A DNA stretch of 64,000 nucleotides from Aureispira sp. CCB-E (GTDB taxonomy: Bacteria > Bacteroidota > Bacteroidia > Chitinophagales > Saprospiraceae), in assembly GCF_031326345.1 (NCBI RefSeq), contig NZ_CP133671.1:1302001-1366000 (forward strand), given 5' to 3'. Of the stretch, positions 1-64,000 are shown piece by piece (the stretch's first letter is position 1; every line of letters starts with the position of its first letter). The position numbers were made by a program, and so were the translations under genes. The notes beneath the pieces were generated by a model. The model was not told the origin of the DNA and did not search any database. It saw nothing but the letters and a program-made list of their open reading frames with translations.

Positions 1-366
1 AGCTTTGATGTTACGACGAACCGTACCGTTAAAATTGGTATAAATGCGTTGCATAGAACCATCTTTGGCATATTCTAAATTAAAAGAAGCCGTGCTTTGT
101 ACAATATCTAAAAAAGCAACTTCACTAGCTCTAGATGCAGCAGCTATATTGTATTCTCCTGAAGGAATAAAAAACAAGGTTCCTTGGTTGGAGAAGAAAG
201 CATGGGCAAAATCTTTAGTAGGAGTATAGATGTCTTGAAAGGGGACTTCCTCCAAAATTTCTACTGCCAAACCAAGCGCATGGGCAAAAGATTCCAAAGA
301 ATTTTTGTGGTTTTTGTTGGTAATGACGACCGAAACATCCAAACTAATAGCAGGGGTAGTTGACAT
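1..366 (-). CDS. hypothetical protein, C-terminus cut by window edge
   Basis: Reading the minus strand from the ATG at 366 gives an open frame of 122 codons to the window edge, beginning MSTTPAISLDVSVVITNKN. There is no signal peptide and no membrane segment. The visible part looks like a small mixed alpha/beta globular protein (residues 8-16 and 37-42 hydrophobic strands, helix around 22-36). I do not recognise the family. The start is the first ATG after a stop-rich, AT-rich upstream stretch (367-490). The plus-strand open frame over the same bases is only its shadow. Confidence 0.7.
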   Translation of the reverse strand, partial: MSTTPAISLDVSVVITNKNHKNSLESFAHALGLAVEILEEVPFQDIYTPTKDFAHAFFSNQGTLFFIPSGEYNIAAASRASEVAFLDIVQSTASFNLEYAKDGSMQRIYTNFNGTVRRNIKA

Positions 367-490
367 GATATATGAAGTTGTATAAACTATAAAACAAAAA
401 CTTGATTTTTCTATCTTGCAGAAGATAAATATACAACAAAATGTTTTCAAAAGCAAGCTTTTGTTTTGTATGGCAGGAAATAGTTCCTAT

Positions 491-1009
491 TTATAATAAC
501 TTCACGGCAGCAGCTCTTGCTTCTCCTTCTGGAAAGTGTTGTAAGTAAGTCTTAACAAAGGTGTTATCACCAGTTGCCTTGTAATGTTCCTCAGCAGCCT
601 CCCATATATTATAATCGAGCATTTCGGTATCAAATCCATTTTGTAAAGACAAAAGGTAGTGTGCTATTGCCTCTGGATATTTTCCTAGAAAAAAGTAAGC
701 CGCTCCAATTTGATTTTCACAAGTGCCTTTTTCGGATGGTTCTTGTTCCATGATTTTCTCGAAGGCTTTTATACAAGCTTCGTATTGTCCTTTTGCTAGC
801 AATTGACAAGCAAAATTGATGGCAGAATTTTTATCTTCTTTGCTCAATAGCTCTAAAATTTCTGCTTGCATGGCTTGTGCTTCTTCATGCGAAATCCCTT
901 CACCTTGTGCTTTGTTTAAGGTAGCATAAATAGATCTTTGGTTGTCTTCTTCTTTTAGTTCTATGGCATCCTTCTTAGCCTGTTTTTTAAACCAATCTAA
1001 TAACCCCAT
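491..1009 (-). CDS. TPR-repeat protein
   Basis: A 172-residue cytoplasmic protein with no signal peptide. Residues 61-94 and 97-130 each read as a tetratricopeptide repeat (A..LL..GQYE.CI..FEKIMEQEP, then IGAAYFFLGKYPEAIAHY), with a further helix pair to the end. The charged N-terminus (residues 1-30) starts MGLLDWFKKQAKK. TPR proteins act as binding scaffolds; the partner cannot be told from here. The flanks (367-490 and 1010-1286) hold no other gene, so it is probably transcribed alone. Confidence 0.8.
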   Translation of the reverse strand: MGLLDWFKKQAKKDAIELKEEDNQRSIYATLNKAQGEGISHEEAQAMQAEILELLSKEDKNSAINFACQLLAKGQYEACIKAFEKIMEQEPSEKGTCENQIGAAYFFLGKYPEAIAHYLLSLQNGFDTEMLDYNIWEAAEEHYKATGDNTFVKTYLQHFPEGEARAAAVKLL

Positions 1010-1202
1010 TTTTAAATTTTTGTGTTGTGTTTGAGTGAGTCTTATACCAATTGTTTTTGATAATCAAAATATTGGATGTAGAATCATTGAGATCTAATTT
1101 AAAACTAAATTAGCATAAAAGTTATAAAAAAATAAAACTTACGCTAAAAAGTTATAATTATTATTGGTTTCTAAGATAAAATGGTTGATAACCATAATTT
1201 TT

Positions 1203-1265
1203 AGGTCAAATTCACAAAAGGAGCTAGCATTTTGCAACACATAGTTCTTGTTGTGAATTTGACCT
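1203..1265. repeat. 15-bp perfect inverted repeat downstream of a secreted-protein gene
   Basis: AGGTCAAATTCACAA (1203-1217) is matched exactly by TTGTGAATTTGACCT (1251-1265), separated by 33 bases. It lies 21 bases after the stop codon of the gene at 1287-1877. No T-run follows on either strand, so it is not a textbook intrinsic terminator. It could be an RNA-stabilising 3' hairpin or a dispersed palindrome. Confidence 0.75.
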
Positions 1266-1286
1266 GTCATAAATTTTAAAAAGAGA

Positions 1287-1877
1287 CTAATTATTATTGA
1301 CATAAACTTGAGTGGAAGAAGCCGCTTGTCGCTCAAAACTCAACCGCCGAATATAAATACCCGAAGGAACAGTTTTTATATTCTGGATACGTTGTCCTTG
1401 AAAGTTAAACCATTCTACAAGAATAGGCTTTTGTTCCTCTAATTGATAGGTTACTGTATTGGTGGTTGTCGATGCCGTAACTTTTAGCGTCCAAAGAGAT
1501 GTTTCTGAATTGTTTAAATCGGTAAGTTCAATTTCTGCTGTTCCAACACCTGCTGTATTTCCAACTGTAAAGTCTACAAAAATAGGAGCAACTTGATTGG
1601 GACTCATTGTGAAAGTAGAAAAAACAATTCCTAGAGGGAGGCATTGCTGAGGGTCGCAAGCGACAACAGACCAATCACTGGGTGTGTGGACATTTTTTAG
1701 CAATAAACTCATTTGTAAAAGAGAGGCGTTTTTGTTTCTTAACGTTCCTTCTATAGCAACATAGCTATTGGTTCCTGTTGTAAAACAAGTATCTGTGAAA
1801 TTTAAAGAAAAAGAAGTTTGAGCAGTGATACTTGCTGCTAATCCCAACCCCATTAAGATAATGCAAATCGTTTTCAT
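1287..1877 (-). CDS. small secreted protein with degenerate T9SS-like C-terminus
   Basis: The minus-strand frame is open from 2027, but the upstream 50 codons overlap the coding end of the next gene. The sensible start is the ATG at 1877, which begins a signal peptide (MKTICIILMGLGLAASITAQ). The mature protein (about 176 residues) is a beta-rich domain with two cysteine pairs (CFTTG, CDPQQC). Its tail (VEWFNFQGQRIQNIKTVPSGIYIRR) resembles the last strands of a type A T9SS sorting domain without the usual N-P-motif. The start lies 5 bases after the stop of the 804-residue gene, so the two are very probably co-transcribed and the product may work with that cargo. The function is unknown. Confidence 0.75.
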   Translation of the reverse strand: MKTICIILMGLGLAASITAQTSFSLNFTDTCFTTGTNSYVAIEGTLRNKNASLLQMSLLLKNVHTPSDWSVVACDPQQCLPLGIVFSTFTMSPNQVAPIFVDFTVGNTAGVGTAEIELTDLNNSETSLWTLKVTASTTTNTVTYQLEEQKPILVEWFNFQGQRIQNIKTVPSGIYIRRLSFERQAASSTQVYVNNN

Positions 1878-1882
1878 AAAAT

Positions 1883-4297
1883 TTAGTTTTGATAGATGAT
1901 TTCTTGGGTGAAGAGTTCTTCTCCAAGTTGAATGGTTAGAAAATAAACGCCCTGTACTAAATTCGTACTCAAATGTGGTCTCATTGTTACGAATTGACGA
2001 CCAGCAGGAGTGGTCTTGTTCTGCCAAAAGCCGACCTGTTGCCCTATCATATCCACGATTTCTATGCTAACATTAGCAGTAGTAGCTAAATTAAAAGCAA
2101 CGGTCAAGTTATCCGAAAAAGGATTGGGATAGATATTGATATTAGGGTTAGTAAGGAGCTGAATTGCTTGGGTGGAGGTGGGAGATAAATTTTCATTAAA
2201 CCCAATCTTATTCGCATTGAGAATCGCTCGATTATACCTGTCGGCAGAATGTCGTTGCACCAAGCCTATGATTTCTAATTGGTCTAGGTTAAAACTATCA
2301 GGAACTGTCCAAGTAAATAGTTTGGAGCAGTTGCCAACAGCTACCGAAGTAGGAAGACTACCTTGAGTTCCCCAAGCACCATCGAGGTTGGCTCTAGCTA
2401 CATGGCGGTGATAATAAGGAAATGTATTGGCGTTTGCTTGGTTATAATTGGCATCAAATTCGTTGGAGACACTATCTTCTGTAATGATGACGTTGAGTCG
2501 AAGGTCATCGTGCGGGTAGGCAACAAAAAACTCAGCATTTACCTCAACTGTTAATTCGTGGGTTAAAGTATCGTAGGCTTTTTGTAAGAATGTAATTTCT
2601 ATAGGTTCTATCAAATCTCGATATTCTTGATAAGGAGCTTCCAAGTTATTATAAGGACTAAACCACAAACTTTGGGTACTTGGGGATTGGCGGCGATCAA
2701 TGGTCAAACTTGGCAGTCCCCTCAAACCCATGCCACCCGCTACTATATTTCCATCTGTATAGGACATAATGTCACCATTATGAATAGCTGTGACAATAAG
2801 ATCAGGGTTTCGATCTGAAAAAGCAATGGTCGAGTCCAGTCCTTCTGGACAAGAGGTACACCAAGTCGCTGTATGTTCTTCTAATACTACTCGTTTTTTG
2901 GGAAGGTAAGGAAGGACTTCTATTGTTTTAGTAATACTATCATTGGATAAATTTAAATCAGGAGAACCATTAGGTGCTGAAATCCAAATCTTTAATGTAT
3001 GTGTTCCAGTTGTATAAATTCCTATAGAGTCACTAAATAAAAAATCATTGCTACTTAAAGGATCGTATGTTAAACCAGTAAGTGTTTCAGAGTTAATTGT
3101 ACCGTTATCGACTTGCCAGTGGATGTCTATAGAGTTAATTACATCGCTTCCTAAATTTTTAATTTTTCCTTTTACAGGACTTTTGCCAACGGCCATGTAT
3201 TGATAAGGAAAAACATGATTTAGTTCTAAGTCATGTGTCGGTGGTTCGTAAATATGGATGTTATCAATAGCTCCACCTCCTTGATCGTATGTAAAGTTGA
3301 AATCCCTTGCTCTAAAGCCAATATATACTTTAGGTAGACCAGCCCAATTTGTTAGATCGATTTGAAAAGAACGCCACCCATCTATAGAATAAATTCCTTT
3401 CACATAATTCCAATTGATAGAGTCTGTACTAACAACGACGTCCATGTAAAATCTCCTATCCGAAGCCACCCAAGTATCAAATTCTAAAAATACGCTACCA
3501 TAGTTACTTAAATCTAAACTAGGCGTATGCAAAAAATCGTCTACATTGTTAGGCGTTCCATTTACGCCATCGTGTTTGGCATCATTAATAGCTGCTACAC
3601 ACCCACTATGTGGGGGAATAGCTACGGTATTCCCAGATAAAGCACTGGGAGTGCCAAATTCAAACCCTACGCCTCCCAAATGTTCAATAGTTCCCCAGCC
3701 ACTTGGCAGCGTACAAGCATCAAAACCTTCAAATAAAATCGTATTGCCAACAAAAGCAGGCTCAAAAACAACCACATCATCAATTGCCACGCCACTAGCA
3801 TAAAAACCGTTATCATCGTGTTTAAAAGCAAGGTACACGGTAGATGCTCCAGCATATTGCATCAAATTAACTTGATAGGTTTTCCATGCAGGATTCGTTG
3901 CAATGTCTTGAAGTGTATTCCAAGTGGTTCCATCTGTACTCACTAAAATACTTCCCTTTGAGTTATAACTTCCATTAATGAAGGTAGAAAAAGTCAATTG
4001 AGGCATTGAGGCTGCGCTCAAATCAATCGCAGGGCTAATGAGTAAATCATTACTCATATCACAGTTACAAGCATCGTCATTAGAAACGGCAAAGTTGGAA
4101 TGCGGAGGAATTTGAAAATTGGTGCTGGATAGAGAAGTGTAAATCCCGACTTGCCAACCAGTAGAGCTTATTGCCTGTTGTCTAGACCAGCCTGTTGGCA
4201 AGGTGCCACTTTCAAAGTCCTCAGAAAAAAGAATGGTTTGAGCTTGTAAAGATAAAAAACTGCCCACCCAAAAATAAATTAAAAAGTTAAGCTTCAT
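1883..4297 (-). CDS. T9SS-secreted protein with two MAM-like domains and an Omp28/thioredoxin-like domain
   Basis: 804 residues. Signal peptide 1-20 (ends SLQAQ). Two related jelly-roll (choice-of-anchor J/MAM-like) domains cover about 21-183 and 184-352; each opens ILF.E.F....LP.GW. A CARDB-like beta domain follows (about 355-460). Next is a thioredoxin-fold region of the Omp28 type starting KKRVVLEEHTATWCTSCPEG, with a CTSC redox motif. The last 80 residues are a type A T9SS sorting domain (NIYPNPFSDNLTVAF ... GVYFLTIQLG). The protein should be exported by Sec, then moved to the surface or medium by T9SS. Omp28-like proteins are known surface antigens in Porphyromonas; the redox role here is inferred from CxxC only. 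Probably co-transcribed with the small secreted gene that begins 5 bases downstream. Confidence 0.85.
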   Translation of the reverse strand: MKLNFLIYFWVGSFLSLQAQTILFSEDFESGTLPTGWSRQQAISSTGWQVGIYTSLSSTNFQIPPHSNFAVSNDDACNCDMSNDLLISPAIDLSAASMPQLTFSTFINGSYNSKGSILVSTDGTTWNTLQDIATNPAWKTYQVNLMQYAGASTVYLAFKHDDNGFYASGVAIDDVVVFEPAFVGNTILFEGFDACTLPSGWGTIEHLGGVGFEFGTPSALSGNTVAIPPHSGCVAAINDAKHDGVNGTPNNVDDFLHTPSLDLSNYGSVFLEFDTWVASDRRFYMDVVVSTDSINWNYVKGIYSIDGWRSFQIDLTNWAGLPKVYIGFRARDFNFTYDQGGGAIDNIHIYEPPTHDLELNHVFPYQYMAVGKSPVKGKIKNLGSDVINSIDIHWQVDNGTINSETLTGLTYDPLSSNDFLFSDSIGIYTTGTHTLKIWISAPNGSPDLNLSNDSITKTIEVLPYLPKKRVVLEEHTATWCTSCPEGLDSTIAFSDRNPDLIVTAIHNGDIMSYTDGNIVAGGMGLRGLPSLTIDRRQSPSTQSLWFSPYNNLEAPYQEYRDLIEPIEITFLQKAYDTLTHELTVEVNAEFFVAYPHDDLRLNVIITEDSVSNEFDANYNQANANTFPYYHRHVARANLDGAWGTQGSLPTSVAVGNCSKLFTWTVPDSFNLDQLEIIGLVQRHSADRYNRAILNANKIGFNENLSPTSTQAIQLLTNPNINIYPNPFSDNLTVAFNLATTANVSIEIVDMIGQQVGFWQNKTTPAGRQFVTMRPHLSTNLVQGVYFLTIQLGEELFTQEIIYQN

Positions 4298-4643
4298 GAT
4301 TATAATAGATTTTGAGACTAAAAAATCGTAGTGTAAAAATTAGGAAATCATTCCTTCTTGTTTAGTCGGATACGACAGAACAAGATTCTGGTGGGGAGAA
4401 AATATTTTACTAGTAGAATTAACTTTTAGTGTACGCGATAGCACTGCTGATAGATCATATGCCTGCGTTTTATTCAAAAGTAGATGATGGACATATGGAA
4501 TAAAAGTACATATTATTTTGTTGATAGATATGTTTTGAGTGCTATGTGTTTGATTGGTAGGTTTTTATGAGTTTATTTGTAGGTCTGTTTTAGATATAGT
4601 GGTAATCCCGCTATTTAGGTAATATTTCATCATGGATAAAAAA
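4298..4643. other. intergenic, no feature found
   Basis: 346 bases upstream of the 804-residue secreted-protein gene. AT-rich, stop codons in all frames, no hairpin with a T-run, and no copy of the dispersed repeats. The promoter for the minus-strand gene should lie near 4300-4400, but I could not fix its boxes. Confidence 0.5.
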
Positions 4644-5294
4644 CTATACCTCAAAGTTGTCATCATCTAATAATAAAAGATTATGGTTGATGGCTTGGGA
4701 AGAAGAAGGTAAAATGTGAATGATACGATTGATTTTGGGTTGAATAAACCAAATACCTATGGGAAGAAAATACAAGAGAAAGAATGTTATAATACATTCC
4801 TTAAAGTAGACTTGTCGCTGTAATTCAGCGGTCTTTATTGTTTTAGCTACAAAAAAAATAGTGTGCAAAATACCATATAGAGCACACAAGTGAAATGGAA
4901 GGATATATAGAAATATTTTGATGGGATGGTGCTCAAAAGAAGGGGCAAAGAAGGAAATACCCGTCAATTGAAATAAAACACCTTCCAAGTATAAACCATA
5001 AACAATAGGAATAAAAATAAAGAATTGGAATCGTTTGATATTCAATCTTAACTCTATAGGAATGGAACGTTGCAAAAGAATACCAACCGTTCGAAACCAA
5101 AGTATCAAGCTTGATAAAAAATAAAGAACTACAAAAGGACTGATATAGGTAATGTGATAATCTAACATTTGTCGGTTAAGGAAAGGAGGACTTCCTACAA
5201 GAAACCGAAAGGAAAGGAAATGAATGCTGCAAGGGATAACAAATAGAATGAAGAAGATTTGCCAATGTTTGGCTTTTGTAAGATGAATAAACAT
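4644..5294 (-). CDS. integral membrane protein of unknown function
   Basis: 216 residues with about five hydrophobic segments (roughly residues 12-30, 48-66, 88-112, 124-147, 168-188). Short basic loops (RSIPIELRLNIKRFQ) suggest a polytopic inner-membrane protein. No catalytic motif is evident and I do not recognise the family. It stands alone: a terminator-like hairpin separates it from the SulP gene upstream on the same strand. Confidence 0.7.
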   Translation of the reverse strand: MFIHLTKAKHWQIFFILFVIPCSIHFLSFRFLVGSPPFLNRQMLDYHITYISPFVVLYFLSSLILWFRTVGILLQRSIPIELRLNIKRFQFFIFIPIVYGLYLEGVLFQLTGISFFAPSFEHHPIKIFLYILPFHLCALYGILHTIFFVAKTIKTAELQRQVYFKECIITFFLLYFLPIGIWFIQPKINRIIHILPSSSQAINHNLLLLDDDNFEV

Positions 5295-5340
5295 AGATTA
5301 GTTGGGGTGTAAGTTGTTTGAACAATGACTTTGTATATTT

Positions 5341-5376
5341 AAAAGGCCATTTACCAATAAGTAAATGACCTCTTTA
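5341..5376 (-). terminator. intrinsic terminator of the SulP gene
   Basis: On the minus strand the stem GGTCATTTAC / GTAAATGGCC (one G-U pair) closes a 6-base loop and is followed by TTTTAAAT. It begins about 25 bases after the stop of the transporter gene at 5399. Confidence 0.75.
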
Positions 5377-5398
5377 AGTAATTGTTATGAGCAAAATT

Positions 5399-7048
5399 TT
5401 ATTCTGAAATAAGTTCAAAATGATTCAAAGCCCGCACTTCTTTTTCCTTTTCGGGGGTCAAATCAATTGTTGTAACTGTAATATTTCGACTAGCAGCATT
5501 GATCTTAAAATCCTCAATGATTTCTATCACATCATGGTGAATAAAATAGGTGTTGCTAGCATCAATTTCTAGGTGCGTTCCGTTTGGAATCTGCGCTAAA
5601 GTACCCTGAATAGAGGCTTTATTTAAGAATGTTACATCTTCTGACAGAACCAAACGAATATTAGAACCTTTGCCTTGTTCAACGCGAGTAGCTACTCTAT
5701 AATTGTTGCGCAAGATAATGAAAATGGCAACAGCCATTCCGATTCCAATTCCAACCAATAAGTTGGTAAATAAAATACCTAAAATCGTAGCAACAAAAGG
5801 AATAAATTGACTTAATCCTTGCTTATACATTTTCATAAATAAAGAAGGTTTGGCTAATTTGAAACCAACGACCATCAAAATAGCAGCTAAGGTTGCTAAT
5901 GGGATTAGGTTGAGTATGTTAGGAATAATGATAATACTCAATAAGATTAACACACCATGTATGACAGCAGAAGCTTTGGTTTTCCCACCTGATTGTTGAT
6001 TGACAGAACTTCTAACGATAACTTGTGTAATCGGAATTCCACCAATCAAACCACAAACAATATTACCAACCCCTTGTGCTTTTAACTCTCGGTTAACAGG
6101 CGTAACACGTTTTAAGGTATCTTGTTTGTCAGAAGCTTCTGTACAAAGAAGTGTTTCCAAACTACCAACAACAGCCAAAATAATTGCAATGACATATATT
6201 CTGGGATTGGTCAAGGCACTAAAATCTGGAAAAGCAAAGTTGCTAAGAAATTCGTTGGCGTTGCTAGCAACAGGTATATTAACCAAATGATCGCTACTAA
6301 TTGCCCATTCAGGGTTGGAGGCAAATGCAACGTTTAGCAATACTCCTAAAACAACGACGACCAAAGGTCCTTGAATTAATTTGGTCACTTGATTTTTTTT
6401 GAAAAATGGTGTTTCCCAAAGGATTAACAGAGCCAAAGAAATCACAGAAATTACAATGATGCTGAAACTCATATAGTTGAGCATATTAATCAATTCTGAA
6501 AAAGTATTCTGACCATCAGCTTGAGAAAAACCCCAATCGGCTTCGTTGACAGGATCATAGCCAACAGCATGAGGAATTTGTTTTAGAAAGATGAGAATCC
6601 CAATTCCTGCCAACATTCCATGTATAACTGAAGAAGGGAAATAGTAGGCAATAACTCCTGCTTTGGCATATCCCATAATCAACTGAAGAATACCAGCTAA
6701 AACAACAGCCACCAAAAATATGTTAAAGCTGCCCAATTCTGTAATGGCACTTAAGACAATCACTGCCAAACCAGCAGCGGGTCCACTTACTCCAAGAGGA
6801 GAACCACTTAAGGCTCCTACTACAATTCCTCCGACAATTCCACTAATCAATCCCGAATAAAGTGGGGCGCCAGAAGCCAATGCAATTCCTAGACACAAAG
6901 GCATTGCGACTAAAAATACAATAATACTGGCTGGAAAATCGTGTTTGAAGTTTTTGAATGGGCTTAAATCATTTCCTTGTTGAGGAACTCCTTGTTGAGG
7001 ATTTTCTGGTTGAGGAAGGTCATCTAATAAATTATCTGTAGATTTCAT
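5399..7048 (-). CDS. SulP-family anion transporter with STAS domain
   Basis: 549 residues from the ATG at 7048. The frame is open 16 codons further upstream, but that part is not needed for the family fold. The N-terminal half carries the SulP signature (MPLCLGIALASGAPLYSGL then GSPLGVSGPAAGLAV) and 10-12 membrane segments up to about residue 430. The C-terminal 110 residues are a STAS domain (TFLNKASIQGTLAQIP ... LEIDAS). Members take up sulfate, bicarbonate or other anions using Na+ or H+. Neither a carbonic anhydrase nor sulfur-assimilation genes are adjacent, so the substrate cannot be assigned. The cytoplasmic N-terminus is rich in Q, P and G (residues 8-30). A terminator follows the gene. 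Confidence 0.92.
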   Translation of the reverse strand: MKSTDNLLDDLPQPENPQQGVPQQGNDLSPFKNFKHDFPASIIVFLVAMPLCLGIALASGAPLYSGLISGIVGGIVVGALSGSPLGVSGPAAGLAVIVLSAITELGSFNIFLVAVVLAGILQLIMGYAKAGVIAYYFPSSVIHGMLAGIGILIFLKQIPHAVGYDPVNEADWGFSQADGQNTFSELINMLNYMSFSIIVISVISLALLILWETPFFKKNQVTKLIQGPLVVVVLGVLLNVAFASNPEWAISSDHLVNIPVASNANEFLSNFAFPDFSALTNPRIYVIAIILAVVGSLETLLCTEASDKQDTLKRVTPVNRELKAQGVGNIVCGLIGGIPITQVIVRSSVNQQSGGKTKASAVIHGVLILLSIIIIPNILNLIPLATLAAILMVVGFKLAKPSLFMKMYKQGLSQFIPFVATILGILFTNLLVGIGIGMAVAIFIILRNNYRVATRVEQGKGSNIRLVLSEDVTFLNKASIQGTLAQIPNGTHLEIDASNTYFIHHDVIEIIEDFKINAASRNITVTTIDLTPEKEKEVRALNHFELISE

Positions 7049-7347
7049 TTTATTTATAACTTGAATAAAGTATTGATACTTAAAACAAAAGAACAATACA
7101 TTTCGGGGTATTGTGTTTTGAAGGCAAATTCAATACAGTTTTTTATATTGATAGAAATGCAGTTGATCGAACGGCATCTTTATATTTAATGGTAGTGTTA
7201 AGAACGGTTTGTCTAAGGGAATTAGCCGTACTCAACTAGGTTGTTGCTATTAAATCAATAGTCATTCATAGACTATAAGTCATAGAAGAATAAAGCAAAA
7301 ATATATTAAATGATAATTTAATGTATTTGCATTTGATTGATTTTTGG

Positions 7348-7728
7348 TTATCCAACCTGTTCAGGAGGAGGGAGGAGAATTTCTAAGAAGAATTCTCTAA
7401 TATAATGTGATTGACAAAGTAAATTGGTGGCTACCCGTAAATGGACAGCTATATTATTAATGGCGAGATAAGTTGTGTGTTTAGGCGTCAAAAACTCAGA
7501 TTCTTTTTTTTGTTCTTCTTTTAATTCCTCTTTCTCTTCAACGTCATCCTCCTCCAAAGATTCACACAGTTCGTATTCTGTCTCGACTAAATTGAAGACA
7601 ACTTCAATTGTAGGTTGTGCAACAAAAAAAAAGGCAATAGTACATATGGTGATATACCGAAGTAAATCATATAAGTTGAATTTATTGTCTATAGCCCAAG
7701 GTTTTATCATTCCTTTAGTATGTCTCAA
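7348..7728 (-). CDS. hypothetical small protein with one hydrophobic segment and an acidic stretch
   Basis: 126 residues; an alternative start is M7. One hydrophobic segment (residues 23-43, LLRYITICTIAFFFVAQPT) is followed by a strongly acidic, glutamate-rich stretch (about 52-75). The C-terminus ends in a leucine/proline tail (FFLEILLPPPEQVG). It could be an anchored small periplasmic protein. I do not recognise it. It lies 299 bases upstream of the SulP gene on the same strand, with no overlap. Confidence 0.55.
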   Translation of the reverse strand: MRHTKGMIKPWAIDNKFNLYDLLRYITICTIAFFFVAQPTIEVVFNLVETEYELCESLEEDDVEEKEELKEEQKKESEFLTPKHTTYLAINNIAVHLRVATNLLCQSHYIREFFLEILLPPPEQVG

Positions 7729-8079
7729 TTTTTTTTAGTGATAGTAATGCTATCTAATATACTAGTTTTATTAAGATTTGTTCCGAAGAACTAGTTTTTT
7801 TTTTGAAAAAAAATGATTTTAACTCTTTTTAACTTTATAAACAATTTCTTTTATTTTAGTACTTCACAAAGTTATATGGATAGGCGAGAAATCGCCACAT
7901 TTGAGCTATATTATTTCTTTGAGTTGTCTTTCATTTTTTTGTAAAAATTGAATTCAATTGATTGTTAGAAAAATGATCGTAAACTTGTTACCTTGTAAAG
8001 GTTTGGGGTTATCATAAAAAAAATGACGATTTGTATAGAACCTCCAAAATCTTAGACGATATACTTTAAACCTAAAAAC
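7729..8079. other. intergenic, no gene found
   Basis: 351 bases between two divergent genes, with long A and T runs (7796-7820). A small hairpin GTTC/GAAC lies near 7779-7790. No repeats of the families seen elsewhere. It must hold the promoters for both flanking genes, but no clear TAnnTTTG box could be fixed. Confidence 0.45.
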
Positions 8080-8742
8080 ATGAAAATTATACTTTTCCGA
8101 CTAACTAAGTACTTGCTCATTTTCTTGGTAGTTTGCCTCGTTTTTGTTCTCAACTATATTTTCTTTGCTTGGTTTTTATCTAGATTGACCACAACACCCA
8201 AGGACTATAAATGTGATAAACCATACACGGTTTATGCTACTAGCAATGGCGTTCACATGGATTTAATCTTCCACAAAAGTTTACTAGACGAGGCTTTTTT
8301 AGTTCAGTTACAACCAATAGAAGGCGATTATATTGCCATAGGGTGGGGTGACAAAGGATTTTATTTACATACACCAAGTTGGGCTGAGTTAAAGATTAGT
8401 ACAGCAATTGCAGCAGGTTTTTTGCCTAGTAAAACGCTGATGCATTTGACCCACTACAAGTACCTCAATTCAAAATGGAAATCTATCGAACTGTGTGACG
8501 AGCAATTAGCAGCCATGAAAAAATTTGTTTATGAATCGTTTAAATACGACAAAAAAGGAACGATCCAGATTTTAGAAGGAACGGGCTATCGAGACAATGA
8601 CTTTTTTTACGAAGCCAAAGGAAACTATACTTGTCTATATACCTGCAATATTTGGGTCAACCAAGCCTTAAAAAAGGCAGCTGTAAAGACAGCAATTTGG
8701 TCGCCTTTTGATCGAGGAATTTTACGCCACTTATCTAAATAA
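8080..8742 (+). CDS. DUF2459 (TIGR02117-type) membrane-anchored protein
   Basis: 220 residues. One N-terminal membrane segment (about 8-33). The outside domain has the family hallmarks: YATSNGVHMDL near residue 57, GWGDKGFYLHTPSW near residue 88, and a C-terminal YTCLYTCNIWVNQAL. DUF2459 proteins were first noticed near urease genes and have no proven function; the conserved His and Cys/Asn residues suggest a hydrolase-like fold (inference). It stands alone, and a family A repeat begins 3 bases after its stop codon. Confidence 0.8.
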   Translation: MKIILFRLTKYLLIFLVVCLVFVLNYIFFAWFLSRLTTTPKDYKCDKPYTVYATSNGVHMDLIFHKSLLDEAFLVQLQPIEGDYIAIGWGDKGFYLHTPSWAELKISTAIAAGFLPSKTLMHLTHYKYLNSKWKSIELCDEQLAAMKKFVYESFKYDKKGTIQILEGTGYRDNDFFYEAKGNYTCLYTCNIWVNQALKKAAVKTAIWSPFDRGILRHLSK

Positions 8743-8745
8743 CAA

Positions 8746-8988
8746 TAGTTTGTTGAAACCACGGAGTAGCAGCGCAGCTAAACTTTATTAGTTTACTTCG
8801 TGAGTGCTGCGCAGTTGATAATTAATGAGTTATGATTTTTATCGCATTTTGTATTAAAGCTTTGATTATCAAACTAATATAAGTGTGGTTTTTTATCTTT
8901 TTGGTAAAAAAGTAAACAACTAAGCGATAGCGATCTCACGACCGCAGGGAGCTACCACGAAGTAGCACCGCAGGTAATCAACGAACTA
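8746..8988. repeat. family A dispersed repeat, copy A1 (with nested inserts)
   Basis: Ends TAGTTTGTTGA (8746-8756) and TCAACGAACTA (8978-8988) form imperfect terminal inverted repeats. The interior aligns with the 163-bp copy at 58767-58929, except for two additions. One is exactly 22 bp at 8795-8816 (begins ACTTCGTGAGTGCTGC), which breaks the left arm of the internal palindrome TTAGTTTGATAATCA. The other is about 57 bp near 8920-8977 (contains CTCACGACCGCAGGGAGCT and ACCACGAAGTAGCACCG). Module ACCACGGAGTAGCAGCG lies at 8758-8779. No open frame; MITE-like in form. Confidence 0.8.
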
Positions 8989-8995
8989 CTATAAA

Positions 8996-9175
8996 TAAGT
9001 AAGAGGTCAGAAAAAATAAGAACAAAAAATGGGATTATTTTTGCGAATCCAAGAAGAAAAAGGAAGGCTTAGCGAGCTAAGACAAGTTTTTCTGATGAAG
9101 TGTAGCGCAAAAAGAAGGCTGTTTTAGCTACGCTGCTACTGCGTGGTACTTGTTATTTTTTTGAACGATTACTTA
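8996..9175 (+). repeat. family B dispersed repeat, copy B1 (carries a 22-bp insert)
   Basis: 180 bp bounded by TAAGTAA and TTACTTA. It matches the copies at 39674-39832 and 56908-57068 (both reversed) along the whole length, e.g. GAGGTCAGAAAAAATA and GGCTTAGCGAGCTAA. The extra length is a 22-bp insert at 9126-9147 (AGCTACGCTGCTACTGCG...), absent from the other two copies, where GCTGTTTT or GCTCTTTT runs directly into ACTTGTTATTT. Confidence 0.85.
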
Positions 9176-9186
9176 GATGTTACTTA

Positions 9187-9921
9187 TCAACTCAAATGTT
9201 GAGGGCGCAAAATCCACATGCCATATTTGTTGTGGAATCCATCTCCTTCTGGATAACGAGTGTCTTTTTCTTCTAAGATTTCGAAATGAGGACTATCCTC
9301 AATAGCTGAAAAAGTTTCGCCTGCTTGAATTGTCGGTTGCTCAACAATTTGATAAATAGAAAAAACATCCAAGGTATAAATAGCGGTATTCATATCAACG
9401 GCACCAATAACAGCATCTCGAAGTCCTAGATTATGCATCCCACAAGTATAATAAACATCATCTTGTGCGCGCAACTTTGTCACAAAAGCATCGTAATACT
9501 TAGCGTCTTCTTGCAAATTGCAGATGTTATTCCATGTTTCTGGACTAAAAGCTTTTCCTGTCGTTTCTATTTTGACACCCAAGCCACCAATTTTTAACAA
9601 AGCTTGGCTTACAGTCATCATTTTCTGAGCTAACTCTAAGTTTCCTCCTTCTCCAATGATGTATACCGTGAACGTATGTTCGTCTATTGACTGAAGGAAT
9701 TCCTCAGAGAGTTGTCCCATGCCCGCAAATTCAAATGCTTGACGTAAATTGGAATCTTTTTCATAAATTTCTAAACCAAAACTCTCTTGAGTTTGGTCGT
9801 GAATGAGCATCATCCCTGCAAAAGTATATCCGCCACTATTTTTCGCAATTGCTTCCACGATAGCATCTCTATTTTTCCATTTACCAGGAATTCCAATCAC
9901 AATAGTTTGTTCGTCTTTCAT
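9187..9921 (-). CDS. conserved hypothetical protein, possibly DUF4261-like
   Basis: 244 residues, cytoplasmic, no signal peptide. It begins MKDEQTIVIGIPGKWKNRDAIVEAI, followed by an alternating alpha/beta pattern. The segment around 110-165 (VSQALLKIGGLGVKIETTGKAFSPETW) and the later LRDAVIGAVDMNTAIYTLDVFSIYQI resemble, from memory, proteins of the DUF4261 type; I am not certain. No catalytic motif stands out. Its stop codon lies 12 bases from the end of family B repeat copy B1. Confidence 0.7.
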   Translation of the reverse strand: MKDEQTIVIGIPGKWKNRDAIVEAIAKNSGGYTFAGMMLIHDQTQESFGLEIYEKDSNLRQAFEFAGMGQLSEEFLQSIDEHTFTVYIIGEGGNLELAQKMMTVSQALLKIGGLGVKIETTGKAFSPETWNNICNLQEDAKYYDAFVTKLRAQDDVYYTCGMHNLGLRDAVIGAVDMNTAIYTLDVFSIYQIVEQPTIQAGETFSAIEDSPHFEILEEKDTRYPEGDGFHNKYGMWILRPQHLS

Positions 9922-10299
9922 TTGATATTGTTGTTATAGTGAGGTGCAAAAGTACAAAGAATAGTTGTTGATTCTTATGCTTAGGAATAAATAAATTGAA
10001 TGCAGTTGGTGTTTTGCCATTTGATTCAACATCCTCTACTTCTCTAAAAAAATGCATTGTTTGACTCGAGAGGGGGGCAGCGTTAACCATCCATAGAGTA
10101 GATTTTATGATTTGGGTAGGTTTAATTTTATTTGATAATAAGTTTGTTATGCGTGTATTCTTGTTTTTTTAGATATAGAGGTGAAAAAGCGATAAAGTAT
10201 TCTTAAATTGAATGTTGCTAACGAATGAACTATTAATTCGAGTTGACAAAGTTTTTTAAGAACCACCTAGTAGCAGTGCCGCTAACTATTAAAAAATAA
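9922..10299. other. intergenic with one 22-bp module copy
   Basis: Divergent promoter region, 378 bases. At 10262-10283 sits a variant of the recurring module (ACCACCTAGTAGCAGTG...), 16 bases before the next start codon. The short open frame 9881-10090 on the minus strand overlaps the coding start of the 244-residue gene and looks like chance. Nothing else found. Confidence 0.5.
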
Positions 10300-11115
10300 A
10301 TGCCAATGAAACGAAATTTTGAAGATAAAGTGCTTGTAGTGACAGGTGCCTCGGGGAATTTAGGTCGGGCAATCTGCAAGCAATTTGCAGATGTTGGGAT
10401 GAAAATAGCAGCCTTAGATATTAACCAAGCTAGTTTAGACCAACTAGAATCCCAACTTCAAGCAACAAAGATAGAAGTGCTCCCCATCATTTGCGATATT
10501 ACCAATCGGTCATCCTGTTTTGCTGCAATGGATAAGGTCTTACAACATTGGGGACGAATTGACGGACTAGCCAATAATGCAGGCATTACGCATATTGAAC
10601 GTTATGTCGATATGGACAAAAATAAAGCAATTACGCGCCGAGTAATGGAGGTTAATTTTTTTGGGTCAGTTAATTGCACAGAAGCTTGTTTAGATCAAAT
10701 TCGGAGACACAAAGGCTTTATTATTAATATTTCAAGTGTGGCGGGATTTGCCCCTTTATTGGGGCGTACTGCCTATGCCGCTAGCAAACATGCTTTACAC
10801 GGTTTTTTTGAATCGTTGAGAAGCGAACTCCAAGAAGAGGGGGTACATTGTTTGATGGTTTGTCCTTCTTTTATTCAAGCCCCCTTGGAGACTGAGGATG
10901 CTTCTTTAGATAAGAATTCTATTTATCAAGCGAAAAAAACAATTGGAAAAACAGTTGCAGTGGAAGAGATTGCTCAGGATATTTACCAATATTGTCAAAA
11001 AAATAAGCCCTTACTCATTTCTGGGAATACAGGTAAAATTTCTTATTGGTTGCATCGGTTTTTGCCTCAATTGTACGAACGAACAATGATTAAGCGCTTA
11101 AAAGAAGATCTCTAG
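10300..11115 (+). CDS. short-chain dehydrogenase/reductase (SDR)
   Basis: 271 residues; M3 at 10306 is an equally good start. Classical SDR motifs in order: TGASGNLG cofactor loop (about 15-22), a D at the end of strand 2 (AALDINQ) suggesting NAD(H) preference, NNAG (about 91-94), catalytic Ser (ISSVAG) and YAASK (Tyr and Lys). The C-terminus (LPQLYERTMIKRLKEDL) resembles SDRs active on lipophilic alcohols, but the substrate is unknown. A 22-bp repeat module lies just upstream and may sit in the leader. The next gene is convergent. Confidence 0.9.
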   Translation: MPMKRNFEDKVLVVTGASGNLGRAICKQFADVGMKIAALDINQASLDQLESQLQATKIEVLPIICDITNRSSCFAAMDKVLQHWGRIDGLANNAGITHIERYVDMDKNKAITRRVMEVNFFGSVNCTEACLDQIRRHKGFIINISSVAGFAPLLGRTAYAASKHALHGFFESLRSELQEEGVHCLMVCPSFIQAPLETEDASLDKNSIYQAKKTIGKTVAVEEIAQDIYQYCQKNKPLLISGNTGKISYWLHRFLPQLYERTMIKRLKEDL

Positions 11116-11141
11116 TAATGATGTTTAGCGATTTAGAATGA

Positions 11142-11570
11142 TTATCGAATGGAAGGTGTAGGAAGGCTTAGGTAGGCAAGTCCAAACATAATAGCAGCTA
11201 CTCCAGTAAATACAATTGGAAGAATAAAAAAGTATAGGATAGAAACAATACAGGCAATACTAGCTACCAAACTATTTAATAGTAAAATTGAACGTATGTT
11301 TAAAGCCTTGTTAGTACCAGCTTTTGATAATAAAAGATTAAGTATTCCATAGCCCATAATTAGTACAGCCATAAGGATACTAAATCCATTATAAAAATTT
11401 AGAATGTTGGTTTCCATGAATAAAGGGGCGACGGTAAACTGTTCCATTTGTGCTGCTAATATTAGTTGTTTTTCTGTTGGTGTCATCAAGAAATGCCCAC
11501 TAAGATGTAATGTGCCAATAAGGATAAAAGCCCATGATCCAATTTTTTGATATAGTGCTGAATTTTTCAT
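11142..11570 (-). CDS. four-helix integral membrane protein, unknown function
   Basis: 142 residues with membrane segments at about 8-30, 57-80, 91-113 and 115-135. The first contains a GTLHLSGHFLM stretch with two histidines that could bind a metal or haem, but this is speculative. It lies 26 bases from the end of the convergent SDR gene. Three related 12-18 bp motifs occur upstream (11595-11732), suggesting a regulated promoter. Confidence 0.7.
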   Translation of the reverse strand: MKNSALYQKIGSWAFILIGTLHLSGHFLMTPTEKQLILAAQMEQFTVAPLFMETNILNFYNGFSILMAVLIMGYGILNLLLSKAGTNKALNIRSILLLNSLVASIACIVSILYFFILPIVFTGVAAIMFGLAYLSLPTPSIR

Positions 11571-11594
11571 TTTGATAATTATAAGATGAATAAT

Positions 11595-11732
11595 TTAGTA
11601 AACTTGATAAAAAAGGCTAAAAGCCTTGTATAGATATAGTTAGAGTTTTAGGATGACAAAATTCTAATAGTGTTCTAGAATTGTTTAGGTCAAATATACT
11701 AAATAAAAATAAAATTAGGTCAAGTTTACTAA
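11595..11732. promoter_or_regulatory. candidate operator array (three related motifs)
   Basis: TTAGTAAACTTGA at 11595-11607 is the reverse complement of TCAAGTTTACTAA at 11720-11732. TTAGGTCAAATATACTAA (11685-11702) and TTAGGTCAAGTTTACTAA (11715-11732) are direct copies 30 bp apart, about three helical turns. The array lies between two divergent genes (minus start at 11570, plus start at 11867). It looks like a repressor or activator binding array; no regulator gene is next to it. Confidence 0.5.
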
Positions 11733-11866
11733 TTTTATTTGTGCTTCAGCAACTGAAAAATAACTACCTTTCATTAGAATAGTTATAGTTAGGTAGAAAC
11801 AACTCAATAGAGTTATGAACAAAGGAAGTAGAATATTATTGTTAGATTTATTAATCCCCCGACAAA

Positions 11867-12814
11867 ATGGAAAAATTAAAATTTTTTGGAGAAGTATTAG
11901 GTCTTTCTCCATTTAAGGAGCGGATGCGCCAAACCAAAATCGCTTTATTTGGACAAGAAGATGTGCCAGGATCAAAGTTTGGCTTATCAAGCTTATCGCA
12001 ATTACACCCTAAAATTTCTCCTACCTTATGGCGAGGAAAATTTTACATAGACCGAAAGGCCATTTTATCCAACTTAGTCAATCACATCCAAACACCCATT
12101 GAAAATGGTTGGTCGGTCAAGCGTACCCAAATTAGAGATTTTCGTGGCAAACAATTGACTTATGATAGTCACAATGGAACCGATTTTGCAATTCCTGTTG
12201 GTTCTACGGTTTGTACTGCTGCCGCAGGAGAAGTAGTGGCCATTGAATCAGAATTTAACCGAGGAGGTTTAAAGATATTTATAGATCATGGCAATGGCTT
12301 GATGACGTGTTATGCTCATTTAGCTCGTTCTTTGGTTCAAGTAGGAACGATTTTGAAACGAGGGGAAGCAATTGCGTTATCGGGGTACAGTGGTTTGGAC
12401 GCATTGATTTTTTTTCCTTTAGGCATTCCTCACATTCATTTTAATGTTTGGCTAAATGGAGAGCCTATCGACCCTTTCCCTTATGATGATAAGACGTCGA
12501 TGTGGCGCAACGGAGATCTACCAATTCCTGCTCCAGAGCGCAATGATACTCCTTTTGAGCCTTCTGTATATGATGCTGAACAAGTAGCTAAGATGATAGC
12601 TATTTGTAAAACGGCTAGTGTGCGAGAACGATTATTAGGTATATCCAGTTTGAAAGAAAGAGCCACTCAAACAATCATTCAAATGAATTATTATCCAACT
12701 CGTTTTGATGAGCGTCATAATGTATACGATAAAAAATACTTAAGAAGCCCTCGTTTGGATATGCCTTTTAGTGGAACAGCTTTTGATGGAGTCGTTTTTC
12801 TAGATGAACTTTAA
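11867..12814 (+). CDS. M23-family peptidase (LytM-type)
   Basis: 315 residues. The zinc-site motifs of M23 metallopeptidases are all present: HNGTD (about residues 105-109), YAHL (about 145-148) and HIHF (about 186-189). The rest of the core also fits (GSTVCTAAAGEVVAIE, DHGNGL). Family members cut peptide cross-links in peptidoglycan or act as lysostaphin-like enzymes. Unusually there is no signal peptide: the protein begins MEKLKFFGEVLGLSPFKERMR. It has a 100-residue N-terminal and a 110-residue C-terminal extension of unknown fold. Either export is by another route or it acts on a cytoplasmic peptide. Confidence 0.88.
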   Translation: MEKLKFFGEVLGLSPFKERMRQTKIALFGQEDVPGSKFGLSSLSQLHPKISPTLWRGKFYIDRKAILSNLVNHIQTPIENGWSVKRTQIRDFRGKQLTYDSHNGTDFAIPVGSTVCTAAAGEVVAIESEFNRGGLKIFIDHGNGLMTCYAHLARSLVQVGTILKRGEAIALSGYSGLDALIFFPLGIPHIHFNVWLNGEPIDPFPYDDKTSMWRNGDLPIPAPERNDTPFEPSVYDAEQVAKMIAICKTASVRERLLGISSLKERATQTIIQMNYYPTRFDERHNVYDKKYLRSPRLDMPFSGTAFDGVVFLDEL

Positions 12815-12914
12815 ATAGGGTTGGTTCTATATCTCGATTTTACATTACTTTGTGGATTTTAATTAAAAAAATTTATCCACAGACTACTTTAATATATTAA
12901 AACTAAAAAACATC

Positions 12915-13328
12915 ATGACTAAAACCACAGAACCCAAAAAAGCATTTGCTAAAATTGAAACAAAAGAAGATGCTTTGGGAGTTATCAAAGAAACAGCTAA
13001 TGGATTTTTTGTCGTTGCCTGTCTCCAAATTATAATTGGAATTATTTTAATGCCTGCGATTATACTAGATGGGGTGGTTCTAATTGTACTAGGCTTATTA
13101 CTGAGACAATTAAAGAGCCGAGTTGTTGCGGTAATTTTATTCCTTTTTTCTGTTATCGCTTTTATTATGACAATTATGAATAAATTTGGAATTTCCTCAG
13201 AAGGAGGTGGGAATATTTTTTTAGCTGGTTTGATGGTGTACATCAGCATTCGAGCAATTCAAGCGACATTCCGATACTATTTATTGCTAAATGATGTGGC
13301 GTCTAAAGAAGATATTTTAGATAGTTAA
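12915..13328 (+). CDS. small integral membrane protein
   Basis: 137 residues. Soluble N-terminus (1-30), then hydrophobic segments at about 33-52, 54-66, 73-93 and 98-118, ending in a charged tail (NDVASKEDILDS). No known motif. The opposite-strand open frame 12884-13249 is a shadow. It probably has its own promoter in the 100-base gap after the M23 gene. Confidence 0.65.
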   Translation: MTKTTEPKKAFAKIETKEDALGVIKETANGFFVVACLQIIIGIILMPAIILDGVVLIVLGLLLRQLKSRVVAVILFLFSVIAFIMTIMNKFGISSEGGGNIFLAGLMVYISIRAIQATFRYYLLLNDVASKEDILDS

Positions 13329-13682
13329 AAGGTTCCATTTTTTTGCAAGTTATATTATTAGTAGTTAGCTGCGCTGCTACTACGTAGTTTCAACAGAGTA
13401 ATGATTATACGACACGTGATTCAAGGATGGGGCAACTGATGGCTATAGAAATATTTGATCAACTTCTATTAGGGGAAATACCCTAAAAAATGCATCTAAA
13501 AAAGGAAGTTATATCATAGAAGTTTGTACTTGTAAAATAGAACAAAAAGGTTGCTGGATTTAGGTTTTTAGTATTTTGTAAATGCTAGAATCTATGAACC
13601 TATTCTTAATAATAATAATGTAAAAAAGATACAAATCATCAATAAAAATGATCAATCGTAGTGTAGAATAAACTACATATCT
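13329..13682. other. intergenic with one 22-bp module copy
   Basis: No convincing gene. A reversed copy of the recurring module lies at 13367-13388 (AGCTGCGCTGCTACTACG), followed by TTTCAACAGAGTAAT (from 13387), which resembles one end of a family A element. The other end is not recognisable, so this is probably a decayed or solo element. Confidence 0.55.
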
Positions 13683-13724
13683 TATCTTTGCAGCGCAAAC
13701 GAGTTGAAAGCCCTTGAGGGGCTT
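13683..13724 (+). promoter_or_regulatory. probable promoter -7 box and leader hairpin of the desaturase gene
   Basis: TATCTTTG (13683-13690) fits the Bacteroidota -7 consensus TAnnTTTG; the -33 TTTG box is not clear. A leader of about 145 bases follows, opening with a GC hairpin AAGCCC TTGA GGGGCTT (13708-13724). The long leader may affect translation, but no known riboswitch is recognised. Confidence 0.4.
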
Positions 13725-13834
13725 AAATTTTGACTAAATATTCAAGGAATAGCCTGTCAATCAATCTTTCAACAACGTAGTAATGCAATTTTATAAGTTG
13801 ATTGTATCAATCAAAAAACAAAAAAATATAAAAT

Positions 13835-14854
13835 ATGGCAATTCATAGAGCATCAAAAAATGACTACTACTGGGCTGACGATAAAGAACCGCATTTTCAG
13901 CGTAGACAAGAAATTTTAAAGGCGCACCCAGAAGTCAAAGAGCTTTTTGGAATTAATCCTAAAATGAAATATTTTACAGTGTTGTGGGTAACCATACACA
14001 TGACTATAGCCGCTTTAAGTTATCAATTGATCGAAACCAGTTGGATCCTTTTCTTATTAATAACTTACTTGGTGGGGTCAACAATTGTACATGCTATGTT
14101 TTTAGCAGTGCATGAAATTACACACGACTTGGCATTTGAAAAAAAATCACACAACAACTACTTTTCTTTTTTTGCTAATATTCCGATGATCTTCCCTTAT
14201 GCTATGGCGTTTAAATACTACCATGGAGTACATCACTGGTCACAAGGAACGGATGGAGAGGATACGGATATTCCTACCTTGGGTGAAGCAATGTTATTTA
14301 AAGGTTTTATAGGGAAAGTAATTTGGTTTGTTAGTCAGATTTTCTTTTATGCCTTGCGTCCAATGATGGTAAAGAAATTGAAAATCAATAAATGGGTTAT
14401 TTACAATGCTATTTTCCAAATTACAGCTATGACCTTATTTTTTGGAGGGTTAGCTATTTACGTTAGTACATCTGCTGCCTTGTATGCTTTGCTCTATTTG
14501 GGCTTGTCATTGGTGTTTGCAGGTGGTCTAAATCCTGTATCTGGACACTTCATTTCAGAGCATTATGTATTTGAAGAAGGACAAGAAACGTATTCTTACT
14601 ATGGTCCTTTGAATTTGGTAACGTTCAATGTAGGTTACCACAATGAGCACCATGATTTTCCTCGTATTCCTGGAAGCCGTTTGCCAGAGTTAAGAAAAAT
14701 GGCACCAGAGTTTTATGATAATTTACACTCGTATAATTCTTGGTTGGCGGTTAACTGGCGTTTCTTAACCGATAAGAACGTGAGTCTGTACTCTCGAACC
14801 AAACGCAAAAACCCTGAATTGGAGAAAACAAAAGCACAACCAGCACAAGTATAG
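13835..14854 (+). CDS. eukaryote-like sphingolipid delta-4 desaturase (DEGS-type fatty acid desaturase)
   Basis: 339 residues. The N-terminus (NDYYWADDKEPHFQRRQEIL) matches the Lipid_DES domain that precedes the desaturase core in animal and plant dihydroceramide desaturases. The three histidine boxes are H93EITH97, H130GVHH134 and H269NEHH273, with an extra conserved H238. From GHFISEHYVF to YHNEHHDFP the protein follows human DEGS1 almost residue for residue (YSYYGPLNL, FNVGYHNEHHDFP). About four membrane segments. Such enzymes put a trans-4 double bond into dihydroceramide using O2, cytochrome b5 and iron in eukaryotes. Serine palmitoyltransferase and ceramide synthase are not in this window. 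The role on sphingolipids rather than acyl lipids is inferred from similarity. Confidence 0.93.
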   Translation: MAIHRASKNDYYWADDKEPHFQRRQEILKAHPEVKELFGINPKMKYFTVLWVTIHMTIAALSYQLIETSWILFLLITYLVGSTIVHAMFLAVHEITHDLAFEKKSHNNYFSFFANIPMIFPYAMAFKYYHGVHHWSQGTDGEDTDIPTLGEAMLFKGFIGKVIWFVSQIFFYALRPMMVKKLKINKWVIYNAIFQITAMTLFFGGLAIYVSTSAALYALLYLGLSLVFAGGLNPVSGHFISEHYVFEEGQETYSYYGPLNLVTFNVGYHNEHHDFPRIPGSRLPELRKMAPEFYDNLHSYNSWLAVNWRFLTDKNVSLYSRTKRKNPELEKTKAQPAQV

Positions 14855-14875
14855 ATTGTTTGTAACAATAAGAAT

Positions 14876-14916
14876 AAAAATGGTGTTGTACGGGTTCTTG
14901 GTACAACACCATTTTT
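14876..14916. terminator. bidirectional intrinsic terminator
   Basis: AAAAATGGTGTTGTAC ... GTACAACACCATTTTT forms an 11-bp GC-containing stem with A-run before and T-run after. It sits between the convergent desaturase and SbcC-type genes and can serve both. Confidence 0.9.
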
Positions 14917-14917
14917 A

Positions 14918-17900
14918 TTAAACTTCCATCACTTTCAATTGGCTAAAACCACCACCTTTTTTGACGACATGAATTTGGGTAGGAATATTTTGTTTTAGTT
15001 GCTCGATATGAGAGATAACACCAATGGTTTTTCCTTTGGACTCTAGTGTTTGCAAGGCACGAATAGCAACTTGCAAGGTGTCGGCATCCAAGGTGCCAAA
15101 CCCCTCGTCAATAAATAAAGATTCAATGGTTGCGTTGCCACCCGCTAAATCCGACAATCCTAGAGCTAAAGCCAAACTAGCTAAAAAACTTTCTCCTCCC
15201 GAAAGCGTATTCAAAGGACGTTTGTTATTGGCTTGAAATGTATCTACAATATCAATTTCTAAAATATCATTAGGTCGTCTATCTTGATATTCTGCCAAGC
15301 GTTTTTCTAAGTAATATCGTCCATTGATAAAATAGCGCAAATGTTGATTGGCTAAGTGAATTAGTTTTTTTAAGGTAATACTTTGTGCAAAGACACGGAA
15401 CTTTTTACCATCACTTGAACCAATTAATTCTTTGAGCATCCCCCAACGCTCTACTTCTTTTTTATGAGCATTAATTTTTTCTAAAAGCGCTTGGTTCTTT
15501 TCTTCTTGGGCAGCTTGGTGTCGTAATTTTTCTTTTGTACTACCAATCTCTTGGAGCAAATCTTTAACTTGCTTTTGTTGCAATTGATAGTTTTCTAAAA
15601 GCGTTTCTTTTTCCTGCAATTCAACGGTAGTAGTTTTTAAAAGGGCAGCTTGGTGTTGCTGATTGGTTTGCTGTTTCTCAGTATTATGATCAATATTTTG
15701 TTGCAATTCTTGTTGTTGCTGTGCAATAGAAATCGCTAATTCTTTGTCCAAAAGACTTGCTTTCAAAGTTTCCAAATCTTTTAAACCTATTGTTTGGATG
15801 GCATCCAGTAGCAATGGTTGTTTTTCTGCCACCAAATTACGGAAGAGAACCGCTTGCTTTTCTTTTTCGGATAAAATACCAACATTTTTAGCTTGCAACT
15901 GCTCCAATTGTTGTACTGCTTTTAAGTTATCTTCTAAGTGACGATTCAACTCCTCTAATTCTTGCGTTTTAGCCGTTTTAGTTGCTTGTATAGATGCTTC
16001 GCCAAATAAATCCAAACGCTTCTGTTTTAAGGCATCTAAATCTCTTTGATGCTGTTCCCAAATCGTTTGTTTCCCTTTGAGCAATTCTTGGCTTTCGCTC
16101 AATTGATCTAGAAGATTTTTTAACTGCAAGCCAATATTTTCAAGCTTTGTAACTTGCTTTTGTTGCAATTCAGTTTGTTCTATATATTTATTTTTGGATT
16201 GCTCTAAATGTTCAATAGCTTTTGGTAGATCGTCTTTTAGTTGATAATTAGCAAGTTGTTTTTCTATAAAATCTTGCGCCTTTTGTAGCTCTGTGTGATA
16301 ATGTTCTTGTTCTAGAGCTTGTTCATTTTGTTGTTGATTGAAGTCTTTTAGGTGCAAGGTATTTTGATGAAGTTTGGAGTGAAGTAATTCCTCATCTTTC
16401 TCACTATTTTGAATCTTCTGCTGAATTTTACTCAAAGCACGTTCTAACGTTATATACTCCTTGACCAAAGCTGAAGTATCTTCAATTTTTGCTTTTAAGG
16501 CATCTTTTTGATGAACAATAGGAGCAATAAACAATTGCTTTTGCTCTATAATAAAACGAATGTTCTCTTCCACCAAGGTTAAGTCGTTAACCAAAGTAGC
16601 TTTTCGTTTTTGCAAATCTTGGATGTTAGAAAAAATTAATCGTTGATGATTGGTATTTTCAGAGTAAGTTTGCTCTACTTTTTCCCGTTCTCTTTTGGCT
16701 TTTGTACGATCTTGATCGGCTTTTTTTAGGGCGTAACTCACATCAACATTCAACTTTCTAAAAGGCTGCTCAACAGAGAAACACAAAGGACATTCGTCCC
16801 CCTCTTTTAATTGACCACGAAAAGCACTCAAATCGTTTTTGGCTTGTTGTTCTTGATAGACTAATTCATAGTAATTTTCGAGCTTTCGAGCTTGTTGCAA
16901 GGCTTCTTCATATTGCAAAAACAGATGATCTAAAAACTCAAACTCCGTTTGTTTGCTATCAATATTTTCATCCAACTCAATCACTTCTTGTAATAACTCT
17001 TGGTGTTTTTTACGCTCCTCTTCAACACTGGTTAAGGCTTGTAACAGTTGATCGGTATTAGCACTGTGTTCTTGTATCGCTGTTAAATGTGTTTCATAAC
17101 TTAAAGAAGCATCTAACTTGTATTGTTTACAAAATTGTAGATAAGTTGCTTTTTCTTCTTTTAAAACAGCTTGGTTTTCTTGCAAAGCAAGCTGTAGCTT
17201 TTTTGCTTGTATATTTAAAGCCTCTATTTTATCTTTGGTTGCAACTTGCTTTTTTTGAATAGCCAACAAAGCTTCTTCGTATTTTTGAAGATCTTTGTAT
17301 TGGTTTTTTAATTCAAAAATAGTGTCCGAATCCACCAAAGAAGCATAGATTTGATGTTGTTCTAACCATGCTTTTGTAGAGGTTTGATCTTCTAATAACT
17401 TCTTTTTATCATCTTGAGTTTTTTGTATAAGAATGGTTTTATTTTCTACAAGTAGAGACGTTTCTTTTAATTCTTTTTGTAAAGCGAGCGCCACTTTTTC
17501 TTCACTTTCTAGCTGAGTATCCAATTTTACAACTTGATCATAAATTTGCTCAAAAGCTAAGAAATTTTCTTTTGCAACTTGCAATTGCTTTTCTAGTGTT
17601 TGTTGTTGCTGAGAACGAGTTGCTAATTCTTTTGTCGTGCTCGCATTCGCCTGTTGTAAGGTTTCAATTTCAACTAAAATCGTCTGCTGGTTTTGGATGG
17701 TTTGTTCTAATTCATCCAAGGCAGGTTTAAATTCAATTGCTTTTTGATGCAAAGCCAGTTGGTCAAAAGAATCTTGAGCTGTTGATTTTTGTGATAACAA
17801 TGTTTCAAATTGTGCTTGCAACTGTTCTTGTTCGGCTTGCAAATTTTCCAATTTTTGGAGCAACTGTAATTGTTCTTGTTGCTGTAAGAGGGTGTGCTCT

Positions 17901-18613
17901 TTTTCTTGTTGTTGTTGTTCGAGCAAGACTAATTGTTCTGCTAAAAAAGCTTTTTCTTCAGGAGATAATAATTGAATATTGGAATTTTGCTCCTTTAGCT
18001 TTTCTAGTTCTAATAACGCTTCTTTATGACGTTCAAAAGCCGCAATAGATATTTTAGAATAGCGGTCAGAATTAGTGATTCGCTCTAAAATAGTACTTCT
18101 ATCTTTAGTACCTTTTAGAAATTGTGCGAATTCACCTTGGGCAAGCAAAACAGAACGAGTAAAACGTTTGAAGTCTAATCCTCCTAATAATTTTTCTACC
18201 AAGCTATCGACTTTTTTCTTTTTGGTAGCTAGAATTTTGCTACTTAGCCTATCAGGAGAAAGTTCTGCAATTTCTCGTTTGGACTCAGAAAAAGAACCTG
18301 TACGAGTTTTCCGTAAACTCCATTTTGAGCGATAAATCGTGCCCATACTTTCAAACTCCACTTCGGCATAACAACTTTTGCTACCATGTGTTAACACTTG
18401 GTTTTCTTTTTTTGTGATATTCATATCCTCAAACCTTGGCACCAAACCAAACAAAGCCAAAGTAATGGCATCCAAAATGGTGGATTTACCAGCCCCAGTA
18501 TTTCCAGTAATCAAAAATAAGCCGCTATCTCTAAGAGGAGATTCTTCAAAACTGATGCGATACTCTCCTTTTAGGGAGTTAAGGTTTTTTAGGCGTATGG
18601 TAAGGATTTTCAT
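14918..18613 (-). CDS. sbcC: SbcC/Rad50-type exonuclease ATPase subunit
   Basis: 1,231 residues from the ATG at 18613 (MKILTIRLKNLNSLKGEY); the frame is open 9 codons upstream. Walker A GNTGAGKST is at about 37-45. Two very long glutamine-rich coiled coils flank a zinc hook CPLC at about residue 604. The ABC signature LSGGESFLASLALALGLSDL and Walker B SLFIDEGFGTLD lie near the C-terminus. SbcCD cuts hairpins and processes double-strand ends. The partner nuclease gene sbcD, often adjacent, is not in this window, so it must be elsewhere. The length is somewhat above the 1,050-residue E. coli protein, with the excess in the coiled coil. Confidence 0.93.
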   Translation of the reverse strand: MKILTIRLKNLNSLKGEYRISFEESPLRDSGLFLITGNTGAGKSTILDAITLALFGLVPRFEDMNITKKENQVLTHGSKSCYAEVEFESMGTIYRSKWSLRKTRTGSFSESKREIAELSPDRLSSKILATKKKKVDSLVEKLLGGLDFKRFTRSVLLAQGEFAQFLKGTKDRSTILERITNSDRYSKISIAAFERHKEALLELEKLKEQNSNIQLLSPEEKAFLAEQLVLLEQQQQEKEHTLLQQQEQLQLLQKLENLQAEQEQLQAQFETLLSQKSTAQDSFDQLALHQKAIEFKPALDELEQTIQNQQTILVEIETLQQANASTTKELATRSQQQQTLEKQLQVAKENFLAFEQIYDQVVKLDTQLESEEKVALALQKELKETSLLVENKTILIQKTQDDKKKLLEDQTSTKAWLEQHQIYASLVDSDTIFELKNQYKDLQKYEEALLAIQKKQVATKDKIEALNIQAKKLQLALQENQAVLKEEKATYLQFCKQYKLDASLSYETHLTAIQEHSANTDQLLQALTSVEEERKKHQELLQEVIELDENIDSKQTEFEFLDHLFLQYEEALQQARKLENYYELVYQEQQAKNDLSAFRGQLKEGDECPLCFSVEQPFRKLNVDVSYALKKADQDRTKAKREREKVEQTYSENTNHQRLIFSNIQDLQKRKATLVNDLTLVEENIRFIIEQKQLFIAPIVHQKDALKAKIEDTSALVKEYITLERALSKIQQKIQNSEKDEELLHSKLHQNTLHLKDFNQQQNEQALEQEHYHTELQKAQDFIEKQLANYQLKDDLPKAIEHLEQSKNKYIEQTELQQKQVTKLENIGLQLKNLLDQLSESQELLKGKQTIWEQHQRDLDALKQKRLDLFGEASIQATKTAKTQELEELNRHLEDNLKAVQQLEQLQAKNVGILSEKEKQAVLFRNLVAEKQPLLLDAIQTIGLKDLETLKASLLDKELAISIAQQQQELQQNIDHNTEKQQTNQQHQAALLKTTTVELQEKETLLENYQLQQKQVKDLLQEIGSTKEKLRHQAAQEEKNQALLEKINAHKKEVERWGMLKELIGSSDGKKFRVFAQSITLKKLIHLANQHLRYFINGRYYLEKRLAEYQDRRPNDILEIDIVDTFQANNKRPLNTLSGGESFLASLALALGLSDLAGGNATIESLFIDEGFGTLDADTLQVAIRALQTLESKGKTIGVISHIEQLKQNIPTQIHVVKKGGGFSQLKVMEV

Positions 18614-18680
18614 GATAATACTGTTGTTATTGTTGATCACTCATTTTTTCTGAACGATTACTAAAGCTTTACTAAGATAA

Positions 18681-18716
18681 AAAAAAAGGCATCGGAAAAG
18701 AATCCAATACCTTTTT
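18681..18716 (-). terminator. intrinsic terminator of the M61 peptidase gene
   Basis: On the minus strand AAAAAGGTATTGG pairs with CCGATGCCTTTTT (two G-U pairs) and a long T-run follows. The wobble pairs form only on the minus strand, which fixes the direction. It separates the M61 gene from the SbcC gene. Confidence 0.85.
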
Positions 18717-18789
18717 AGTCTTTTTTTATCTGACAATACTTTGTAGAGAACTGTTGTTAAGAAGTATTCATTTGAAAAAGTTTTTCTGA

Positions 18790-20652
18790 TTACTCAGAAA
18801 TGTAATCACCCAACCAAGCTTTACGTAGGTTCACCTTTTCGGCACTAGCTTGCTCATCTACAAACAAAGCGTGTGTAACTTCTACAGGTACTTTTTTTAG
18901 AGTACCCTTAAGTTCTTTTTCTTCGTATTCGCCTTCCGCATTTTTACGCAAAACGGTGACACTTAGTTCCAGCCCTTCTTTAGCTGCCATTTGGTGTTGA
19001 CCCAATACACTTTGCAATGTTTGCATGGTCAATTCTTGTCCCTGCCATTTATACAACAAATCACCCCCTTGGAACCCTAAAATATCTTTACCAAATGCAT
19101 CAATACCACTTTCTTTAATTTCAATCAAACTCTTTGCAAAATTGAACGTAACCCCTGTATTGATATTAAATCCAAAAGGAGAAAGCTCTGTAATCGTTCC
19201 TTTTTCTTTGTAATCAATTCCAAAATCTTTCATCAAAGAAGCGATTGGCAGCGGTTCTGCTCCATCGACATAACGCGCAAAAAAGTCTTTCATCTCCTTT
19301 TTGAAGCCTGTTACTTTTCCAATTTCTTTGAATAGGCATTTGTCTTTAAATGGTTTGTCAATGCCATATTTTTTGGCTAAATCGTTCATCATATTTTGAG
19401 TGCCATAACTACCTTTAGACAACTTACGAAGCGTCATATCTAAGCACATATTGATCAGTGCCCCTTTTAGGTAAACATTGGCATATTGAGATTTATTTTC
19501 ATCCAAACAAGTTTTGCTCATGGTCGTAAACGGAATAGATTGGTTAAACATCTCTGCTTGACGCATCTTTTGACTCATGGCAGCCAAAAATTGTTGAATA
19601 GGCACTAGTTTTTGCTTCACTTGAACGTGTTGTGCAGCATATTCTGTTCCTCCTTCGTACAGCCATAAGTGAGCAGACATTTCAGGATTGATGAAATCAA
19701 AATTATGAATCTCTTTAGAATGAATGTTTAAAGGCGTTACAATATGAAAAAATTCGTGTGCAGCAACGTCCCTAACTGTTTGGCTAATCCCTGCTGGATC
19801 GCCTTCAAAAAGACAATAAAAAGAAGAATAAGAATGCTCTAAAGCTCCTGCCGAACCTGATAAATACAAACCACCTTCTTTGTTTAAAAAGATTAAAAAG
19901 GCATAACGATCAACAGGCAATGTGCCCCCTAAATACTCTCTTTGAGCTTCCAAAATAGGTTTGATATCTGCTGTTAAATCTTTAGATTTGACACGACCCG
20001 TAGGAGAGTAGGTATGAATTAAGATTGAAGCTTTACCTACTTTAAACATGGCTGTGTCTGGAGCACTAAACATAATTGGGTTGTCCACCAACGAGTTGTA
20101 ACTGTCTGTTTCAAAAATGTCGGTGTCGGCATCTCCCCCTGTGCGAGGCATGGCCGTTCCTCCAAACAATTCTTTAGGGCGATCTACTTCAATTTTGTAA
20201 GGCAGTTTTTCGTATTTTTTGAAATAGCCAAAAATACCATGGTTATTAAAAACAAATACATTTTTATCAATATTAGTACCCGCTGGCTCAAAAATAACAT
20301 TGGATTTATTGGTGTCCCAAGTATCCTCTACTTTGTAGGTGATTTTGGCAGCTGTTTTGGCATTGGTAATTTTCCAAGTATTAACATCTGGATGTTCTAC
20401 AGAGAGTTCTTTTCCTTCTTGGTCAAAAGCTTTAAAGTCGCTTATAAAGCGACCAAAATTATAAACACTATAAGTGCCAGGAACCATTGCAGGTAAGTGA
20501 AAATAGAGGTCTTTTTGTTTTAAAGCTGGGACTTTTAATTCTACAGCTAATTGATCGTTTGCTGTGTTGTTTAAATTTACTTTATACTCGTATGTTTGAG
20601 CAGAAAGTTGTAGGGTAGCTAAACTTAATAAGCTAACTAATAATTTTTTCAT
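18790..20652 (-). CDS. M61-family metallopeptidase with PDZ domain
   Basis: 620 residues with a signal peptide (MKKLLVSLLSLATLQLSA-QTYEY). The N-terminal beta domain (about 20-200) is typical of M61 glycyl aminopeptidases. The zinc motif HEFFH at about 298 is followed by the third ligand region (LWLYEGGTEYAAQH). A C-terminal PDZ-like domain covers about 500-600 (FGKDILGFQGGDLLYKWQGQ). It probably trims peptides in the periplasm or at the surface; there is no T9SS domain. Single gene with its own terminator. Confidence 0.9.
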   Translation of the reverse strand: MKKLLVSLLSLATLQLSAQTYEYKVNLNNTANDQLAVELKVPALKQKDLYFHLPAMVPGTYSVYNFGRFISDFKAFDQEGKELSVEHPDVNTWKITNAKTAAKITYKVEDTWDTNKSNVIFEPAGTNIDKNVFVFNNHGIFGYFKKYEKLPYKIEVDRPKELFGGTAMPRTGGDADTDIFETDSYNSLVDNPIMFSAPDTAMFKVGKASILIHTYSPTGRVKSKDLTADIKPILEAQREYLGGTLPVDRYAFLIFLNKEGGLYLSGSAGALEHSYSSFYCLFEGDPAGISQTVRDVAAHEFFHIVTPLNIHSKEIHNFDFINPEMSAHLWLYEGGTEYAAQHVQVKQKLVPIQQFLAAMSQKMRQAEMFNQSIPFTTMSKTCLDENKSQYANVYLKGALINMCLDMTLRKLSKGSYGTQNMMNDLAKKYGIDKPFKDKCLFKEIGKVTGFKKEMKDFFARYVDGAEPLPIASLMKDFGIDYKEKGTITELSPFGFNINTGVTFNFAKSLIEIKESGIDAFGKDILGFQGGDLLYKWQGQELTMQTLQSVLGQHQMAAKEGLELSVTVLRKNAEGEYEEKELKGTLKKVPVEVTHALFVDEQASAEKVNLRKAWLGDYISE

Positions 20653-20861
20653 TCTTTGGTTAATTTATTTTTTGGTTGTTCTTTGTTAGAGTTTGTACAA
20701 TATCAAGAATTAGATTTATTCTCTTGTTTTAAGTTGTTGTTTAAAACACGTACAAAATATTATAAATAGGAATTCTTTTTGTGGGAGTAAAGATAAGTGC
20801 AAATGGAATATGTTTTATAATTTTTTCGATTAATCTTAAGATTCATTCTTCTAAATCACAT

Positions 20862-20889
20862 AAAAAAAGCTACCCTTAAAAGGTAGCTT
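20862..20889 (-). terminator. intrinsic terminator
   Basis: On the minus strand AAGCTACC ... GGTAGCTT closes a short loop and is followed by seven T. It lies 52 bases after the stop of the gene at 20941-21960. Confidence 0.88.
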
Positions 20890-20940
20890 GGTCTTTCGTG
20901 AATTTTTATAAATCAAAAAAACTTTAGCATATAAGGTGTT

Positions 20941-21960
20941 TTATTTTAATTCAAACCATGTTTGTGGAGTATCCGAAGATAACTTTTCTTCTATGTACAA
21001 TAATTTAATGGCATCATATTGAGCAATTAATTTAGGGCTAGCCTGTTGAATAGACCAGCGTTGTTGCACATCTAAATCTAAGTAGGCTTTTTGAAATTTG
21101 TTAAATGCCAATTCTTCCCAATATAAATGAAATGCTTCTTGCAGAGCAACCAATACTTCAGCATACTGCTGATAGGTAATATTTTTGTTCATACGGAGGT
21201 TGATCCACAAGTAGTTTTGCGGAGCTGCTTTTTCGTAACTATTCTTATAATTAGCAGCCAACTCACTTTGAATAAGAGAACCCAAAACCAAAGGATTGGC
21301 TTGACGACCTTTAAAAATTATTTCATTACCTTCTCGAAGGTCAATATGTAGAATGTTTTGAGGGATATAATGTTCAGGACGAATTTTTTTAGATGCTAAA
21401 CTTAAATCTATCTTTTTAGACATTGTCAAACGTTCGGTATTGGGGTGGATGGTTGAGAAAGCTTCAACTGCCGAATTGGAACCTCTCGTAGATGTAGCGT
21501 AATAAGTGCAGGCTTCTTCTAGTTGAGTAAAGGGCAGGATATCTAACGGAAGGTATTGTTTTTTATCGGGTTGCATGCTTTCATACATGGCTAGGTGTAA
21601 ACTTTTATTTCCATAAATTTGAACCCACGCATAAGCATCTTGTAAGTAGTGAATGGGCATATCAGAGGGCGCTTCCAATTTTATATTATGTTGTTGAATC
21701 TCTGCTGCTTCTAAATTTTCAAACCGAGTATCCAAGAATTGATATAAATTTTGTTGTGTAAAATCGAGTGTTTTTCCATCCAAAACCCAATGACTTTTTG
21801 GGTTGGCATATTGGATTTTTAGTACTACAGCACCATAATCATTCCCTTGAGTTAGATATTGAGAGCTAATGTTGGGCAATGGAGTATCTTGTGCTTTTGT
21901 CATTGTCATTGCAAAAACAGTAAGAAGGACAACAAAAAATAGGTGTTGAACTTGTTTCAT
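20941..21960 (-). CDS. periplasmic protein with two putative ExbD/TolR-like domains
   Basis: 339 residues from the ATG at 21960 (signal peptide MKQVQHLFFVVLLTVFAMTMTKAQ); the frame is open 8 codons upstream. Two segments share the ExbD periplasmic pattern of strand, a short named-residue turn, helix, then strand-helix. They are about residues 40-120 (VVLKIQYANPKSHWVLDGKTL ... MPIHYLQDAYAWVQI) and 210-290 (ILHIDLREGNEIIFKGRQA ... ITYQQYAEVLVALQEAF). True ExbD proteins keep a membrane helix with a functional Asp; here there is only a cleavable signal. The assignment is by eye and tentative. Single gene with a terminator. Confidence 0.65.
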   Translation of the reverse strand: MKQVQHLFFVVLLTVFAMTMTKAQDTPLPNISSQYLTQGNDYGAVVLKIQYANPKSHWVLDGKTLDFTQQNLYQFLDTRFENLEAAEIQQHNIKLEAPSDMPIHYLQDAYAWVQIYGNKSLHLAMYESMQPDKKQYLPLDILPFTQLEEACTYYATSTRGSNSAVEAFSTIHPNTERLTMSKKIDLSLASKKIRPEHYIPQNILHIDLREGNEIIFKGRQANPLVLGSLIQSELAANYKNSYEKAAPQNYLWINLRMNKNITYQQYAEVLVALQEAFHLYWEELAFNKFQKAYLDLDVQQRWSIQQASPKLIAQYDAIKLLYIEEKLSSDTPQTWFELK

Positions 21961-22232
21961 AACCAGCCATTTTGAATGTAGCACCTTTATTGGGAATAAG
22001 AACTCCTTTAATTAGATAAGTTCTAGTATATGGCATACTACATAGATTAAAAAGTAGATCAATAATGTAATTTAAATTTGGGGTTTAAAAAACAGGACGA
22101 GATAATCAAATATAGAAAAGGACTTAAATTGGATTGTATCTAAGCCCAAATGAATACTTTGTCATTTATTCTATATTGGAGGATAGCCTTTATACGATTA
22201 ATATAGTTATAATTTTTATGCCAAAGAAATTA

Positions 22233-23366
22233 TTATTTGTCATAAATATCTAGCAAACGTTTTTTTAAAGTATAAACGGCTTTTGTAGCGTAAATATTGG
22301 AAGCATTAACAAAAATAATAATGCCCAAGTCTTTTTCTTTCAAAATGCTCGTATGAGAATAAAAGGTACCAGCACTACCGTCGTGTGTGCTAACGTGTGT
22401 GCCATTTTTTAGCAGCCTAGTCCAGCCCATAGCATAGTTCTCCCGACCATAATGCACATAGTTATACGTATCAGCTTTTAACAAGTTATCTTGTCCTTGT
22501 ACACCTTGTAAATGTGCTTGAACAAATTTAGCGTAATCCTCAATAGACATACTCAAGTCACCAGAGGGAGCAATAATGTCTTCCATTTGAAACATATTTC
22601 TAGCAGTCACAGCTCGAAGGTTAGAATCTAAAGGATGGACAGAATGATGCCCAAAAGGTTGATTGGCGTCGCTATCTGTAGGCCAACCAATAACCGCATC
22701 GATATCTAAAGGAACCAGTACATCGCTTAAAATAGCTTCCTCCCAAGTTGTTTCACTTACTTTTTCGAGCATAGCAGCAGCAATAGAATATCCTGCATTG
22801 GAATAAACGTAACCTTCTTGACTACCAACTTTTGCTGGGTTTTGCTTGAGCAACCATTTGGCAAAAGCACGACGTTTTTCCATGGGGTTGCCCGCAAATC
22901 GAGGCAAACTAGCCAAGTCCATTGCACTTGTAAACGGCTGAATTTTGCCTCTATGGCAAAGTAAATCAGATAGAGTAACGTTGTGGTATGTTTTTAATGC
23001 ATCGTCTTCCCAATGTGGAAATATGTCTAAAATCTTGCTATCCCAAGTAATGAACCCGCTTTCTACCAAGCTTGCTGCCCAATGTGCTGTAATTGCCTTG
23101 GTCGTAGAGCCCATATGAAAACGGTCGCTAAGTTTTACTTTATCTTTGGTATAAATACGTCGTACGCCTGTTACACCTATGGCTTGAATGGCATCTTTGC
23201 GAACAACTGCTGCTGCCATGGCTGGCATATTGTATTTTGAACGTACTTTTTGAAGCAATAGATTAATATCCTCTAAATCTTCAATGTCTTTATTTTTTAG
23301 TTTTGAACTTGGGTTACAAGCCAGTAGAATGCTGAAAAGGAATAAAAAACTGAATATACGAATCAT
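22233..23366 (-). CDS. beta-lactamase-fold serine hydrolase, lipoprotein
   Basis: 377 residues. A lipoprotein signal ends at C17 (LFSILLAC). Active-site motifs of the class C beta-lactamase/DD-peptidase family are S87-T-T-K90, Y188-S-N190 and H328-D-G330. The family includes esterases, D-aminopeptidases and penicillin-binding proteins; the HDG in place of KTG favours an esterase or peptidase over a true beta-lactamase. It should sit on the periplasmic face of a membrane. Transcribed alone. Confidence 0.9.
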   Translation of the reverse strand: MIRIFSFLFLFSILLACNPSSKLKNKDIEDLEDINLLLQKVRSKYNMPAMAAAVVRKDAIQAIGVTGVRRIYTKDKVKLSDRFHMGSTTKAITAHWAASLVESGFITWDSKILDIFPHWEDDALKTYHNVTLSDLLCHRGKIQPFTSAMDLASLPRFAGNPMEKRRAFAKWLLKQNPAKVGSQEGYVYSNAGYSIAAAMLEKVSETTWEEAILSDVLVPLDIDAVIGWPTDSDANQPFGHHSVHPLDSNLRAVTARNMFQMEDIIAPSGDLSMSIEDYAKFVQAHLQGVQGQDNLLKADTYNYVHYGRENYAMGWTRLLKNGTHVSTHDGSAGTFYSHTSILKEKDLGIIIFVNASNIYATKAVYTLKKRLLDIYDK

Positions 23367-23530
23367 AATATTTTCTTTTGGGTACTAATTTAAACTTTTT
23401 ATGGTAGCAATTTTAAAATTTTTGTTTGGTACACAGACTTAAAAAAAATAAAAAATCATGCAGCGTTTTTACAAAGTCTGCATCTAAGAGATAAATAATG
23501 AAGATGTTTATTGATAACTACTATTCTAGC

Positions 23531-23694
23531 ATTACTCCGTTGAAAAATCGTATTAGTTTGATTATCAGTAAGATGTATCCTTATTAGCCTTTATGCTAAA
23601 AGACTGATAATCAAACTAATGCAAGATGCTTTTTTACGTTTTTACTTCGTGAGCCTACGGGTTCGTAGGGAAACTAAAAAATCAACGGAGTATT
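23531..23694. repeat. family A dispersed repeat, copy A2 (ATTACTCCGTTGA ends)
   Basis: 164 bp with perfect or near-perfect terminal inverted repeats ATTACTCCGTTGA (23531-23543) and TCAACGGAGTATT (23682-23694). An internal palindrome TTAGTTTGATTATCAG / CTGATAATCAAACTAA matches the core of copies A1 and A5. A module-like GC-richer stretch, ACTTCGTGAGCCTACGGG, lies near 23644. No coding capacity. Confidence 0.8.
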
Positions 23695-23731
23695 AATTCT
23701 AGATAACCTTATTCTTAAATAATCTCAATTT

Positions 23732-23855
23732 ATTACTCCGTTGATTTTTTAACGGATGTCATCAATTCAATAGTTCGTTGAAACCACGTAGTAGCTGCGA
23801 ACCGAGCTATGCGAGCTCACGACCATAGGGAGTAACAAAGCTAGTCAACGAACTA
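23732..23855. repeat. family A repeat copy A3 with a solo end
   Basis: A lone ATTACTCCGTTGA end (23732-23744) is followed by an 85-bp element with ends TAGTTCGTTGA (23771-23781) and TCAACGAACTA (23845-23855). The interior consists almost entirely of modules: ACCACGTAGTAGCTGCG from 23783 and GCGAGCTCACGACCATAGGG from 23809. It lacks the TTAGTTTGATAATCA palindrome. Together with A2 it fills the 522-base gap 23367-23888, in which I see no gene. Confidence 0.75.
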
Positions 23856-23888
23856 CTAATCAATTAATAACTATCAAATAATCAAAAG

Positions 23889-25016
23889 ATGAGTAAGAGT
23901 ATTTTTTATATCGTAGGTGTATTAGTTGCTTTATTAATGACTGTTGTTTCTTGCCAAAAAGAAGATGTTGAAGTTCCTATTCCTGAAAAATGTCCAAATA
24001 TTGGATTTGATGTTGTAAATATTAATGAATCTTTTTCGTCTACCACTTATAGCCCTGTTTTTTATGCTCATAACAGTGTTACGATGCAAGGAAAGTATAA
24101 GGATTATTCTGGGCTTGGACAAAATTTAGGATCTGTAAAGACTATTTCAGCTTCTGAGCTACCCAATCCAAACGCAAACTTTGTCGATAAAGTTTTAAAT
24201 ATTAAAGATGCCGATGTATTGTTTGATTATTCTGCTGTAGACCATTCAACAAGGTTAAAGTCAATTATCCTTAAAACTGATGATTTGCTTCATTCTGGAA
24301 ACCTTAAAATAAATGGTGGTTCTCCTGAGGAATATATGGCATCTCAAACTTTTGGTGAGGTGAAATTATTAGGAGAAATTAATACTATAGAGTTAGGAGG
24401 AGCGTCTATTTCAATTGATGACTTATTGCTAAACGATCTTTCACGCAATAGTACTGGATGGGACGCGAGTACATTTGTTTTTGATAATTCCCTAAATATA
24501 TTTATCGACTCTGCCGACACAGATTATAAACTAATACATACTATGGGAATTCGTATCTTGCACCAACAACACCTACCTTATCCTACCAATATAGATTCTG
24601 TCTATTTTAGAGCTAAATATATAGGTTCTACTGGTGCTGTTGGTGGAGGCGAAAAGGGACTTATCGCATGGGGGGATAGTTTCCCTTTTGATAAAGAGAG
24701 GAATAGCAATTTTTCTGGTGGTCTTTTAAAATTACTAGATTGTGATTTAGAGATAGATTTTTCAAGTCTTAGGATTTCTAAGAAACATATTTCTTTTGAC
24801 GTTTCTAATGATATGTTGCTTGTCGCTCCCAATGAATTTAGAGTAAATGGCGCTTCATTGGGGACTGTTCCTGCTGGTATTTCTTATACTATTATGCCTT
24901 TAGGAGATGCTGAAAATGGAATACCTTGTTATCGAGTTGTCATTGAAGGTCCTATTAATACAATTGTATTGCCAGAAAATACGACATATGATAACTTATC
25001 TGTCTATGGTCTTTAA
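23889..25016 (+). CDS. lipoprotein of unknown function
   Basis: 375 residues. A lipoprotein signal ends at C22 (LMTVVSCQKEDVEVP). The mature part is beta-rich with no motif I recognise. It opens with a region around CPNIGFDVVNINESFSSTTYSPVFYAHNSV and ends in a second globular part (IDSVYFRAKYIGSTGAVGGGEKGLIAWGD). The start lies 33 bases after repeat copy A3. The following 288 bases (25017-25304) carry only a weakly module-like stretch near 25036. Confidence 0.75.
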   Translation: MSKSIFYIVGVLVALLMTVVSCQKEDVEVPIPEKCPNIGFDVVNINESFSSTTYSPVFYAHNSVTMQGKYKDYSGLGQNLGSVKTISASELPNPNANFVDKVLNIKDADVLFDYSAVDHSTRLKSIILKTDDLLHSGNLKINGGSPEEYMASQTFGEVKLLGEINTIELGGASISIDDLLLNDLSRNSTGWDASTFVFDNSLNIFIDSADTDYKLIHTMGIRILHQQHLPYPTNIDSVYFRAKYIGSTGAVGGGEKGLIAWGDSFPFDKERNSNFSGGLLKLLDCDLEIDFSSLRISKKHISFDVSNDMLLVAPNEFRVNGASLGTVPAGISYTIMPLGDAENGIPCYRVVIEGPINTIVLPENTTYDNLSVYGL

Positions 25017-25304
25017 ATAGATGTGTGTGTAGTAATTAGCTGTTGTGCTATTTCGTATGGAGTTTTAGACTTTTTTGATAAGAACTTCTAAACGATTGGT
25101 ATTGATTATTGGATGTTAAGAGGTATTGTAGGTGGTCTACCTAAGACTAACAAAGAGTGGTTTCGAATAGTGAATGGGATGGGCTATAGGTCTCTATGAC
25201 GGAGTAGGCAGTTTAGCTAATTGCACAGATCAATATTATGTATAATTTCTATTAAATAAAGTATTATCTTAGTAACAGAAGCAATAAAAAGATGTCAAAA
25301 GAAA

Positions 25305-25844
25305 GTGGATAGTACCGCTTTCAAAGTAATTTATCAGCATTATGCTGATAAATTATACTACGTCTGCCTGCGATATCTCAAGAATAGACCAGACGCTTGT
25401 GATGCCTTGCAAGAGGGATTCATCCAAGCGTACAAGAAGATACCCTCATTTTCTGGCAAAGGATCCTTTGAGGGCTGGTTAAAAAAAATCATAGTAAATA
25501 AATGCTTAGAATTCTTACGAAGTCGGAAGATTTACGAAGAACTGGAAAATAGCCATATTGTAGAGGATTTTTATGAGCAATCCTTTGAATTTGATTATCC
25601 TAAAGGAGATGAAAATCTACAAAGAGTACTACTAAACGCAATTAATCAATTATCAGATGGCTATAGAACAATTGTGAATTTAGTCATTATTGAAGGCTAT
25701 TCTCACAAAGAGGTTAGTGAATTAATTGGAATTAGCGTAAGTACTTCTAGGTCCCAATTGGTAAGGGCAAGGTTTCAGCTTAAAAAATATTTAACAGCAG
25801 ATCAATCTGTTCAAATAATTAACAACTACTATGACAGAATTTGA
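25305..25844 (+). CDS. ECF-type RNA polymerase sigma factor
   Basis: 179 residues. Region 2 (about 5-70) shows ALQEGFIQAYKKIPSFSGKGSFEGWLKKIIVNKC. Region 4 (about 110-165) shows the helix-turn-helix YRTIVNLVIIEGYSHKEVSELIGISVSTSRSQLVRAR. The only in-frame start is GTG at 25305. An ATG at 25292 lies one frame off and stops after six codons (MSKESG). Deleting a single G in the GG at 25307-25308 would give MSKESDSTAF..., the expected N-terminus, so the true start is in doubt. The stop overlaps the next gene by 14 bases, the usual sigma/regulator pairing. Confidence 0.9.
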   Translation: MDSTAFKVIYQHYADKLYYVCLRYLKNRPDACDALQEGFIQAYKKIPSFSGKGSFEGWLKKIIVNKCLEFLRSRKIYEELENSHIVEDFYEQSFEFDYPKGDENLQRVLLNAINQLSDGYRTIVNLVIIEGYSHKEVSELIGISVSTSRSQLVRARFQLKKYLTADQSVQIINNYYDRI

Positions 25845-27201
25845 TAAACTATTTAGGGATAATTTAAAGGAAGGTAAAGCAGAAACGCCTTCTTTTGTTT
25901 GGGACAATATTGAAAAGGAAATTGAAGAGAAGAAGCGTAAAAAAGGGTTGTTTTTCTTCTTTCAGATGCTAAGTATATTGCTTCTCCTGCTAAGTTTAGG
26001 ATTTATTTACTGGGTAATAGATGATTTGCCGCAGCAGGCATCTTTTGAGGAAATTGTCTCTGAACCAAACCTTAATTCTAAAGAATCAAACGCAATACCA
26101 AAATCAACAGGTTTTGATGAATTGCCAACAACTATTTATTCAAAGAAAAATCAAAACAAGATAGACAAACAGTATGTCAATAAAAAGGAAGCCTATATCT
26201 CTGAAAATTTACCCACTGATATTGCTACGGTAGAAGATCTATCTAAAGGATTGTTGTCACTAGAAGGAAAGGAAGGTAGAGGAATAGAGCGTCTATCTGA
26301 GGGATTGTTATTATCAGAAGGGAAGGAAGATAAAGGAGTAGAAGATCTATCTAAAGGATTGTTGTTACCAGAAGAGAAGGAAGAGAATGCGGAAGGAGCA
26401 GAGAGGATTGTTAAGGAATTATTGTTAGAAGATGAGTGCATTGACAGTATGTTTATAGAAAATAAGGACTTGGCAATGTTGTTAACAGGAGAGGTAGTAA
26501 AAGAAAATGATTCAAGAAAAAATAAACCTAGAAAAACGCCATTTTTCATAGAAACTAAAGTTGGTTATTCCAGCTATAAAATGAGTTTATGGAATTCCTC
26601 TTTTGTCTTTGGAGATCTTTCGAATCGAAAATTCAAATCCTCAGGACTGAATGCAAATATAAGTTTTGGTTATCAAATTAATTCTTTATTAAATCCAATA
26701 GTAGGTTTTAATTATAATAGAAAACAAGCTGAATTCAATTATAGTGCTTTATATGATGACGAAGGCTATTTTACTTATAATATTCAAGGAAATAAAATGC
26801 CTTTAGATGAAATCAATGACTCTGACCTTTTATGCAATCAATTTATTTTATACGATATAAAGGCGGTCTTTAATATTACATCATTTTCTCTAACTGTGGG
26901 GAATCGATTTAATTTATTACAACTAAATAAAATAGGAATTGATTTGGATGTGAGTTATAGCCTTGAAATAAGTTCTAACATAGATGTACAATCTATTGAT
27001 AAGATCGATGTTTCAGAACATCTTAGAGAACGTTTCAATTCTAAAATAGCTATGGGGTTAAATATTAACTATCAATTGAGCCAACAGTTGAGGCTTTTTG
27101 TTCAAGCAGAATATATTTTTAAGCCCTATAATTCAAATAATTTCCACCGTAGTAATGCACATGAATTAATTAATTCTCTTGGATTGAGATTTAATTTTTG
27201 A
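25831..27201 (+). CDS. membrane protein: putative anti-sigma-like N-terminus, repeats, outer-membrane barrel-like C-terminus
   Basis: 456 residues, overlapping the sigma gene by 14 bases. Residues 1-38 are cytoplasmic and charged (DKLFRDNLKEGKAETPSFVWDNIEKEIEEKKRKK); one membrane helix spans 39-64. Residues about 134-200 carry three to four degenerate 18-20 residue repeats (E.LSKGLL..EGKE...). The C-terminal 220 residues look like an outer-membrane beta barrel (IETKVGYSSYKMSLW ... QLRLFVQAEYIFKP, ending LRFNF). Bacteroidota often pair ECF sigma genes with such single-helix plus barrel proteins. Control of the sigma factor is inferred from the overlap; no zinc-binding anti-sigma motif is seen. 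Confidence 0.8.
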   Translation: MTEFDKLFRDNLKEGKAETPSFVWDNIEKEIEEKKRKKGLFFFFQMLSILLLLLSLGFIYWVIDDLPQQASFEEIVSEPNLNSKESNAIPKSTGFDELPTTIYSKKNQNKIDKQYVNKKEAYISENLPTDIATVEDLSKGLLSLEGKEGRGIERLSEGLLLSEGKEDKGVEDLSKGLLLPEEKEENAEGAERIVKELLLEDECIDSMFIENKDLAMLLTGEVVKENDSRKNKPRKTPFFIETKVGYSSYKMSLWNSSFVFGDLSNRKFKSSGLNANISFGYQINSLLNPIVGFNYNRKQAEFNYSALYDDEGYFTYNIQGNKMPLDEINDSDLLCNQFILYDIKAVFNITSFSLTVGNRFNLLQLNKIGIDLDVSYSLEISSNIDVQSIDKIDVSEHLRERFNSKIAMGLNINYQLSQQLRLFVQAEYIFKPYNSNNFHRSNAHELINSLGLRFNF

Positions 27202-27335
27202 TAACAAAAGAATAGAGGTCCTTTGGCAAATACATTAAGGTTGTGGAGGTGTTGATAGGTTACAACATTTACTATTTAGATAATAGGGAGTTGAAATAAT
27301 TCCTTAAGTTTCAAAAAAATAAAAAATATTAAAAA

Positions 27336-27719
27336 ATGAAAAATTTATCTCGATTTATTTTGATCTCATTATTTGCTGTAAGTTTTTTTTCTTCGTGTAA
27401 AAAACAGGATAACGGTATTTGGGAGGTGGCCTTGTCTGTTGAAGTAGAAGGTGATCTAGAGAGTTGGTCTACAATATCTTATTATGATAAAGCAGGGCAA
27501 CTTCAAACAGAAACTTTAACCCCTGATTGGAATACAACATTTGAATTGGATTCTGGTGCGGATCTAATTGTTAGAGCTAAAGGAATGCTTGATGGAGACC
27601 ATATTACAGTAAAATATAAAGCAACTATTGGAGGGAAACTTGTTCGATCAGGCGGAAGTGGTGTTTCTACAAAAGATCAAAAAAAGTTTGACATTTGGGT
27701 AGAAGATAAATTAGAATAA
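27336..27719 (+). CDS. small lipoprotein
   Basis: 127 residues with a lipoprotein signal ending at C21 (FAVSFFSSCKKQD). The mature domain (about 105 residues) is all-beta (WEVALSVEVEGD, STISYYDKAGQLQTETL, DLIVRAKGMLDGDHITVKYKAT). No family recognised. It follows the sigma/barrel pair in the same direction after 134 bases and ends in a terminator, so it may be part of that regulon. Confidence 0.75.
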   Translation: MKNLSRFILISLFAVSFFSSCKKQDNGIWEVALSVEVEGDLESWSTISYYDKAGQLQTETLTPDWNTTFELDSGADLIVRAKGMLDGDHITVKYKATIGGKLVRSGGSGVSTKDQKKFDIWVEDKLE

Positions 27720-27789
27720 TGCAAAGATACATCTGTTAAGTTGTTTGAAATTAGAGTATTCATAGATAGCTTATTGATGGTGTTTAGTT

Positions 27790-27829
27790 AAAGTGAGTTG
27801 TTCGTATTTTGTGGGCAACTCACTTTTTA
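27790..27829 (+). terminator. intrinsic terminator
   Basis: AAAGTGAGTTG pairs with CAACTCACTTT across a 15-base loop; TTTTTA follows. It is placed 70 bases after the small lipoprotein gene. Confidence 0.88.
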
Positions 27830-27954
27830 TTTATTGAAAAAATAAAAAGCGATATCAACAGAAAATAAGAAGTATCTTTTTGAGATAGAGAGAAAACTAT
27901 GAATTAATGTTAATAATTATGACCTTTTATAGCTTAATTTCATTCAAAAAAGGG

Positions 27955-27962
27955 TAGTTTTG
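27955..27962 (+). promoter_or_regulatory. probable -7 box of the pyrG promoter
   Basis: TAGTTTTG fits TAnnTTTG and lies 43 bases before the pyrG start codon. The -33 TTTG box is not obvious, so the call rests on one box and position. Confidence 0.4.
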
Positions 27963-28001
27963 CGCGCAATTGATTCAAACTTCTTAATTCTTTGCAATTA
28001 A

Positions 28002-29600
<1,599 letters not shown>

Positions 29601-29630
29601 ATACAAAAGCTTATAATTACTTATTTTGGA

Positions 29631-29667
29631 AAACTGTCTATGGGATTATCTTATAGACAGTTTTTTT
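29631..29667 (+). terminator. intrinsic terminator of pyrG
   Basis: AAACTGTCTAT (29631-29641) pairs with ATAGACAGTTT (29653-29663), loop of 11 bases, followed by a T-run. It starts 31 bases after the pyrG stop. Confidence 0.9.
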
Positions 29668-30321
29668 GTTGCTTAATTGTTGGGTTTTAATTATTTGTAA
29701 TGTTTATATCTATTTTGTCAATACTTATATTGATAAAATAGTTTGCACTAAGAGATAATTAGTTATATATTGCAAACAAGGACAATTAAATAATGATAAA
29801 TATGTTGGCAGCCAATTAATTTATATTATAAGCTCGCCACAAAAAATCCCAAACCACTTGTATTATATTATTTCATTGAAATAATATCAGCCCCCCAACT
29901 AATATTTATAGATATTTCCTACTGCTATGTTTCAAGCCTTTTGGCGCATACATTTTGGGATTAGAAACTTTTTTCAATTTAAAAATGTAAGCGATCTATA
30001 GCAGCTTGCCTTAATCTATAATATTAAATAGTAATTATTTTTCAGTAGTATGTTATTGAATTTAGGAAAATTTCAATTTATAATTGACTTTATAGCCTAA
30101 TTTCAAAGGTATAATTCTATGTCGTAAGATCAGTGATGTGTATAGAATATGTTATAATGTTTTAATGCATGTCAATGAGGTTTTGTCAATAACAACTACT
30201 GAATATTACAGGTTAAAGTAGCTTATTTTCCAACAACGTACTGTTGAGAAGACAGGAACTACTATGCCTAAGAGTGACTTGGTTAGATTATTAAATATTA
30301 TTAGAATTATTATAATTGACA
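29668..30321. other. long AT-rich intergenic region with a perfect palindrome
   Basis: 654 bases with no convincing gene. A promoter-like pair (TTTG 29714-29717, TAGTTTG 29739-29745) reads rightwards, nearly 600 bases before the next start. A perfect 23-bp palindrome with 11-base arms (ATATTATTTCA / TGAAATAATAT) lies at 29865-29887, followed by a CCCCCC run. A small untranslated RNA is possible but unproven. Confidence 0.45.
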
Positions 30322-31377
30322 ATGGAATCAATACATCAGTTTATCAACGAGCAAAAAGGGTATTTTGACAAAGGACAGTATCCCTTCCTTCAAAAGCAGC
30401 TCAAAAGAGTTGCCAAAAATTTGCCTTATAAAGGCCTGCGCATTTTACACAATATTCCTTTTACCAGAGAGACGATTGTAAAACTTGAAACGCTATATGT
30501 GGGAGGGGCTGATCTTGTTGTAACCTCTCCTAGTTTTATGGAGGTAGATAGAGAGCTTGTCCATCAATTTGTACAAGCTGGAGGAGATTGGGTGCCTATT
30601 GAAAAAATAAGACATCAGTCATTTGATATTACAATGGATTGTGCGGCCGAATTATTGGATAAAACCAGCCCTAGTATTGGAGGGGTAGAAATCACAGGAA
30701 CAGGAACGAATAAATACAAAGCAGCTGAAATTGATTATCCTGTCATTTCTGTAGACCAAAGTAAAATCAAGCACTTAGAAGGCGTTTTAGGAACTGGAGA
30801 GGCTTTTGTTCGAGCCTTTTTGGAGCTGACACAAGAGAACATTAAGGGGAAAAAGATGATGGTTTTTGGTTATGGAAAAGTTGGTAGAGGAATTGCCCAC
30901 CATTTGAAAAATTATACTCAAGATATTACGGTTGTAGAACAAAAACAGGAGCATATAGCGCAAGCTTTTCATGCTGGATTTAAGGTATTGTCTGCGGACG
31001 ATCAAAAAAATGTAGAAGCATCAGCTTCACAAATGTTTGCTATTGTCACAGCAACAGGGATTAAAAACGTCATATCAGATAGGTATAATCCTAAAGCATT
31101 CAAAGCTAAATACTTGGCAAACATGGGTGGTGAAGATGAGTTTGGTTATGGTTTTGAAAAAAAAGGTGTTATGTGTGAAAAGCGCCCTATCAACTTCTTT
31201 GTCGATCAGCCAACTTTGATGAGGTATTTAGACCCTGTGTTTTATGCACATAATCTAGGAGTAGATTTATTAAGATTTGCTCGTTTAGACAATGGAGTTC
31301 ATCCATTTCCTAGTTTTTTGGCAGAAGAAATTGTGGCTGAATGGGAATCTATTTTTAATGAAAAAGAATACATTTAA
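30322..31377 (+). CDS. S-adenosylhomocysteine-hydrolase-like NAD-binding protein
   Basis: 351 residues from the ATG at 30322 (a TTG two codons upstream is also open). The NAD loop G183-Y-G-K-V-G188 and the flanking order of motifs follow adenosylhomocysteinase: GVEITGTGTNKY in place of EETTTGV, VFGYGKVGRGIAHHL, VTATGIKNVI in place of VTTTGC, LANMGGEDEFG in place of CNIGHFD, and HPFPSFLAEEIVAEW near the end. True SAH hydrolase is 430-490 residues and keeps Lys/Asp catalytic residues that I cannot place here, so the activity may differ. The next gene starts 2 bases after the stop. Confidence 0.75.
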   Translation: MESIHQFINEQKGYFDKGQYPFLQKQLKRVAKNLPYKGLRILHNIPFTRETIVKLETLYVGGADLVVTSPSFMEVDRELVHQFVQAGGDWVPIEKIRHQSFDITMDCAAELLDKTSPSIGGVEITGTGTNKYKAAEIDYPVISVDQSKIKHLEGVLGTGEAFVRAFLELTQENIKGKKMMVFGYGKVGRGIAHHLKNYTQDITVVEQKQEHIAQAFHAGFKVLSADDQKNVEASASQMFAIVTATGIKNVISDRYNPKAFKAKYLANMGGEDEFGYGFEKKGVMCEKRPINFFVDQPTLMRYLDPVFYAHNLGVDLLRFARLDNGVHPFPSFLAEEIVAEWESIFNEKEYI

Positions 31378-31379
31378 AA

Positions 31380-32258
31380 ATGAATAAGCTAAAAGAGTTG
31401 GTAAAGGCTTACCACATTAAAACATTAAAAAATGATACCTACCCATTGTTAAATAAGTTAAAAACAGATTACAAAAATACGTATAAAATTCCGCATTACA
31501 ATTTTGTCTATAGAGAACGAATGACTTTTTCTGTAGGAATGAAAATAGCAGATGCCTACGAAGTCGGTGTCAATAATCCTCAAAGTAAAGTTGTTAAAGT
31601 GGCTTATAAAGCACTAGCAAAAGAAATCTTGCAACAATTCTATTTTATTATTAGAGAAATGGATATTGAGTTTGAGCCGTATGATGGACAAGGAGAACCT
31701 TATGAGAATAGTTTGGAAATGGTAAAAGACATTTATAACTATCATATGTATTTTTTCAAAACAACGAATGGCTTTGGTAAAGATGTGTTGGATTTTAATA
31801 ATCCAATGCTTCAGAATACGGGTATTTGCATTAAAGGATATGAACTTTTAGTCAACGATGTTTTTCGAATTGTTCATGATATTTTTGGTCATGCAACCTA
31901 TGGTTATAGCTTTGGTCCTATTGGAGAAGATTTAGCATGGGTAACTCATATTCGAATGTTAAGTCCACTAGCAAGGGCTGCCATGACAACCGAAACTAGA
32001 GGCCAAAATTGTTGGGTGAATTTTGGGAAGCATTTGAGGGACAAAAACAACGAGTTGTATACAAAAGGAAATTATGGATGGGTTCCGCCAGCTGAAAGAC
32101 CATTTGCAGCGCAAAAAATCATGTTGTTGCCTAAAGAAGTGAGTGGTGTCGATGTCTTTGAAAAAGACGGACAAGTGCAAGCTGTTATTATTGACAACTG
32201 GGATCCATTTCTAAGTTTAACCTTAAAAAATATTAATAATCATGAACACATTTCTTGA
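31380..32258 (+). CDS. putative non-haem iron protein resembling the aromatic amino acid hydroxylase site
   Basis: 292 residues, cytoplasmic. The conserved centre reads NDVFRIVHDIFGHATYGYSF with H166 and H171, then TTETRGQNCWVNFG with E205. In phenylalanine, tyrosine and tryptophan hydroxylases, iron is held by HELLGH and a Glu about 40 residues later in a VEFG segment; the spacing and flanks here are close. From memory, similar HD.FGHA motifs occur in phage-encoded proteins of unknown function. No pterin-binding region is recognised, so the reaction is unknown. It is sandwiched tightly between the SAHH-like gene (2 bases) and the DUF3293 gene (17-base overlap). Confidence 0.7.
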   Translation: MNKLKELVKAYHIKTLKNDTYPLLNKLKTDYKNTYKIPHYNFVYRERMTFSVGMKIADAYEVGVNNPQSKVVKVAYKALAKEILQQFYFIIREMDIEFEPYDGQGEPYENSLEMVKDIYNYHMYFFKTTNGFGKDVLDFNNPMLQNTGICIKGYELLVNDVFRIVHDIFGHATYGYSFGPIGEDLAWVTHIRMLSPLARAAMTTETRGQNCWVNFGKHLRDKNNELYTKGNYGWVPPAERPFAAQKIMLLPKEVSGVDVFEKDGQVQAVIIDNWDPFLSLTLKNINNHEHIS

Positions 32259-32655
32259 ACAAGCATATTTAAGTACCACTTACGAAGTTTATAACCAAGA
32301 AGAGATATACCAACTTAGGATAAAAAAAGAGAATGAGCTCTTCCTATCGTTTTGTGAAAGAGAAGGTATAAAGACTTGGGCAATTATCACTGCCTATAAT
32401 CCTTATTCTAAAGAGTGCTCTTTGGAAATGAATCAAGCAAATAATGAACAATTAAAGCAGACTTTAATAGATACAAAGTGTATCTTCTTTGAGGCGAATG
32501 GTGTACCTGATAATTCAAGCTGGGAGGCTGAAAAAAGTTATTTTGTTTGTAATTTATCGTTGGAATCAGGGAAAGAGATAGGGAGGCAATATCAACAGAA
32601 TGCAATTGTTTATGGAGGAGAGAATAGAGCACCTCAATTGGTTTGGCTAGTATAG
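32242..32655 (+). CDS. DUF3293 protein
   Basis: 137 residues matching the DUF3293 pattern: WAIITAYNPYSKECSLEMN near residue 47, W.AEKSYFVCNLS near 93 and the closing GRQYQQNAIVYGGENRAPQLVWL. DUF3293 has no known function. It overlaps the preceding gene by 17 bases, so the three genes from 30322 form one operon. It converges on the next gene. Confidence 0.85.
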   Translation: MNTFLEQAYLSTTYEVYNQEEIYQLRIKKENELFLSFCEREGIKTWAIITAYNPYSKECSLEMNQANNEQLKQTLIDTKCIFFEANGVPDNSSWEAEKSYFVCNLSLESGKEIGRQYQQNAIVYGGENRAPQLVWLV

Positions 32656-32666
32656 CGCATAAGACT

Positions 32667-33182
32667 CTATGTTTCTTCTTTGTGGGTTAATTGAGATATA
32701 ACATGTCCTAGAAGCACTAAAATTTCAAAACTAATAATTGCCCAGAAACTGTATACAATTCCAACAACGACAATTTCTAATATGTTTTTTAATTTTTTAT
32801 CCGAAAAGGTTGTCCAATCTTGCAACTTATTTGTGAATATATCCACCCAATAATCGAGATTACTCATAGTGTAGACAAAACAACAAAAAAAAACAAAAGC
32901 ACCTAATATCAATGCTGTTAACCAAGACCAACGATAACCTTTTTTACAGATATAAATACTAATACCACAGGTGCCAAAAATAATGATGATCAACAAAAGA
33001 AAGCTAATCATATCTGCAATAACTCTAGGAAAGATAGGCAGTATAGAGGTCAAGCAAAAGGCAACAAAAAAATGCAAACCGATAATTATTCCAGCATGTA
33101 TAAAGTGCCACTGCCAACGAACGAGCCAACTAGGCAGGTGCTTTTGGGGGGATTTAAGATCTAAAATTTCATGTTCTTCCAT
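32667..33182 (-). CDS. four-helix membrane protein of unknown function
   Basis: 171 residues. Basic/aromatic N-terminus (KSPQKHLPSWLVRWQWHF), membrane segments at about 29-48, 55-78, 88-110 and 137-160. No motif. It begins 1 base after the stop of the epimerase gene, so it is the last gene of the minus-strand polysaccharide operon. A role there, such as export, is only suggested by position. Confidence 0.7.
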   Translation of the reverse strand: MEEHEILDLKSPQKHLPSWLVRWQWHFIHAGIIIGLHFFVAFCLTSILPIFPRVIADMISFLLLIIIIFGTCGISIYICKKGYRWSWLTALILGAFVFFCCFVYTMSNLDYWVDIFTNKLQDWTTFSDKKLKNILEIVVVGIVYSFWAIISFEILVLLGHVISQLTHKEET

Positions 33183-33183
33183 A

Positions 33184-34110
33184 TTATATAGAAATTAACC
33201 AGTCCCAAGTAGCTTCAATTCCTTTTTCAATCGAAATTTGAGGTTGCCAATCAAGTTGTTCTTGTGCTTTTTGAATAGATAAAATATTAACAGGAACATC
33301 AAAACTACGACCATCTAAATAAGTAACACTTGGTGTTTTTTGGCTTACTTTTTGGCAAACTTCCAAAATTTCATTTAAAGAATATCCTAGCCCAGAACCT
33401 ACATTAAATACTTTGTCTTTGCCTTGATATGCAATTCCTTTGGCAATAATTTGAGCTACATCTGTTACATAAATATAATCACGGACTACGGAACCATCGC
33501 CCCAAATTTCAATAGGCTGATTTTCTTTTATTTTTTGCAACCAAATGCCTATTACTCCTTGGTTTTTAGTTAGATTTTGACGGGTGCCATAAGCGTTGGC
33601 AATTCTAAAGATGTTATAATCTAAACCTTTATTTTGATAAAAGAAATGCAAATAACGTTCAAAAGCCATCTTTGAAATACCATAAGCAGAAATTGGACGA
33701 ATGGGATGTGCCTCGTCAATAGGAGTATATTGGGGGACGCCGTAGAGTGCGCCGCCTGTAGATACAAAAATTACTTTTTTGACTTGGGCTTTTACCGCAG
33801 CTTCTAAAAGGTGTATGCTTCCAATAATATTCGTTTGAGCATCATAAATTGGATTTTCGGAAGCTGTTTTGGGAACCGTTGTCCAAGCAATATGGACAAT
33901 GATATCTATGTTTTTTAGATGTTCCAAAACCAATTGATAATTGCCAAAATCACCCCGAACAATTTTTATTTGAGCTTGTAAATGTTGGATATTGGGGTGT
34001 ATGCTGGAGCTAGATGTTAATACCGTAACCTGGTGTCCTTGTTGTACTAATAATTCAACAATATGAGACCCCATAAAGCCTGTTCCACCGGTAACAAATA
34101 TATTTGCCAT
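33184..34110 (-). CDS. NAD-dependent sugar-nucleotide epimerase/dehydratase
   Basis: 308 residues of the extended SDR type. NAD loop GGTGFMG at 8-14, catalytic Y-x3-K in YGISK (about 142-146), substrate-binding RIANAYG and VFNVGSG. It resembles UDP-glucose 4-epimerase-like proteins (GalE/WbpP group). The product sugar cannot be fixed from sequence alone. It is in line with four glycosyltransferase genes. Confidence 0.88.
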   Translation of the reverse strand: MANIFVTGGTGFMGSHIVELLVQQGHQVTVLTSSSSIHPNIQHLQAQIKIVRGDFGNYQLVLEHLKNIDIIVHIAWTTVPKTASENPIYDAQTNIIGSIHLLEAAVKAQVKKVIFVSTGGALYGVPQYTPIDEAHPIRPISAYGISKMAFERYLHFFYQNKGLDYNIFRIANAYGTRQNLTKNQGVIGIWLQKIKENQPIEIWGDGSVVRDYIYVTDVAQIIAKGIAYQGKDKVFNVGSGLGYSLNEILEVCQKVSQKTPSVTYLDGRSFDVPVNILSIQKAQEQLDWQPQISIEKGIEATWDWLISI

Positions 34111-34212
34111 ATTTTATACTATTGATACTCTGAATAGGCTACTAATTCTTACAAAAAGTATAAACAGTAGCTAGTTTTGAATGACTTTACAAGTACTTGG
34201 TCGTTTTCATAA

Positions 34213-35463
34213 TTATGGATACACTTCTTGAATCATTTTATCAAGTACTTCTACCGAGTTTTGGATGCCTCGGTGCTTTATTGCAGCTGCTCTACAGCGT
34301 TTTTGAAGGCTCAACTTGTCTTCTTGCATAAACCTTTTTAAGGTCGCTAAAGGAGGGGCAAAATCTTTGGCATCCAAACTTTCGAAAACTACTCCCACAT
34401 TTTCTTCTTCTGCCATGATATCATCGTCCGCAATCCCTCTATTTAGTAAAAAAGGAATCCCACAAGCCAAGTAATTGCCAATTTTGACGGGGGTACGATA
34501 CTTTTGAGAATCCAAAGGCGGAATAGCAACAATTCCCATATCACAAGCCGAAATATATCCTTCAATTTCCTCGTAAGGAATTTTATTTAAAACTAAAAAG
34601 TCACGCTTGCCCAAACCTGCTTCTAGATATGCCTTTTCAACAGCTTCTGAAGGGGTTGGCGAGATGGTGAAAATAAAAATGCTAGGGTCAAAGTGGACGA
34701 GTCGTTTACAAAAATCAGCAACTTCTTTTTCATTATAATAAATCCCATTAAACTTACCTAAATAAAGCATTACATAACGATCCTCAGGGATGTTATATTG
34801 TGCTCGAATACGTTGACGATCTTGAGTTGAAAAGGTGAATTTTTGAGTGTCAACACTAATTGGAACTCTAAACAACTTAGCCTTAGATTGCCATTTTTTT
34901 AGCAATTCGATGGTATGAATCGTAGGACCTGTTACATAATCGGCACGAGTAGCTTGTAAGTATTCGATTTTGTTTAGGATTTTATATTTTAAAGAACTCC
35001 CTGACCAAATGCCAAATTCTTTCATGTATAAGCTATGCGGTTCAAAGCAAAAAACCATCAATTTCAGTCTTAATACTCTAGAAATAATATAAGCATAGCC
35101 CCCCGCAATGGCTAAAAAACCAATAATAACTTTTGCTTTTTCTCTACGCTTGATGCCCCATATTTTGAAAAACAAACCAATGAAGTTCCATAGTTTCTTA
35201 AATAAAATAAATTTCCCTCCTCGATAGGGCATGGGGTGCCAAAACAAGTCTTGTTCTTTTAATTGAGCTTGAAGCTTTGCTTGTTCTCTAGAGGAAAGGG
35301 CATAAGCAGCTTGTTCTTCTGTTACAATATGATACCGATAGGCATATTGAGATGCTTTTTGGTGTTCTAAGATGTATTGATACATCAACCCATTAAACAA
35401 TGGATCTTTGAAACTATGCGATGCACAAATAAGAATAGACGGTTTTTGCTTAGATACAGCCAT
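34213..35463 (-). CDS. glycosyltransferase, GT-B fold (GT4-like)
   Basis: 416 residues. The C-terminal domain has the GT-B donor site pattern (YVMLYLGKFNG, then GYISACDMGIVAI, KIGNYLACGIPFLLNRGIADDD). The N-terminal half has a hydrophobic patch (VIIGFLAIAGGYAYIISRVLRL) that may bind the membrane. It transfers a sugar onto a lipid-linked surface glycan (inferred from context). Confidence 0.85.
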   Translation of the reverse strand: MAVSKQKPSILICASHSFKDPLFNGLMYQYILEHQKASQYAYRYHIVTEEQAAYALSSREQAKLQAQLKEQDLFWHPMPYRGGKFILFKKLWNFIGLFFKIWGIKRREKAKVIIGFLAIAGGYAYIISRVLRLKLMVFCFEPHSLYMKEFGIWSGSSLKYKILNKIEYLQATRADYVTGPTIHTIELLKKWQSKAKLFRVPISVDTQKFTFSTQDRQRIRAQYNIPEDRYVMLYLGKFNGIYYNEKEVADFCKRLVHFDPSIFIFTISPTPSEAVEKAYLEAGLGKRDFLVLNKIPYEEIEGYISACDMGIVAIPPLDSQKYRTPVKIGNYLACGIPFLLNRGIADDDIMAEEENVGVVFESLDAKDFAPPLATLKRFMQEDKLSLQKRCRAAAIKHRGIQNSVEVLDKMIQEVYP

Positions 35464-35502
35464 GAATGCTAATGAAGGTTAAAAAATAAAACTTTTAATA
35501 GT

Positions 35503-36378
35503 TTAAGAAAACAGCTTTTTAAATACTTTTCCAACAGCGGGTGGATGGGTAGTAATGGCTTTTAATAAATATTGCATTCCTTTGGACTTATTGTGGCCAT
35601 CTCCCCACCAAGAAGCCCCCATAATTAAATACATGTTGGCAAAACACTGATTTCGAAATGCTTTTGATTTAAATAATTTGTTTTCTTCGGCTCTTTGATA
35701 GGCGAGTAAGGCATCTTTTTCCATAACAGGAATGTTGCTATGCATATTGTTGTCATGTACTCGATACCACCAAGTGACCTCAGGTACTCGACCTATTTTA
35801 TAATCTTTGGCAACTCGAAAGAAAAATTCTTGGTCGGCAGCATTGGATAATTCTAGGTCGAAGCCACCAACTTTTTCTACGACTTCTCGTCGCACTAAAA
35901 TACTACTTGGAGTAGGAACACAAGTACCATTCCACGACAATAAATCATCCAAAATATATCCTTCTTTCCCGCTTTTGGTCTCCCCAGTTAATTGTGAATT
36001 GCCATCCATAATCGCCATATCTGAATGAACCAAACCAAATGCTTTGTCGGTGGCAAATTTAGCCAATTTTACCTCTAGATTATTCGGCAGCCAAATATCA
36101 TCTGCATCTAGAAAAGCTAAAAAATCGCCTTTAGACAGCCTAAAACCATGATTTCTAGCAGAAGAAACACCGCCATTTTTTTGCTTGATATACTGAATGC
36201 GATTGTCTGAGGCAGCAATAGGTGCAATAACTTCTGCTTGATTGTCAGGCGAACCATCGTCTACAATAATTAATTCAAAATTATCATGGGTTTGATTTAA
36301 AACCCCTTGGATGGTCTCTTCGATGTATTGCCCTGCTTTGTAGGCTGGTATGATTACAGAAACTAAAATGTCTTTCAT
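35503..36378 (-). CDS. family 2 glycosyltransferase
   Basis: 291 residues. GT-A fold with SVIIPAYKAGQYIEETIQG at the start, VDDGSPDN (about 39-46), the DxD-type FLDADDIWLP (about 92-97) and a later WWYRVHDNNMHS. It probably adds one sugar of the surface polysaccharide. Gap of 39 bases to the downstream GT gene on the same strand. Confidence 0.9.
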   Translation of the reverse strand: MKDILVSVIIPAYKAGQYIEETIQGVLNQTHDNFELIIVDDGSPDNQAEVIAPIAASDNRIQYIKQKNGGVSSARNHGFRLSKGDFLAFLDADDIWLPNNLEVKLAKFATDKAFGLVHSDMAIMDGNSQLTGETKSGKEGYILDDLLSWNGTCVPTPSSILVRREVVEKVGGFDLELSNAADQEFFFRVAKDYKIGRVPEVTWWYRVHDNNMHSNIPVMEKDALLAYQRAEENKLFKSKAFRNQCFANMYLIMGASWWGDGHNKSKGMQYLLKAITTHPPAVGKVFKKLFS

Positions 36379-36411
36379 GAAAGGTATAATGCGCTGTTTG
36401 GCAAAAACTAT

Positions 36412-37293
36412 TTATTCTTTGATTAAAAAATGTGTTTCTATATATTGGTCGTATTCTAATTTAATAACATAAAGACCTATCGGCCAACTACTCAAATCAA
36501 GTTGTTCTTCTTGGTTATTAGTCCTTTTATTTAAGATGACTTGCCCAATATTGTTGATCACTTGAATTTTAGTCGTAGTAGCTTCGTTGTTAAGCTGAAT
36601 AATGCTCTTTTCAGAACTTGGGTTGGGATATACCGTAGCTAGTTTTGAGTGTTGACTTTTTACTTTCATAGTAGACAGAAAGTTTGAGCAAGGAGTAGCA
36701 CAAGTGCTATCTGAGTAACAAACATGTATCACCCCACTCTCAAACCAGCTATACCTAGGAATAAGACCATGAGAACTGCCAATGCCTTCTGTCCAATAGA
36801 GATCATGCATTAACTGTGTTCCAATAGGATCTAATTTATAACGCTGGCGCATGGTAGAGCAAATAAAAACACTATCTACAGCAACCACAATAGCACTATC
36901 ATACGAGTATGCAATTGTAGGAATTGAAACGGTATCCCCTAATGCTATGTCAAAATCATATAAACGTTCTTCTATATTACCCTGTAAGTGGTACACTTTT
37001 TTGTTATTATCTTCTCGGATAAAGCCCATATTGGTAGAAAAACTATGCCATGAAGCATACGTTGTTCCGTAAGAATAGGTAAGTTCTCCAATCCTGTATA
37101 ATTTTTGATAAGTAAGGTTATTGATGACCGTGTCCCCATCTATATAGTAATTATACCTAGAACGTTGATGTTGCATGTGATAATATTCTTCTTCCCACAG
37201 ACCATTGTTAAAATCAAAAGAGGTATAGTTTTGGGCGGCACACAAGTTACTAATTATACAACATAAAAGTGTGTAAAAGATTTTTTTTTGCAT
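36412..37293 (-). CDS. T9SS-secreted protein
   Basis: 293 residues from the ATG at 37293. The frame is open 41 codons upstream, into the neighbouring gene, but only this start gives a signal peptide (MQKKIFYTLLCCIISNLCAAQ). The middle is beta-rich with several cysteines. The last 80 residues are a type A T9SS domain (VYPNPSSEKSIIQL ... IGLYVIKLEYDQYIETHFLIKE). It sits inside the glycosyltransferase operon; it may be a glycan-attached surface protein, but that is inference. Confidence 0.85.
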   Translation of the reverse strand: MQKKIFYTLLCCIISNLCAAQNYTSFDFNNGLWEEEYYHMQHQRSRYNYYIDGDTVINNLTYQKLYRIGELTYSYGTTYASWHSFSTNMGFIREDNNKKVYHLQGNIEERLYDFDIALGDTVSIPTIAYSYDSAIVVAVDSVFICSTMRQRYKLDPIGTQLMHDLYWTEGIGSSHGLIPRYSWFESGVIHVCYSDSTCATPCSNFLSTMKVKSQHSKLATVYPNPSSEKSIIQLNNEATTTKIQVINNIGQVILNKRTNNQEEQLDLSSWPIGLYVIKLEYDQYIETHFLIKE

Positions 37294-37339
37294 GATGATG
37301 TATTTGGTATGATGTGGGGACATAGCATTATACGTAAAC

Positions 37340-38470
37340 TTACGAACTATGTTGCTCCACCAACTTGCTCGCCTTAGCCAAAACATTTTCAAAGGTATAT
37401 TGCCGAGCATGCTCAATCCTAAGTTGTTCTAATTCAGGAGCCTCACCATTCTCTAAGAAATTAGCAATCAAATTTAACTGCCCATTGGGATCATTGTCCA
37501 TATACATAATATTCCCCAAGTCTTTGTACTCGCTAAAAATGGGACCAAAAACTGGTTTTCCTTGTGTTAGATAGACCAATGTTTTGTGATGATGAACGGT
37601 ATTGGCATGGTACTCCATATCCATAAACGAGATACAGAATTTAGCCTTTTTGATATAATTTTTGAGTGTCTTAAAGTGTCTAGAGCCAATAGCATGCAAA
37701 TTAGCATATTTTTTTTCCTCAAAGATGCGCTTGGCTGCTGCTAGATCTTTTTCTTTGATAGGGCGATGGTACAACCGCAAAGGACCTACAAATAAAAAAG
37801 GCACGTCAGGAAATTTTTGAATGGCACGTTCCAATAAAGAGAAATCCATCCGATGGTCGATGACACCAACATACAATGCATAGTCTTGAATATCAATATC
37901 TAGATTGTCTAGTTCTTCTTGCTTGGTCTCAAATTCTTCGGTGGAAATACCATGAGGAACAACATATTTAGGAGCATCGTAGTCGCCATAATCGTCTAAA
38001 AAACGCTGAGAAGTCGCAAAAAGCAAATCAGAGTTTTGGCACAATTCGTACTCTCCCAAATACTGAAAATAATAAAAATCAACACAGTGATAAATACCAA
38101 ACTTGCAACCCAACTCTTTGTGATTAAACAATCTGAGAGGGTCAAAAGCCCATAGAATAGTATCTGTGATGCCTTTTTTCTCAAAATATTTTTTCAAATG
38201 TTTAGAGACCCACTTGTTGTTTAATTTATTTAAAAAATTGCTGCGTAAGGGCAAGAAATTCTCATAATTAATATAATGCAAATTCTCATTGTAACTCCCT
38301 TCTGTAATTGGATTTGAAAATAAATTTCCAGGACGCCACTTGGTAGGAGGATTTATAAAATAAACCGTATTGTTTTTGGACAATTCGTAAGCATAATTTT
38401 GCTTAGAATACCAAAGGTCTCCCCAAGGCTCATTGGAGGTTACTAATATAACTTGGTTCTCTAATTTCAT
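37340..38470 (-). CDS. glycosyltransferase, GT-B type
   Basis: 376 residues. It opens MKLENQVILVTSNEPWGDLWYSKQNYAYELSKN and later has YALYVGVIDHRMDFSLLE and PFLFVGPLRLYHR. The C-terminal HHHKTLVYLTQGKPVFG belongs to the donor-binding part. The order resembles TuaH-like and other family 1/4 enzymes. The substrate is unknown. Part of the minus-strand polysaccharide gene series. Confidence 0.8.
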   Translation of the reverse strand: MKLENQVILVTSNEPWGDLWYSKQNYAYELSKNNTVYFINPPTKWRPGNLFSNPITEGSYNENLHYINYENFLPLRSNFLNKLNNKWVSKHLKKYFEKKGITDTILWAFDPLRLFNHKELGCKFGIYHCVDFYYFQYLGEYELCQNSDLLFATSQRFLDDYGDYDAPKYVVPHGISTEEFETKQEELDNLDIDIQDYALYVGVIDHRMDFSLLERAIQKFPDVPFLFVGPLRLYHRPIKEKDLAAAKRIFEEKKYANLHAIGSRHFKTLKNYIKKAKFCISFMDMEYHANTVHHHKTLVYLTQGKPVFGPIFSEYKDLGNIMYMDNDPNGQLNLIANFLENGEAPELEQLRIEHARQYTFENVLAKASKLVEQHSS

Positions 38471-38522
38471 TGGTTATAATTCTCAATTTTATCGTTACTT
38501 AGTGGAACGAGTGTTTATTGGG

Positions 38523-39608
38523 TTACATTCCTAGCAGTTCTTCCACAATTCTATTGGAGGCATGACCATCCCACAACAAAGGAATTTTTCCTTTTTTCCA
38601 ATTGCCTGATTTTAGTATTTTGAAGGCTTTAATAATATGATCAGGATTGGTTCCAATCAATTCGTTGGTGCCTACTGTAATGGTTTCTGGTCGCTCTGTA
38701 TTTTCTCGCAATGTAAAGCAAGGAACACCTAAATAGGTGGTTTCTTCTTGAATCCCTCCAGAATCAGTCAATACAGCAAATGCATTTTTGACCATGTAAA
38801 TAAACTCTAAATATCGCATTGGTTCTACCATGTGCACATTGTCAGGGAGTCCAATTGCTTGCAATTGTTTTTGTGTACGAGGATGTGCTGGAAAAAGAAT
38901 AGGTTTGTCAGCAGCTTGTTCTCCTAGCAGCGCAATGAGTTGCTGTAAGTTCTTTTCTTCGTCTACATTAGAAGGACGGTGCAAGGTCATTAAATAATAA
39001 TCTCCTCCTTTTAAATTCAAATCCTTCCAAACCGAAGGTTGTTGCAATCGTTGAAGGTTGCTAATAAGAGAGTCGATCATAACATTGCCTACAAAATAAA
39101 TGCGATCTGTATCGCAACCCATTTTAGTTAGTTTATAACCTGCTTCAGGTGTTGTCGTAAAGAAAATATCTGCAATGGCATCTGTTGCCATACGATTAAT
39201 TTCTTCAGGCATGCTCAAGTCATAAGACCGCAACCCCGCTTCTACATGGATAACTGTAATTCCCATTTTCTTAGCAACCAACGTACATGCTAAGGTAGAG
39301 TTAACATCACCAACAACCAACAAATAATCACAAGGATTGGCCAATAATTCTTGTTCAAAAGCAATCATAATTTTGGCCGTTTGTACCGCATGGCTGCCAG
39401 AACCTACTTCTAAATTGGCGTCAGGATGAGGGATGTTGAGGTCATCAAAGAAATATTGACTTAACTTTTGATCATAGTGTTGTCCTGTATGAATCAAGCG
39501 ATATTCAATACCTGAATTATGCGCTGCATTGGACTTTTTGATAGCATGAATAATAGGAGCTATTTTCATAAAGTTAGGTCGAGCTCCCGCTACTAATGTA
39601 ATTTTCAT
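38523..39608 (-). CDS. non-hydrolysing UDP-N-acetylglucosamine 2-epimerase (WecB/WbpI family)
   Basis: 361 residues, usual length. GARPNFMKIAPI at the start, GQHYDQKLS, VVGDVNSTLACTLVAKK, VEAGLRS, LTLHRPSN-like MTLHRPSNVDEEKN, and LTDSGGIQEETTYLGVPCFTLRENTERPETI. It interconverts UDP-GlcNAc-type and UDP-ManNAc-type sugars. WbpI-type enzymes of the same family act on the diacetamido uronic acid; with the dehydrogenase and acetyltransferase in this locus either role is possible. Confidence 0.93.
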   Translation of the reverse strand: MKITLVAGARPNFMKIAPIIHAIKKSNAAHNSGIEYRLIHTGQHYDQKLSQYFFDDLNIPHPDANLEVGSGSHAVQTAKIMIAFEQELLANPCDYLLVVGDVNSTLACTLVAKKMGITVIHVEAGLRSYDLSMPEEINRMATDAIADIFFTTTPEAGYKLTKMGCDTDRIYFVGNVMIDSLISNLQRLQQPSVWKDLNLKGGDYYLMTLHRPSNVDEEKNLQQLIALLGEQAADKPILFPAHPRTQKQLQAIGLPDNVHMVEPMRYLEFIYMVKNAFAVLTDSGGIQEETTYLGVPCFTLRENTERPETITVGTNELIGTNPDHIIKAFKILKSGNWKKGKIPLLWDGHASNRIVEELLGM

Positions 39609-39673
39609 AAAGTGTTCTATTTTTAATCGTCAATATTTAATATAGACTAAAGTTTGTTCTAAGATATGGTTGT

Positions 39674-39832
39674 TAAGTAATCGTTCAAAAAAATAACAAG
39701 TAAAAGAGCCTTCTTTTTGCGCTACGCTTCATCAGAAAAACTTGTTTTAGCTCGCTAAGCCTTTCTTTTTCTTCTTTGATTAGCAAACAATAATCCCATT
39801 TTTTGTTCGTATTTTTTCTGACCTCTTACTTA
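39674..39832 (-). repeat. family B dispersed repeat, copy B2
   Basis: 159 bp, reversed relative to copy B1. Ends TAAGTAA and TTACTTA. It lacks the 22-bp insert of B1. Its outer edge TAA (39830-39832 on the minus strand) is also the stop codon of the adjoining glycosyltransferase gene. Confidence 0.85.
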
Positions 39833-40768
39833 TTTTCTAATAAACAAAAGGATATATTCTTTCAAAAGTAAGGTTCTTAACTCTTGGGCAAAATTCTTTA
39901 ATGGAGGCACAATACTCAATAGCTTTTTATATTGTTGATACAAGCGATTTGGTTGTCCTTTTTTTATACCAAAACGATAGGAGTGCAATCGACAAAAATG
40001 AATCAAAAGATTTTTCACTTTCTCTTCTCCTTGAGTGGTTATAAAAGGATAATATGATTTGAATACTTCGTCCAAAAGCCCTAGTTGGTTATAATCCCAA
40101 TCTTTTGCATTTAAAATTTTAACTTGAGTTTTAAATTTAGGAACATAAATAACCGTATATTTTTCAATCCGATTGGTCACAAAATAAATAAACAAATAGA
40201 TATTTCGGTTCTCTTTGGTGGCTAAATACTCTTCTAATAAATTGTTGCGTTTGAGTAATAAGCCAGATAGTTGATGTCCCAAATGTGAATATTTGAGCAT
40301 CGACGCATAGCCTGCATCTCCAACAACTTCTTCAAAATCAGTAGGTCTAGGGTGACCAATTACCTTGAGGTTATTGTCAATTTGTACAATTCCAGTAATG
40401 ATACATCCTAGGTTCTCAACACGATTAATTTTCTCAACGCAATAATTAAGGTAGCCTTTGTCTAAATAATCGTCGTCTCCCAAGAACATCACAAAATCAC
40501 TACTGGCTTTGCTCAGAACATGAACGGCATTTTTTTCTAATCCAATATTTTCTTCGGTACGATAATAATCTACTACAAAGTTAGCATTTTTTTGAGTCAA
40601 AAATTCTTTGGTTGCTGCTTGAGTATTATCAGGAGAACAATTATCTGAGATGATAACTTTGACTTTATCCAACAATTGATGCTGGATCAGTTCTTCTTGA
40701 ATAAGTGTCAAGTTATAAATCAAATCTTCCGAACGATTATAAGTCGGAATAAGAATATCAATTAGCAT
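39830..40768 (-). CDS. family 2 glycosyltransferase
   Basis: 312 residues. GT-A motifs: DILIPTYNRSEDLIYNL, ISDNCSPDNT and MFLGDDDYLDKGY. The C-terminal half is variable (KNLLIHFCRLHSYRFG). The stop codon TAA is the first three bases of family B repeat copy B2, so the insertion may have shortened or re-terminated the protein (ends ...LLFIRK). Confidence 0.88.
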   Translation of the reverse strand: MLIDILIPTYNRSEDLIYNLTLIQEELIQHQLLDKVKVIISDNCSPDNTQAATKEFLTQKNANFVVDYYRTEENIGLEKNAVHVLSKASSDFVMFLGDDDYLDKGYLNYCVEKINRVENLGCIITGIVQIDNNLKVIGHPRPTDFEEVVGDAGYASMLKYSHLGHQLSGLLLKRNNLLEEYLATKENRNIYLFIYFVTNRIEKYTVIYVPKFKTQVKILNAKDWDYNQLGLLDEVFKSYYPFITTQGEEKVKNLLIHFCRLHSYRFGIKKGQPNRLYQQYKKLLSIVPPLKNFAQELRTLLLKEYILLFIRK

Positions 40769-40844
40769 AGTCGAATATTAATAAGCCGTTTAGAGTTTAA
40801 AAAATTAGCAGAGTATGGTAAAAATAAAAGCTTGTTGTCTAAAT

Positions 40845-41012
40845 TAGTAGTTCGTTACTTTTTACCAAAAAAGATAAAAAATAATATTTATATTATTTTA
40901 GTAATTAAGGCATTAGCGCAAAGTGTAACAAGTGTGCAATTTATCGGTTATCAAACTAATGTAAAGCTGCTTTTTGTTTTTTGTAAAAAACGAAAAAAGC
41001 CACGAAGTATTA
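40845..41012. repeat. degenerate family A repeat, copy A6
   Basis: Starts TAGTAGTTCGTTA (40845) and continues through ACCAAAAAAGATAAAAAATAA, the reverse of the right part of copy A5. It includes GGTTATCAAACTAATG (40944-40959) and ends CCACGAAGTATTATT. Many differences from other copies, so it is an older copy. It abuts the stop codon of the downstream 3,5-epimerase-like gene. Confidence 0.55.
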
Positions 41013-41540
41013 TTAAATAGTAGTAGCAAAGTTAGCCCAAGCTTTGTCTTTTTGTGATAAATTGGGTTGAAAGGTTAGCCACTGTATTTTAAAAAGAGGA
41101 TCGTTCCAACGAAGCCCTTGTTCAGCAGAAGGCTCGTAGACATTGTCAGAATAGTATAGGACATCTGTGTTTTCTTCTAACGTAAGATAACCTGTGGCAA
41201 AGCCTCTAGGAACCAAAACTCCTATATCAGGACTGTCTAAGATAAATGTACTCGCCTTTTGATGGTTAAAAGGAGCTTGTCTCAAATCAACAAAAGCCAA
41301 TTGTATTCTCCCAGTCAAGACTCGAAAAAATTTTGATTCCGCAAATGTTCCCGTTTGATAATGCAATCCTCTAATAATACCTTTTTGTTTATTTTGCACA
41401 AAGTTAACTTGCTTTATCTCATACTGCTCTAAAATAGGAGCTTGTTGATTAAAAAGCTTGATAAAACCACCTCTTTCATCAAAAAAAGCAGGGCTTTTGA
41501 TAATCTGTACATCTTTTAGTAAAGTATTGATTTGCTCCAT
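41013..41540 (-). CDS. dTDP-4-dehydrorhamnose 3,5-epimerase family (RmlC-like cupin)
   Basis: 175 residues, family length. IIRGLHYQTGTFAESKFFRVLTG carries the catalytic His, with FVDLRQ and VLVPRGFATGYLTLEENTDVLYYSDN following. It epimerises C3 and/or C5 of a 4-keto sugar nucleotide. The rhamnose genes rmlA, rmlB and rmlD are not adjacent; the neighbouring SDR may be the partner reductase. The start of the gene is the usual ATG; the end touches repeat A6. Confidence 0.9.
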   Translation of the reverse strand: MEQINTLLKDVQIIKSPAFFDERGGFIKLFNQQAPILEQYEIKQVNFVQNKQKGIIRGLHYQTGTFAESKFFRVLTGRIQLAFVDLRQAPFNHQKASTFILDSPDIGVLVPRGFATGYLTLEENTDVLYYSDNVYEPSAEQGLRWNDPLFKIQWLTFQPNLSQKDKAWANFATTI

Positions 41541-41614
41541 AATTTTATATCGTTTATCTGTCCACTAGTTGTTTGTAAGTAGACTAGATAATTTCTGCCG
41601 AGGCTAAAATGAAT

Positions 41615-42553
41615 TTATGCTGTTCGAGTATATAATATAATATATTCTCTAATACCTTGTTCTAGACTAATTTGAGGGTCAAAATTAAAACAATTTTGTA
41701 GATGAGAAGTATTTAAAGCTAAGTATTTCATACTGATATCTCTTTTATCTACCGTGCCAAAATTTGCTTGCGGTACGATCTCCAACTCTTCTTCGATTAC
41801 TTGAAGGACTTTTTCAATCATTTCTCGGACACTAATAACGGTATTCGTTGTAAGATTAAAAATACCTGATTGATTATTATTAATATGCTCGTTTAAAAAA
41901 TAAGTAACATCTCTTATGTGCGTATATTGGCGTTGTTGTGTTCCTGCAGTAAAGCTAAGAGGTTCTTTTTTTAGGCTACTTTGAATGATGTAAGGAATCA
42001 ATCGATTGTCATTTTCTGTTGCTCCATAAATGTTGGTTAGTACAAAGTGTTGAAAAACAAATGGCAAATTGTGCGGTGTTCGCAACTCGGTGTCTACAAA
42101 ACGAGTTAATAGATTTTTGGCAGTACAATAAGCATTGGGTAGGGGGTTGGTATGGGTGACCAGTTCTTTTTCTGTATAAGAACGATCTTCGGAGTGATTG
42201 CCAATCTCAAAATAGGAGCCAAACGTAATCAACTTACCTTTGTAGTTGTTATCTTTTAATGCCGTTGCTAGTCGAATGGGTTCAAAGGCATTGAGTTCAT
42301 AAATTTGTTGGTTATTGTCTTGGTGTTTGGGTTGTATTCCTGCTCCTGCACAATAATAAATTATATCAAATTCCATTAATAGGGGATAGTCTAAAGCGAT
42401 AGAAGGATAATTGTAACAAGTCCAAGAAAGACTTGGCATCCAATCAAAAGAATTGATTCTACTAAACAAATGCAAGTCGTGTTGACCTTCTTTTAGTTCA
42501 GAGATAAGTGTTTTTCCTAAGAAGGATGTCGCACCAATAATAGCAATCTTCAT
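41615..42553 (-). CDS. NAD(P)-dependent sugar-nucleotide reductase/epimerase (SDR)
   Basis: 312 residues from the ATG at 42553 (MKIAIIGATSFLGKTLI). The frame is open 41 codons upstream, but that part runs into repeat A4. Motifs: GATSFLG (7-13) and a YCTAK (Y-x3-K) catalytic pair in PNAYCTAKNLL. The class resembles 4-ketoreductases such as CDP-abequose synthase; with the RmlC-like gene it may finish a 6-deoxy sugar. First gene of the minus-strand polysaccharide operon. Confidence 0.85.
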   Translation of the reverse strand: MKIAIIGATSFLGKTLISELKEGQHDLHLFSRINSFDWMPSLSWTCYNYPSIALDYPLLMEFDIIYYCAGAGIQPKHQDNNQQIYELNAFEPIRLATALKDNNYKGKLITFGSYFEIGNHSEDRSYTEKELVTHTNPLPNAYCTAKNLLTRFVDTELRTPHNLPFVFQHFVLTNIYGATENDNRLIPYIIQSSLKKEPLSFTAGTQQRQYTHIRDVTYFLNEHINNNQSGIFNLTTNTVISVREMIEKVLQVIEEELEIVPQANFGTVDKRDISMKYLALNTSHLQNCFNFDPQISLEQGIREYIILYTRTA

Positions 42554-42582
42554 GGCAAATGATATAAGTTGTGATAAAAATA

Positions 42583-42754
42583 TAATTCCGTCGAAAAGTC
42601 GTATTGGTTTGATTATTAGTGAAACATATCTTGGTTGAAAAGGCGAAAAGCTGATAATCAACTTTGAAGCACTCATACAATACCACAGAGCGGAACCATT
42701 AACAAAGACTCATGAAGTACCACGCAGTAGCAGCGAACGAATCAACGGAGTATT
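42583..42754. repeat. family A dispersed repeat, copy A4
   Basis: 172 bp. Left end degenerate (TAATTCCGTCGA), right end TCAACGGAGTATT (42742-42754). Interior holds TTGGTTTGATTATTAG / CTGATAATCAA and the module ACCACGCAGTAGCAGCG from 42719, preceded by a GAAGT stretch that resembles a second module. It lies 30 bases upstream of the start codon at 42553, so the minus-strand polysaccharide promoter lies within or beyond it. Confidence 0.7.
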
Positions 42755-42839
42755 AATAAAAATAGACAAGGTTGTTTTTGCGAAGTTGAAAGTTTTTTCA
42801 TAGATAATAAAGTTCTACTAGGAATATTTTTATAAATTC

Positions 42840-42868
42840 TTGTCTTGCAAAATAAAATCTTACTTTTG
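42840..42868 (+). promoter_or_regulatory. probable promoter of the nucleotide-sugar dehydrogenase gene
   Basis: TTG at 42840-42842 and TACTTTTG at 42861-42868, spacing 18 bases, fit the Bacteroidota -33/-7 pattern. The leader is about 125 bases. Confidence 0.5.
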
Positions 42869-42993
42869 TTGCTAATTTTAGTTAGATTTGGATTTTCTTA
42901 CTTAGGTGAATTTAATAGGATAAAAATCAAAATCTTTTTAACCTCCCAAATGTTATTAAAAAAGTTTTTTAGATCAAGAGAAAATAATCAAAG

Positions 42994-44286
<1,293 letters not shown>

Positions 44287-44377
44287 AACTCACCAAAAGA
44301 GGACAATAGAACCAACTTTCTTTTTGCAAATCTGTTTAATATAGAGTATCTTTACTATATCAATGAATGAATGATTT

Positions 44378-44415
44378 AAGCTCTTTACCTAATAAATATA
44401 CTAGGTAAAGAGCTT
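44378..44415. repeat. 14-bp perfect inverted repeat after the dehydrogenase gene
   Basis: AAGCTCTTTACCTA (44378-44391) pairs with TAGGTAAAGAGCTT (44402-44415), 10-base loop. No T-run follows, so termination is uncertain. The rest of the gap 44287-44686 holds no gene; it contains the promoter region of the following giant gene, with no box I can fix. Confidence 0.65.
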
Positions 44416-44686
44416 GAATTGTGTATGCTCTTCTAAAGAGTAACTATTTGCTAAAACAATATGAGGAACCATGGGACAAAACCATTTGTGTGTCTTCGTA
44501 ACTAGCAAATTATAAACAATATATTGTTAACTAACAAAAGGAATTCCCATCAGTGAACAATAGTTGATTTAGGCTATAAAGAAATTCTATTAATAAAGTA
44601 CCACTCTCCCAAGTATGTTGTTGTGGAAATAGGACAGGGCGTCTGATATAGATTTTATAGCAAACTCAGCTACTAAACAAAAGTAT

Positions 44687-47600
44687 ATGAAGACGGCTAC
44701 TTGGTTCTATTTAGTATTTTTTCTTTTCTGTTCCTGCCTAATTCAGGCACAACCCATTGTTAATTTAGGACCAGACACAACGGTTTGTGGCAATAGCTTG
44801 ATGTTAGATGCTGGAAATACAGGTGCTACATTTTTGTGGAACACAGGAGCAACCACGCAAAATTTAATGGCTACTGCCTCTGGAACGTATTGGGTAGATG
44901 TAACAGATGTGTCGGGAACTACTCGTGATAGTATTGAGGTGATTTTGGTTGCACCACCTAATTTTATAACGCAGCCTAATGATACAACTTTGTGTGGTGG
45001 TCTAATTAACTTAGCAGCAAGTGCAGATGCAGGTAGTATTAGCTGGATTGGAAGTCTAGGAAGTATTATTAGTCTAGGGGATAATCTTATATATGAACTC
45101 CTAGATACAACGACACTTTATTACCAAGCGGTATATATAGATACAGTAGGTCGAACCTTTGCTCAAGGGGGAAGTAGTTATCCTAGTGTTAGTCGAGCAA
45201 TTATTTTTAATGTCAATGAATCAATTCGTCTAAATAGTGTAATGATAGACATTAATAATGGACCTTTCACAGCAGATATAGAGTTAGAGGATAATACAGG
45301 GACTGTAATAAGCAGCAAAAGTATTAGTTACAATACAGCAGGAAGGTATGAGGTGTTTTTAGGTTTTGATATTCCAATCGGTACAAATTACAGATTGTAT
45401 ATGCGAAATATAAGTGGAGGAGGGGTACATTCATTATTTCCATATAATAATTGGGCATCTGATCATAATTATGGCTTTATAGAATTGACCAACTCTACAG
45501 ATCCAACGGTCTATCCTATTTTTTGGGAATGGAAAGTTACTAAGCTGGACGGTTGTAACTCTTTGGTAGATTCTGTTATTTTAAATATGCTACCGACTCC
45601 AATCGTAAATCTTGGAGAGGATACGACTTTATGTGGTGGAAATATCACTATAGATGCAACTAATATAGGTACAGGGTTTACTTATTTATGGAATACAGGT
45701 AATATGACTTCTTCTCTTACGACTGACTCTACGGGAGTGTATGCTGTTACAATATCTTCAGGAGGAAGTTGTCTAGTATCAGATAGTATTGGTATTGTTA
45801 TAAATACAAAACCTATTGTGCAAAGTATAGCAGATACGAGTATTTGTAAAGGTGTTCGCACTATAGCTACTACTACGAATGTTGGTCTAGTGACTTGGAC
45901 AGATTTATTAGGTAGAATAGTTGGGATAGGAGATACATTGTCTTATGAAGTAATGGATACAACGACACTTTATTACCAAGCGGTATATATAGATACAATA
46001 GGTCGAACCTTTGCTCAAGGGGGAAGTAGTTATCCTAGTGTTAGTCGAGCAATTATTTTTAATGTCAATGAATTAATTCGTCTAAATAGTGTAATGATAG
46101 ACATTAATAATGGACCTTTCACAGCAGATATAGAGTTAGAGGATAATACAGGGACTGTAATAAGCAGCAAAAGTATTAGTTATAATACAGCAGGAAGGTA
46201 TGAGGTGTTTTTAGGTTTTGATATTCCAATCGGTACAAATTACAGATTGTATATGCGAAATATAAGTGGAGGAGGGGTATATTCATTATTTCCATATAAT
46301 AATTGGGCATCTGATCATAATTATGGCTTTATAGAATTGACCAACTCTACAGATCCAACGGTCTATCCTATTTTTTGGGAATGGAAAGTTACTAAACTGG
46401 ACGGTTGTAATTCTAATATAGATACTTTCACTCTAAATGCTTTACCTACTCCTGTAGTCAATTTAGGATCTGATACAACATTGTGTGAAGACACATTGAC
46501 GCTAGATGCTACTAATGTTGGAGGAGGTTATACATATCAATGGAATACGTCAGCTATTACACCAAATATTCAGGCATCTACTACTGGAATTTATAAAGTT
46601 ACAGTTAGTGTAGGTGGTAATTGTTCTGTAGAAGATAGTATATCACTGCTTGTGAACTCTCAACCAACGATTTTGCAAGGACCAACTAACATGATGTCTT
46701 TATGTAGAAAAATATATAGTTTGGTTGCTAACTCAAATGTAGGAGAGATTCGTTGGATAGATAAATTAGGAAATACAATCGCTTTGGAAGATACATTAAC
46801 TTATGAATTACTAGATACGACGACACTTTATTACCAAGCGGTATATGTAGATACAATAGGTCGAACCTTTGCTCAAGGGGGGAGTAGTTATCCTAGTGTT
46901 AGTCGAGCAATTATTTTTAATGTCAATGAATCAATTCGCCTGAATAGTGTAATGATAGACATTAATAATGGACCTTTCACAGCAGATATAGAGTTAGAGG
47001 ATAATACAGGGACTGTAATAAGCAGCAAAAGTATTAGTTACAATACAGCAGGAAGGTATGAAGTATTTTTAGATTTTGATATTCCAATTGGTACAAATTA
47101 CAGATTGTATATGCGAAATATAAGTGGAGGGGGGGTATATTCATTATTTCCATATAATAATTGGGCATCTGATCATAATTATGGCTTTATAGAATTGACC
47201 AATTCCACAGATCCAACGGTCTATCCTATTTTTTGGGAATGGAAAATTACTAAACTGGACGGTTGTAACTCTTTGGTAGATTCTGTTGTTTTAAATATGT
47301 TACCGACTCCAACTATAGAATTAGGTCCAGATACAATTTTATGTGGTGGTGGTATTACATTAGACGCGACCAATGCAGGTGCAGGATACCAATATATTTG
47401 GAATACAGCAGATACAACACCTACAATCCAAGCTATAACGTCCAACTTGTATCAAGTAACAGTTAGTTTTGGAGGAAGTTGCTCAATTGTAGATAGTTTG
47501 AATGTCGTAATAAATGAACGCCCAACCTTCTTGCAATCTCCAAATGACACAACATTATGTGGCGGATTATATACATTAAATACAACAACTAATGTAGGTG

Positions 47601-50600
47601 TAACAAAATGGACTGCAGTAACAGGGGAAACATTAGGGTATGGAAATACTTTAAGCTATAATTTACAAGATACTACAACTTTGTTTTATCAAGCTAGTTA
47701 CTTTGATACAATAGGGCGAACTTTTACACAGGGGGGAAGTAGTTACCCTACTGTTAGTGGGCGAGGGATTATTTTTGATGTATTAGAACCTATTGACTTG
47801 AATAGTGTTCATATAAATATTGACAATGGACCATTTTCAGCAACAATAGAATTGGAAGATGCTACAGGAACACTCATTGCCGCTAAAAATATTTCTTATT
47901 TGTCAGCAGGTGTTTATGAGGTGTTTTTAGATTTTAATATACCAGTAGGAGTAGATTATACATTGTATTTAAGAAATGTCTCAGGTGGTGGAGTGTTAAC
48001 TTTATTTCCATATAGTGATTGGGCAAATGATCATGATTATGGTTTTGTTAAATTAAAAAATGCTACAGACCCAACCGTCTATCCTGCTTTTTGGGAGTGG
48101 AAAGTAACCTTGATGAATGAAGTTTGTGCCTCGGAAGTTGATTCTGTATTACTAAATATGTTGCCTACCCCATTGATTAATCTACAAGAAGATACAGTGG
48201 TTTGTAATGATTCTATTGTATTGGATGTCTTTTTTCCAAATGCTACTTATAATTGGAGTTTGGGAGGGATAAATACAAGCTCTATTTTAGTTACACAGGA
48301 AGGAATATATAGTGTAACTTCCACCATAGGCACCTGTTCTAATAAGGATACTATTAATGTATTTCTTGCACCAGAACCAACTGTTAACCTTATTTCCTCT
48401 GATACATCAACTTGTGTTGGTGAAATACCTAGATTGGCAACAGGAGCAGATTTCGTAAAATGGTATACAGAACCTGTAGGAGGAAATTATTTAGGAAATG
48501 GAAGCTTATTTATGTATGATGCACAAGTTTCAGATACAATATGGTGTACAGGACAAAACTTTGCTAACAAAGTATACACAGAGGGATTGGTTGATACATT
48601 TGTGTCGAACCAAACAGCATACTTCTTTCCGAATCAAATTCGAGGGTTGGTGTTTGATGTTCAAGAAGACCTTTTACTTAAAGAGGTGACAATGTACATT
48701 AATCAAACTTCCTTTATTGGAACTATTGAGTTGTGGGATGCCAATAATGTAGTTCTTTATACTCAACCTATTGTATTGACCGATTTAGGCAAGAATATAA
48801 TTTCACTTGGTTTTACAATTCCAGTAGGAGTCGATTACAAATTGATGTTAACAGATTATAACACGATTCCTATTTTATCAGAATTTCCATACACAGGCTT
48901 TCCTATCAATGGAGATTTTTTAACCATAAAATCAGGTATTCCATTCTCTTCTGTCTATCAATATTTTTACAACTGGAATGTTCAAGGACTTAGTTGCCCA
49001 ACAGATCGTATACCAAGTGTTGTAGAAGTATTGCCAACACCGAATATTGATTTTCCAACAGATAGTATTATTTGTGGTGATACGTTAGTTTTAGATGCAA
49101 GTTCTTTAGGATTACAATCGTATCAATGGAGTACAGGAGAAACAACCTCCTCGATTATTTTGGATAGCACCACTACAATTACTTTAGAAGGCTCAATTGG
49201 CATTTGTACTGATGAAGATAGTATGAATGTATTTATTGTCGAGCCACCGAGTTTGATTATTCCTCCGAATGATACCACTGTTTGTCAAGGGAATATGACC
49301 TTCTATGCTACTGGTAATGCAGCCTATTATGCTTGGTACAACTCAGAAACAAGTGCTACTCCATTTGCTTTGGGCGATTCTGTAGTTGTTAATCTGCAAG
49401 ACACGACTACTTTATGGGTAGAAGGGATTGGATTTATTCCAAAATCAGAACCTTTAGGAGAACAATACAACCCTAATTCGAACCTTAATGTATGGGGAAC
49501 ACCTCAATTAAGTGTTTATCCTACTAGAGGAATGACCTTTACAGTTAATTCCCCTATATTATTGAATTCTGTTGCTATTTATGTTGATACGGTAACTACA
49601 GCAACATTGACAATTTACAAAACAGGATTCCCATATTATACTCAACAACTCAGCTTGACGAATGCAGGAGAGAATGTGGTTCAAATAGATACCTTGCTAG
49701 AAAATGGAAGTTATTCTATAGAATTAAGCAACAAATCGGCAGGAAGGATTTTATTCCTTTCTCCTTACACCAATTTAGCGCAACTCAATGCAAACGCTTC
49801 GGAAATTACCTTCACTGGTTCTGTTCCCTTGGCTTCTCAATATGTATATTTCTTTAATTGGAAAATTTCGACGCCATCTTGTGCAACGAATCGTTTACCG
49901 ATTAATATAACTGTTCCTCCATCTCCTTCCATTACACTGACAGCAGATACGGCAACATGTACATTGGGAAGTATTACTTTAGATCCTATACAGAACAATA
50001 ACCCAGCCTATACTTATGCTTGGAGTGGAGGAAGTTCTAGTGATACGTTAGCCGTTAATTCTTCAGGATATTATCGGGTAACGGTAACCAATGATGGTGT
50101 CTGTTCGTCGGTAAAAGATATTTACGTACAGTTTTTATCAACTCCGAATGCGTCAGTAGTTAGTGATTTAGATATATGTGCACCACAAGATATAGCACTT
50201 TCAGTACCTACTTCAGATGGTATTGTAGTTTGGTATGACTCTAGTGATTTGAACACTGTTTCTTACCTAACAGCACCTTATAATGTTTATGTAGGAGATA
50301 CAACCGATTTTTGGATAGATGTAGCTCCAAAGGCAACTACTCGAATAGGAAAACAAGCCTATGATAACCCTAACGAGTCAAGTGCGTATTTGAATTTTAT
50401 TATTGCCAATCGCTTTGATGTTCATGAATATGCAGTTCTAGATTCTGTTGCGATTTATGTAGAAACAGCGCCAGCTGTTGCTAATGTTGTCCTAATGGAC
50501 TCCTCTGGAAATACAATTAATACGGTTAGTTATACTGTTACAAAAGCTAAAGAAAAAGTATTTCTTCCTTTGAATTTTTTAATTCCACCAGGGGAGAATT

Positions 50601-51955
50601 ACCAACTAAGTTTTTCTAGTATCAATAGCTTATTCCTAGTTGATCGCAGCCCAATCACAGCCCCTTCTTCTAGTGCTAATATTGCTACGTTGACGGGAAC
50701 AATTTTCAGCGACTATAGTTATTTCTTTGATTGGCACTTTAGTTATGCTTATCCTGATTGCCATTCTGTTGGAGATACATTTACGGTTAATGTTAGTATG
50801 CCAGTAGATATACCTGATTCAATTTACACTTGTGATTCTGTGACCATAGATGCCAGCCATCCGAATATAGTTTCTTATAATTGGAGTAATGGTTTAACCT
50901 CAGGTGTTACTACATTTAACAATGCTGGAACTTATACGTTGACGATAACAGATGGGGCGCTGTGTACCGTAATAGATACTGTAATAATCACACAACCCAT
51001 GCCCGTAGGATTGCCTTTAGGAAATGCAGCCTGTGATTTTCAGTTAAGTACCAACTACAGTCTGAACAATGCTTCTTTCTCTTGGAATACAGGAGATACG
51101 ACGGATGTTATTACAATTCCAAGTACTGGAATATATGCTGTGACTGTAACTACAGGTGAAGGATGTATGTTGGTAGATACAGCCTATATATCGCAGATCA
51201 TAAGCCCTCCAGCACCTAATTTAGGTAACTTTGTATCTGCTTGTTATACAGATACATTAGATGCAGGATATGGTGGGCAAGGAATGACGTATTTATGGAA
51301 TACGGGGGAAATATCACAGACAATCATTGTCAATACCGCAGGAATTTATGCTGTTACAGTAACTCATCCACTGGGCTGTGCAGGGACAGATTTTGTATCG
51401 GTGACAATAGATACAGCACCTAAAGCAGCCTTTTCTGTTACTAAGAGTGGTCGCACCGTATTGATGAATAATATGTCAACAGGAACCAATCAAGCAGTAG
51501 ACTATTTCTGGGAAATGGGAGATGGAACAACCTATCAAATTCCAAATCCATTTCATACATATACAGATTCAGGTTGTTATATTATTCGCTTGACAGTGAC
51601 CGATGCTTGTGGCTCTGATACCGATACTTTGAGAGTTCCAGTTGATGTCCCAGATAGTGTTTGTACTGTTGCCATTAATACAATAGCTTCCTCGCTCAAT
51701 GGAATTGATTTGGACATTATACCGAATCCAAACTCTGGAACATTTTTATTGCAGTTATCTGAGCCTCTTCAGGAAAAAACAGAAGTGCAACTTTACGATT
51801 TGAATGGTCGAATAGTCCATACACAAGAATTGCCATTATCTACTCAGACAAATTGGAAAATTCAAGTGGAAGACTTGCCTACAGGAGTTTATTTCTTACG
51901 GTTGTTAAATCCAAAACAGAGTCAAACACATCGTGTGCTTATTCTTCGGGAATAA
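44687..51955 (+). CDS. giant T9SS-secreted repeat protein with PKD domain
   Basis: 2,422 residues. Signal peptide 1-22 (LVFFLFCSCLIQAQ). About ten alternating modules follow. One is a roughly 80-residue Ig-like domain (P.VNLG.DTTLCGG..TLDATN ... W.TG ... G.Y.VTV..GG.C...DSI). The other is a roughly 155-residue jelly-roll (RTFAQGGSSYPSVSRAIIF ... WEWKVTKLDGC). Copies 1-3 are almost identical and the fourth is diverged; later modules are more distant. A PKD domain (AFSVTKSGRTVLM ... YFWEMGDG) precedes the type A T9SS domain (IIPNPNSGTFLLQL ... GVYFLRLLN) at the end. Most likely a surface adhesin or filament. It stands between polysaccharide genes; high Asp/Thr content suggests calcium binding (inference). 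Confidence 0.92.
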   Translation: MKTATWFYLVFFLFCSCLIQAQPIVNLGPDTTVCGNSLMLDAGNTGATFLWNTGATTQNLMATASGTYWVDVTDVSGTTRDSIEVILVAPPNFITQPNDTTLCGGLINLAASADAGSISWIGSLGSIISLGDNLIYELLDTTTLYYQAVYIDTVGRTFAQGGSSYPSVSRAIIFNVNESIRLNSVMIDINNGPFTADIELEDNTGTVISSKSISYNTAGRYEVFLGFDIPIGTNYRLYMRNISGGGVHSLFPYNNWASDHNYGFIELTNSTDPTVYPIFWEWKVTKLDGCNSLVDSVILNMLPTPIVNLGEDTTLCGGNITIDATNIGTGFTYLWNTGNMTSSLTTDSTGVYAVTISSGGSCLVSDSIGIVINTKPIVQSIADTSICKGVRTIATTTNVGLVTWTDLLGRIVGIGDTLSYEVMDTTTLYYQAVYIDTIGRTFAQGGSSYPSVSRAIIFNVNELIRLNSVMIDINNGPFTADIELEDNTGTVISSKSISYNTAGRYEVFLGFDIPIGTNYRLYMRNISGGGVYSLFPYNNWASDHNYGFIELTNSTDPTVYPIFWEWKVTKLDGCNSNIDTFTLNALPTPVVNLGSDTTLCEDTLTLDATNVGGGYTYQWNTSAITPNIQASTTGIYKVTVSVGGNCSVEDSISLLVNSQPTILQGPTNMMSLCRKIYSLVANSNVGEIRWIDKLGNTIALEDTLTYELLDTTTLYYQAVYVDTIGRTFAQGGSSYPSVSRAIIFNVNESIRLNSVMIDINNGPFTADIELEDNTGTVISSKSISYNTAGRYEVFLDFDIPIGTNYRLYMRNISGGGVYSLFPYNNWASDHNYGFIELTNSTDPTVYPIFWEWKITKLDGCNSLVDSVVLNMLPTPTIELGPDTILCGGGITLDATNAGAGYQYIWNTADTTPTIQAITSNLYQVTVSFGGSCSIVDSLNVVINERPTFLQSPNDTTLCGGLYTLNTTTNVGVTKWTAVTGETLGYGNTLSYNLQDTTTLFYQASYFDTIGRTFTQGGSSYPTVSGRGIIFDVLEPIDLNSVHINIDNGPFSATIELEDATGTLIAAKNISYLSAGVYEVFLDFNIPVGVDYTLYLRNVSGGGVLTLFPYSDWANDHDYGFVKLKNATDPTVYPAFWEWKVTLMNEVCASEVDSVLLNMLPTPLINLQEDTVVCNDSIVLDVFFPNATYNWSLGGINTSSILVTQEGIYSVTSTIGTCSNKDTINVFLAPEPTVNLISSDTSTCVGEIPRLATGADFVKWYTEPVGGNYLGNGSLFMYDAQVSDTIWCTGQNFANKVYTEGLVDTFVSNQTAYFFPNQIRGLVFDVQEDLLLKEVTMYINQTSFIGTIELWDANNVVLYTQPIVLTDLGKNIISLGFTIPVGVDYKLMLTDYNTIPILSEFPYTGFPINGDFLTIKSGIPFSSVYQYFYNWNVQGLSCPTDRIPSVVEVLPTPNIDFPTDSIICGDTLVLDASSLGLQSYQWSTGETTSSIILDSTTTITLEGSIGICTDEDSMNVFIVEPPSLIIPPNDTTVCQGNMTFYATGNAAYYAWYNSETSATPFALGDSVVVNLQDTTTLWVEGIGFIPKSEPLGEQYNPNSNLNVWGTPQLSVYPTRGMTFTVNSPILLNSVAIYVDTVTTATLTIYKTGFPYYTQQLSLTNAGENVVQIDTLLENGSYSIELSNKSAGRILFLSPYTNLAQLNANASEITFTGSVPLASQYVYFFNWKISTPSCATNRLPINITVPPSPSITLTADTATCTLGSITLDPIQNNNPAYTYAWSGGSSSDTLAVNSSGYYRVTVTNDGVCSSVKDIYVQFLSTPNASVVSDLDICAPQDIALSVPTSDGIVVWYDSSDLNTVSYLTAPYNVYVGDTTDFWIDVAPKATTRIGKQAYDNPNESSAYLNFIIANRFDVHEYAVLDSVAIYVETAPAVANVVLMDSSGNTINTVSYTVTKAKEKVFLPLNFLIPPGENYQLSFSSINSLFLVDRSPITAPSSSANIATLTGTIFSDYSYFFDWHFSYAYPDCHSVGDTFTVNVSMPVDIPDSIYTCDSVTIDASHPNIVSYNWSNGLTSGVTTFNNAGTYTLTITDGALCTVIDTVIITQPMPVGLPLGNAACDFQLSTNYSLNNASFSWNTGDTTDVITIPSTGIYAVTVTTGEGCMLVDTAYISQIISPPAPNLGNFVSACYTDTLDAGYGGQGMTYLWNTGEISQTIIVNTAGIYAVTVTHPLGCAGTDFVSVTIDTAPKAAFSVTKSGRTVLMNNMSTGTNQAVDYFWEMGDGTTYQIPNPFHTYTDSGCYIIRLTVTDACGSDTDTLRVPVDVPDSVCTVAINTIASSLNGIDLDIIPNPNSGTFLLQLSEPLQEKTEVQLYDLNGRIVHTQELPLSTQTNWKIQVEDLPTGVYFLRLLNPKQSQTHRVLILRE
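45104..45562 (+). repeat. near-identical 459-bp repeat block 1
   Basis: Encodes DTTTLYYQAVYIDTVGR through KLDGCNS. It matches blocks 2 and 3 with only a few base changes over the whole length. Confidence 0.9.
45956..46414 (+). repeat. near-identical 459-bp repeat block 2
   Basis: Starts 852 bp after block 1 and has the same length. Changes are few and mostly silent (for example E to L in NVNELIRL). The Ig-like segments between the blocks are much more divergent. Confidence 0.9.
46814..47272 (+). repeat. near-identical 459-bp repeat block 3
   Basis: Starts 858 bp after block 2, same length. A fourth, clearly diverged block follows at about 47669-48133. The contrast points to gene conversion or recent duplication among blocks 1-3. 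Confidence 0.9.
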
Positions 51956-51981
51956 GTCTTCGTCTAGAAAATAAAAGAATT

Positions 51982-52017
51982 AAAGCTGTGGTGTCTCCGT
52001 TTACATCACAGCTTTTT
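51982..52017 (+). terminator. intrinsic terminator of the giant gene
   Basis: AAAGCTGTGGTGT pairs with ACATCACAGCTTT (one G-A mismatch region, otherwise paired) and TTTTT follows. 27 bases after the stop. The rest of the gap to 52305 shows no gene. Confidence 0.85.
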
Positions 52018-52305
52018 CTATCTTTAAGCCCAATTGATTTGCTAAATTTAGTACCCTGTAGGTTGCTAAAAGGATATTGATAGCCTCGTGAGCTGGTATG
52101 ATATTAAGAAATGGTATCGCTTTCTCTGTTTTTACTAAAAAATTAGTAGATAAGGAATCGAATTACAACGTTAGGACATAGATTATAGTCTTATACTTGG
52201 CAACTTCAGGCACACCTCTACTTGGTAGTTTCTTAATCTGTGTTTTTAGTAGGTTATGAATAATTGATTTTTAAATAGTTTTGTTGAGAAATAATTGATT
52301 GGTAC

Positions 52306-53349
52306 ATGGAAGTACAAACAAAAAAAGTACAATTTGCAATTGTTGGTGCTGGACATATTGGCAAACGGCATGCAGCTATGATTGAAAAAAATCAAGAGGC
52401 AAACTTAGTCGCACTTTGTGATATAGAACATCCAAAATTCTTAAACATAGAAGACTTTGATGTTCCCTTTTATAATTCCATAGAGGCTTTGTTGGCTGCT
52501 GATTTAGAGATTGATGTAGTTTGTATTTGTACGCCAAATGGAGTGCATGCAGAGCAAGCAATTCTGGCTTTGGGAGCTCACAAGCATGTTGTTTGCGAAA
52601 AACCAATGGGACTCAGCAAGGAAGCTTGTGAAGCTGTGATTTTTAAATCGCTGCAAGTCAATCGCCATGTTTTTTGTGTTATGCAAAATCGTTATTCGCC
52701 TCCGTCTATTTGGGTCAAAGAGATGATTGATCAGCAGAGATTGGGGCAAATTTTTATGGTACAAATAAATTGTTACTGGAATAGAGATGATCGTTATTAT
52801 TATAAAAATGGTCAGCAACATACTTGGAAAGGTCGGTTAGAATCGGATGGAGGACCCTTGTTTACGCAATTTTCGCATTTTGTAGATATCCTGTATTGGC
52901 TATTTGGCGATATCAAAAATATACAGGCTATGTTTCATAACTTTTCCCATCAGCACTCTACTGAGTTTGAAGACTCTGGAGTGGTTCAGTTTGACTTTGT
53001 AAAAGGCGGGATGGGCTGTATTAACTATTCTACAGCGATATATGACAAAAATTTAGAGAGCAGCCTAACAATCATAGGGAGTGAAGGTTCTTTAAAAATT
53101 GGAGGGCAGTATATGAATGAGGTCGAGTACTGCCATATTAAAGATTATACCATGCCCACTTTAGCAGCATCTAATCCTGCCAATGATTATGGGGCTTACA
53201 AAGGTTCTGCGGCTAATCACGGTTATGTGATCCAGAATGTGATTGATGTCATCAAAGAAAAGAAACCAATTACAACGAATGCTTTAGAAGGATTGAAAGT
53301 TGTAGAGATTATTGAAAATATTTACAAGCTTAAAAGCAATAATAAGTAA
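52306..53349 (+). CDS. Gfo/Idh/MocA-family oxidoreductase (WbpB-like)
   Basis: 347 residues. Rossmann loop VGAGHIGKRHA (about 14-24), the CEKPMG motif near 99 and an alpha/beta C-terminal domain. The neighbours point to WbpB/WlbA: oxidation of the 3-position of UDP-GlcNAcA, followed by amination and acetylation. Followed by the acetyltransferase after 109 bases. The 53350-53458 gap carries a CACTCACGAAGTGAACTG stretch, module-like. Confidence 0.88.
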   Translation: MEVQTKKVQFAIVGAGHIGKRHAAMIEKNQEANLVALCDIEHPKFLNIEDFDVPFYNSIEALLAADLEIDVVCICTPNGVHAEQAILALGAHKHVVCEKPMGLSKEACEAVIFKSLQVNRHVFCVMQNRYSPPSIWVKEMIDQQRLGQIFMVQINCYWNRDDRYYYKNGQQHTWKGRLESDGGPLFTQFSHFVDILYWLFGDIKNIQAMFHNFSHQHSTEFEDSGVVQFDFVKGGMGCINYSTAIYDKNLESSLTIIGSEGSLKIGGQYMNEVEYCHIKDYTMPTLAASNPANDYGAYKGSAANHGYVIQNVIDVIKEKKPITTNALEGLKVVEIIENIYKLKSNNK

Positions 53350-53458
53350 CCGTTCAGCTAGCTAAAAACAAAGCACTCACGAAGTGAACTGTATTTCTTT
53401 TTGTACTGCGTTTGATGGCAAAAAAAACTGAATAGTGGATAACTAAAAAATAAGACAG

Positions 53459-54031
53459 ATGAGTTATTACGCACACGAAACTGCGGTTATAGATGAAGGA
53501 TGTATCATTGGTGCTGGAACTAAAATTTGGCACTTTAGCCATATCATGCCCAATAGCGTTATTGGAGAATCTTGTAATATTGGGCAAAATGTAGTTGTAT
53601 CTCCCAAAGTTCAGTTGGGCAACAATGTAAAAGTTCAAAATAATGTCTCTATTTATACTGGCGTGACTTGCGAAGATGATGTATTTTTAGGACCATCTAT
53701 GGTTTTTACTAATGTTATTAATCCTAGATCGGCTGTAGTGCGCAGAGGTCAATATAGCCCTACTGTTGTACAAAAAGGAGCCTCTATTGGAGCTAATGCG
53801 ACCATTGTCTGTGGCAATACAATCGGGGCTTATGCTTTGATAGGTGCGGGAACTGTAGTCACAAAGGACGTCCTTCCTTATGCTTTGGTGGTGGGGAATC
53901 CTTCGAAACAGATTGGATGGGTGAGCGAATATGGACATCGTTTGAATTTTAATGAGAAGGGGCAAGCAATTTGTCCAGAAAGCGATCAGGTATATGCATT
54001 AAAAGATGATTTGGTGACAAGAATTCAATAA
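53459..54031 (+). CDS. UDP-amino-sugar N-acetyltransferase, left-handed beta-helix (WbpD/WlbB-like)
   Basis: 190 residues. Hexapeptide repeats run from about 8 to 140 (VIDEGCIIGAGTKIWHFSHI, IGQNVVVSPKVQLGNNVKVQNNVSIY, SIGANATIVCGNTIGAYALIGAGTVVTKDV). The close match to WbpD/WlbB includes NPRSAVVRRGQY. It acetylates the 3-amino group of the UDP-GlcNAc3NA acid. Start of the next gene lies 2 bases after the stop. Confidence 0.92.
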   Translation: MSYYAHETAVIDEGCIIGAGTKIWHFSHIMPNSVIGESCNIGQNVVVSPKVQLGNNVKVQNNVSIYTGVTCEDDVFLGPSMVFTNVINPRSAVVRRGQYSPTVVQKGASIGANATIVCGNTIGAYALIGAGTVVTKDVLPYALVVGNPSKQIGWVSEYGHRLNFNEKGQAICPESDQVYALKDDLVTRIQ

Positions 54032-54033
54032 AG

Positions 54034-55215
54034 ATGAATATTGCAGGGAATATATGGAAATTGTATGTAATTAAAATGTCCAAGTGGTTTATGGTTTATA
54101 TGCCAATTGTGGTATTATTCTTACAGTCCAATGGTTTGAGTTTGCGAGATGTAATGCTTGTCAATGCCATTTATTCGATCTCTGTTGCCTTCTTTGAAAT
54201 TCCTTCAGGGTACTTTTCAGATCGACTAGGACGCAAGAATTCTATTATATTAGGAACATTATTTATGACGGCTCAATTTACTGCATATAGCTTGTCGTAC
54301 GATTTTTGGAGTTTAGGTTTGGGGGCAATTATTGGAGGCTTAGGAGCTAGTTTTATATCAGGAACAGATTCTGCCTTGTTATATGACTCTTTGCATGTTT
54401 TGAATCGAAAAGGAGATTATCTCAAATGGGAGGGACGAACGTACGCTATTGGAACATTTTCAGAAGCAGTAGCCGCTATTATTGGAGGTTGGCTGGCATA
54501 TACGTATGGATTACGTTATCCGATGTATGTTCAGGTAGGGATTAGTTTTTTAGGAGTAATAACCGCTTTTTCTTTGGTAGAACCTCCGATACACAAAGAG
54601 CATGATCGAGGTAATTGGGAACAAATGCGCTATATTTTGCACTATACTTTTCTGAAAAATAAACAATTGCGATTTTTTATTTTTTTAGCCTCTATTTTTG
54701 GCTTAGCCTCCTTGTTATTAGCTTGGTTTGCACAACCTTATTTTGATTATAAAAAAATAGAAGAAAATAACATTGGTTACTTGTGGGCTGCCTTGAATAT
54801 GACGGTTGCTTTGTTTGCTTTAAATGCACATCATGGTAGTAAGTTGCTATCTTCCAAACAATTAATATTTGTCATTCTATTTGGCTTTGCGATCGGATAT
54901 AGTGTGTTGGGAGGATATGGAGGTGCTTTTTTATGGTTGGGATTGTTGGCTATGTTTGTTATGTATGCTTTGAGAGGTTTGGCTACGCCTACTTTTTTAA
55001 ATTTAATCAATCAACATGCTCCTCCTGATATGCGAGCAACCGTGTTGTCTATTCGAGGATTTAGCGTTCGAGTACTGTATGCTATATCAGCTCCTATTCT
55101 AGGGTGGGTGGCAGATATTTATACGATTTTAGAGACATTTTTATTAATAGGCGTGATAATTGGTTTAGCAACGATTGTCGCAATTGGATTTTATTCTTTA
55201 GTTTTGCAGGAATAG
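54034..55215 (+). CDS. MFS transporter
   Basis: 393 residues with about 12 membrane segments and the typical loop 2-3 motif (GYFSDRLGRKNSIILG, about 60-75). The substrate is unknown. The 2-base gap to the acetyltransferase suggests co-transcription. It could export a glycan precursor or drug-like compound. Confidence 0.9.
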   Translation: MNIAGNIWKLYVIKMSKWFMVYMPIVVLFLQSNGLSLRDVMLVNAIYSISVAFFEIPSGYFSDRLGRKNSIILGTLFMTAQFTAYSLSYDFWSLGLGAIIGGLGASFISGTDSALLYDSLHVLNRKGDYLKWEGRTYAIGTFSEAVAAIIGGWLAYTYGLRYPMYVQVGISFLGVITAFSLVEPPIHKEHDRGNWEQMRYILHYTFLKNKQLRFFIFLASIFGLASLLLAWFAQPYFDYKKIEENNIGYLWAALNMTVALFALNAHHGSKLLSSKQLIFVILFGFAIGYSVLGGYGGAFLWLGLLAMFVMYALRGLATPTFLNLINQHAPPDMRATVLSIRGFSVRVLYAISAPILGWVADIYTILETFLLIGVIIGLATIVAIGFYSLVLQE

Positions 55216-55257
55216 ACCTTAGGATATAGCGTATTTAACCTCTAAAAAGATAAGAAC

Positions 55258-56325
55258 ATGCAGCGTATTTTATTGATTTGGATAGGAATTTTTTGCCTAC
55301 AAATAACTCAATTATTAGCAAAACCGTGCTCAGAAGATTTTTTTATAGATGATGTCAAAGCACGTTTTTATGTTGAAAAATACAAACATATTGCAGTAGC
55401 AGAAATGGACCGAACTGGAATTCCTGCCAGTATTAAAATGGCACAAGGTATCTTAGAGTCGGGTGTTGGAGAGAGTGAACTAGCCAATGTGGCCAACAAT
55501 CATTTTGGAATCAAATGTGGGGGCGAAGTTTGGCAAGGTGCCACACATTATGTGTGGGATGACGAAGTTGTGAAATCTTGTTTTCGAGTTTACGAAAGTG
55601 CCGAAGAGTCTTATATTGCACACAGCGAGTTTTTGTTAAACCCCAAGAAAGCTTTTCGATATGGTGTTTTGTTTGAATTAGAAAAACACGATTATAAAGG
55701 ATGGGCAAAAGGTTTGCAAAAATCAGGCTATGCTACCTCAAAAACATATTCTAAAAACTTGATTGCTATCATAGAGCGATTGGAGTTGTACAAACTAGAT
55801 TATTTGACGGTAGAGGTGCTAGCACTGACGGAGGATGAATTGGCGAATATTTTCCCAAAAACAGGACCAGAAGTTGATTTGAATGCAGAAGATACGACCA
55901 CAACGACCACACGTATTCCAGACCCATTCAGCTCCGTACTAGATAGTGTCGATATGGTGTTGACATTGTATCAATTCCGTGTAAATGATATTGATGCCGT
56001 TTATGTTCAACCTGGTGATGATTTGCAAAGCATTGCGGATCGTTATCGAAAAAATGCTAAAAAACTGTATTGTTACAATGAATTAAAAGGCAGAGAACTA
56101 AAGGTTGGACAATATATATTCTTAGATAAAAAACGCAATTGTTATCAACATTCAGATACCAAAAAATCTAGTAATATACATATTGTAAATAAAGGACAAA
56201 GTATGTATGATATAGCTCAGTTATACGGTATAAAACTTCGAAAGTTATTAAAATATAATAAAGTATACCGCCATCAAGCTCCTAGACCCGGTGTGCAGAT
56301 TTTTCTTAAAAAACAAAAGCGATAG
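55258..56325 (+). CDS. glucosaminidase-domain protein with two LysM domains
   Basis: 355 residues, signal peptide 1-21. Glucosaminidase (FlgJ-like) domain about 45-180 (IKMAQGILESGVGESELANVANNHFGIKC, then YKGWAKGLQKSGYATSKTYSKNLI); the catalytic Glu is in ILESG. LysM domains cover about 238-290 (VYVQPGDDLQSIADRY) and 305-352 (HIVNKGQSMYDIAQLYGI). It cleaves peptidoglycan glycan strands. Confidence 0.93.
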   Translation: MQRILLIWIGIFCLQITQLLAKPCSEDFFIDDVKARFYVEKYKHIAVAEMDRTGIPASIKMAQGILESGVGESELANVANNHFGIKCGGEVWQGATHYVWDDEVVKSCFRVYESAEESYIAHSEFLLNPKKAFRYGVLFELEKHDYKGWAKGLQKSGYATSKTYSKNLIAIIERLELYKLDYLTVEVLALTEDELANIFPKTGPEVDLNAEDTTTTTTRIPDPFSSVLDSVDMVLTLYQFRVNDIDAVYVQPGDDLQSIADRYRKNAKKLYCYNELKGRELKVGQYIFLDKKRNCYQHSDTKKSSNIHIVNKGQSMYDIAQLYGIKLRKLLKYNKVYRHQAPRPGVQIFLKKQKR

Positions 56326-56358
56326 TCTCGTTTGCCATACAATACATAGAAATTAAAG

Positions 56359-56393
56359 ATGCTGAATATTTGACTAGAATGTTCAGCATTTTT
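56359..56393. terminator. terminator between convergent genes
   Basis: ATGCTGAA pairs with TTCAGCAT, followed by a T-run; A-rich before the left arm, so it may also act on the minus strand for the deaminase gene at 56400. Confidence 0.85.
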
Positions 56394-56399
56394 TATTAT

Positions 56400-56846
56400 T
56401 TACAATCGCTTTTTTCGAAAAAAGTTGGTTATAATAGTAGCGCATTCTTCTGCTAAGATACCAGTAGATACTTTTGTTTTTGGATGCAATGCTTGGGGAG
56501 CTAGTCTTCGATAGCCCCTTTTGCTATCGCTGGCACCAATGATAAGCTCGCCTAATTGAGTCCATGCCAAAGCACCTGTACACATGACACAAGGTTCTAA
56601 GGTTACATACAAGCGACATTGCTGGAGGTACTTATTGCCTAGGTATTTACTAGCAGCAGAAATTGCTAATATCTCTGCATGTGCTGTCACATCTATTAAG
56701 TGTTCTGTCCAATTGTGTGCACGAGCAATAATCTGTTGATTACAAACGACAACAGCCCCAACAGGAATTTCGTCGAGACTTGCGGCCTTTTCGGCTTCTT
56801 TTAACGCTTCTTTCATATAATATTCGTGCGAGAAAACAGAAAACAT
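56400..56846 (-). CDS. tadA: tRNA-adenosine(34) deaminase-type nucleoside deaminase
   Basis: 148 residues. Zinc motifs H56-A-E58 and P-C86-V-M-C89 with EIPVGAVVV. TadA converts A34 to inosine in tRNA-Arg. Length and the GASDSKRG segment fit TadA; guanine deaminases of the family are close, so the symbol is likely but not certain. M11 is an alternative start. The 576 bases from 56847 to 57422 hold only repeat copy B3. Confidence 0.88.
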   Translation of the reverse strand: MFSVFSHEYYMKEALKEAEKAASLDEIPVGAVVVCNQQIIARAHNWTEHLIDVTAHAEILAISAASKYLGNKYLQQCRLYVTLEPCVMCTGALAWTQLGELIIGASDSKRGYRRLAPQALHPKTKVSTGILAEECATIITNFFRKKRL

Positions 56847-56907
56847 TGTATCTTGGTTCTTTCTTAAAAAATGAGTCTATTTATCGTTGTATGTTTCTAA
56901 ATAATTT

Positions 56908-57068
56908 TAAGTAATCGTTCAAAAAAAATAACAAGTAAAACAGCCTTCTTTTTGCGCTACTCTTTATCAGAAAAACTTGCCTTAGCTCGCTAAGCCTTCC
57001 TTTTTCTTCTTGGATTAGCAAAAAAATAATCCCATTTTTTGCTATTATTTTTTCTGACCACCTACTTA
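56908..57068 (-). repeat. family B dispersed repeat, copy B3
   Basis: 161 bp, reversed relative to B1, with TAAGTA-type ends. It has no 22-bp insert. It lies 61 bases upstream of the tadA start and may include its promoter. Open frames through it (56881-57072) are not conserved between copies, so it is non-coding. Confidence 0.85.
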
Positions 57069-57422
57069 ACAAAACAAATCATCGTCAAAATGGCTTTTAC
57101 CTGTTCTTGGTAATTACCTATTAGAACGTTAAATATACGGTATTTTTGAACTAAATATTTTAGATTCATGTAAGTTGTTTTAATTTATTGATTCGCGTCA
57201 TGCAAAAAAATTGAAGTAAGGTTGGCAAAGAGAAAAAGAACGCATGAAGAAATAATAATATAAAACCACGGATGCCCTTTGGTTTTAACGTATCATAGAG
57301 CTACTTTGGAAAGTTATTTGATAGTCTGTCAAGGACAGAATATACATATTATAATCTTAGTAATGGAACAAAATTATGAACTATAATTAGGTGCATTGCT
57401 TTCAATCAATTTTATATCATTT

Positions 57423-58769
57423 ATGCGTAGGCAAATTCTTTTTCTATTTTTTTTATTGGCAACGGTTCAGGTAAATGCTCAAGACAATGACAAATGGTCA
57501 TTGGAAAAATGTATCAACTATGCCATTCAAAATAGTTTGCAAGTTCAACAAGCAACTTTAAATCAAAGTCAAGCACAATTGACAAAAAAACAAGCAGTTT
57601 GGGCACAAGCTCCCAATATTAGTGCAGGATATCGAAACGGTGTTAATATAGGAAATACGGTCAACCCGACCAATAATGAGTTGATTACAATACCCAACTT
57701 CAACTCGGGCTTATCCCTTAATATAAATGGAGTAATTTTCCAAGGACTTCAAATTAGAAATACCATCAAACAAAGTAAGGTAGACTTGGAAGCTGCAGGA
57801 AAAGATGTAGAACAAGCCAAAAATGATGTGGCCTTATCGGTTGCTCAATCTTATTTGGCAATTCTGCTAGCGGAAGAAAGCAAAGGTGTTTTTGAAGAGC
57901 AAGCCAAAGTAACCAAAGCCCAATATGAGCAAACCATCAAATTAATAGAAGGTGGTGTTTTGGCCGAAAATAGCAAATATGATTTGGAGGCACAGATGGC
58001 AAGAGACGAAGAAAATATTGTTATTGCCCAGAATAATATAGATTTGGCGTATGTCAATTTGAAAGTATTGATGAACGTAGATGTTGCAAAAAATATTGCG
58101 ATAGAAATAGTTGGTGATTTGGATGTGGATGAAACCTTGGAAGAAGCTACCTTGGAAGAGGTTTACGAAGATGCCATTAACAGTCAACCTAATATTTTGG
58201 CTTCTAAATTGAGAGAAAAAAGTGCTCTGCTTAATGTGAGTATTGCCAAAGGCGCTTTGTGGCCAACCGTATCTTACTATGCAGGTTTTGGCAGCAATTA
58301 CTCTACAGCATACAAAAATCCAGTAACAAAAGAGAGTATACCTTATTTTGTTCAATTGGGAATAACGGCCTCAGCGAATGCAGGAATCAATATCTCTATA
58401 CCTATTTTTCAAGGACTAAGAACTAGAATCGGCATTCAAAGAGCAGAATTAGGAATTAAAATTGCAGAATTGGCAACCACACAATTAGAAGCAACTCTAA
58501 AATCTAATATAGAACGTGCGCTAACAGATGTTAGGGCAGCAAAAAAACGATTGGCTGTATCAAGAAAGAGTGTTACAGCTACCCGTTTGTCAGTAGAAAA
58601 TACGCGCAAACGATATGAGTTGGGAGTTGTGAACTCTTTTGAGTTGACAAGTGTTCAAAATACATTGATTGCTTCAGAATCTAGTGTGCTGCAAGCCAAA
58701 TATGATTACCTCTTTAAGTTGAAGATTTTAGATTACTATAGAGGTCGAGCAATTACAATTAAACAATAG
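57423..58769 (+). CDS. TolC-family outer-membrane efflux protein
   Basis: 448 residues from the ATG at 57423; the frame is open 9 codons upstream from TTG. Signal peptide MRRQILFLFFLLATVQVNAQ. Two repeats of the coiled-coil/beta-barrel fold (WSLEKCINYAIQNSLQVQQA near the start; SIAKGALWPTVSYYAGF in the second half). It should form the outer-membrane channel of a tripartite export system. The stop codon TAG is the first three bases of family A repeat A5, so the tail (GRAITIKQ) may have been altered by the insertion. The periplasmic adaptor gene follows after the repeat. Confidence 0.92.
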   Translation: MRRQILFLFFLLATVQVNAQDNDKWSLEKCINYAIQNSLQVQQATLNQSQAQLTKKQAVWAQAPNISAGYRNGVNIGNTVNPTNNELITIPNFNSGLSLNINGVIFQGLQIRNTIKQSKVDLEAAGKDVEQAKNDVALSVAQSYLAILLAEESKGVFEEQAKVTKAQYEQTIKLIEGGVLAENSKYDLEAQMARDEENIVIAQNNIDLAYVNLKVLMNVDVAKNIAIEIVGDLDVDETLEEATLEEVYEDAINSQPNILASKLREKSALLNVSIAKGALWPTVSYYAGFGSNYSTAYKNPVTKESIPYFVQLGITASANAGINISIPIFQGLRTRIGIQRAELGIKIAELATTQLEATLKSNIERALTDVRAAKKRLAVSRKSVTATRLSVENTRKRYELGVVNSFELTSVQNTLIASESSVLQAKYDYLFKLKILDYYRGRAITIKQ

Positions 58770-58929
58770 TTCGTTGAAACCACGCAGTAGCAGCGAAGCT
58801 AAACTTTATTAGTTTGATAATCAATAAGTTGTGTATTTGTTGTGTTTTGTGTTATAATTTTGATTATCAAACTAATATAAATGTGATTTTTTATCTTTTT
58901 TGGTGAAAAAGTAAAAAATCAACGAACTA
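58767..58929. repeat. family A dispersed repeat, copy A5 (best-preserved)
   Basis: 163 bp. Terminal inverted repeats TAGTTCGTTGA (58767-58777) and TCAACGAACTA (58919-58929), perfect over 11 bases. An internal inverted repeat TTAGTTTGATAATCA / TGATTATCAAACTAA is also perfect. The module ACCACGCAGTAGCAGCG lies at 58779-58800. No open frame. Confidence 0.88.
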
Positions 58930-59055
58930 CTAAATTAAATAAACCACATTTAAAATAATAGTTTGCCAATTCTAAGGTGAGTTATTATAAGGGACACCTT
59001 TTATTATTACTTCGTGGGAAAACCGCATTAGCTTGCTTTGTAAAATTGCTTAGTT

Positions 59056-59077
59056 GGCTGTGTTGCTACTACGTGGT
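59056..59077. repeat. 22-bp module copy before the adaptor gene
   Basis: A reversed copy of the recurring module (TGTTGCTACTACGTGGT), directly followed by ACTTCGTGAGGTCGC, which resembles the module inserted in copy A1. Both lie in the leader of the adaptor gene; the open frame extends from a GTG inside it. Confidence 0.7.
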
Positions 59078-59106
59078 ACTTCGTGAGGTCGCAAGTTTAT
59101 AAAGCA

Positions 59107-60450
59107 ATGACAACAAAAAGAAAGAGCAAGAAAGGCTGGTATATTTTATTAATACTAATTGTTATAGTTGCAGCCGCTACTTATTATAGAATGAAAAATT
59201 CAAAAGATGAAGTAGAAAAAGTAGCTGTCGAAGCCGCTCAAAAGCGGACAATTGTAGAAACTGTTTATTCTAGCGGTAAGCTTTTTCCTGCTACAGAGTT
59301 AGAAATAACATCCAATGTCTCTGGAACAATCATTGAATTATATGTAGAAGAAGGGGATTTGGTGAAAAAAGGGCAATTGCTGGCAAAAGTAGACCCAGAA
59401 GCACTGGTTTCTATTGTCGAACGAGCTGAGGCTGCTACTGATGGTTCTAAAGCTCAATTGGAAGCAGCAAAAGCTCAAAAGAAACAGTTAGAAGCGCAAT
59501 TTGAGAATACTCGGATTATTTATGAACGCAATAAACAGTTGTACCAAGAAGGGGTTATTTCTAAAGCAGAATTTGAAGCCGCAGAAGCAACATTCAATAC
59601 CTCAAAAGCGAATATAGAAGCAGCCGTGCAAAATATTTTGGCTGCGGAATTCTCCGTTAAAAGCGCAGAAGCTACGGTAAAAGAGCAAAAGAAAAATTTG
59701 TCACAAACTAGAATTTATGCGCCAATCAATGGTGTCGTATCTACATTGTACAAAAAGCAAGGGGAGCAAGTAGTTGGAACTGCTCAAATGGCAGGAACTC
59801 CTATTCTTAAAATTGCAAACTTAAAAACAGTAGAAGTACGTGTAGATGTCAATGAACGGGACATCCTAAATACAGCAATTGGTGATAGTGCTGATGTTGA
59901 ATTGGATGCTTATCCTGATCGCAAATTTTTGGGGGTGGTCACACAAATAGCCAATACTGCTACGGGGTTAAATGCATTGACTTCTACAGCTCAACTAACA
60001 TCTGATCAGGTAACTAATTTTGAAGTGCGTATTTTGATGTTAGAAGATTCTTATAAGGATTTGGATACACAATCAGATCGCTCGCCATTTAGAGCAGGTT
60101 TGTCGGCATCAGCAGAAATAAAAACAAACACAGCAACTAATATTCTATCGGTTCCTGTTGCTGCTGTAACAGCTAGAGAAGAAGAGGAAGAAACTGTACT
60201 TCCTAATTCAACCCCAAAAGAGGAAGAGAAAATTAAAGAGTACGTCTTTGTTCAAACGGGAGATTCGGTTACCATGCGTCAAGTAACTACTGGTATTCAA
60301 AACGACAACTTTATAGAAATTAAATCTGGTTTAAAGGAAGGCGAAGTTTTGGTAAAAGCTCCCTACGATGCGATTTCTAAGACTTTAGAGGACGGTACCA
60401 AAATAGAAGTAGTAGAAGAAAAAGAGTTGTATAAAAAAAGTAGCCAATAG
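59107..60450 (+). CDS. HlyD/MacA-type periplasmic adaptor protein
   Basis: 447 residues from the ATG at 59107 (MTTKRKSKKGWYILL). The frame opens 8 codons upstream at a GTG that lies in repeat sequence and is less likely. One N-terminal membrane helix (about 10-28), a biotinyl/lipoyl domain (TIIELYVEEGDLVKKGQLLAKVDPEA), a long alpha-helical hairpin (about 100-200), and a beta-barrel plus membrane-proximal domain with an acidic insert (REEEEETVLPNSTPKEEEK, about 360-378). It bridges an inner-membrane pump to the TolC-like channel. No ABC or RND pump gene follows before the terminator. Confidence 0.92.
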   Translation: MTTKRKSKKGWYILLILIVIVAAATYYRMKNSKDEVEKVAVEAAQKRTIVETVYSSGKLFPATELEITSNVSGTIIELYVEEGDLVKKGQLLAKVDPEALVSIVERAEAATDGSKAQLEAAKAQKKQLEAQFENTRIIYERNKQLYQEGVISKAEFEAAEATFNTSKANIEAAVQNILAAEFSVKSAEATVKEQKKNLSQTRIYAPINGVVSTLYKKQGEQVVGTAQMAGTPILKIANLKTVEVRVDVNERDILNTAIGDSADVELDAYPDRKFLGVVTQIANTATGLNALTSTAQLTSDQVTNFEVRILMLEDSYKDLDTQSDRSPFRAGLSASAEIKTNTATNILSVPVAAVTAREEEEETVLPNSTPKEEEKIKEYVFVQTGDSVTMRQVTTGIQNDNFIEIKSGLKEGEVLVKAPYDAISKTLEDGTKIEVVEEKELYKKSSQ

Positions 60451-60471
60451 GAATAGCTACGTTATCTGCTA

Positions 60472-60515
60472 AAAAGTATCCCTGTGACCAGTTGTGTTGC
60501 AGGGATACTTTTTTT
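60472..60515 (+). terminator. intrinsic terminator of the adaptor gene
   Basis: AAAAGTATCCCTG pairs with CAGGGATACTTTT across a 14-base loop, with a T-run after. 22 bases after the stop. Confidence 0.92.
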
Positions 60516-61082
60516 ATTGGCTAGAGTTAAATCATATAATCAATTTAATTGCATTAGAACAAGGGGCTAACTTTTAGGAGTAAGAAGGTAAAAAAAACTT
60601 CCTATAATGGAATATAAAATTAATGATTAGCCAAGTCTAGGTTAAATATCTCTAGACATTAGATATCATCGAAGGTTTCATCAATTTAGTAGTTTTTCAA
60701 ACGACATTTGTGGGGTGTTTTTGTGGTGTACAGAAATTTAACAATTATTCTATCATTTTTTGTTTTTTACTAAGAGAAAGAATGTTAGTTTTGTATGTTT
60801 TTTTGTTACCAAAGAATGAAAAAATATAAATCTTAGCCCTGTATTTTGCTGATAGTTAGATGTTTATGATTTTGTTGGTTGTGTGAATTGTGTTAAAATT
60901 TAATGCTTTACTAGGTGGATGTGTTAAAATTAATATAAATAAGCAGCTGATAACAAATGAATAAGATAGATACTAAAAATTAATGATTCTAAGACAAATA
61001 TCTCTATAATCAATAGAAAAAGCATTGTTCTAATTGATATTTAGAGATGAATATTTACCCCATTTTAAATACTAAATATAAT
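60516..61082. other. AT-rich intergenic region
   Basis: 567 bases, no gene found. A short direct repeat GTGTTAAAATT occurs near 60891 and 60921. It presumably holds the promoter of the large secreted gene starting at 61083. Confidence 0.45.
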
Positions 61083-64000
61083 ATGAAATTTACAACCTTA
61101 GTTCTTGTCCTATTACTGCTCAGAGTAATGAACAGTTACGGACAGTTAAATACCTCCGGCTACCGTGTTGATCAGTCTTGTAATGATGTAGAAGTTTGTC
61201 AAGGTGCTTCTAATGGAACATACACGATTACAGCAAAAACATCGACTTTAAATAATTTTCAGATTCAATTAGCAATGCCTTTTGGCATTTCTTATGTAGC
61301 AGGTTCTGTTAATATAGGAGCAGGAGCATACACCATTTCAGAAGTTAATATTAGTGATTTGCGAAATCCAGTTTTTGCAATTAACAATGGTGCAAGCCCT
61401 GCCAACTTATGGGGAGTGGGAGACCAAGTAACATTTACGGTATCTCGAATTGCATCTTGTCCTTCAGTAGCTCATGCATTAGCAGGAAGAGCCTTTAAAG
61501 ACAGCATAGCAATTTCTTACGAAGACAATAATGTCGTAGAAACAGGGGCAGACAGCGACACTACATATGGTGTTTATAACATTGATTTTGCCTCTTTGAG
61601 TATCTTAGCAATCCAAAATGTCAATACAACCTTAAATACCTCAGAAACTAGAAACGTAACTGTTCGTCAAGGAGGAAATAGTTGCATTCAAAGATTTCAG
61701 CATTTTGTAGTTGTTGGTAGAGATGTTAGCAATTATCAACTTAGTTTTGGAGCGAATCCATTGACACCTATAGCTACTGTAGCTAATGGAACTAGTACTG
61801 CTGATACACTATTCTATGCAATTAATCTTAACAATGCACCGTTTAACGGCGCAGTAGGAAATGGAAACAATTGCTTTGAAAACGGTGAAGATATTCTTTT
61901 TTCCGAAACATTCTCAACAACAGCTTGCGAAGAAGTGGTAATTAAGCACCATGCTAGATGGGGGTGTACCAATCTAGAATACTGTCAGACAGCGACGCCA
62001 CAAGTGGGACCAATAACATTTATCGGTGGAGCTCCAGCACTCTCTTTAGTAGAAGTTGGTGGTGCTACGGCACCTGAGCTGTGTGATACGATAGAACATA
62101 CCATTCGAATCACCAATACTGCAAGCCCTACCAATCCAGCAGGCGGTTCGATTGCATTTGATGTGGCTATTGTTTTTGGTTTAGGTGCTAATAACGGTCC
62201 TTTGGCAACATCAGCAGTAAATACGTTATGGGGAACGAATAGGAATGATACTAGGTACTGGGGCAACTTTAGGATAGGAACCAATACGGTTAGCGATTCT
62301 GCTTTGTCGTATTATAACAATAGTGCCAATGATGCTGGTTTTGGAACGGCGTCTTTTTTGATTCAAGATCGATTGACCTTTGATCCTGATGGACCTGGGG
62401 GCTTGGAAGATTTAGACAATGATGGATTTTATGATGATTTGGCTCCTGGAGCTTCTTTTGAAATATCGTTCGACTATTGGTTGTCGATTAGAGATAATTG
62501 TGGAACTAGCAATTATTATAATTATGTAAGTTGGGAGCATAAATATTTTGATGTTTCTTTTAAAGATCAATGTCAGCAAGATAGAACACCTGTTCGCAGA
62601 GACTTGGGATACCGCAATATTATTCGAAACTACCTCAATAGTACTTTTATAGCAACACCATCAGACGTGTTTGATGGGCAAGATTTTGTTGTTGGTATTA
62701 TGCCTCATTTTTATAACAATGGGTATCAGTGTAGAGGAGAGTCTATGTTTACAGGCTCTCAAGTAAAGTGGTCAATTAGTTTAACGCTACCAAATGGAGT
62801 GGATACTTCCAATGCGCTTAGCACAATTGCCAACCTAGATAGTGAATTGTTGCCATACAATCCTACGATTACAAAAGCTGGAAACGTAGTGACGTATACA
62901 TTGGATCGATATGTATACGACACACTGCATTTTTCACTCAATTTCGATTGTTTGAGCTATACCGATCCTGCTGTCTTAAATATTCCTTATACGACTCATT
63001 ACTTTTGCGGAACACCTGGAGATACCTGTTTTTATAGAGAAGTACATTGTGGTACTTTATCCAATATGCTAACCCATTGTCCTAGCAATTGTAACGGACC
63101 GCTCATTTATTCCTTTGATGCCAGTCGAACTACGCCAGGTTATACCGACAATACTAAAACTGCATTCGTTACTTTAGATCCTGCAATACATAAAACAAAA
63201 TTTTATAACCCGTACGATACCATGTTGGTGCAAGCCAATGCTATTATTAAAGATACAGCTGTAGGTAGTCTGCTTTTAAATTTAAGCCTAACACCAAGTA
63301 GTGGAGGAACTGATTTTCTTACGTTTGTAGGAGGAGAGATTTTGATTAATGATGTATCATCTGGAACAGGATTTCAAAGCTTTGTACTGGATGGAATGCC
63401 CGCAAATCTGACAAGTGTAGGAGGACAAAATTATGAATACACCATGGATCTGTCCAAATACAAAGATTCTATTGGTGCGACTTATTTATTTGGAGGAGAT
63501 GTTGGTTCTAGTATCTATACAACAGATACGGTTTTAGTAAAGGCTCGATTTGTAGTTGGTGAAAATTTTGGAACACAGGTACCACATTCTATTACCCCAT
63601 TTAGGGCTAAGTTTTCGACGCTATTGAGTAATGGTACGGCAATGGCTTGTGATAGTTTGGGAGATATTGGGCAGTACGAGAAGGTGAGCTTTGGTTGGGG
63701 CGCCAATGGAACATATACGTTTAGCCATTGTAACGAAGTAACACCATTGATTTACTTTACACACAGCGCATTTACAGGAGATGATCATCCTAACGAGTAT
63801 AGACCGCCTTCTCATTGGGACTCTGTTAAATTTGTAATTCCAAATTATAGATATACTGGGACGCAATTTTCATGGTCCAATGCCCCTGGATTTACAATAT
63901 TACCCAATCGAATTAGTGGTGATACTGTGACAATGTATAGACCTACCACTGGTTATAGTGATCGAGATAAAAGAGGAACGTACTATCCTCCATTTAGAGC
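61083..64000 (+). CDS. large secreted surface protein, C-terminus beyond window
   Basis: Reading from the ATG at 61083 gives an open frame of 972 codons to the window edge. Signal peptide MKFTTLVLVLLLLRVMNSYGQ. It is rich in beta-sandwich segments with paired cysteines and many Asn, Gly and Thr residues, typical of Bacteroidota adhesins with DUF11-like domains (LTFDPDGPGGLEDLDNDGFYDD also looks like a calcium-binding segment). The C-terminus, which would carry a T9SS domain, is not visible. Open frames on the other strand over it are shadows. Confidence 0.85.
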   Translation, partial: MKFTTLVLVLLLLRVMNSYGQLNTSGYRVDQSCNDVEVCQGASNGTYTITAKTSTLNNFQIQLAMPFGISYVAGSVNIGAGAYTISEVNISDLRNPVFAINNGASPANLWGVGDQVTFTVSRIASCPSVAHALAGRAFKDSIAISYEDNNVVETGADSDTTYGVYNIDFASLSILAIQNVNTTLNTSETRNVTVRQGGNSCIQRFQHFVVVGRDVSNYQLSFGANPLTPIATVANGTSTADTLFYAINLNNAPFNGAVGNGNNCFENGEDILFSETFSTTACEEVVIKHHARWGCTNLEYCQTATPQVGPITFIGGAPALSLVEVGGATAPELCDTIEHTIRITNTASPTNPAGGSIAFDVAIVFGLGANNGPLATSAVNTLWGTNRNDTRYWGNFRIGTNTVSDSALSYYNNSANDAGFGTASFLIQDRLTFDPDGPGGLEDLDNDGFYDDLAPGASFEISFDYWLSIRDNCGTSNYYNYVSWEHKYFDVSFKDQCQQDRTPVRRDLGYRNIIRNYLNSTFIATPSDVFDGQDFVVGIMPHFYNNGYQCRGESMFTGSQVKWSISLTLPNGVDTSNALSTIANLDSELLPYNPTITKAGNVVTYTLDRYVYDTLHFSLNFDCLSYTDPAVLNIPYTTHYFCGTPGDTCFYREVHCGTLSNMLTHCPSNCNGPLIYSFDASRTTPGYTDNTKTAFVTLDPAIHKTKFYNPYDTMLVQANAIIKDTAVGSLLLNLSLTPSSGGTDFLTFVGGEILINDVSSGTGFQSFVLDGMPANLTSVGGQNYEYTMDLSKYKDSIGATYLFGGDVGSSIYTTDTVLVKARFVVGENFGTQVPHSITPFRAKFSTLLSNGTAMACDSLGDIGQYEKVSFGWGANGTYTFSHCNEVTPLIYFTHSAFTGDDHPNEYRPPSHWDSVKFVIPNYRYTGTQFSWSNAPGFTILPNRISGDTVTMYRPTTGYSDRDKRGTYYPPFR

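Follow-up and report, generated by a model that had tools for sequence, protein, structure and literature searches.

The window analysed here is a stretch of 64,000 nucleotides from Aureispira sp. CCB-E (1302001-1366000 of contig NZ_CP133671.1). It carries two short MITE-like elements lying side by side, A1 of family A and B1 of family B (Table 1). A1 has the TIR CAATAGTTTGTTGA..TCAACGAACTACTA, modules at its sites b, c, f and f', and the TSD TAAATAA, which can be read directly at 8736-8742 and 8992-8998. Together with this duplication (8736-8998), A1 abuts the left end of B1 and apparently inserted at the margin of that element.

Each of the two elements contains a 22-bp insert that is missing from other copies of its family. 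The B1 insert (AGCTACGCTGCTACTGCGTGGT, 9126-9147) is absent from B2 and B3, and the A1 insert (ACTTCGTGAGTGCTGCGCAGTT, 8795-8816) is absent from A5. The breakpoints are exact, a shift ambiguity of 1-2 bases in A5 aside. The A1 insert interrupts one arm of a 17-base inverted repeat, TATTAGTTTGATAATCA/TGATTATCAAACTAATA, which is whole in A5. Both inserts, and the splitting of the palindrome arm, had been reported in a preliminary description of this DNA and are borne out. That description took them for two independent filled/empty pairs. Both pairs are real, but the inserts represent two types within a single set of modules and occupy two of its many sites. The inserts are real units of change, not a reading error.

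Table 1. Elements and modules in the window
Feature	Position	Strand	Remarks
Family A element A1, MITE-like	8743..8991	+	aligned to the 146-bp empty core
Type I 22-bp module, A1 site b (GTTGAA^AAACTTT)	8758..8779	+	0 mismatches to consensus; core column 15
Type II 22-bp module, A1 site c (A insert of the preliminary description)	8795..8816	-	reverse complement AACTGCGCAGCACTCACGAAGT
Type III module (net 36 bp), A1 site f	8917..8953	+	CAACTAAGCGATAGCGATCTCACGACCGCAGGGAGCT; 58-bp insert = 36 + 22; placement ambiguous by one base
Type I module, X=C variant, A1 site f'	8954..8975	+	directly 3' of the type III module
Family B element B1, MITE-like	8996..9175	+	ends TAAGTAAG..GATTACTTA; TA target
Type I 22-bp module, B1 site 2 (B insert of the preliminary description)	9126..9147	-	common to CCB-QB1
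A' subfamily element, TIR CATTACTCCGTTGA	23530..23695	+	site b empty; L096:31 and L080:18697 filled with type I there
Family B copy B2	39674..39835	-	empty at sites 1 and 2; length equal in CCB-QB1
Family B copy B3	56908..57068	-	empty at sites 1 and 2; length equal in CCB-QB1
Family A copy A5	58764..58932	+	type I at site b, site c empty; TSD AATTAAA

Host elements, modules and insertion sites

The host elements A and B have the TIRs, the small size and the target duplication of MITEs. The family A core is 146 bp long, and some copies (L094:8659-8804, L090:10212-10357) consist of this core with no module; the TSD of the family is about 6 bp. Family B elements are about 165 bp long and have a TA target, as we read it from the sister strain CCB-QB1, in which the L080 element as a whole is missing from its site. 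The 47 TIR-bounded A elements that were chosen because they have an exact duplication of at least 5 bp span 67-282 bp, and a duplication of 5-7 bp is also found in 10 of the 14 unselected A end pairs under 400 bp. A 67-bp element with the TSD ATCCTC (L093:2415-2481) is little more than a pair of type I-like units in inverted orientation. Transposases moving the A and B elements were not found in the analysis. Nor was an autonomous partner with A ends, up to 6 kb long and with an exact duplication, found in the 864-kb sample, where the stricter end pattern of one scan missed most right ends. Whole elements differ between the strains: an A element (L094:8659-8804, a 152-bp difference) and a B element (L080:19018-19209, a 184-bp difference) are present in CCB-E only, the orthologous sites in CCB-QB1 being empty, and a B-like element near 10413-10571 of L320 (a 160-bp difference) is likewise present in CCB-E and not in CCB-QB1. 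Thus, both MITE families have moved recently.

The modules are GC-rich and their host elements are AT-rich. Type I is 22 bp long, with the consensus ACCACGNAGTAGCAXCGNAGX'T. Type II, represented by the A1 insert AACTGCGCAGCACTCACGAAGT, has lengths of 20, 22 or 26 bp, and type III is 34-36 bp long. At up to three mismatches, type I occurs at 453 places in the 7.39 Mb of CCB-E (225 forward and 228 reverse). The same pattern read backwards occurs at 1 + 0 places, so the abundance of type I is not due to chance. With up to four mismatches, the 864-kb sample contains 127 type I hits versus one for the reversed control; type II has 45 hits in this sample. Tandem type I units are present in the genome G003.

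Type I has a regular internal pattern. A scan of the 864-kb sample in which pairing was not required found 112 pairs of CGNAG units exactly 11 bp apart. The outer bases flanking the first unit are complementary in 110 of the 112 and those flanking the second in 108, the copies being related and not independent. The base between G and A within CGNAG is free. In the context set, 215 of 226 type I copies have a complementary X and X' (G/C 183, C/G 20, A/T 12), a count biased to pairing because an unpaired X was charged as a mismatch; the count of 112 pairs is free of this bias. XCGNAGX' is the pattern that would be expected of GNA-loop mini-hairpins, the hairpin itself being hypothetical. The paired XCGNAGX' corresponds to the d(GCGNAGC) mini-hairpin motif, which is of unusual stability. 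Single-strand DNA folding of six module strands gave no signal (z from -1.34 to 0.45), with an energy model that may be devoid of GNA-loop terms. An Rfam search of the window gave no match at the gathering threshold.

The sizes of the inserts are discrete. When 45 A alignments to the empty core are considered (one L086 element being entered twice), inserts of 18 bp or more are mostly of 22 (46 times), 36 (16 times) and 34 bp (10 times), with further peaks at 48 (5 times), 58 (5 times) and 44 bp (3 times). The 17 inserts of other sizes measure 21, 24, 46, 59, 68, 70 and 73 bp (once each) and 23, 26, 35, 60 and 120 bp (twice each); several of the odd sizes belong to diverged or badly aligned copies. 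The remaining inserts, those below 18 bp, are 1-9 bp long. Sums of module lengths occur among the inserts (44, 58, 60 and 70 bp), and four of the five 48-bp inserts are 22 + 26. A continuous spread of insert lengths, which would have spoken against discrete modules, was looked for in these alignments, and the claim stands. The expectation that lengths change in steps of 22 bp was right about the discreteness but not about the step, as the lengths are 20, 22, 26, 34 and 36 bp and their sums.

The module sites of family A are named a to g, where a/g and c/d are the same point in opposite arms of inverted repeats. In family B, three of 20 copies (L080, L093 and L094) have a module at site 1. Site 2 is filled in 14 of the 20 and empty in four, and two are unscorable. 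The preliminary description allowed that the empty copies might be deletions with different breakpoints. The four copies empty at site 2 break at one identical point. The empty state of B2 may nevertheless be a loss: B2 (39674) clusters with filled copies in the B tree, which is of low resolution and in which L061, L062 and L067 were labelled empty though filled.

Type I mostly lies directly 5' of AA. Its ends are sharp at 22 bp across about 58 flanking contexts from four genomes (CCB-E, G003 and two Aureispira MAGs), the count being approximate because the clustering was loose. The first base after the module is A in 57 of the 58 contexts and the second in 49, and the left flank is A-leaning with no fixed base. 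As an example of the looseness, one cluster joined copies from G003 and the MAGs to B site 2; on checking, none of seven rows with those flanks was B site 2, five being AAAA^AATCAACG sites and two belonging to another site. The net gain is 22 bp, with AA as the right flank, and therefore type I has no target duplication. The combination of inverted ends and target duplication that marks a MITE was not found in the 22-bp unit itself. Type I fills the A' site AAAA^AATCAACG in the sister species (L116 of G006, and five copies from G003 and the two MAGs), but the site is empty in the seven listed CCB-E A' elements that retain CTAAAAAATCAACGGAG.

Variation between strains and distribution among genomes

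The sister strain CCB-QB1 matches the 521-bp region containing A1 and B1 at 99%. Over 64 locus pairs, 1772 substitutions were counted in 353,254 aligned bp, a divergence of about 0.5%; overlapping stretches are counted repeatedly in this length, which comprises 347,202 unique columns. The sample is not random, since the CCB-E stretches were chosen around A and B copies, and the CCB-QB1 stretches mostly through an exact module match. The list of indels of at least 8 bp has 40 entries. Most frequent among them are those of 22 bp (11 times), followed by 12 bp (6 times), 34 bp (4 times) and 26, 20, 10 and 8 bp (twice each). Indels of 21, 32, 36, 44, 48, 54, 74, 135, 152, 160 and 184 bp occur once; those of 152, 160 and 184 bp are whole elements. 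The two 20-bp indels are one event in overlapping stretches, and one of the 26-bp indels is the loss of a 36-bp module split by BLAST. Four of the six 12-bp indels are read as parts of exchanges between e and f modules. Judging from their flanks, the module-sized indels (22, 34, 26, 20, 21, 36, 44 and 48 bp) all lie in A or A' elements. Modules are gained and lost in both directions between the strains.

The module content differs in 13 of 23 unique orthologous A pairs, pairs with a core identity under 115/146 having been dropped. An earlier filter on flanks had retained 27 pairs from 63 CCB-E copies; some pairs, that of A1 among them, were dropped. A5 comes in addition to the 23 pairs. In CCB-E it has type I at site b and an empty site c, and in CCB-QB1 type II at site c and an empty site b, together with two core substitutions. 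The comparison of sister strains that the preliminary description had proposed as a check thus gave exact presence and absence at shared loci, and the site that is empty in A5 of CCB-E is filled in its orthologue. The module states of A1, B1, B2 and B3 do not differ between the strains. The alignment of the window to CCB-QB1 covers 60,909 bp with 437 substitutions, 45130-48139 being unaligned, and A5 is its sole module change. In family B, the 13 unique elements with an alignable core (14 rows, one element appearing twice) show no gain or loss of at least 18 bp between the strains. Two further B elements are whole-element differences, and in one B element (L298/L060) a deletion of 10 bp impinges on the module.

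Two other repeats of the window may be recorded here. Three 54-bp repeats lie at 26230-26383, and the 54-bp unit at 26322 is present in CCB-E and not in CCB-QB1. At 45024-48061 there are four direct repeats, each about 855 bp long and 68-99% similar to one another, and the alignment to CCB-QB1 breaks from 45129 to 48140.

Type I is abundant in four of 40 genomes, namely CCB-E (453), G001 (204), G003 (103) and G006 (144). It is at background (0-3) in the other 36, including the congeners G002, G004, G005 and G007. Among the other seven genomes of the genus, the A and B host elements are distributed in the same way. A scan of species genomes with the type I pattern found at least 120 stretches, most of them titled Aureispira and at least 15 titled otherwise. 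The non-Aureispira titles among the matches listed include Lewinella, Flavobacteriales, Crocinitomicaceae, a Chryseobacterium gleum MAG (twice), a Sulfurovum MAG and others. Exact type I matches occur in such stretches (L168, L183, L195, L196, L205, L216, L218 and L225 among them). Nine of the at least 15 were inspected and each has one unit, with two CGNAG 11 bp apart; the TAA that follows the unit is no evidence, as the scan pattern itself required it. By rough arithmetic, about 0.1 chance matches of the 21-base pattern would be expected in the collection, and the observed number exceeds this. Related units may exist more widely, or some of these contigs may be mixed bins. L203 (Saprospiraceae MAG-43) bears the flank of B site 2 itself and may be a mixed bin.

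Proposed insertion of modules and recombination between copies

The observations above are best accounted for, with moderate confidence, by two processes: a rare true insertion at N^AA, and the frequent gain or loss of the inserted module by recombination between copies. First, on rare occasions, a module would be truly inserted into a new site directly 5' of AA, which lengthens the site by 22 bp and duplicates no target. The AA side is constant and the left side is free, which suggests that AA/TT fixes one end. This end might be set through pairing with AA/TT or its recognition, for instance in a reaction that is primed or acts on single strands, or through template switching. The host elements would then spread in the genome as MITEs with the modules on board. 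Finally, frequent short ectopic recombination between A copies, by gene conversion or template switching, would reshuffle the modules and result in exact gains and losses of 22 bp.

An insertion step is needed for the first entry of a module into B or A', because copying from a homologous copy cannot explain it. In the sister species, 11 of 12 B copies can be aligned and all 11 are without modules at both sites; the search used an empty copy as the query, so filled copies could be missed.

The role of recombination is suggested by the A cores. Between the strains they differ by 123 substitutions in 4124 positions (2.98%), versus 12 in 2119 for the B cores; in these counts an A element (L064/L331) and a B element (L076/L332) are each entered twice, and the A element L069 is a poor one. 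Other DNA differs by 1603 in 340,959 (0.47%). The A cores, and not the B cores, thus diverge six-fold faster than their flanks. In 83 of 91 A core differences both alleles are found in at least two other copies, where 41% would be expected for random changes and 63% for transitions; mutation at hot columns would also yield shared alleles. In our reading of the sites, all four combinations of filled and empty states occur at a/c, a/g, a/b, b/c and c/f36. Because the module states mix and the cores diverge fast with shared alleles, recombination between A copies is probably a usual route of change. For the same reasons, the free mixing of module states and a core divergence of 2.98% versus 0.47% elsewhere, a filled/empty pair is not always an insertion event of its own. 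The proposal that very short modules are precisely inserted into repeats holds in that discrete units with exact ends are gained and lost there, but not in that each pair reflects one insertion.

The surroundings of the strain differences point in two directions. About one substitution would be expected within 200 bp of a module-sized event, and 12 of the 22 unique events have 3-11. The other 10 have 0-2 substitutions and also fit direct insertion or excision. At L271/L092 two modules have changed with one substitution, and at L213/L072 there are four events with two substitutions. A fully matching donor was found within a sample of 62 unique CCB-E and 54 CCB-QB1 A copies for 7 of 15 A pairs, against 9.1 expected by column shuffling. 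The A pairs whose modules differ and those whose modules agree are diverged in the core to a similar degree. That conversion would act in A yet not in B is a further point against the recombination account. The strain data fit recombination between A copies for a good part, and both processes may act.

Enzymes that might carry out the first insertions were sought in CCB-E among Y1, Y2 and reverse transcriptase (RT) families, and no mover explaining these insertions was found. The Y1 transposase (PF01797) has no match in CCB-E, and the positive control was matched in 5 of 14 named genomes; RAYT/Y1 was rejected as the mover on the zero matches. Y2 (PF04986) is represented in CCB-E by one copy with two stops and has no match in seven other genomes of the genus, in a search whose control matched in 0 of 14 genomes and whose sensitivity is unproven. 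As the CCB-E copy is broken and the module-bearing G001, G003 and G006 have no match, a Y2 enzyme (IS91/Helitron-like HUH) was rejected as the mover. RT matches number one in CCB-E, one in G002 and two in G003, with none in the other five genomes. RT was rejected because the module-rich G001 and G006 (assemblies 92 and 88% complete) have no match. None of the three has been shown to be needed. The preliminary description had spoken of a process of unknown kind. This stands as far as no mover explaining the first insertions was found in CCB-E, but a usual route of gain and loss would be recombination between copies.

A dedicated enzyme might nevertheless recognise the modules, perhaps as single-stranded DNA hairpins, and insert and excise them exactly at N^AA, the strain differences then being fresh events. 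The sharp ends in about 58 contexts, the one-sided AA and the 10 events with few neighbouring substitutions are in line with such an enzyme, as is the spacing of the complementary CGNAG pairs, although these pairs belong to related copies. It appears rather unlikely, given the lack of Y1 matches and the single broken Y2 copy in CCB-E, the missing Y2 matches in G001, G003 and G006 and RT matches in G001 and G006, the folding energies of the six strands, and family B, where the 13 elements show no change of 18 bp or more, although one has the 10-bp deletion mentioned above. That the machinery would belong to no family tested here and insert or remove 22-bp units at N^AA, with the paired XCGNAGX' 11 bp apart as its code, is similarly considered unlikely. 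If this were true, the modules would rank among the smallest true mobile units that any free-living bacterium has, and would be active at 0.5% strain divergence.

Template switching during replication, at microhomologies of 3-4 bases and with no dedicated enzyme, could also carry modules to new places; the ends would then seem sharp because the microhomology lies in neighbouring modules and AA/TT runs. By eye, B site 1 and A site f' share the X=C variant and the flanks GCT^..^AA, and B site 2 shares AAGT^..^AAA with the 44-bp arrangement of site c, matches that may be due to chance. The modules at c/d and at a/g are opposite in orientation in opposite arms, as copying from arm to arm predicts. 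This process would, however, be expected to carry donor flank into some insert ends, whereas the contexts have chained whole modules and no donor flank, and it is judged improbable. Plain deletion, slippage or an alignment artefact in old repeats, with a coincidental likeness of the A and B inserts, is hardly credible and in our view refuted by family membership and discrete sizes: the grouping of B2 with filled copies in the poorly resolved tree would agree with it, but the B insert belongs to a family found at 453 places, the A insert is one of 45 type II hits, breakpoints recur across copies, and whole modules are both gained and lost between the strains.

Relation to known small repeats

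A literature search of limited extent, with subscription papers mostly outside it, found no published account of Aureispira repeats. Cyanobacteria reportedly contain small dispersed repeats (SDRs), said to have been described by Elhai and colleagues in 2008, of about 20-30 bp, in many copies and located inside other repeats. To our knowledge, they are mobile in effect and have no known enzyme. The Aureispira 22-bp unit is similarly dispersed in high copy (453 places, versus one for the control), with exact filled and empty sites inside other repeats. It differs in belonging to another phylum, in its MITE-like hosts, in the one-sided AA rule and in the reshuffling between a pair of strains.

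The GC clusters of yeast mitochondria (GC42) are short GC-rich palindromic units of 42 nt with a stem-loop and a putative AG target-site duplication (PMC4478555). They are described as undergoing rapid changes of presence and absence, merger, shuffling and recombination at their flanks, with the mechanism left open (Wu and Hao 2015, PMC4478555). The Aureispira modules are likewise GC-rich, change in presence and absence between strains, and shuffle. They differ in being bacterial and not organellar, and type I has neither a target duplication nor a folding signal. The statement that no known transposon unit is this small is not supported as it stands, since both the SDRs and the 42-nt GC clusters are precedents for small units. 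By analogy, the behaviour of the modules appears closest to that of these two systems.

REP and REPIN sequences, which are moved by RAYT, are described as repeats of 20-40 bp, some in inverted pairs, with a terminal GTAG (PMC3116915, PMC3733652). The AGTAGC of the module recalls the GTAG tag, and the inverted pair at L093:2415-2481 resembles a REPIN. The GTAG of the module is, however, internal (positions 9-12 of the 22-bp unit), CCB-E has no Y1 match, the modules have no stable fold, and the inverted-pair element has a 6-bp TSD. Identity with REP/REPIN was rejected on the non-terminal GTAG and the missing Y1 match. The BOX elements of pneumococci are MITE-like and are built from optional internal modules. 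MITE-like elements with optional modules are common to BOX and to the Aureispira families, which differ in their host. The modules are filed as a variant of the small-dispersed-repeat kind.

The way in which units of 20-40 bp, too small for ordinary transposons, spread and change is a question shared by SDRs, REPs and GC clusters. In Aureispira, 13 of 23 A elements, at loci chosen non-randomly, differ in their modules at 0.5% divergence, so that the process may be quick enough to observe under laboratory conditions. Insertion, excision and recombination could be told apart by direct tests that build on the one-sided AA, the discreteness of insert sizes and the difference between changing A and quiet B elements.
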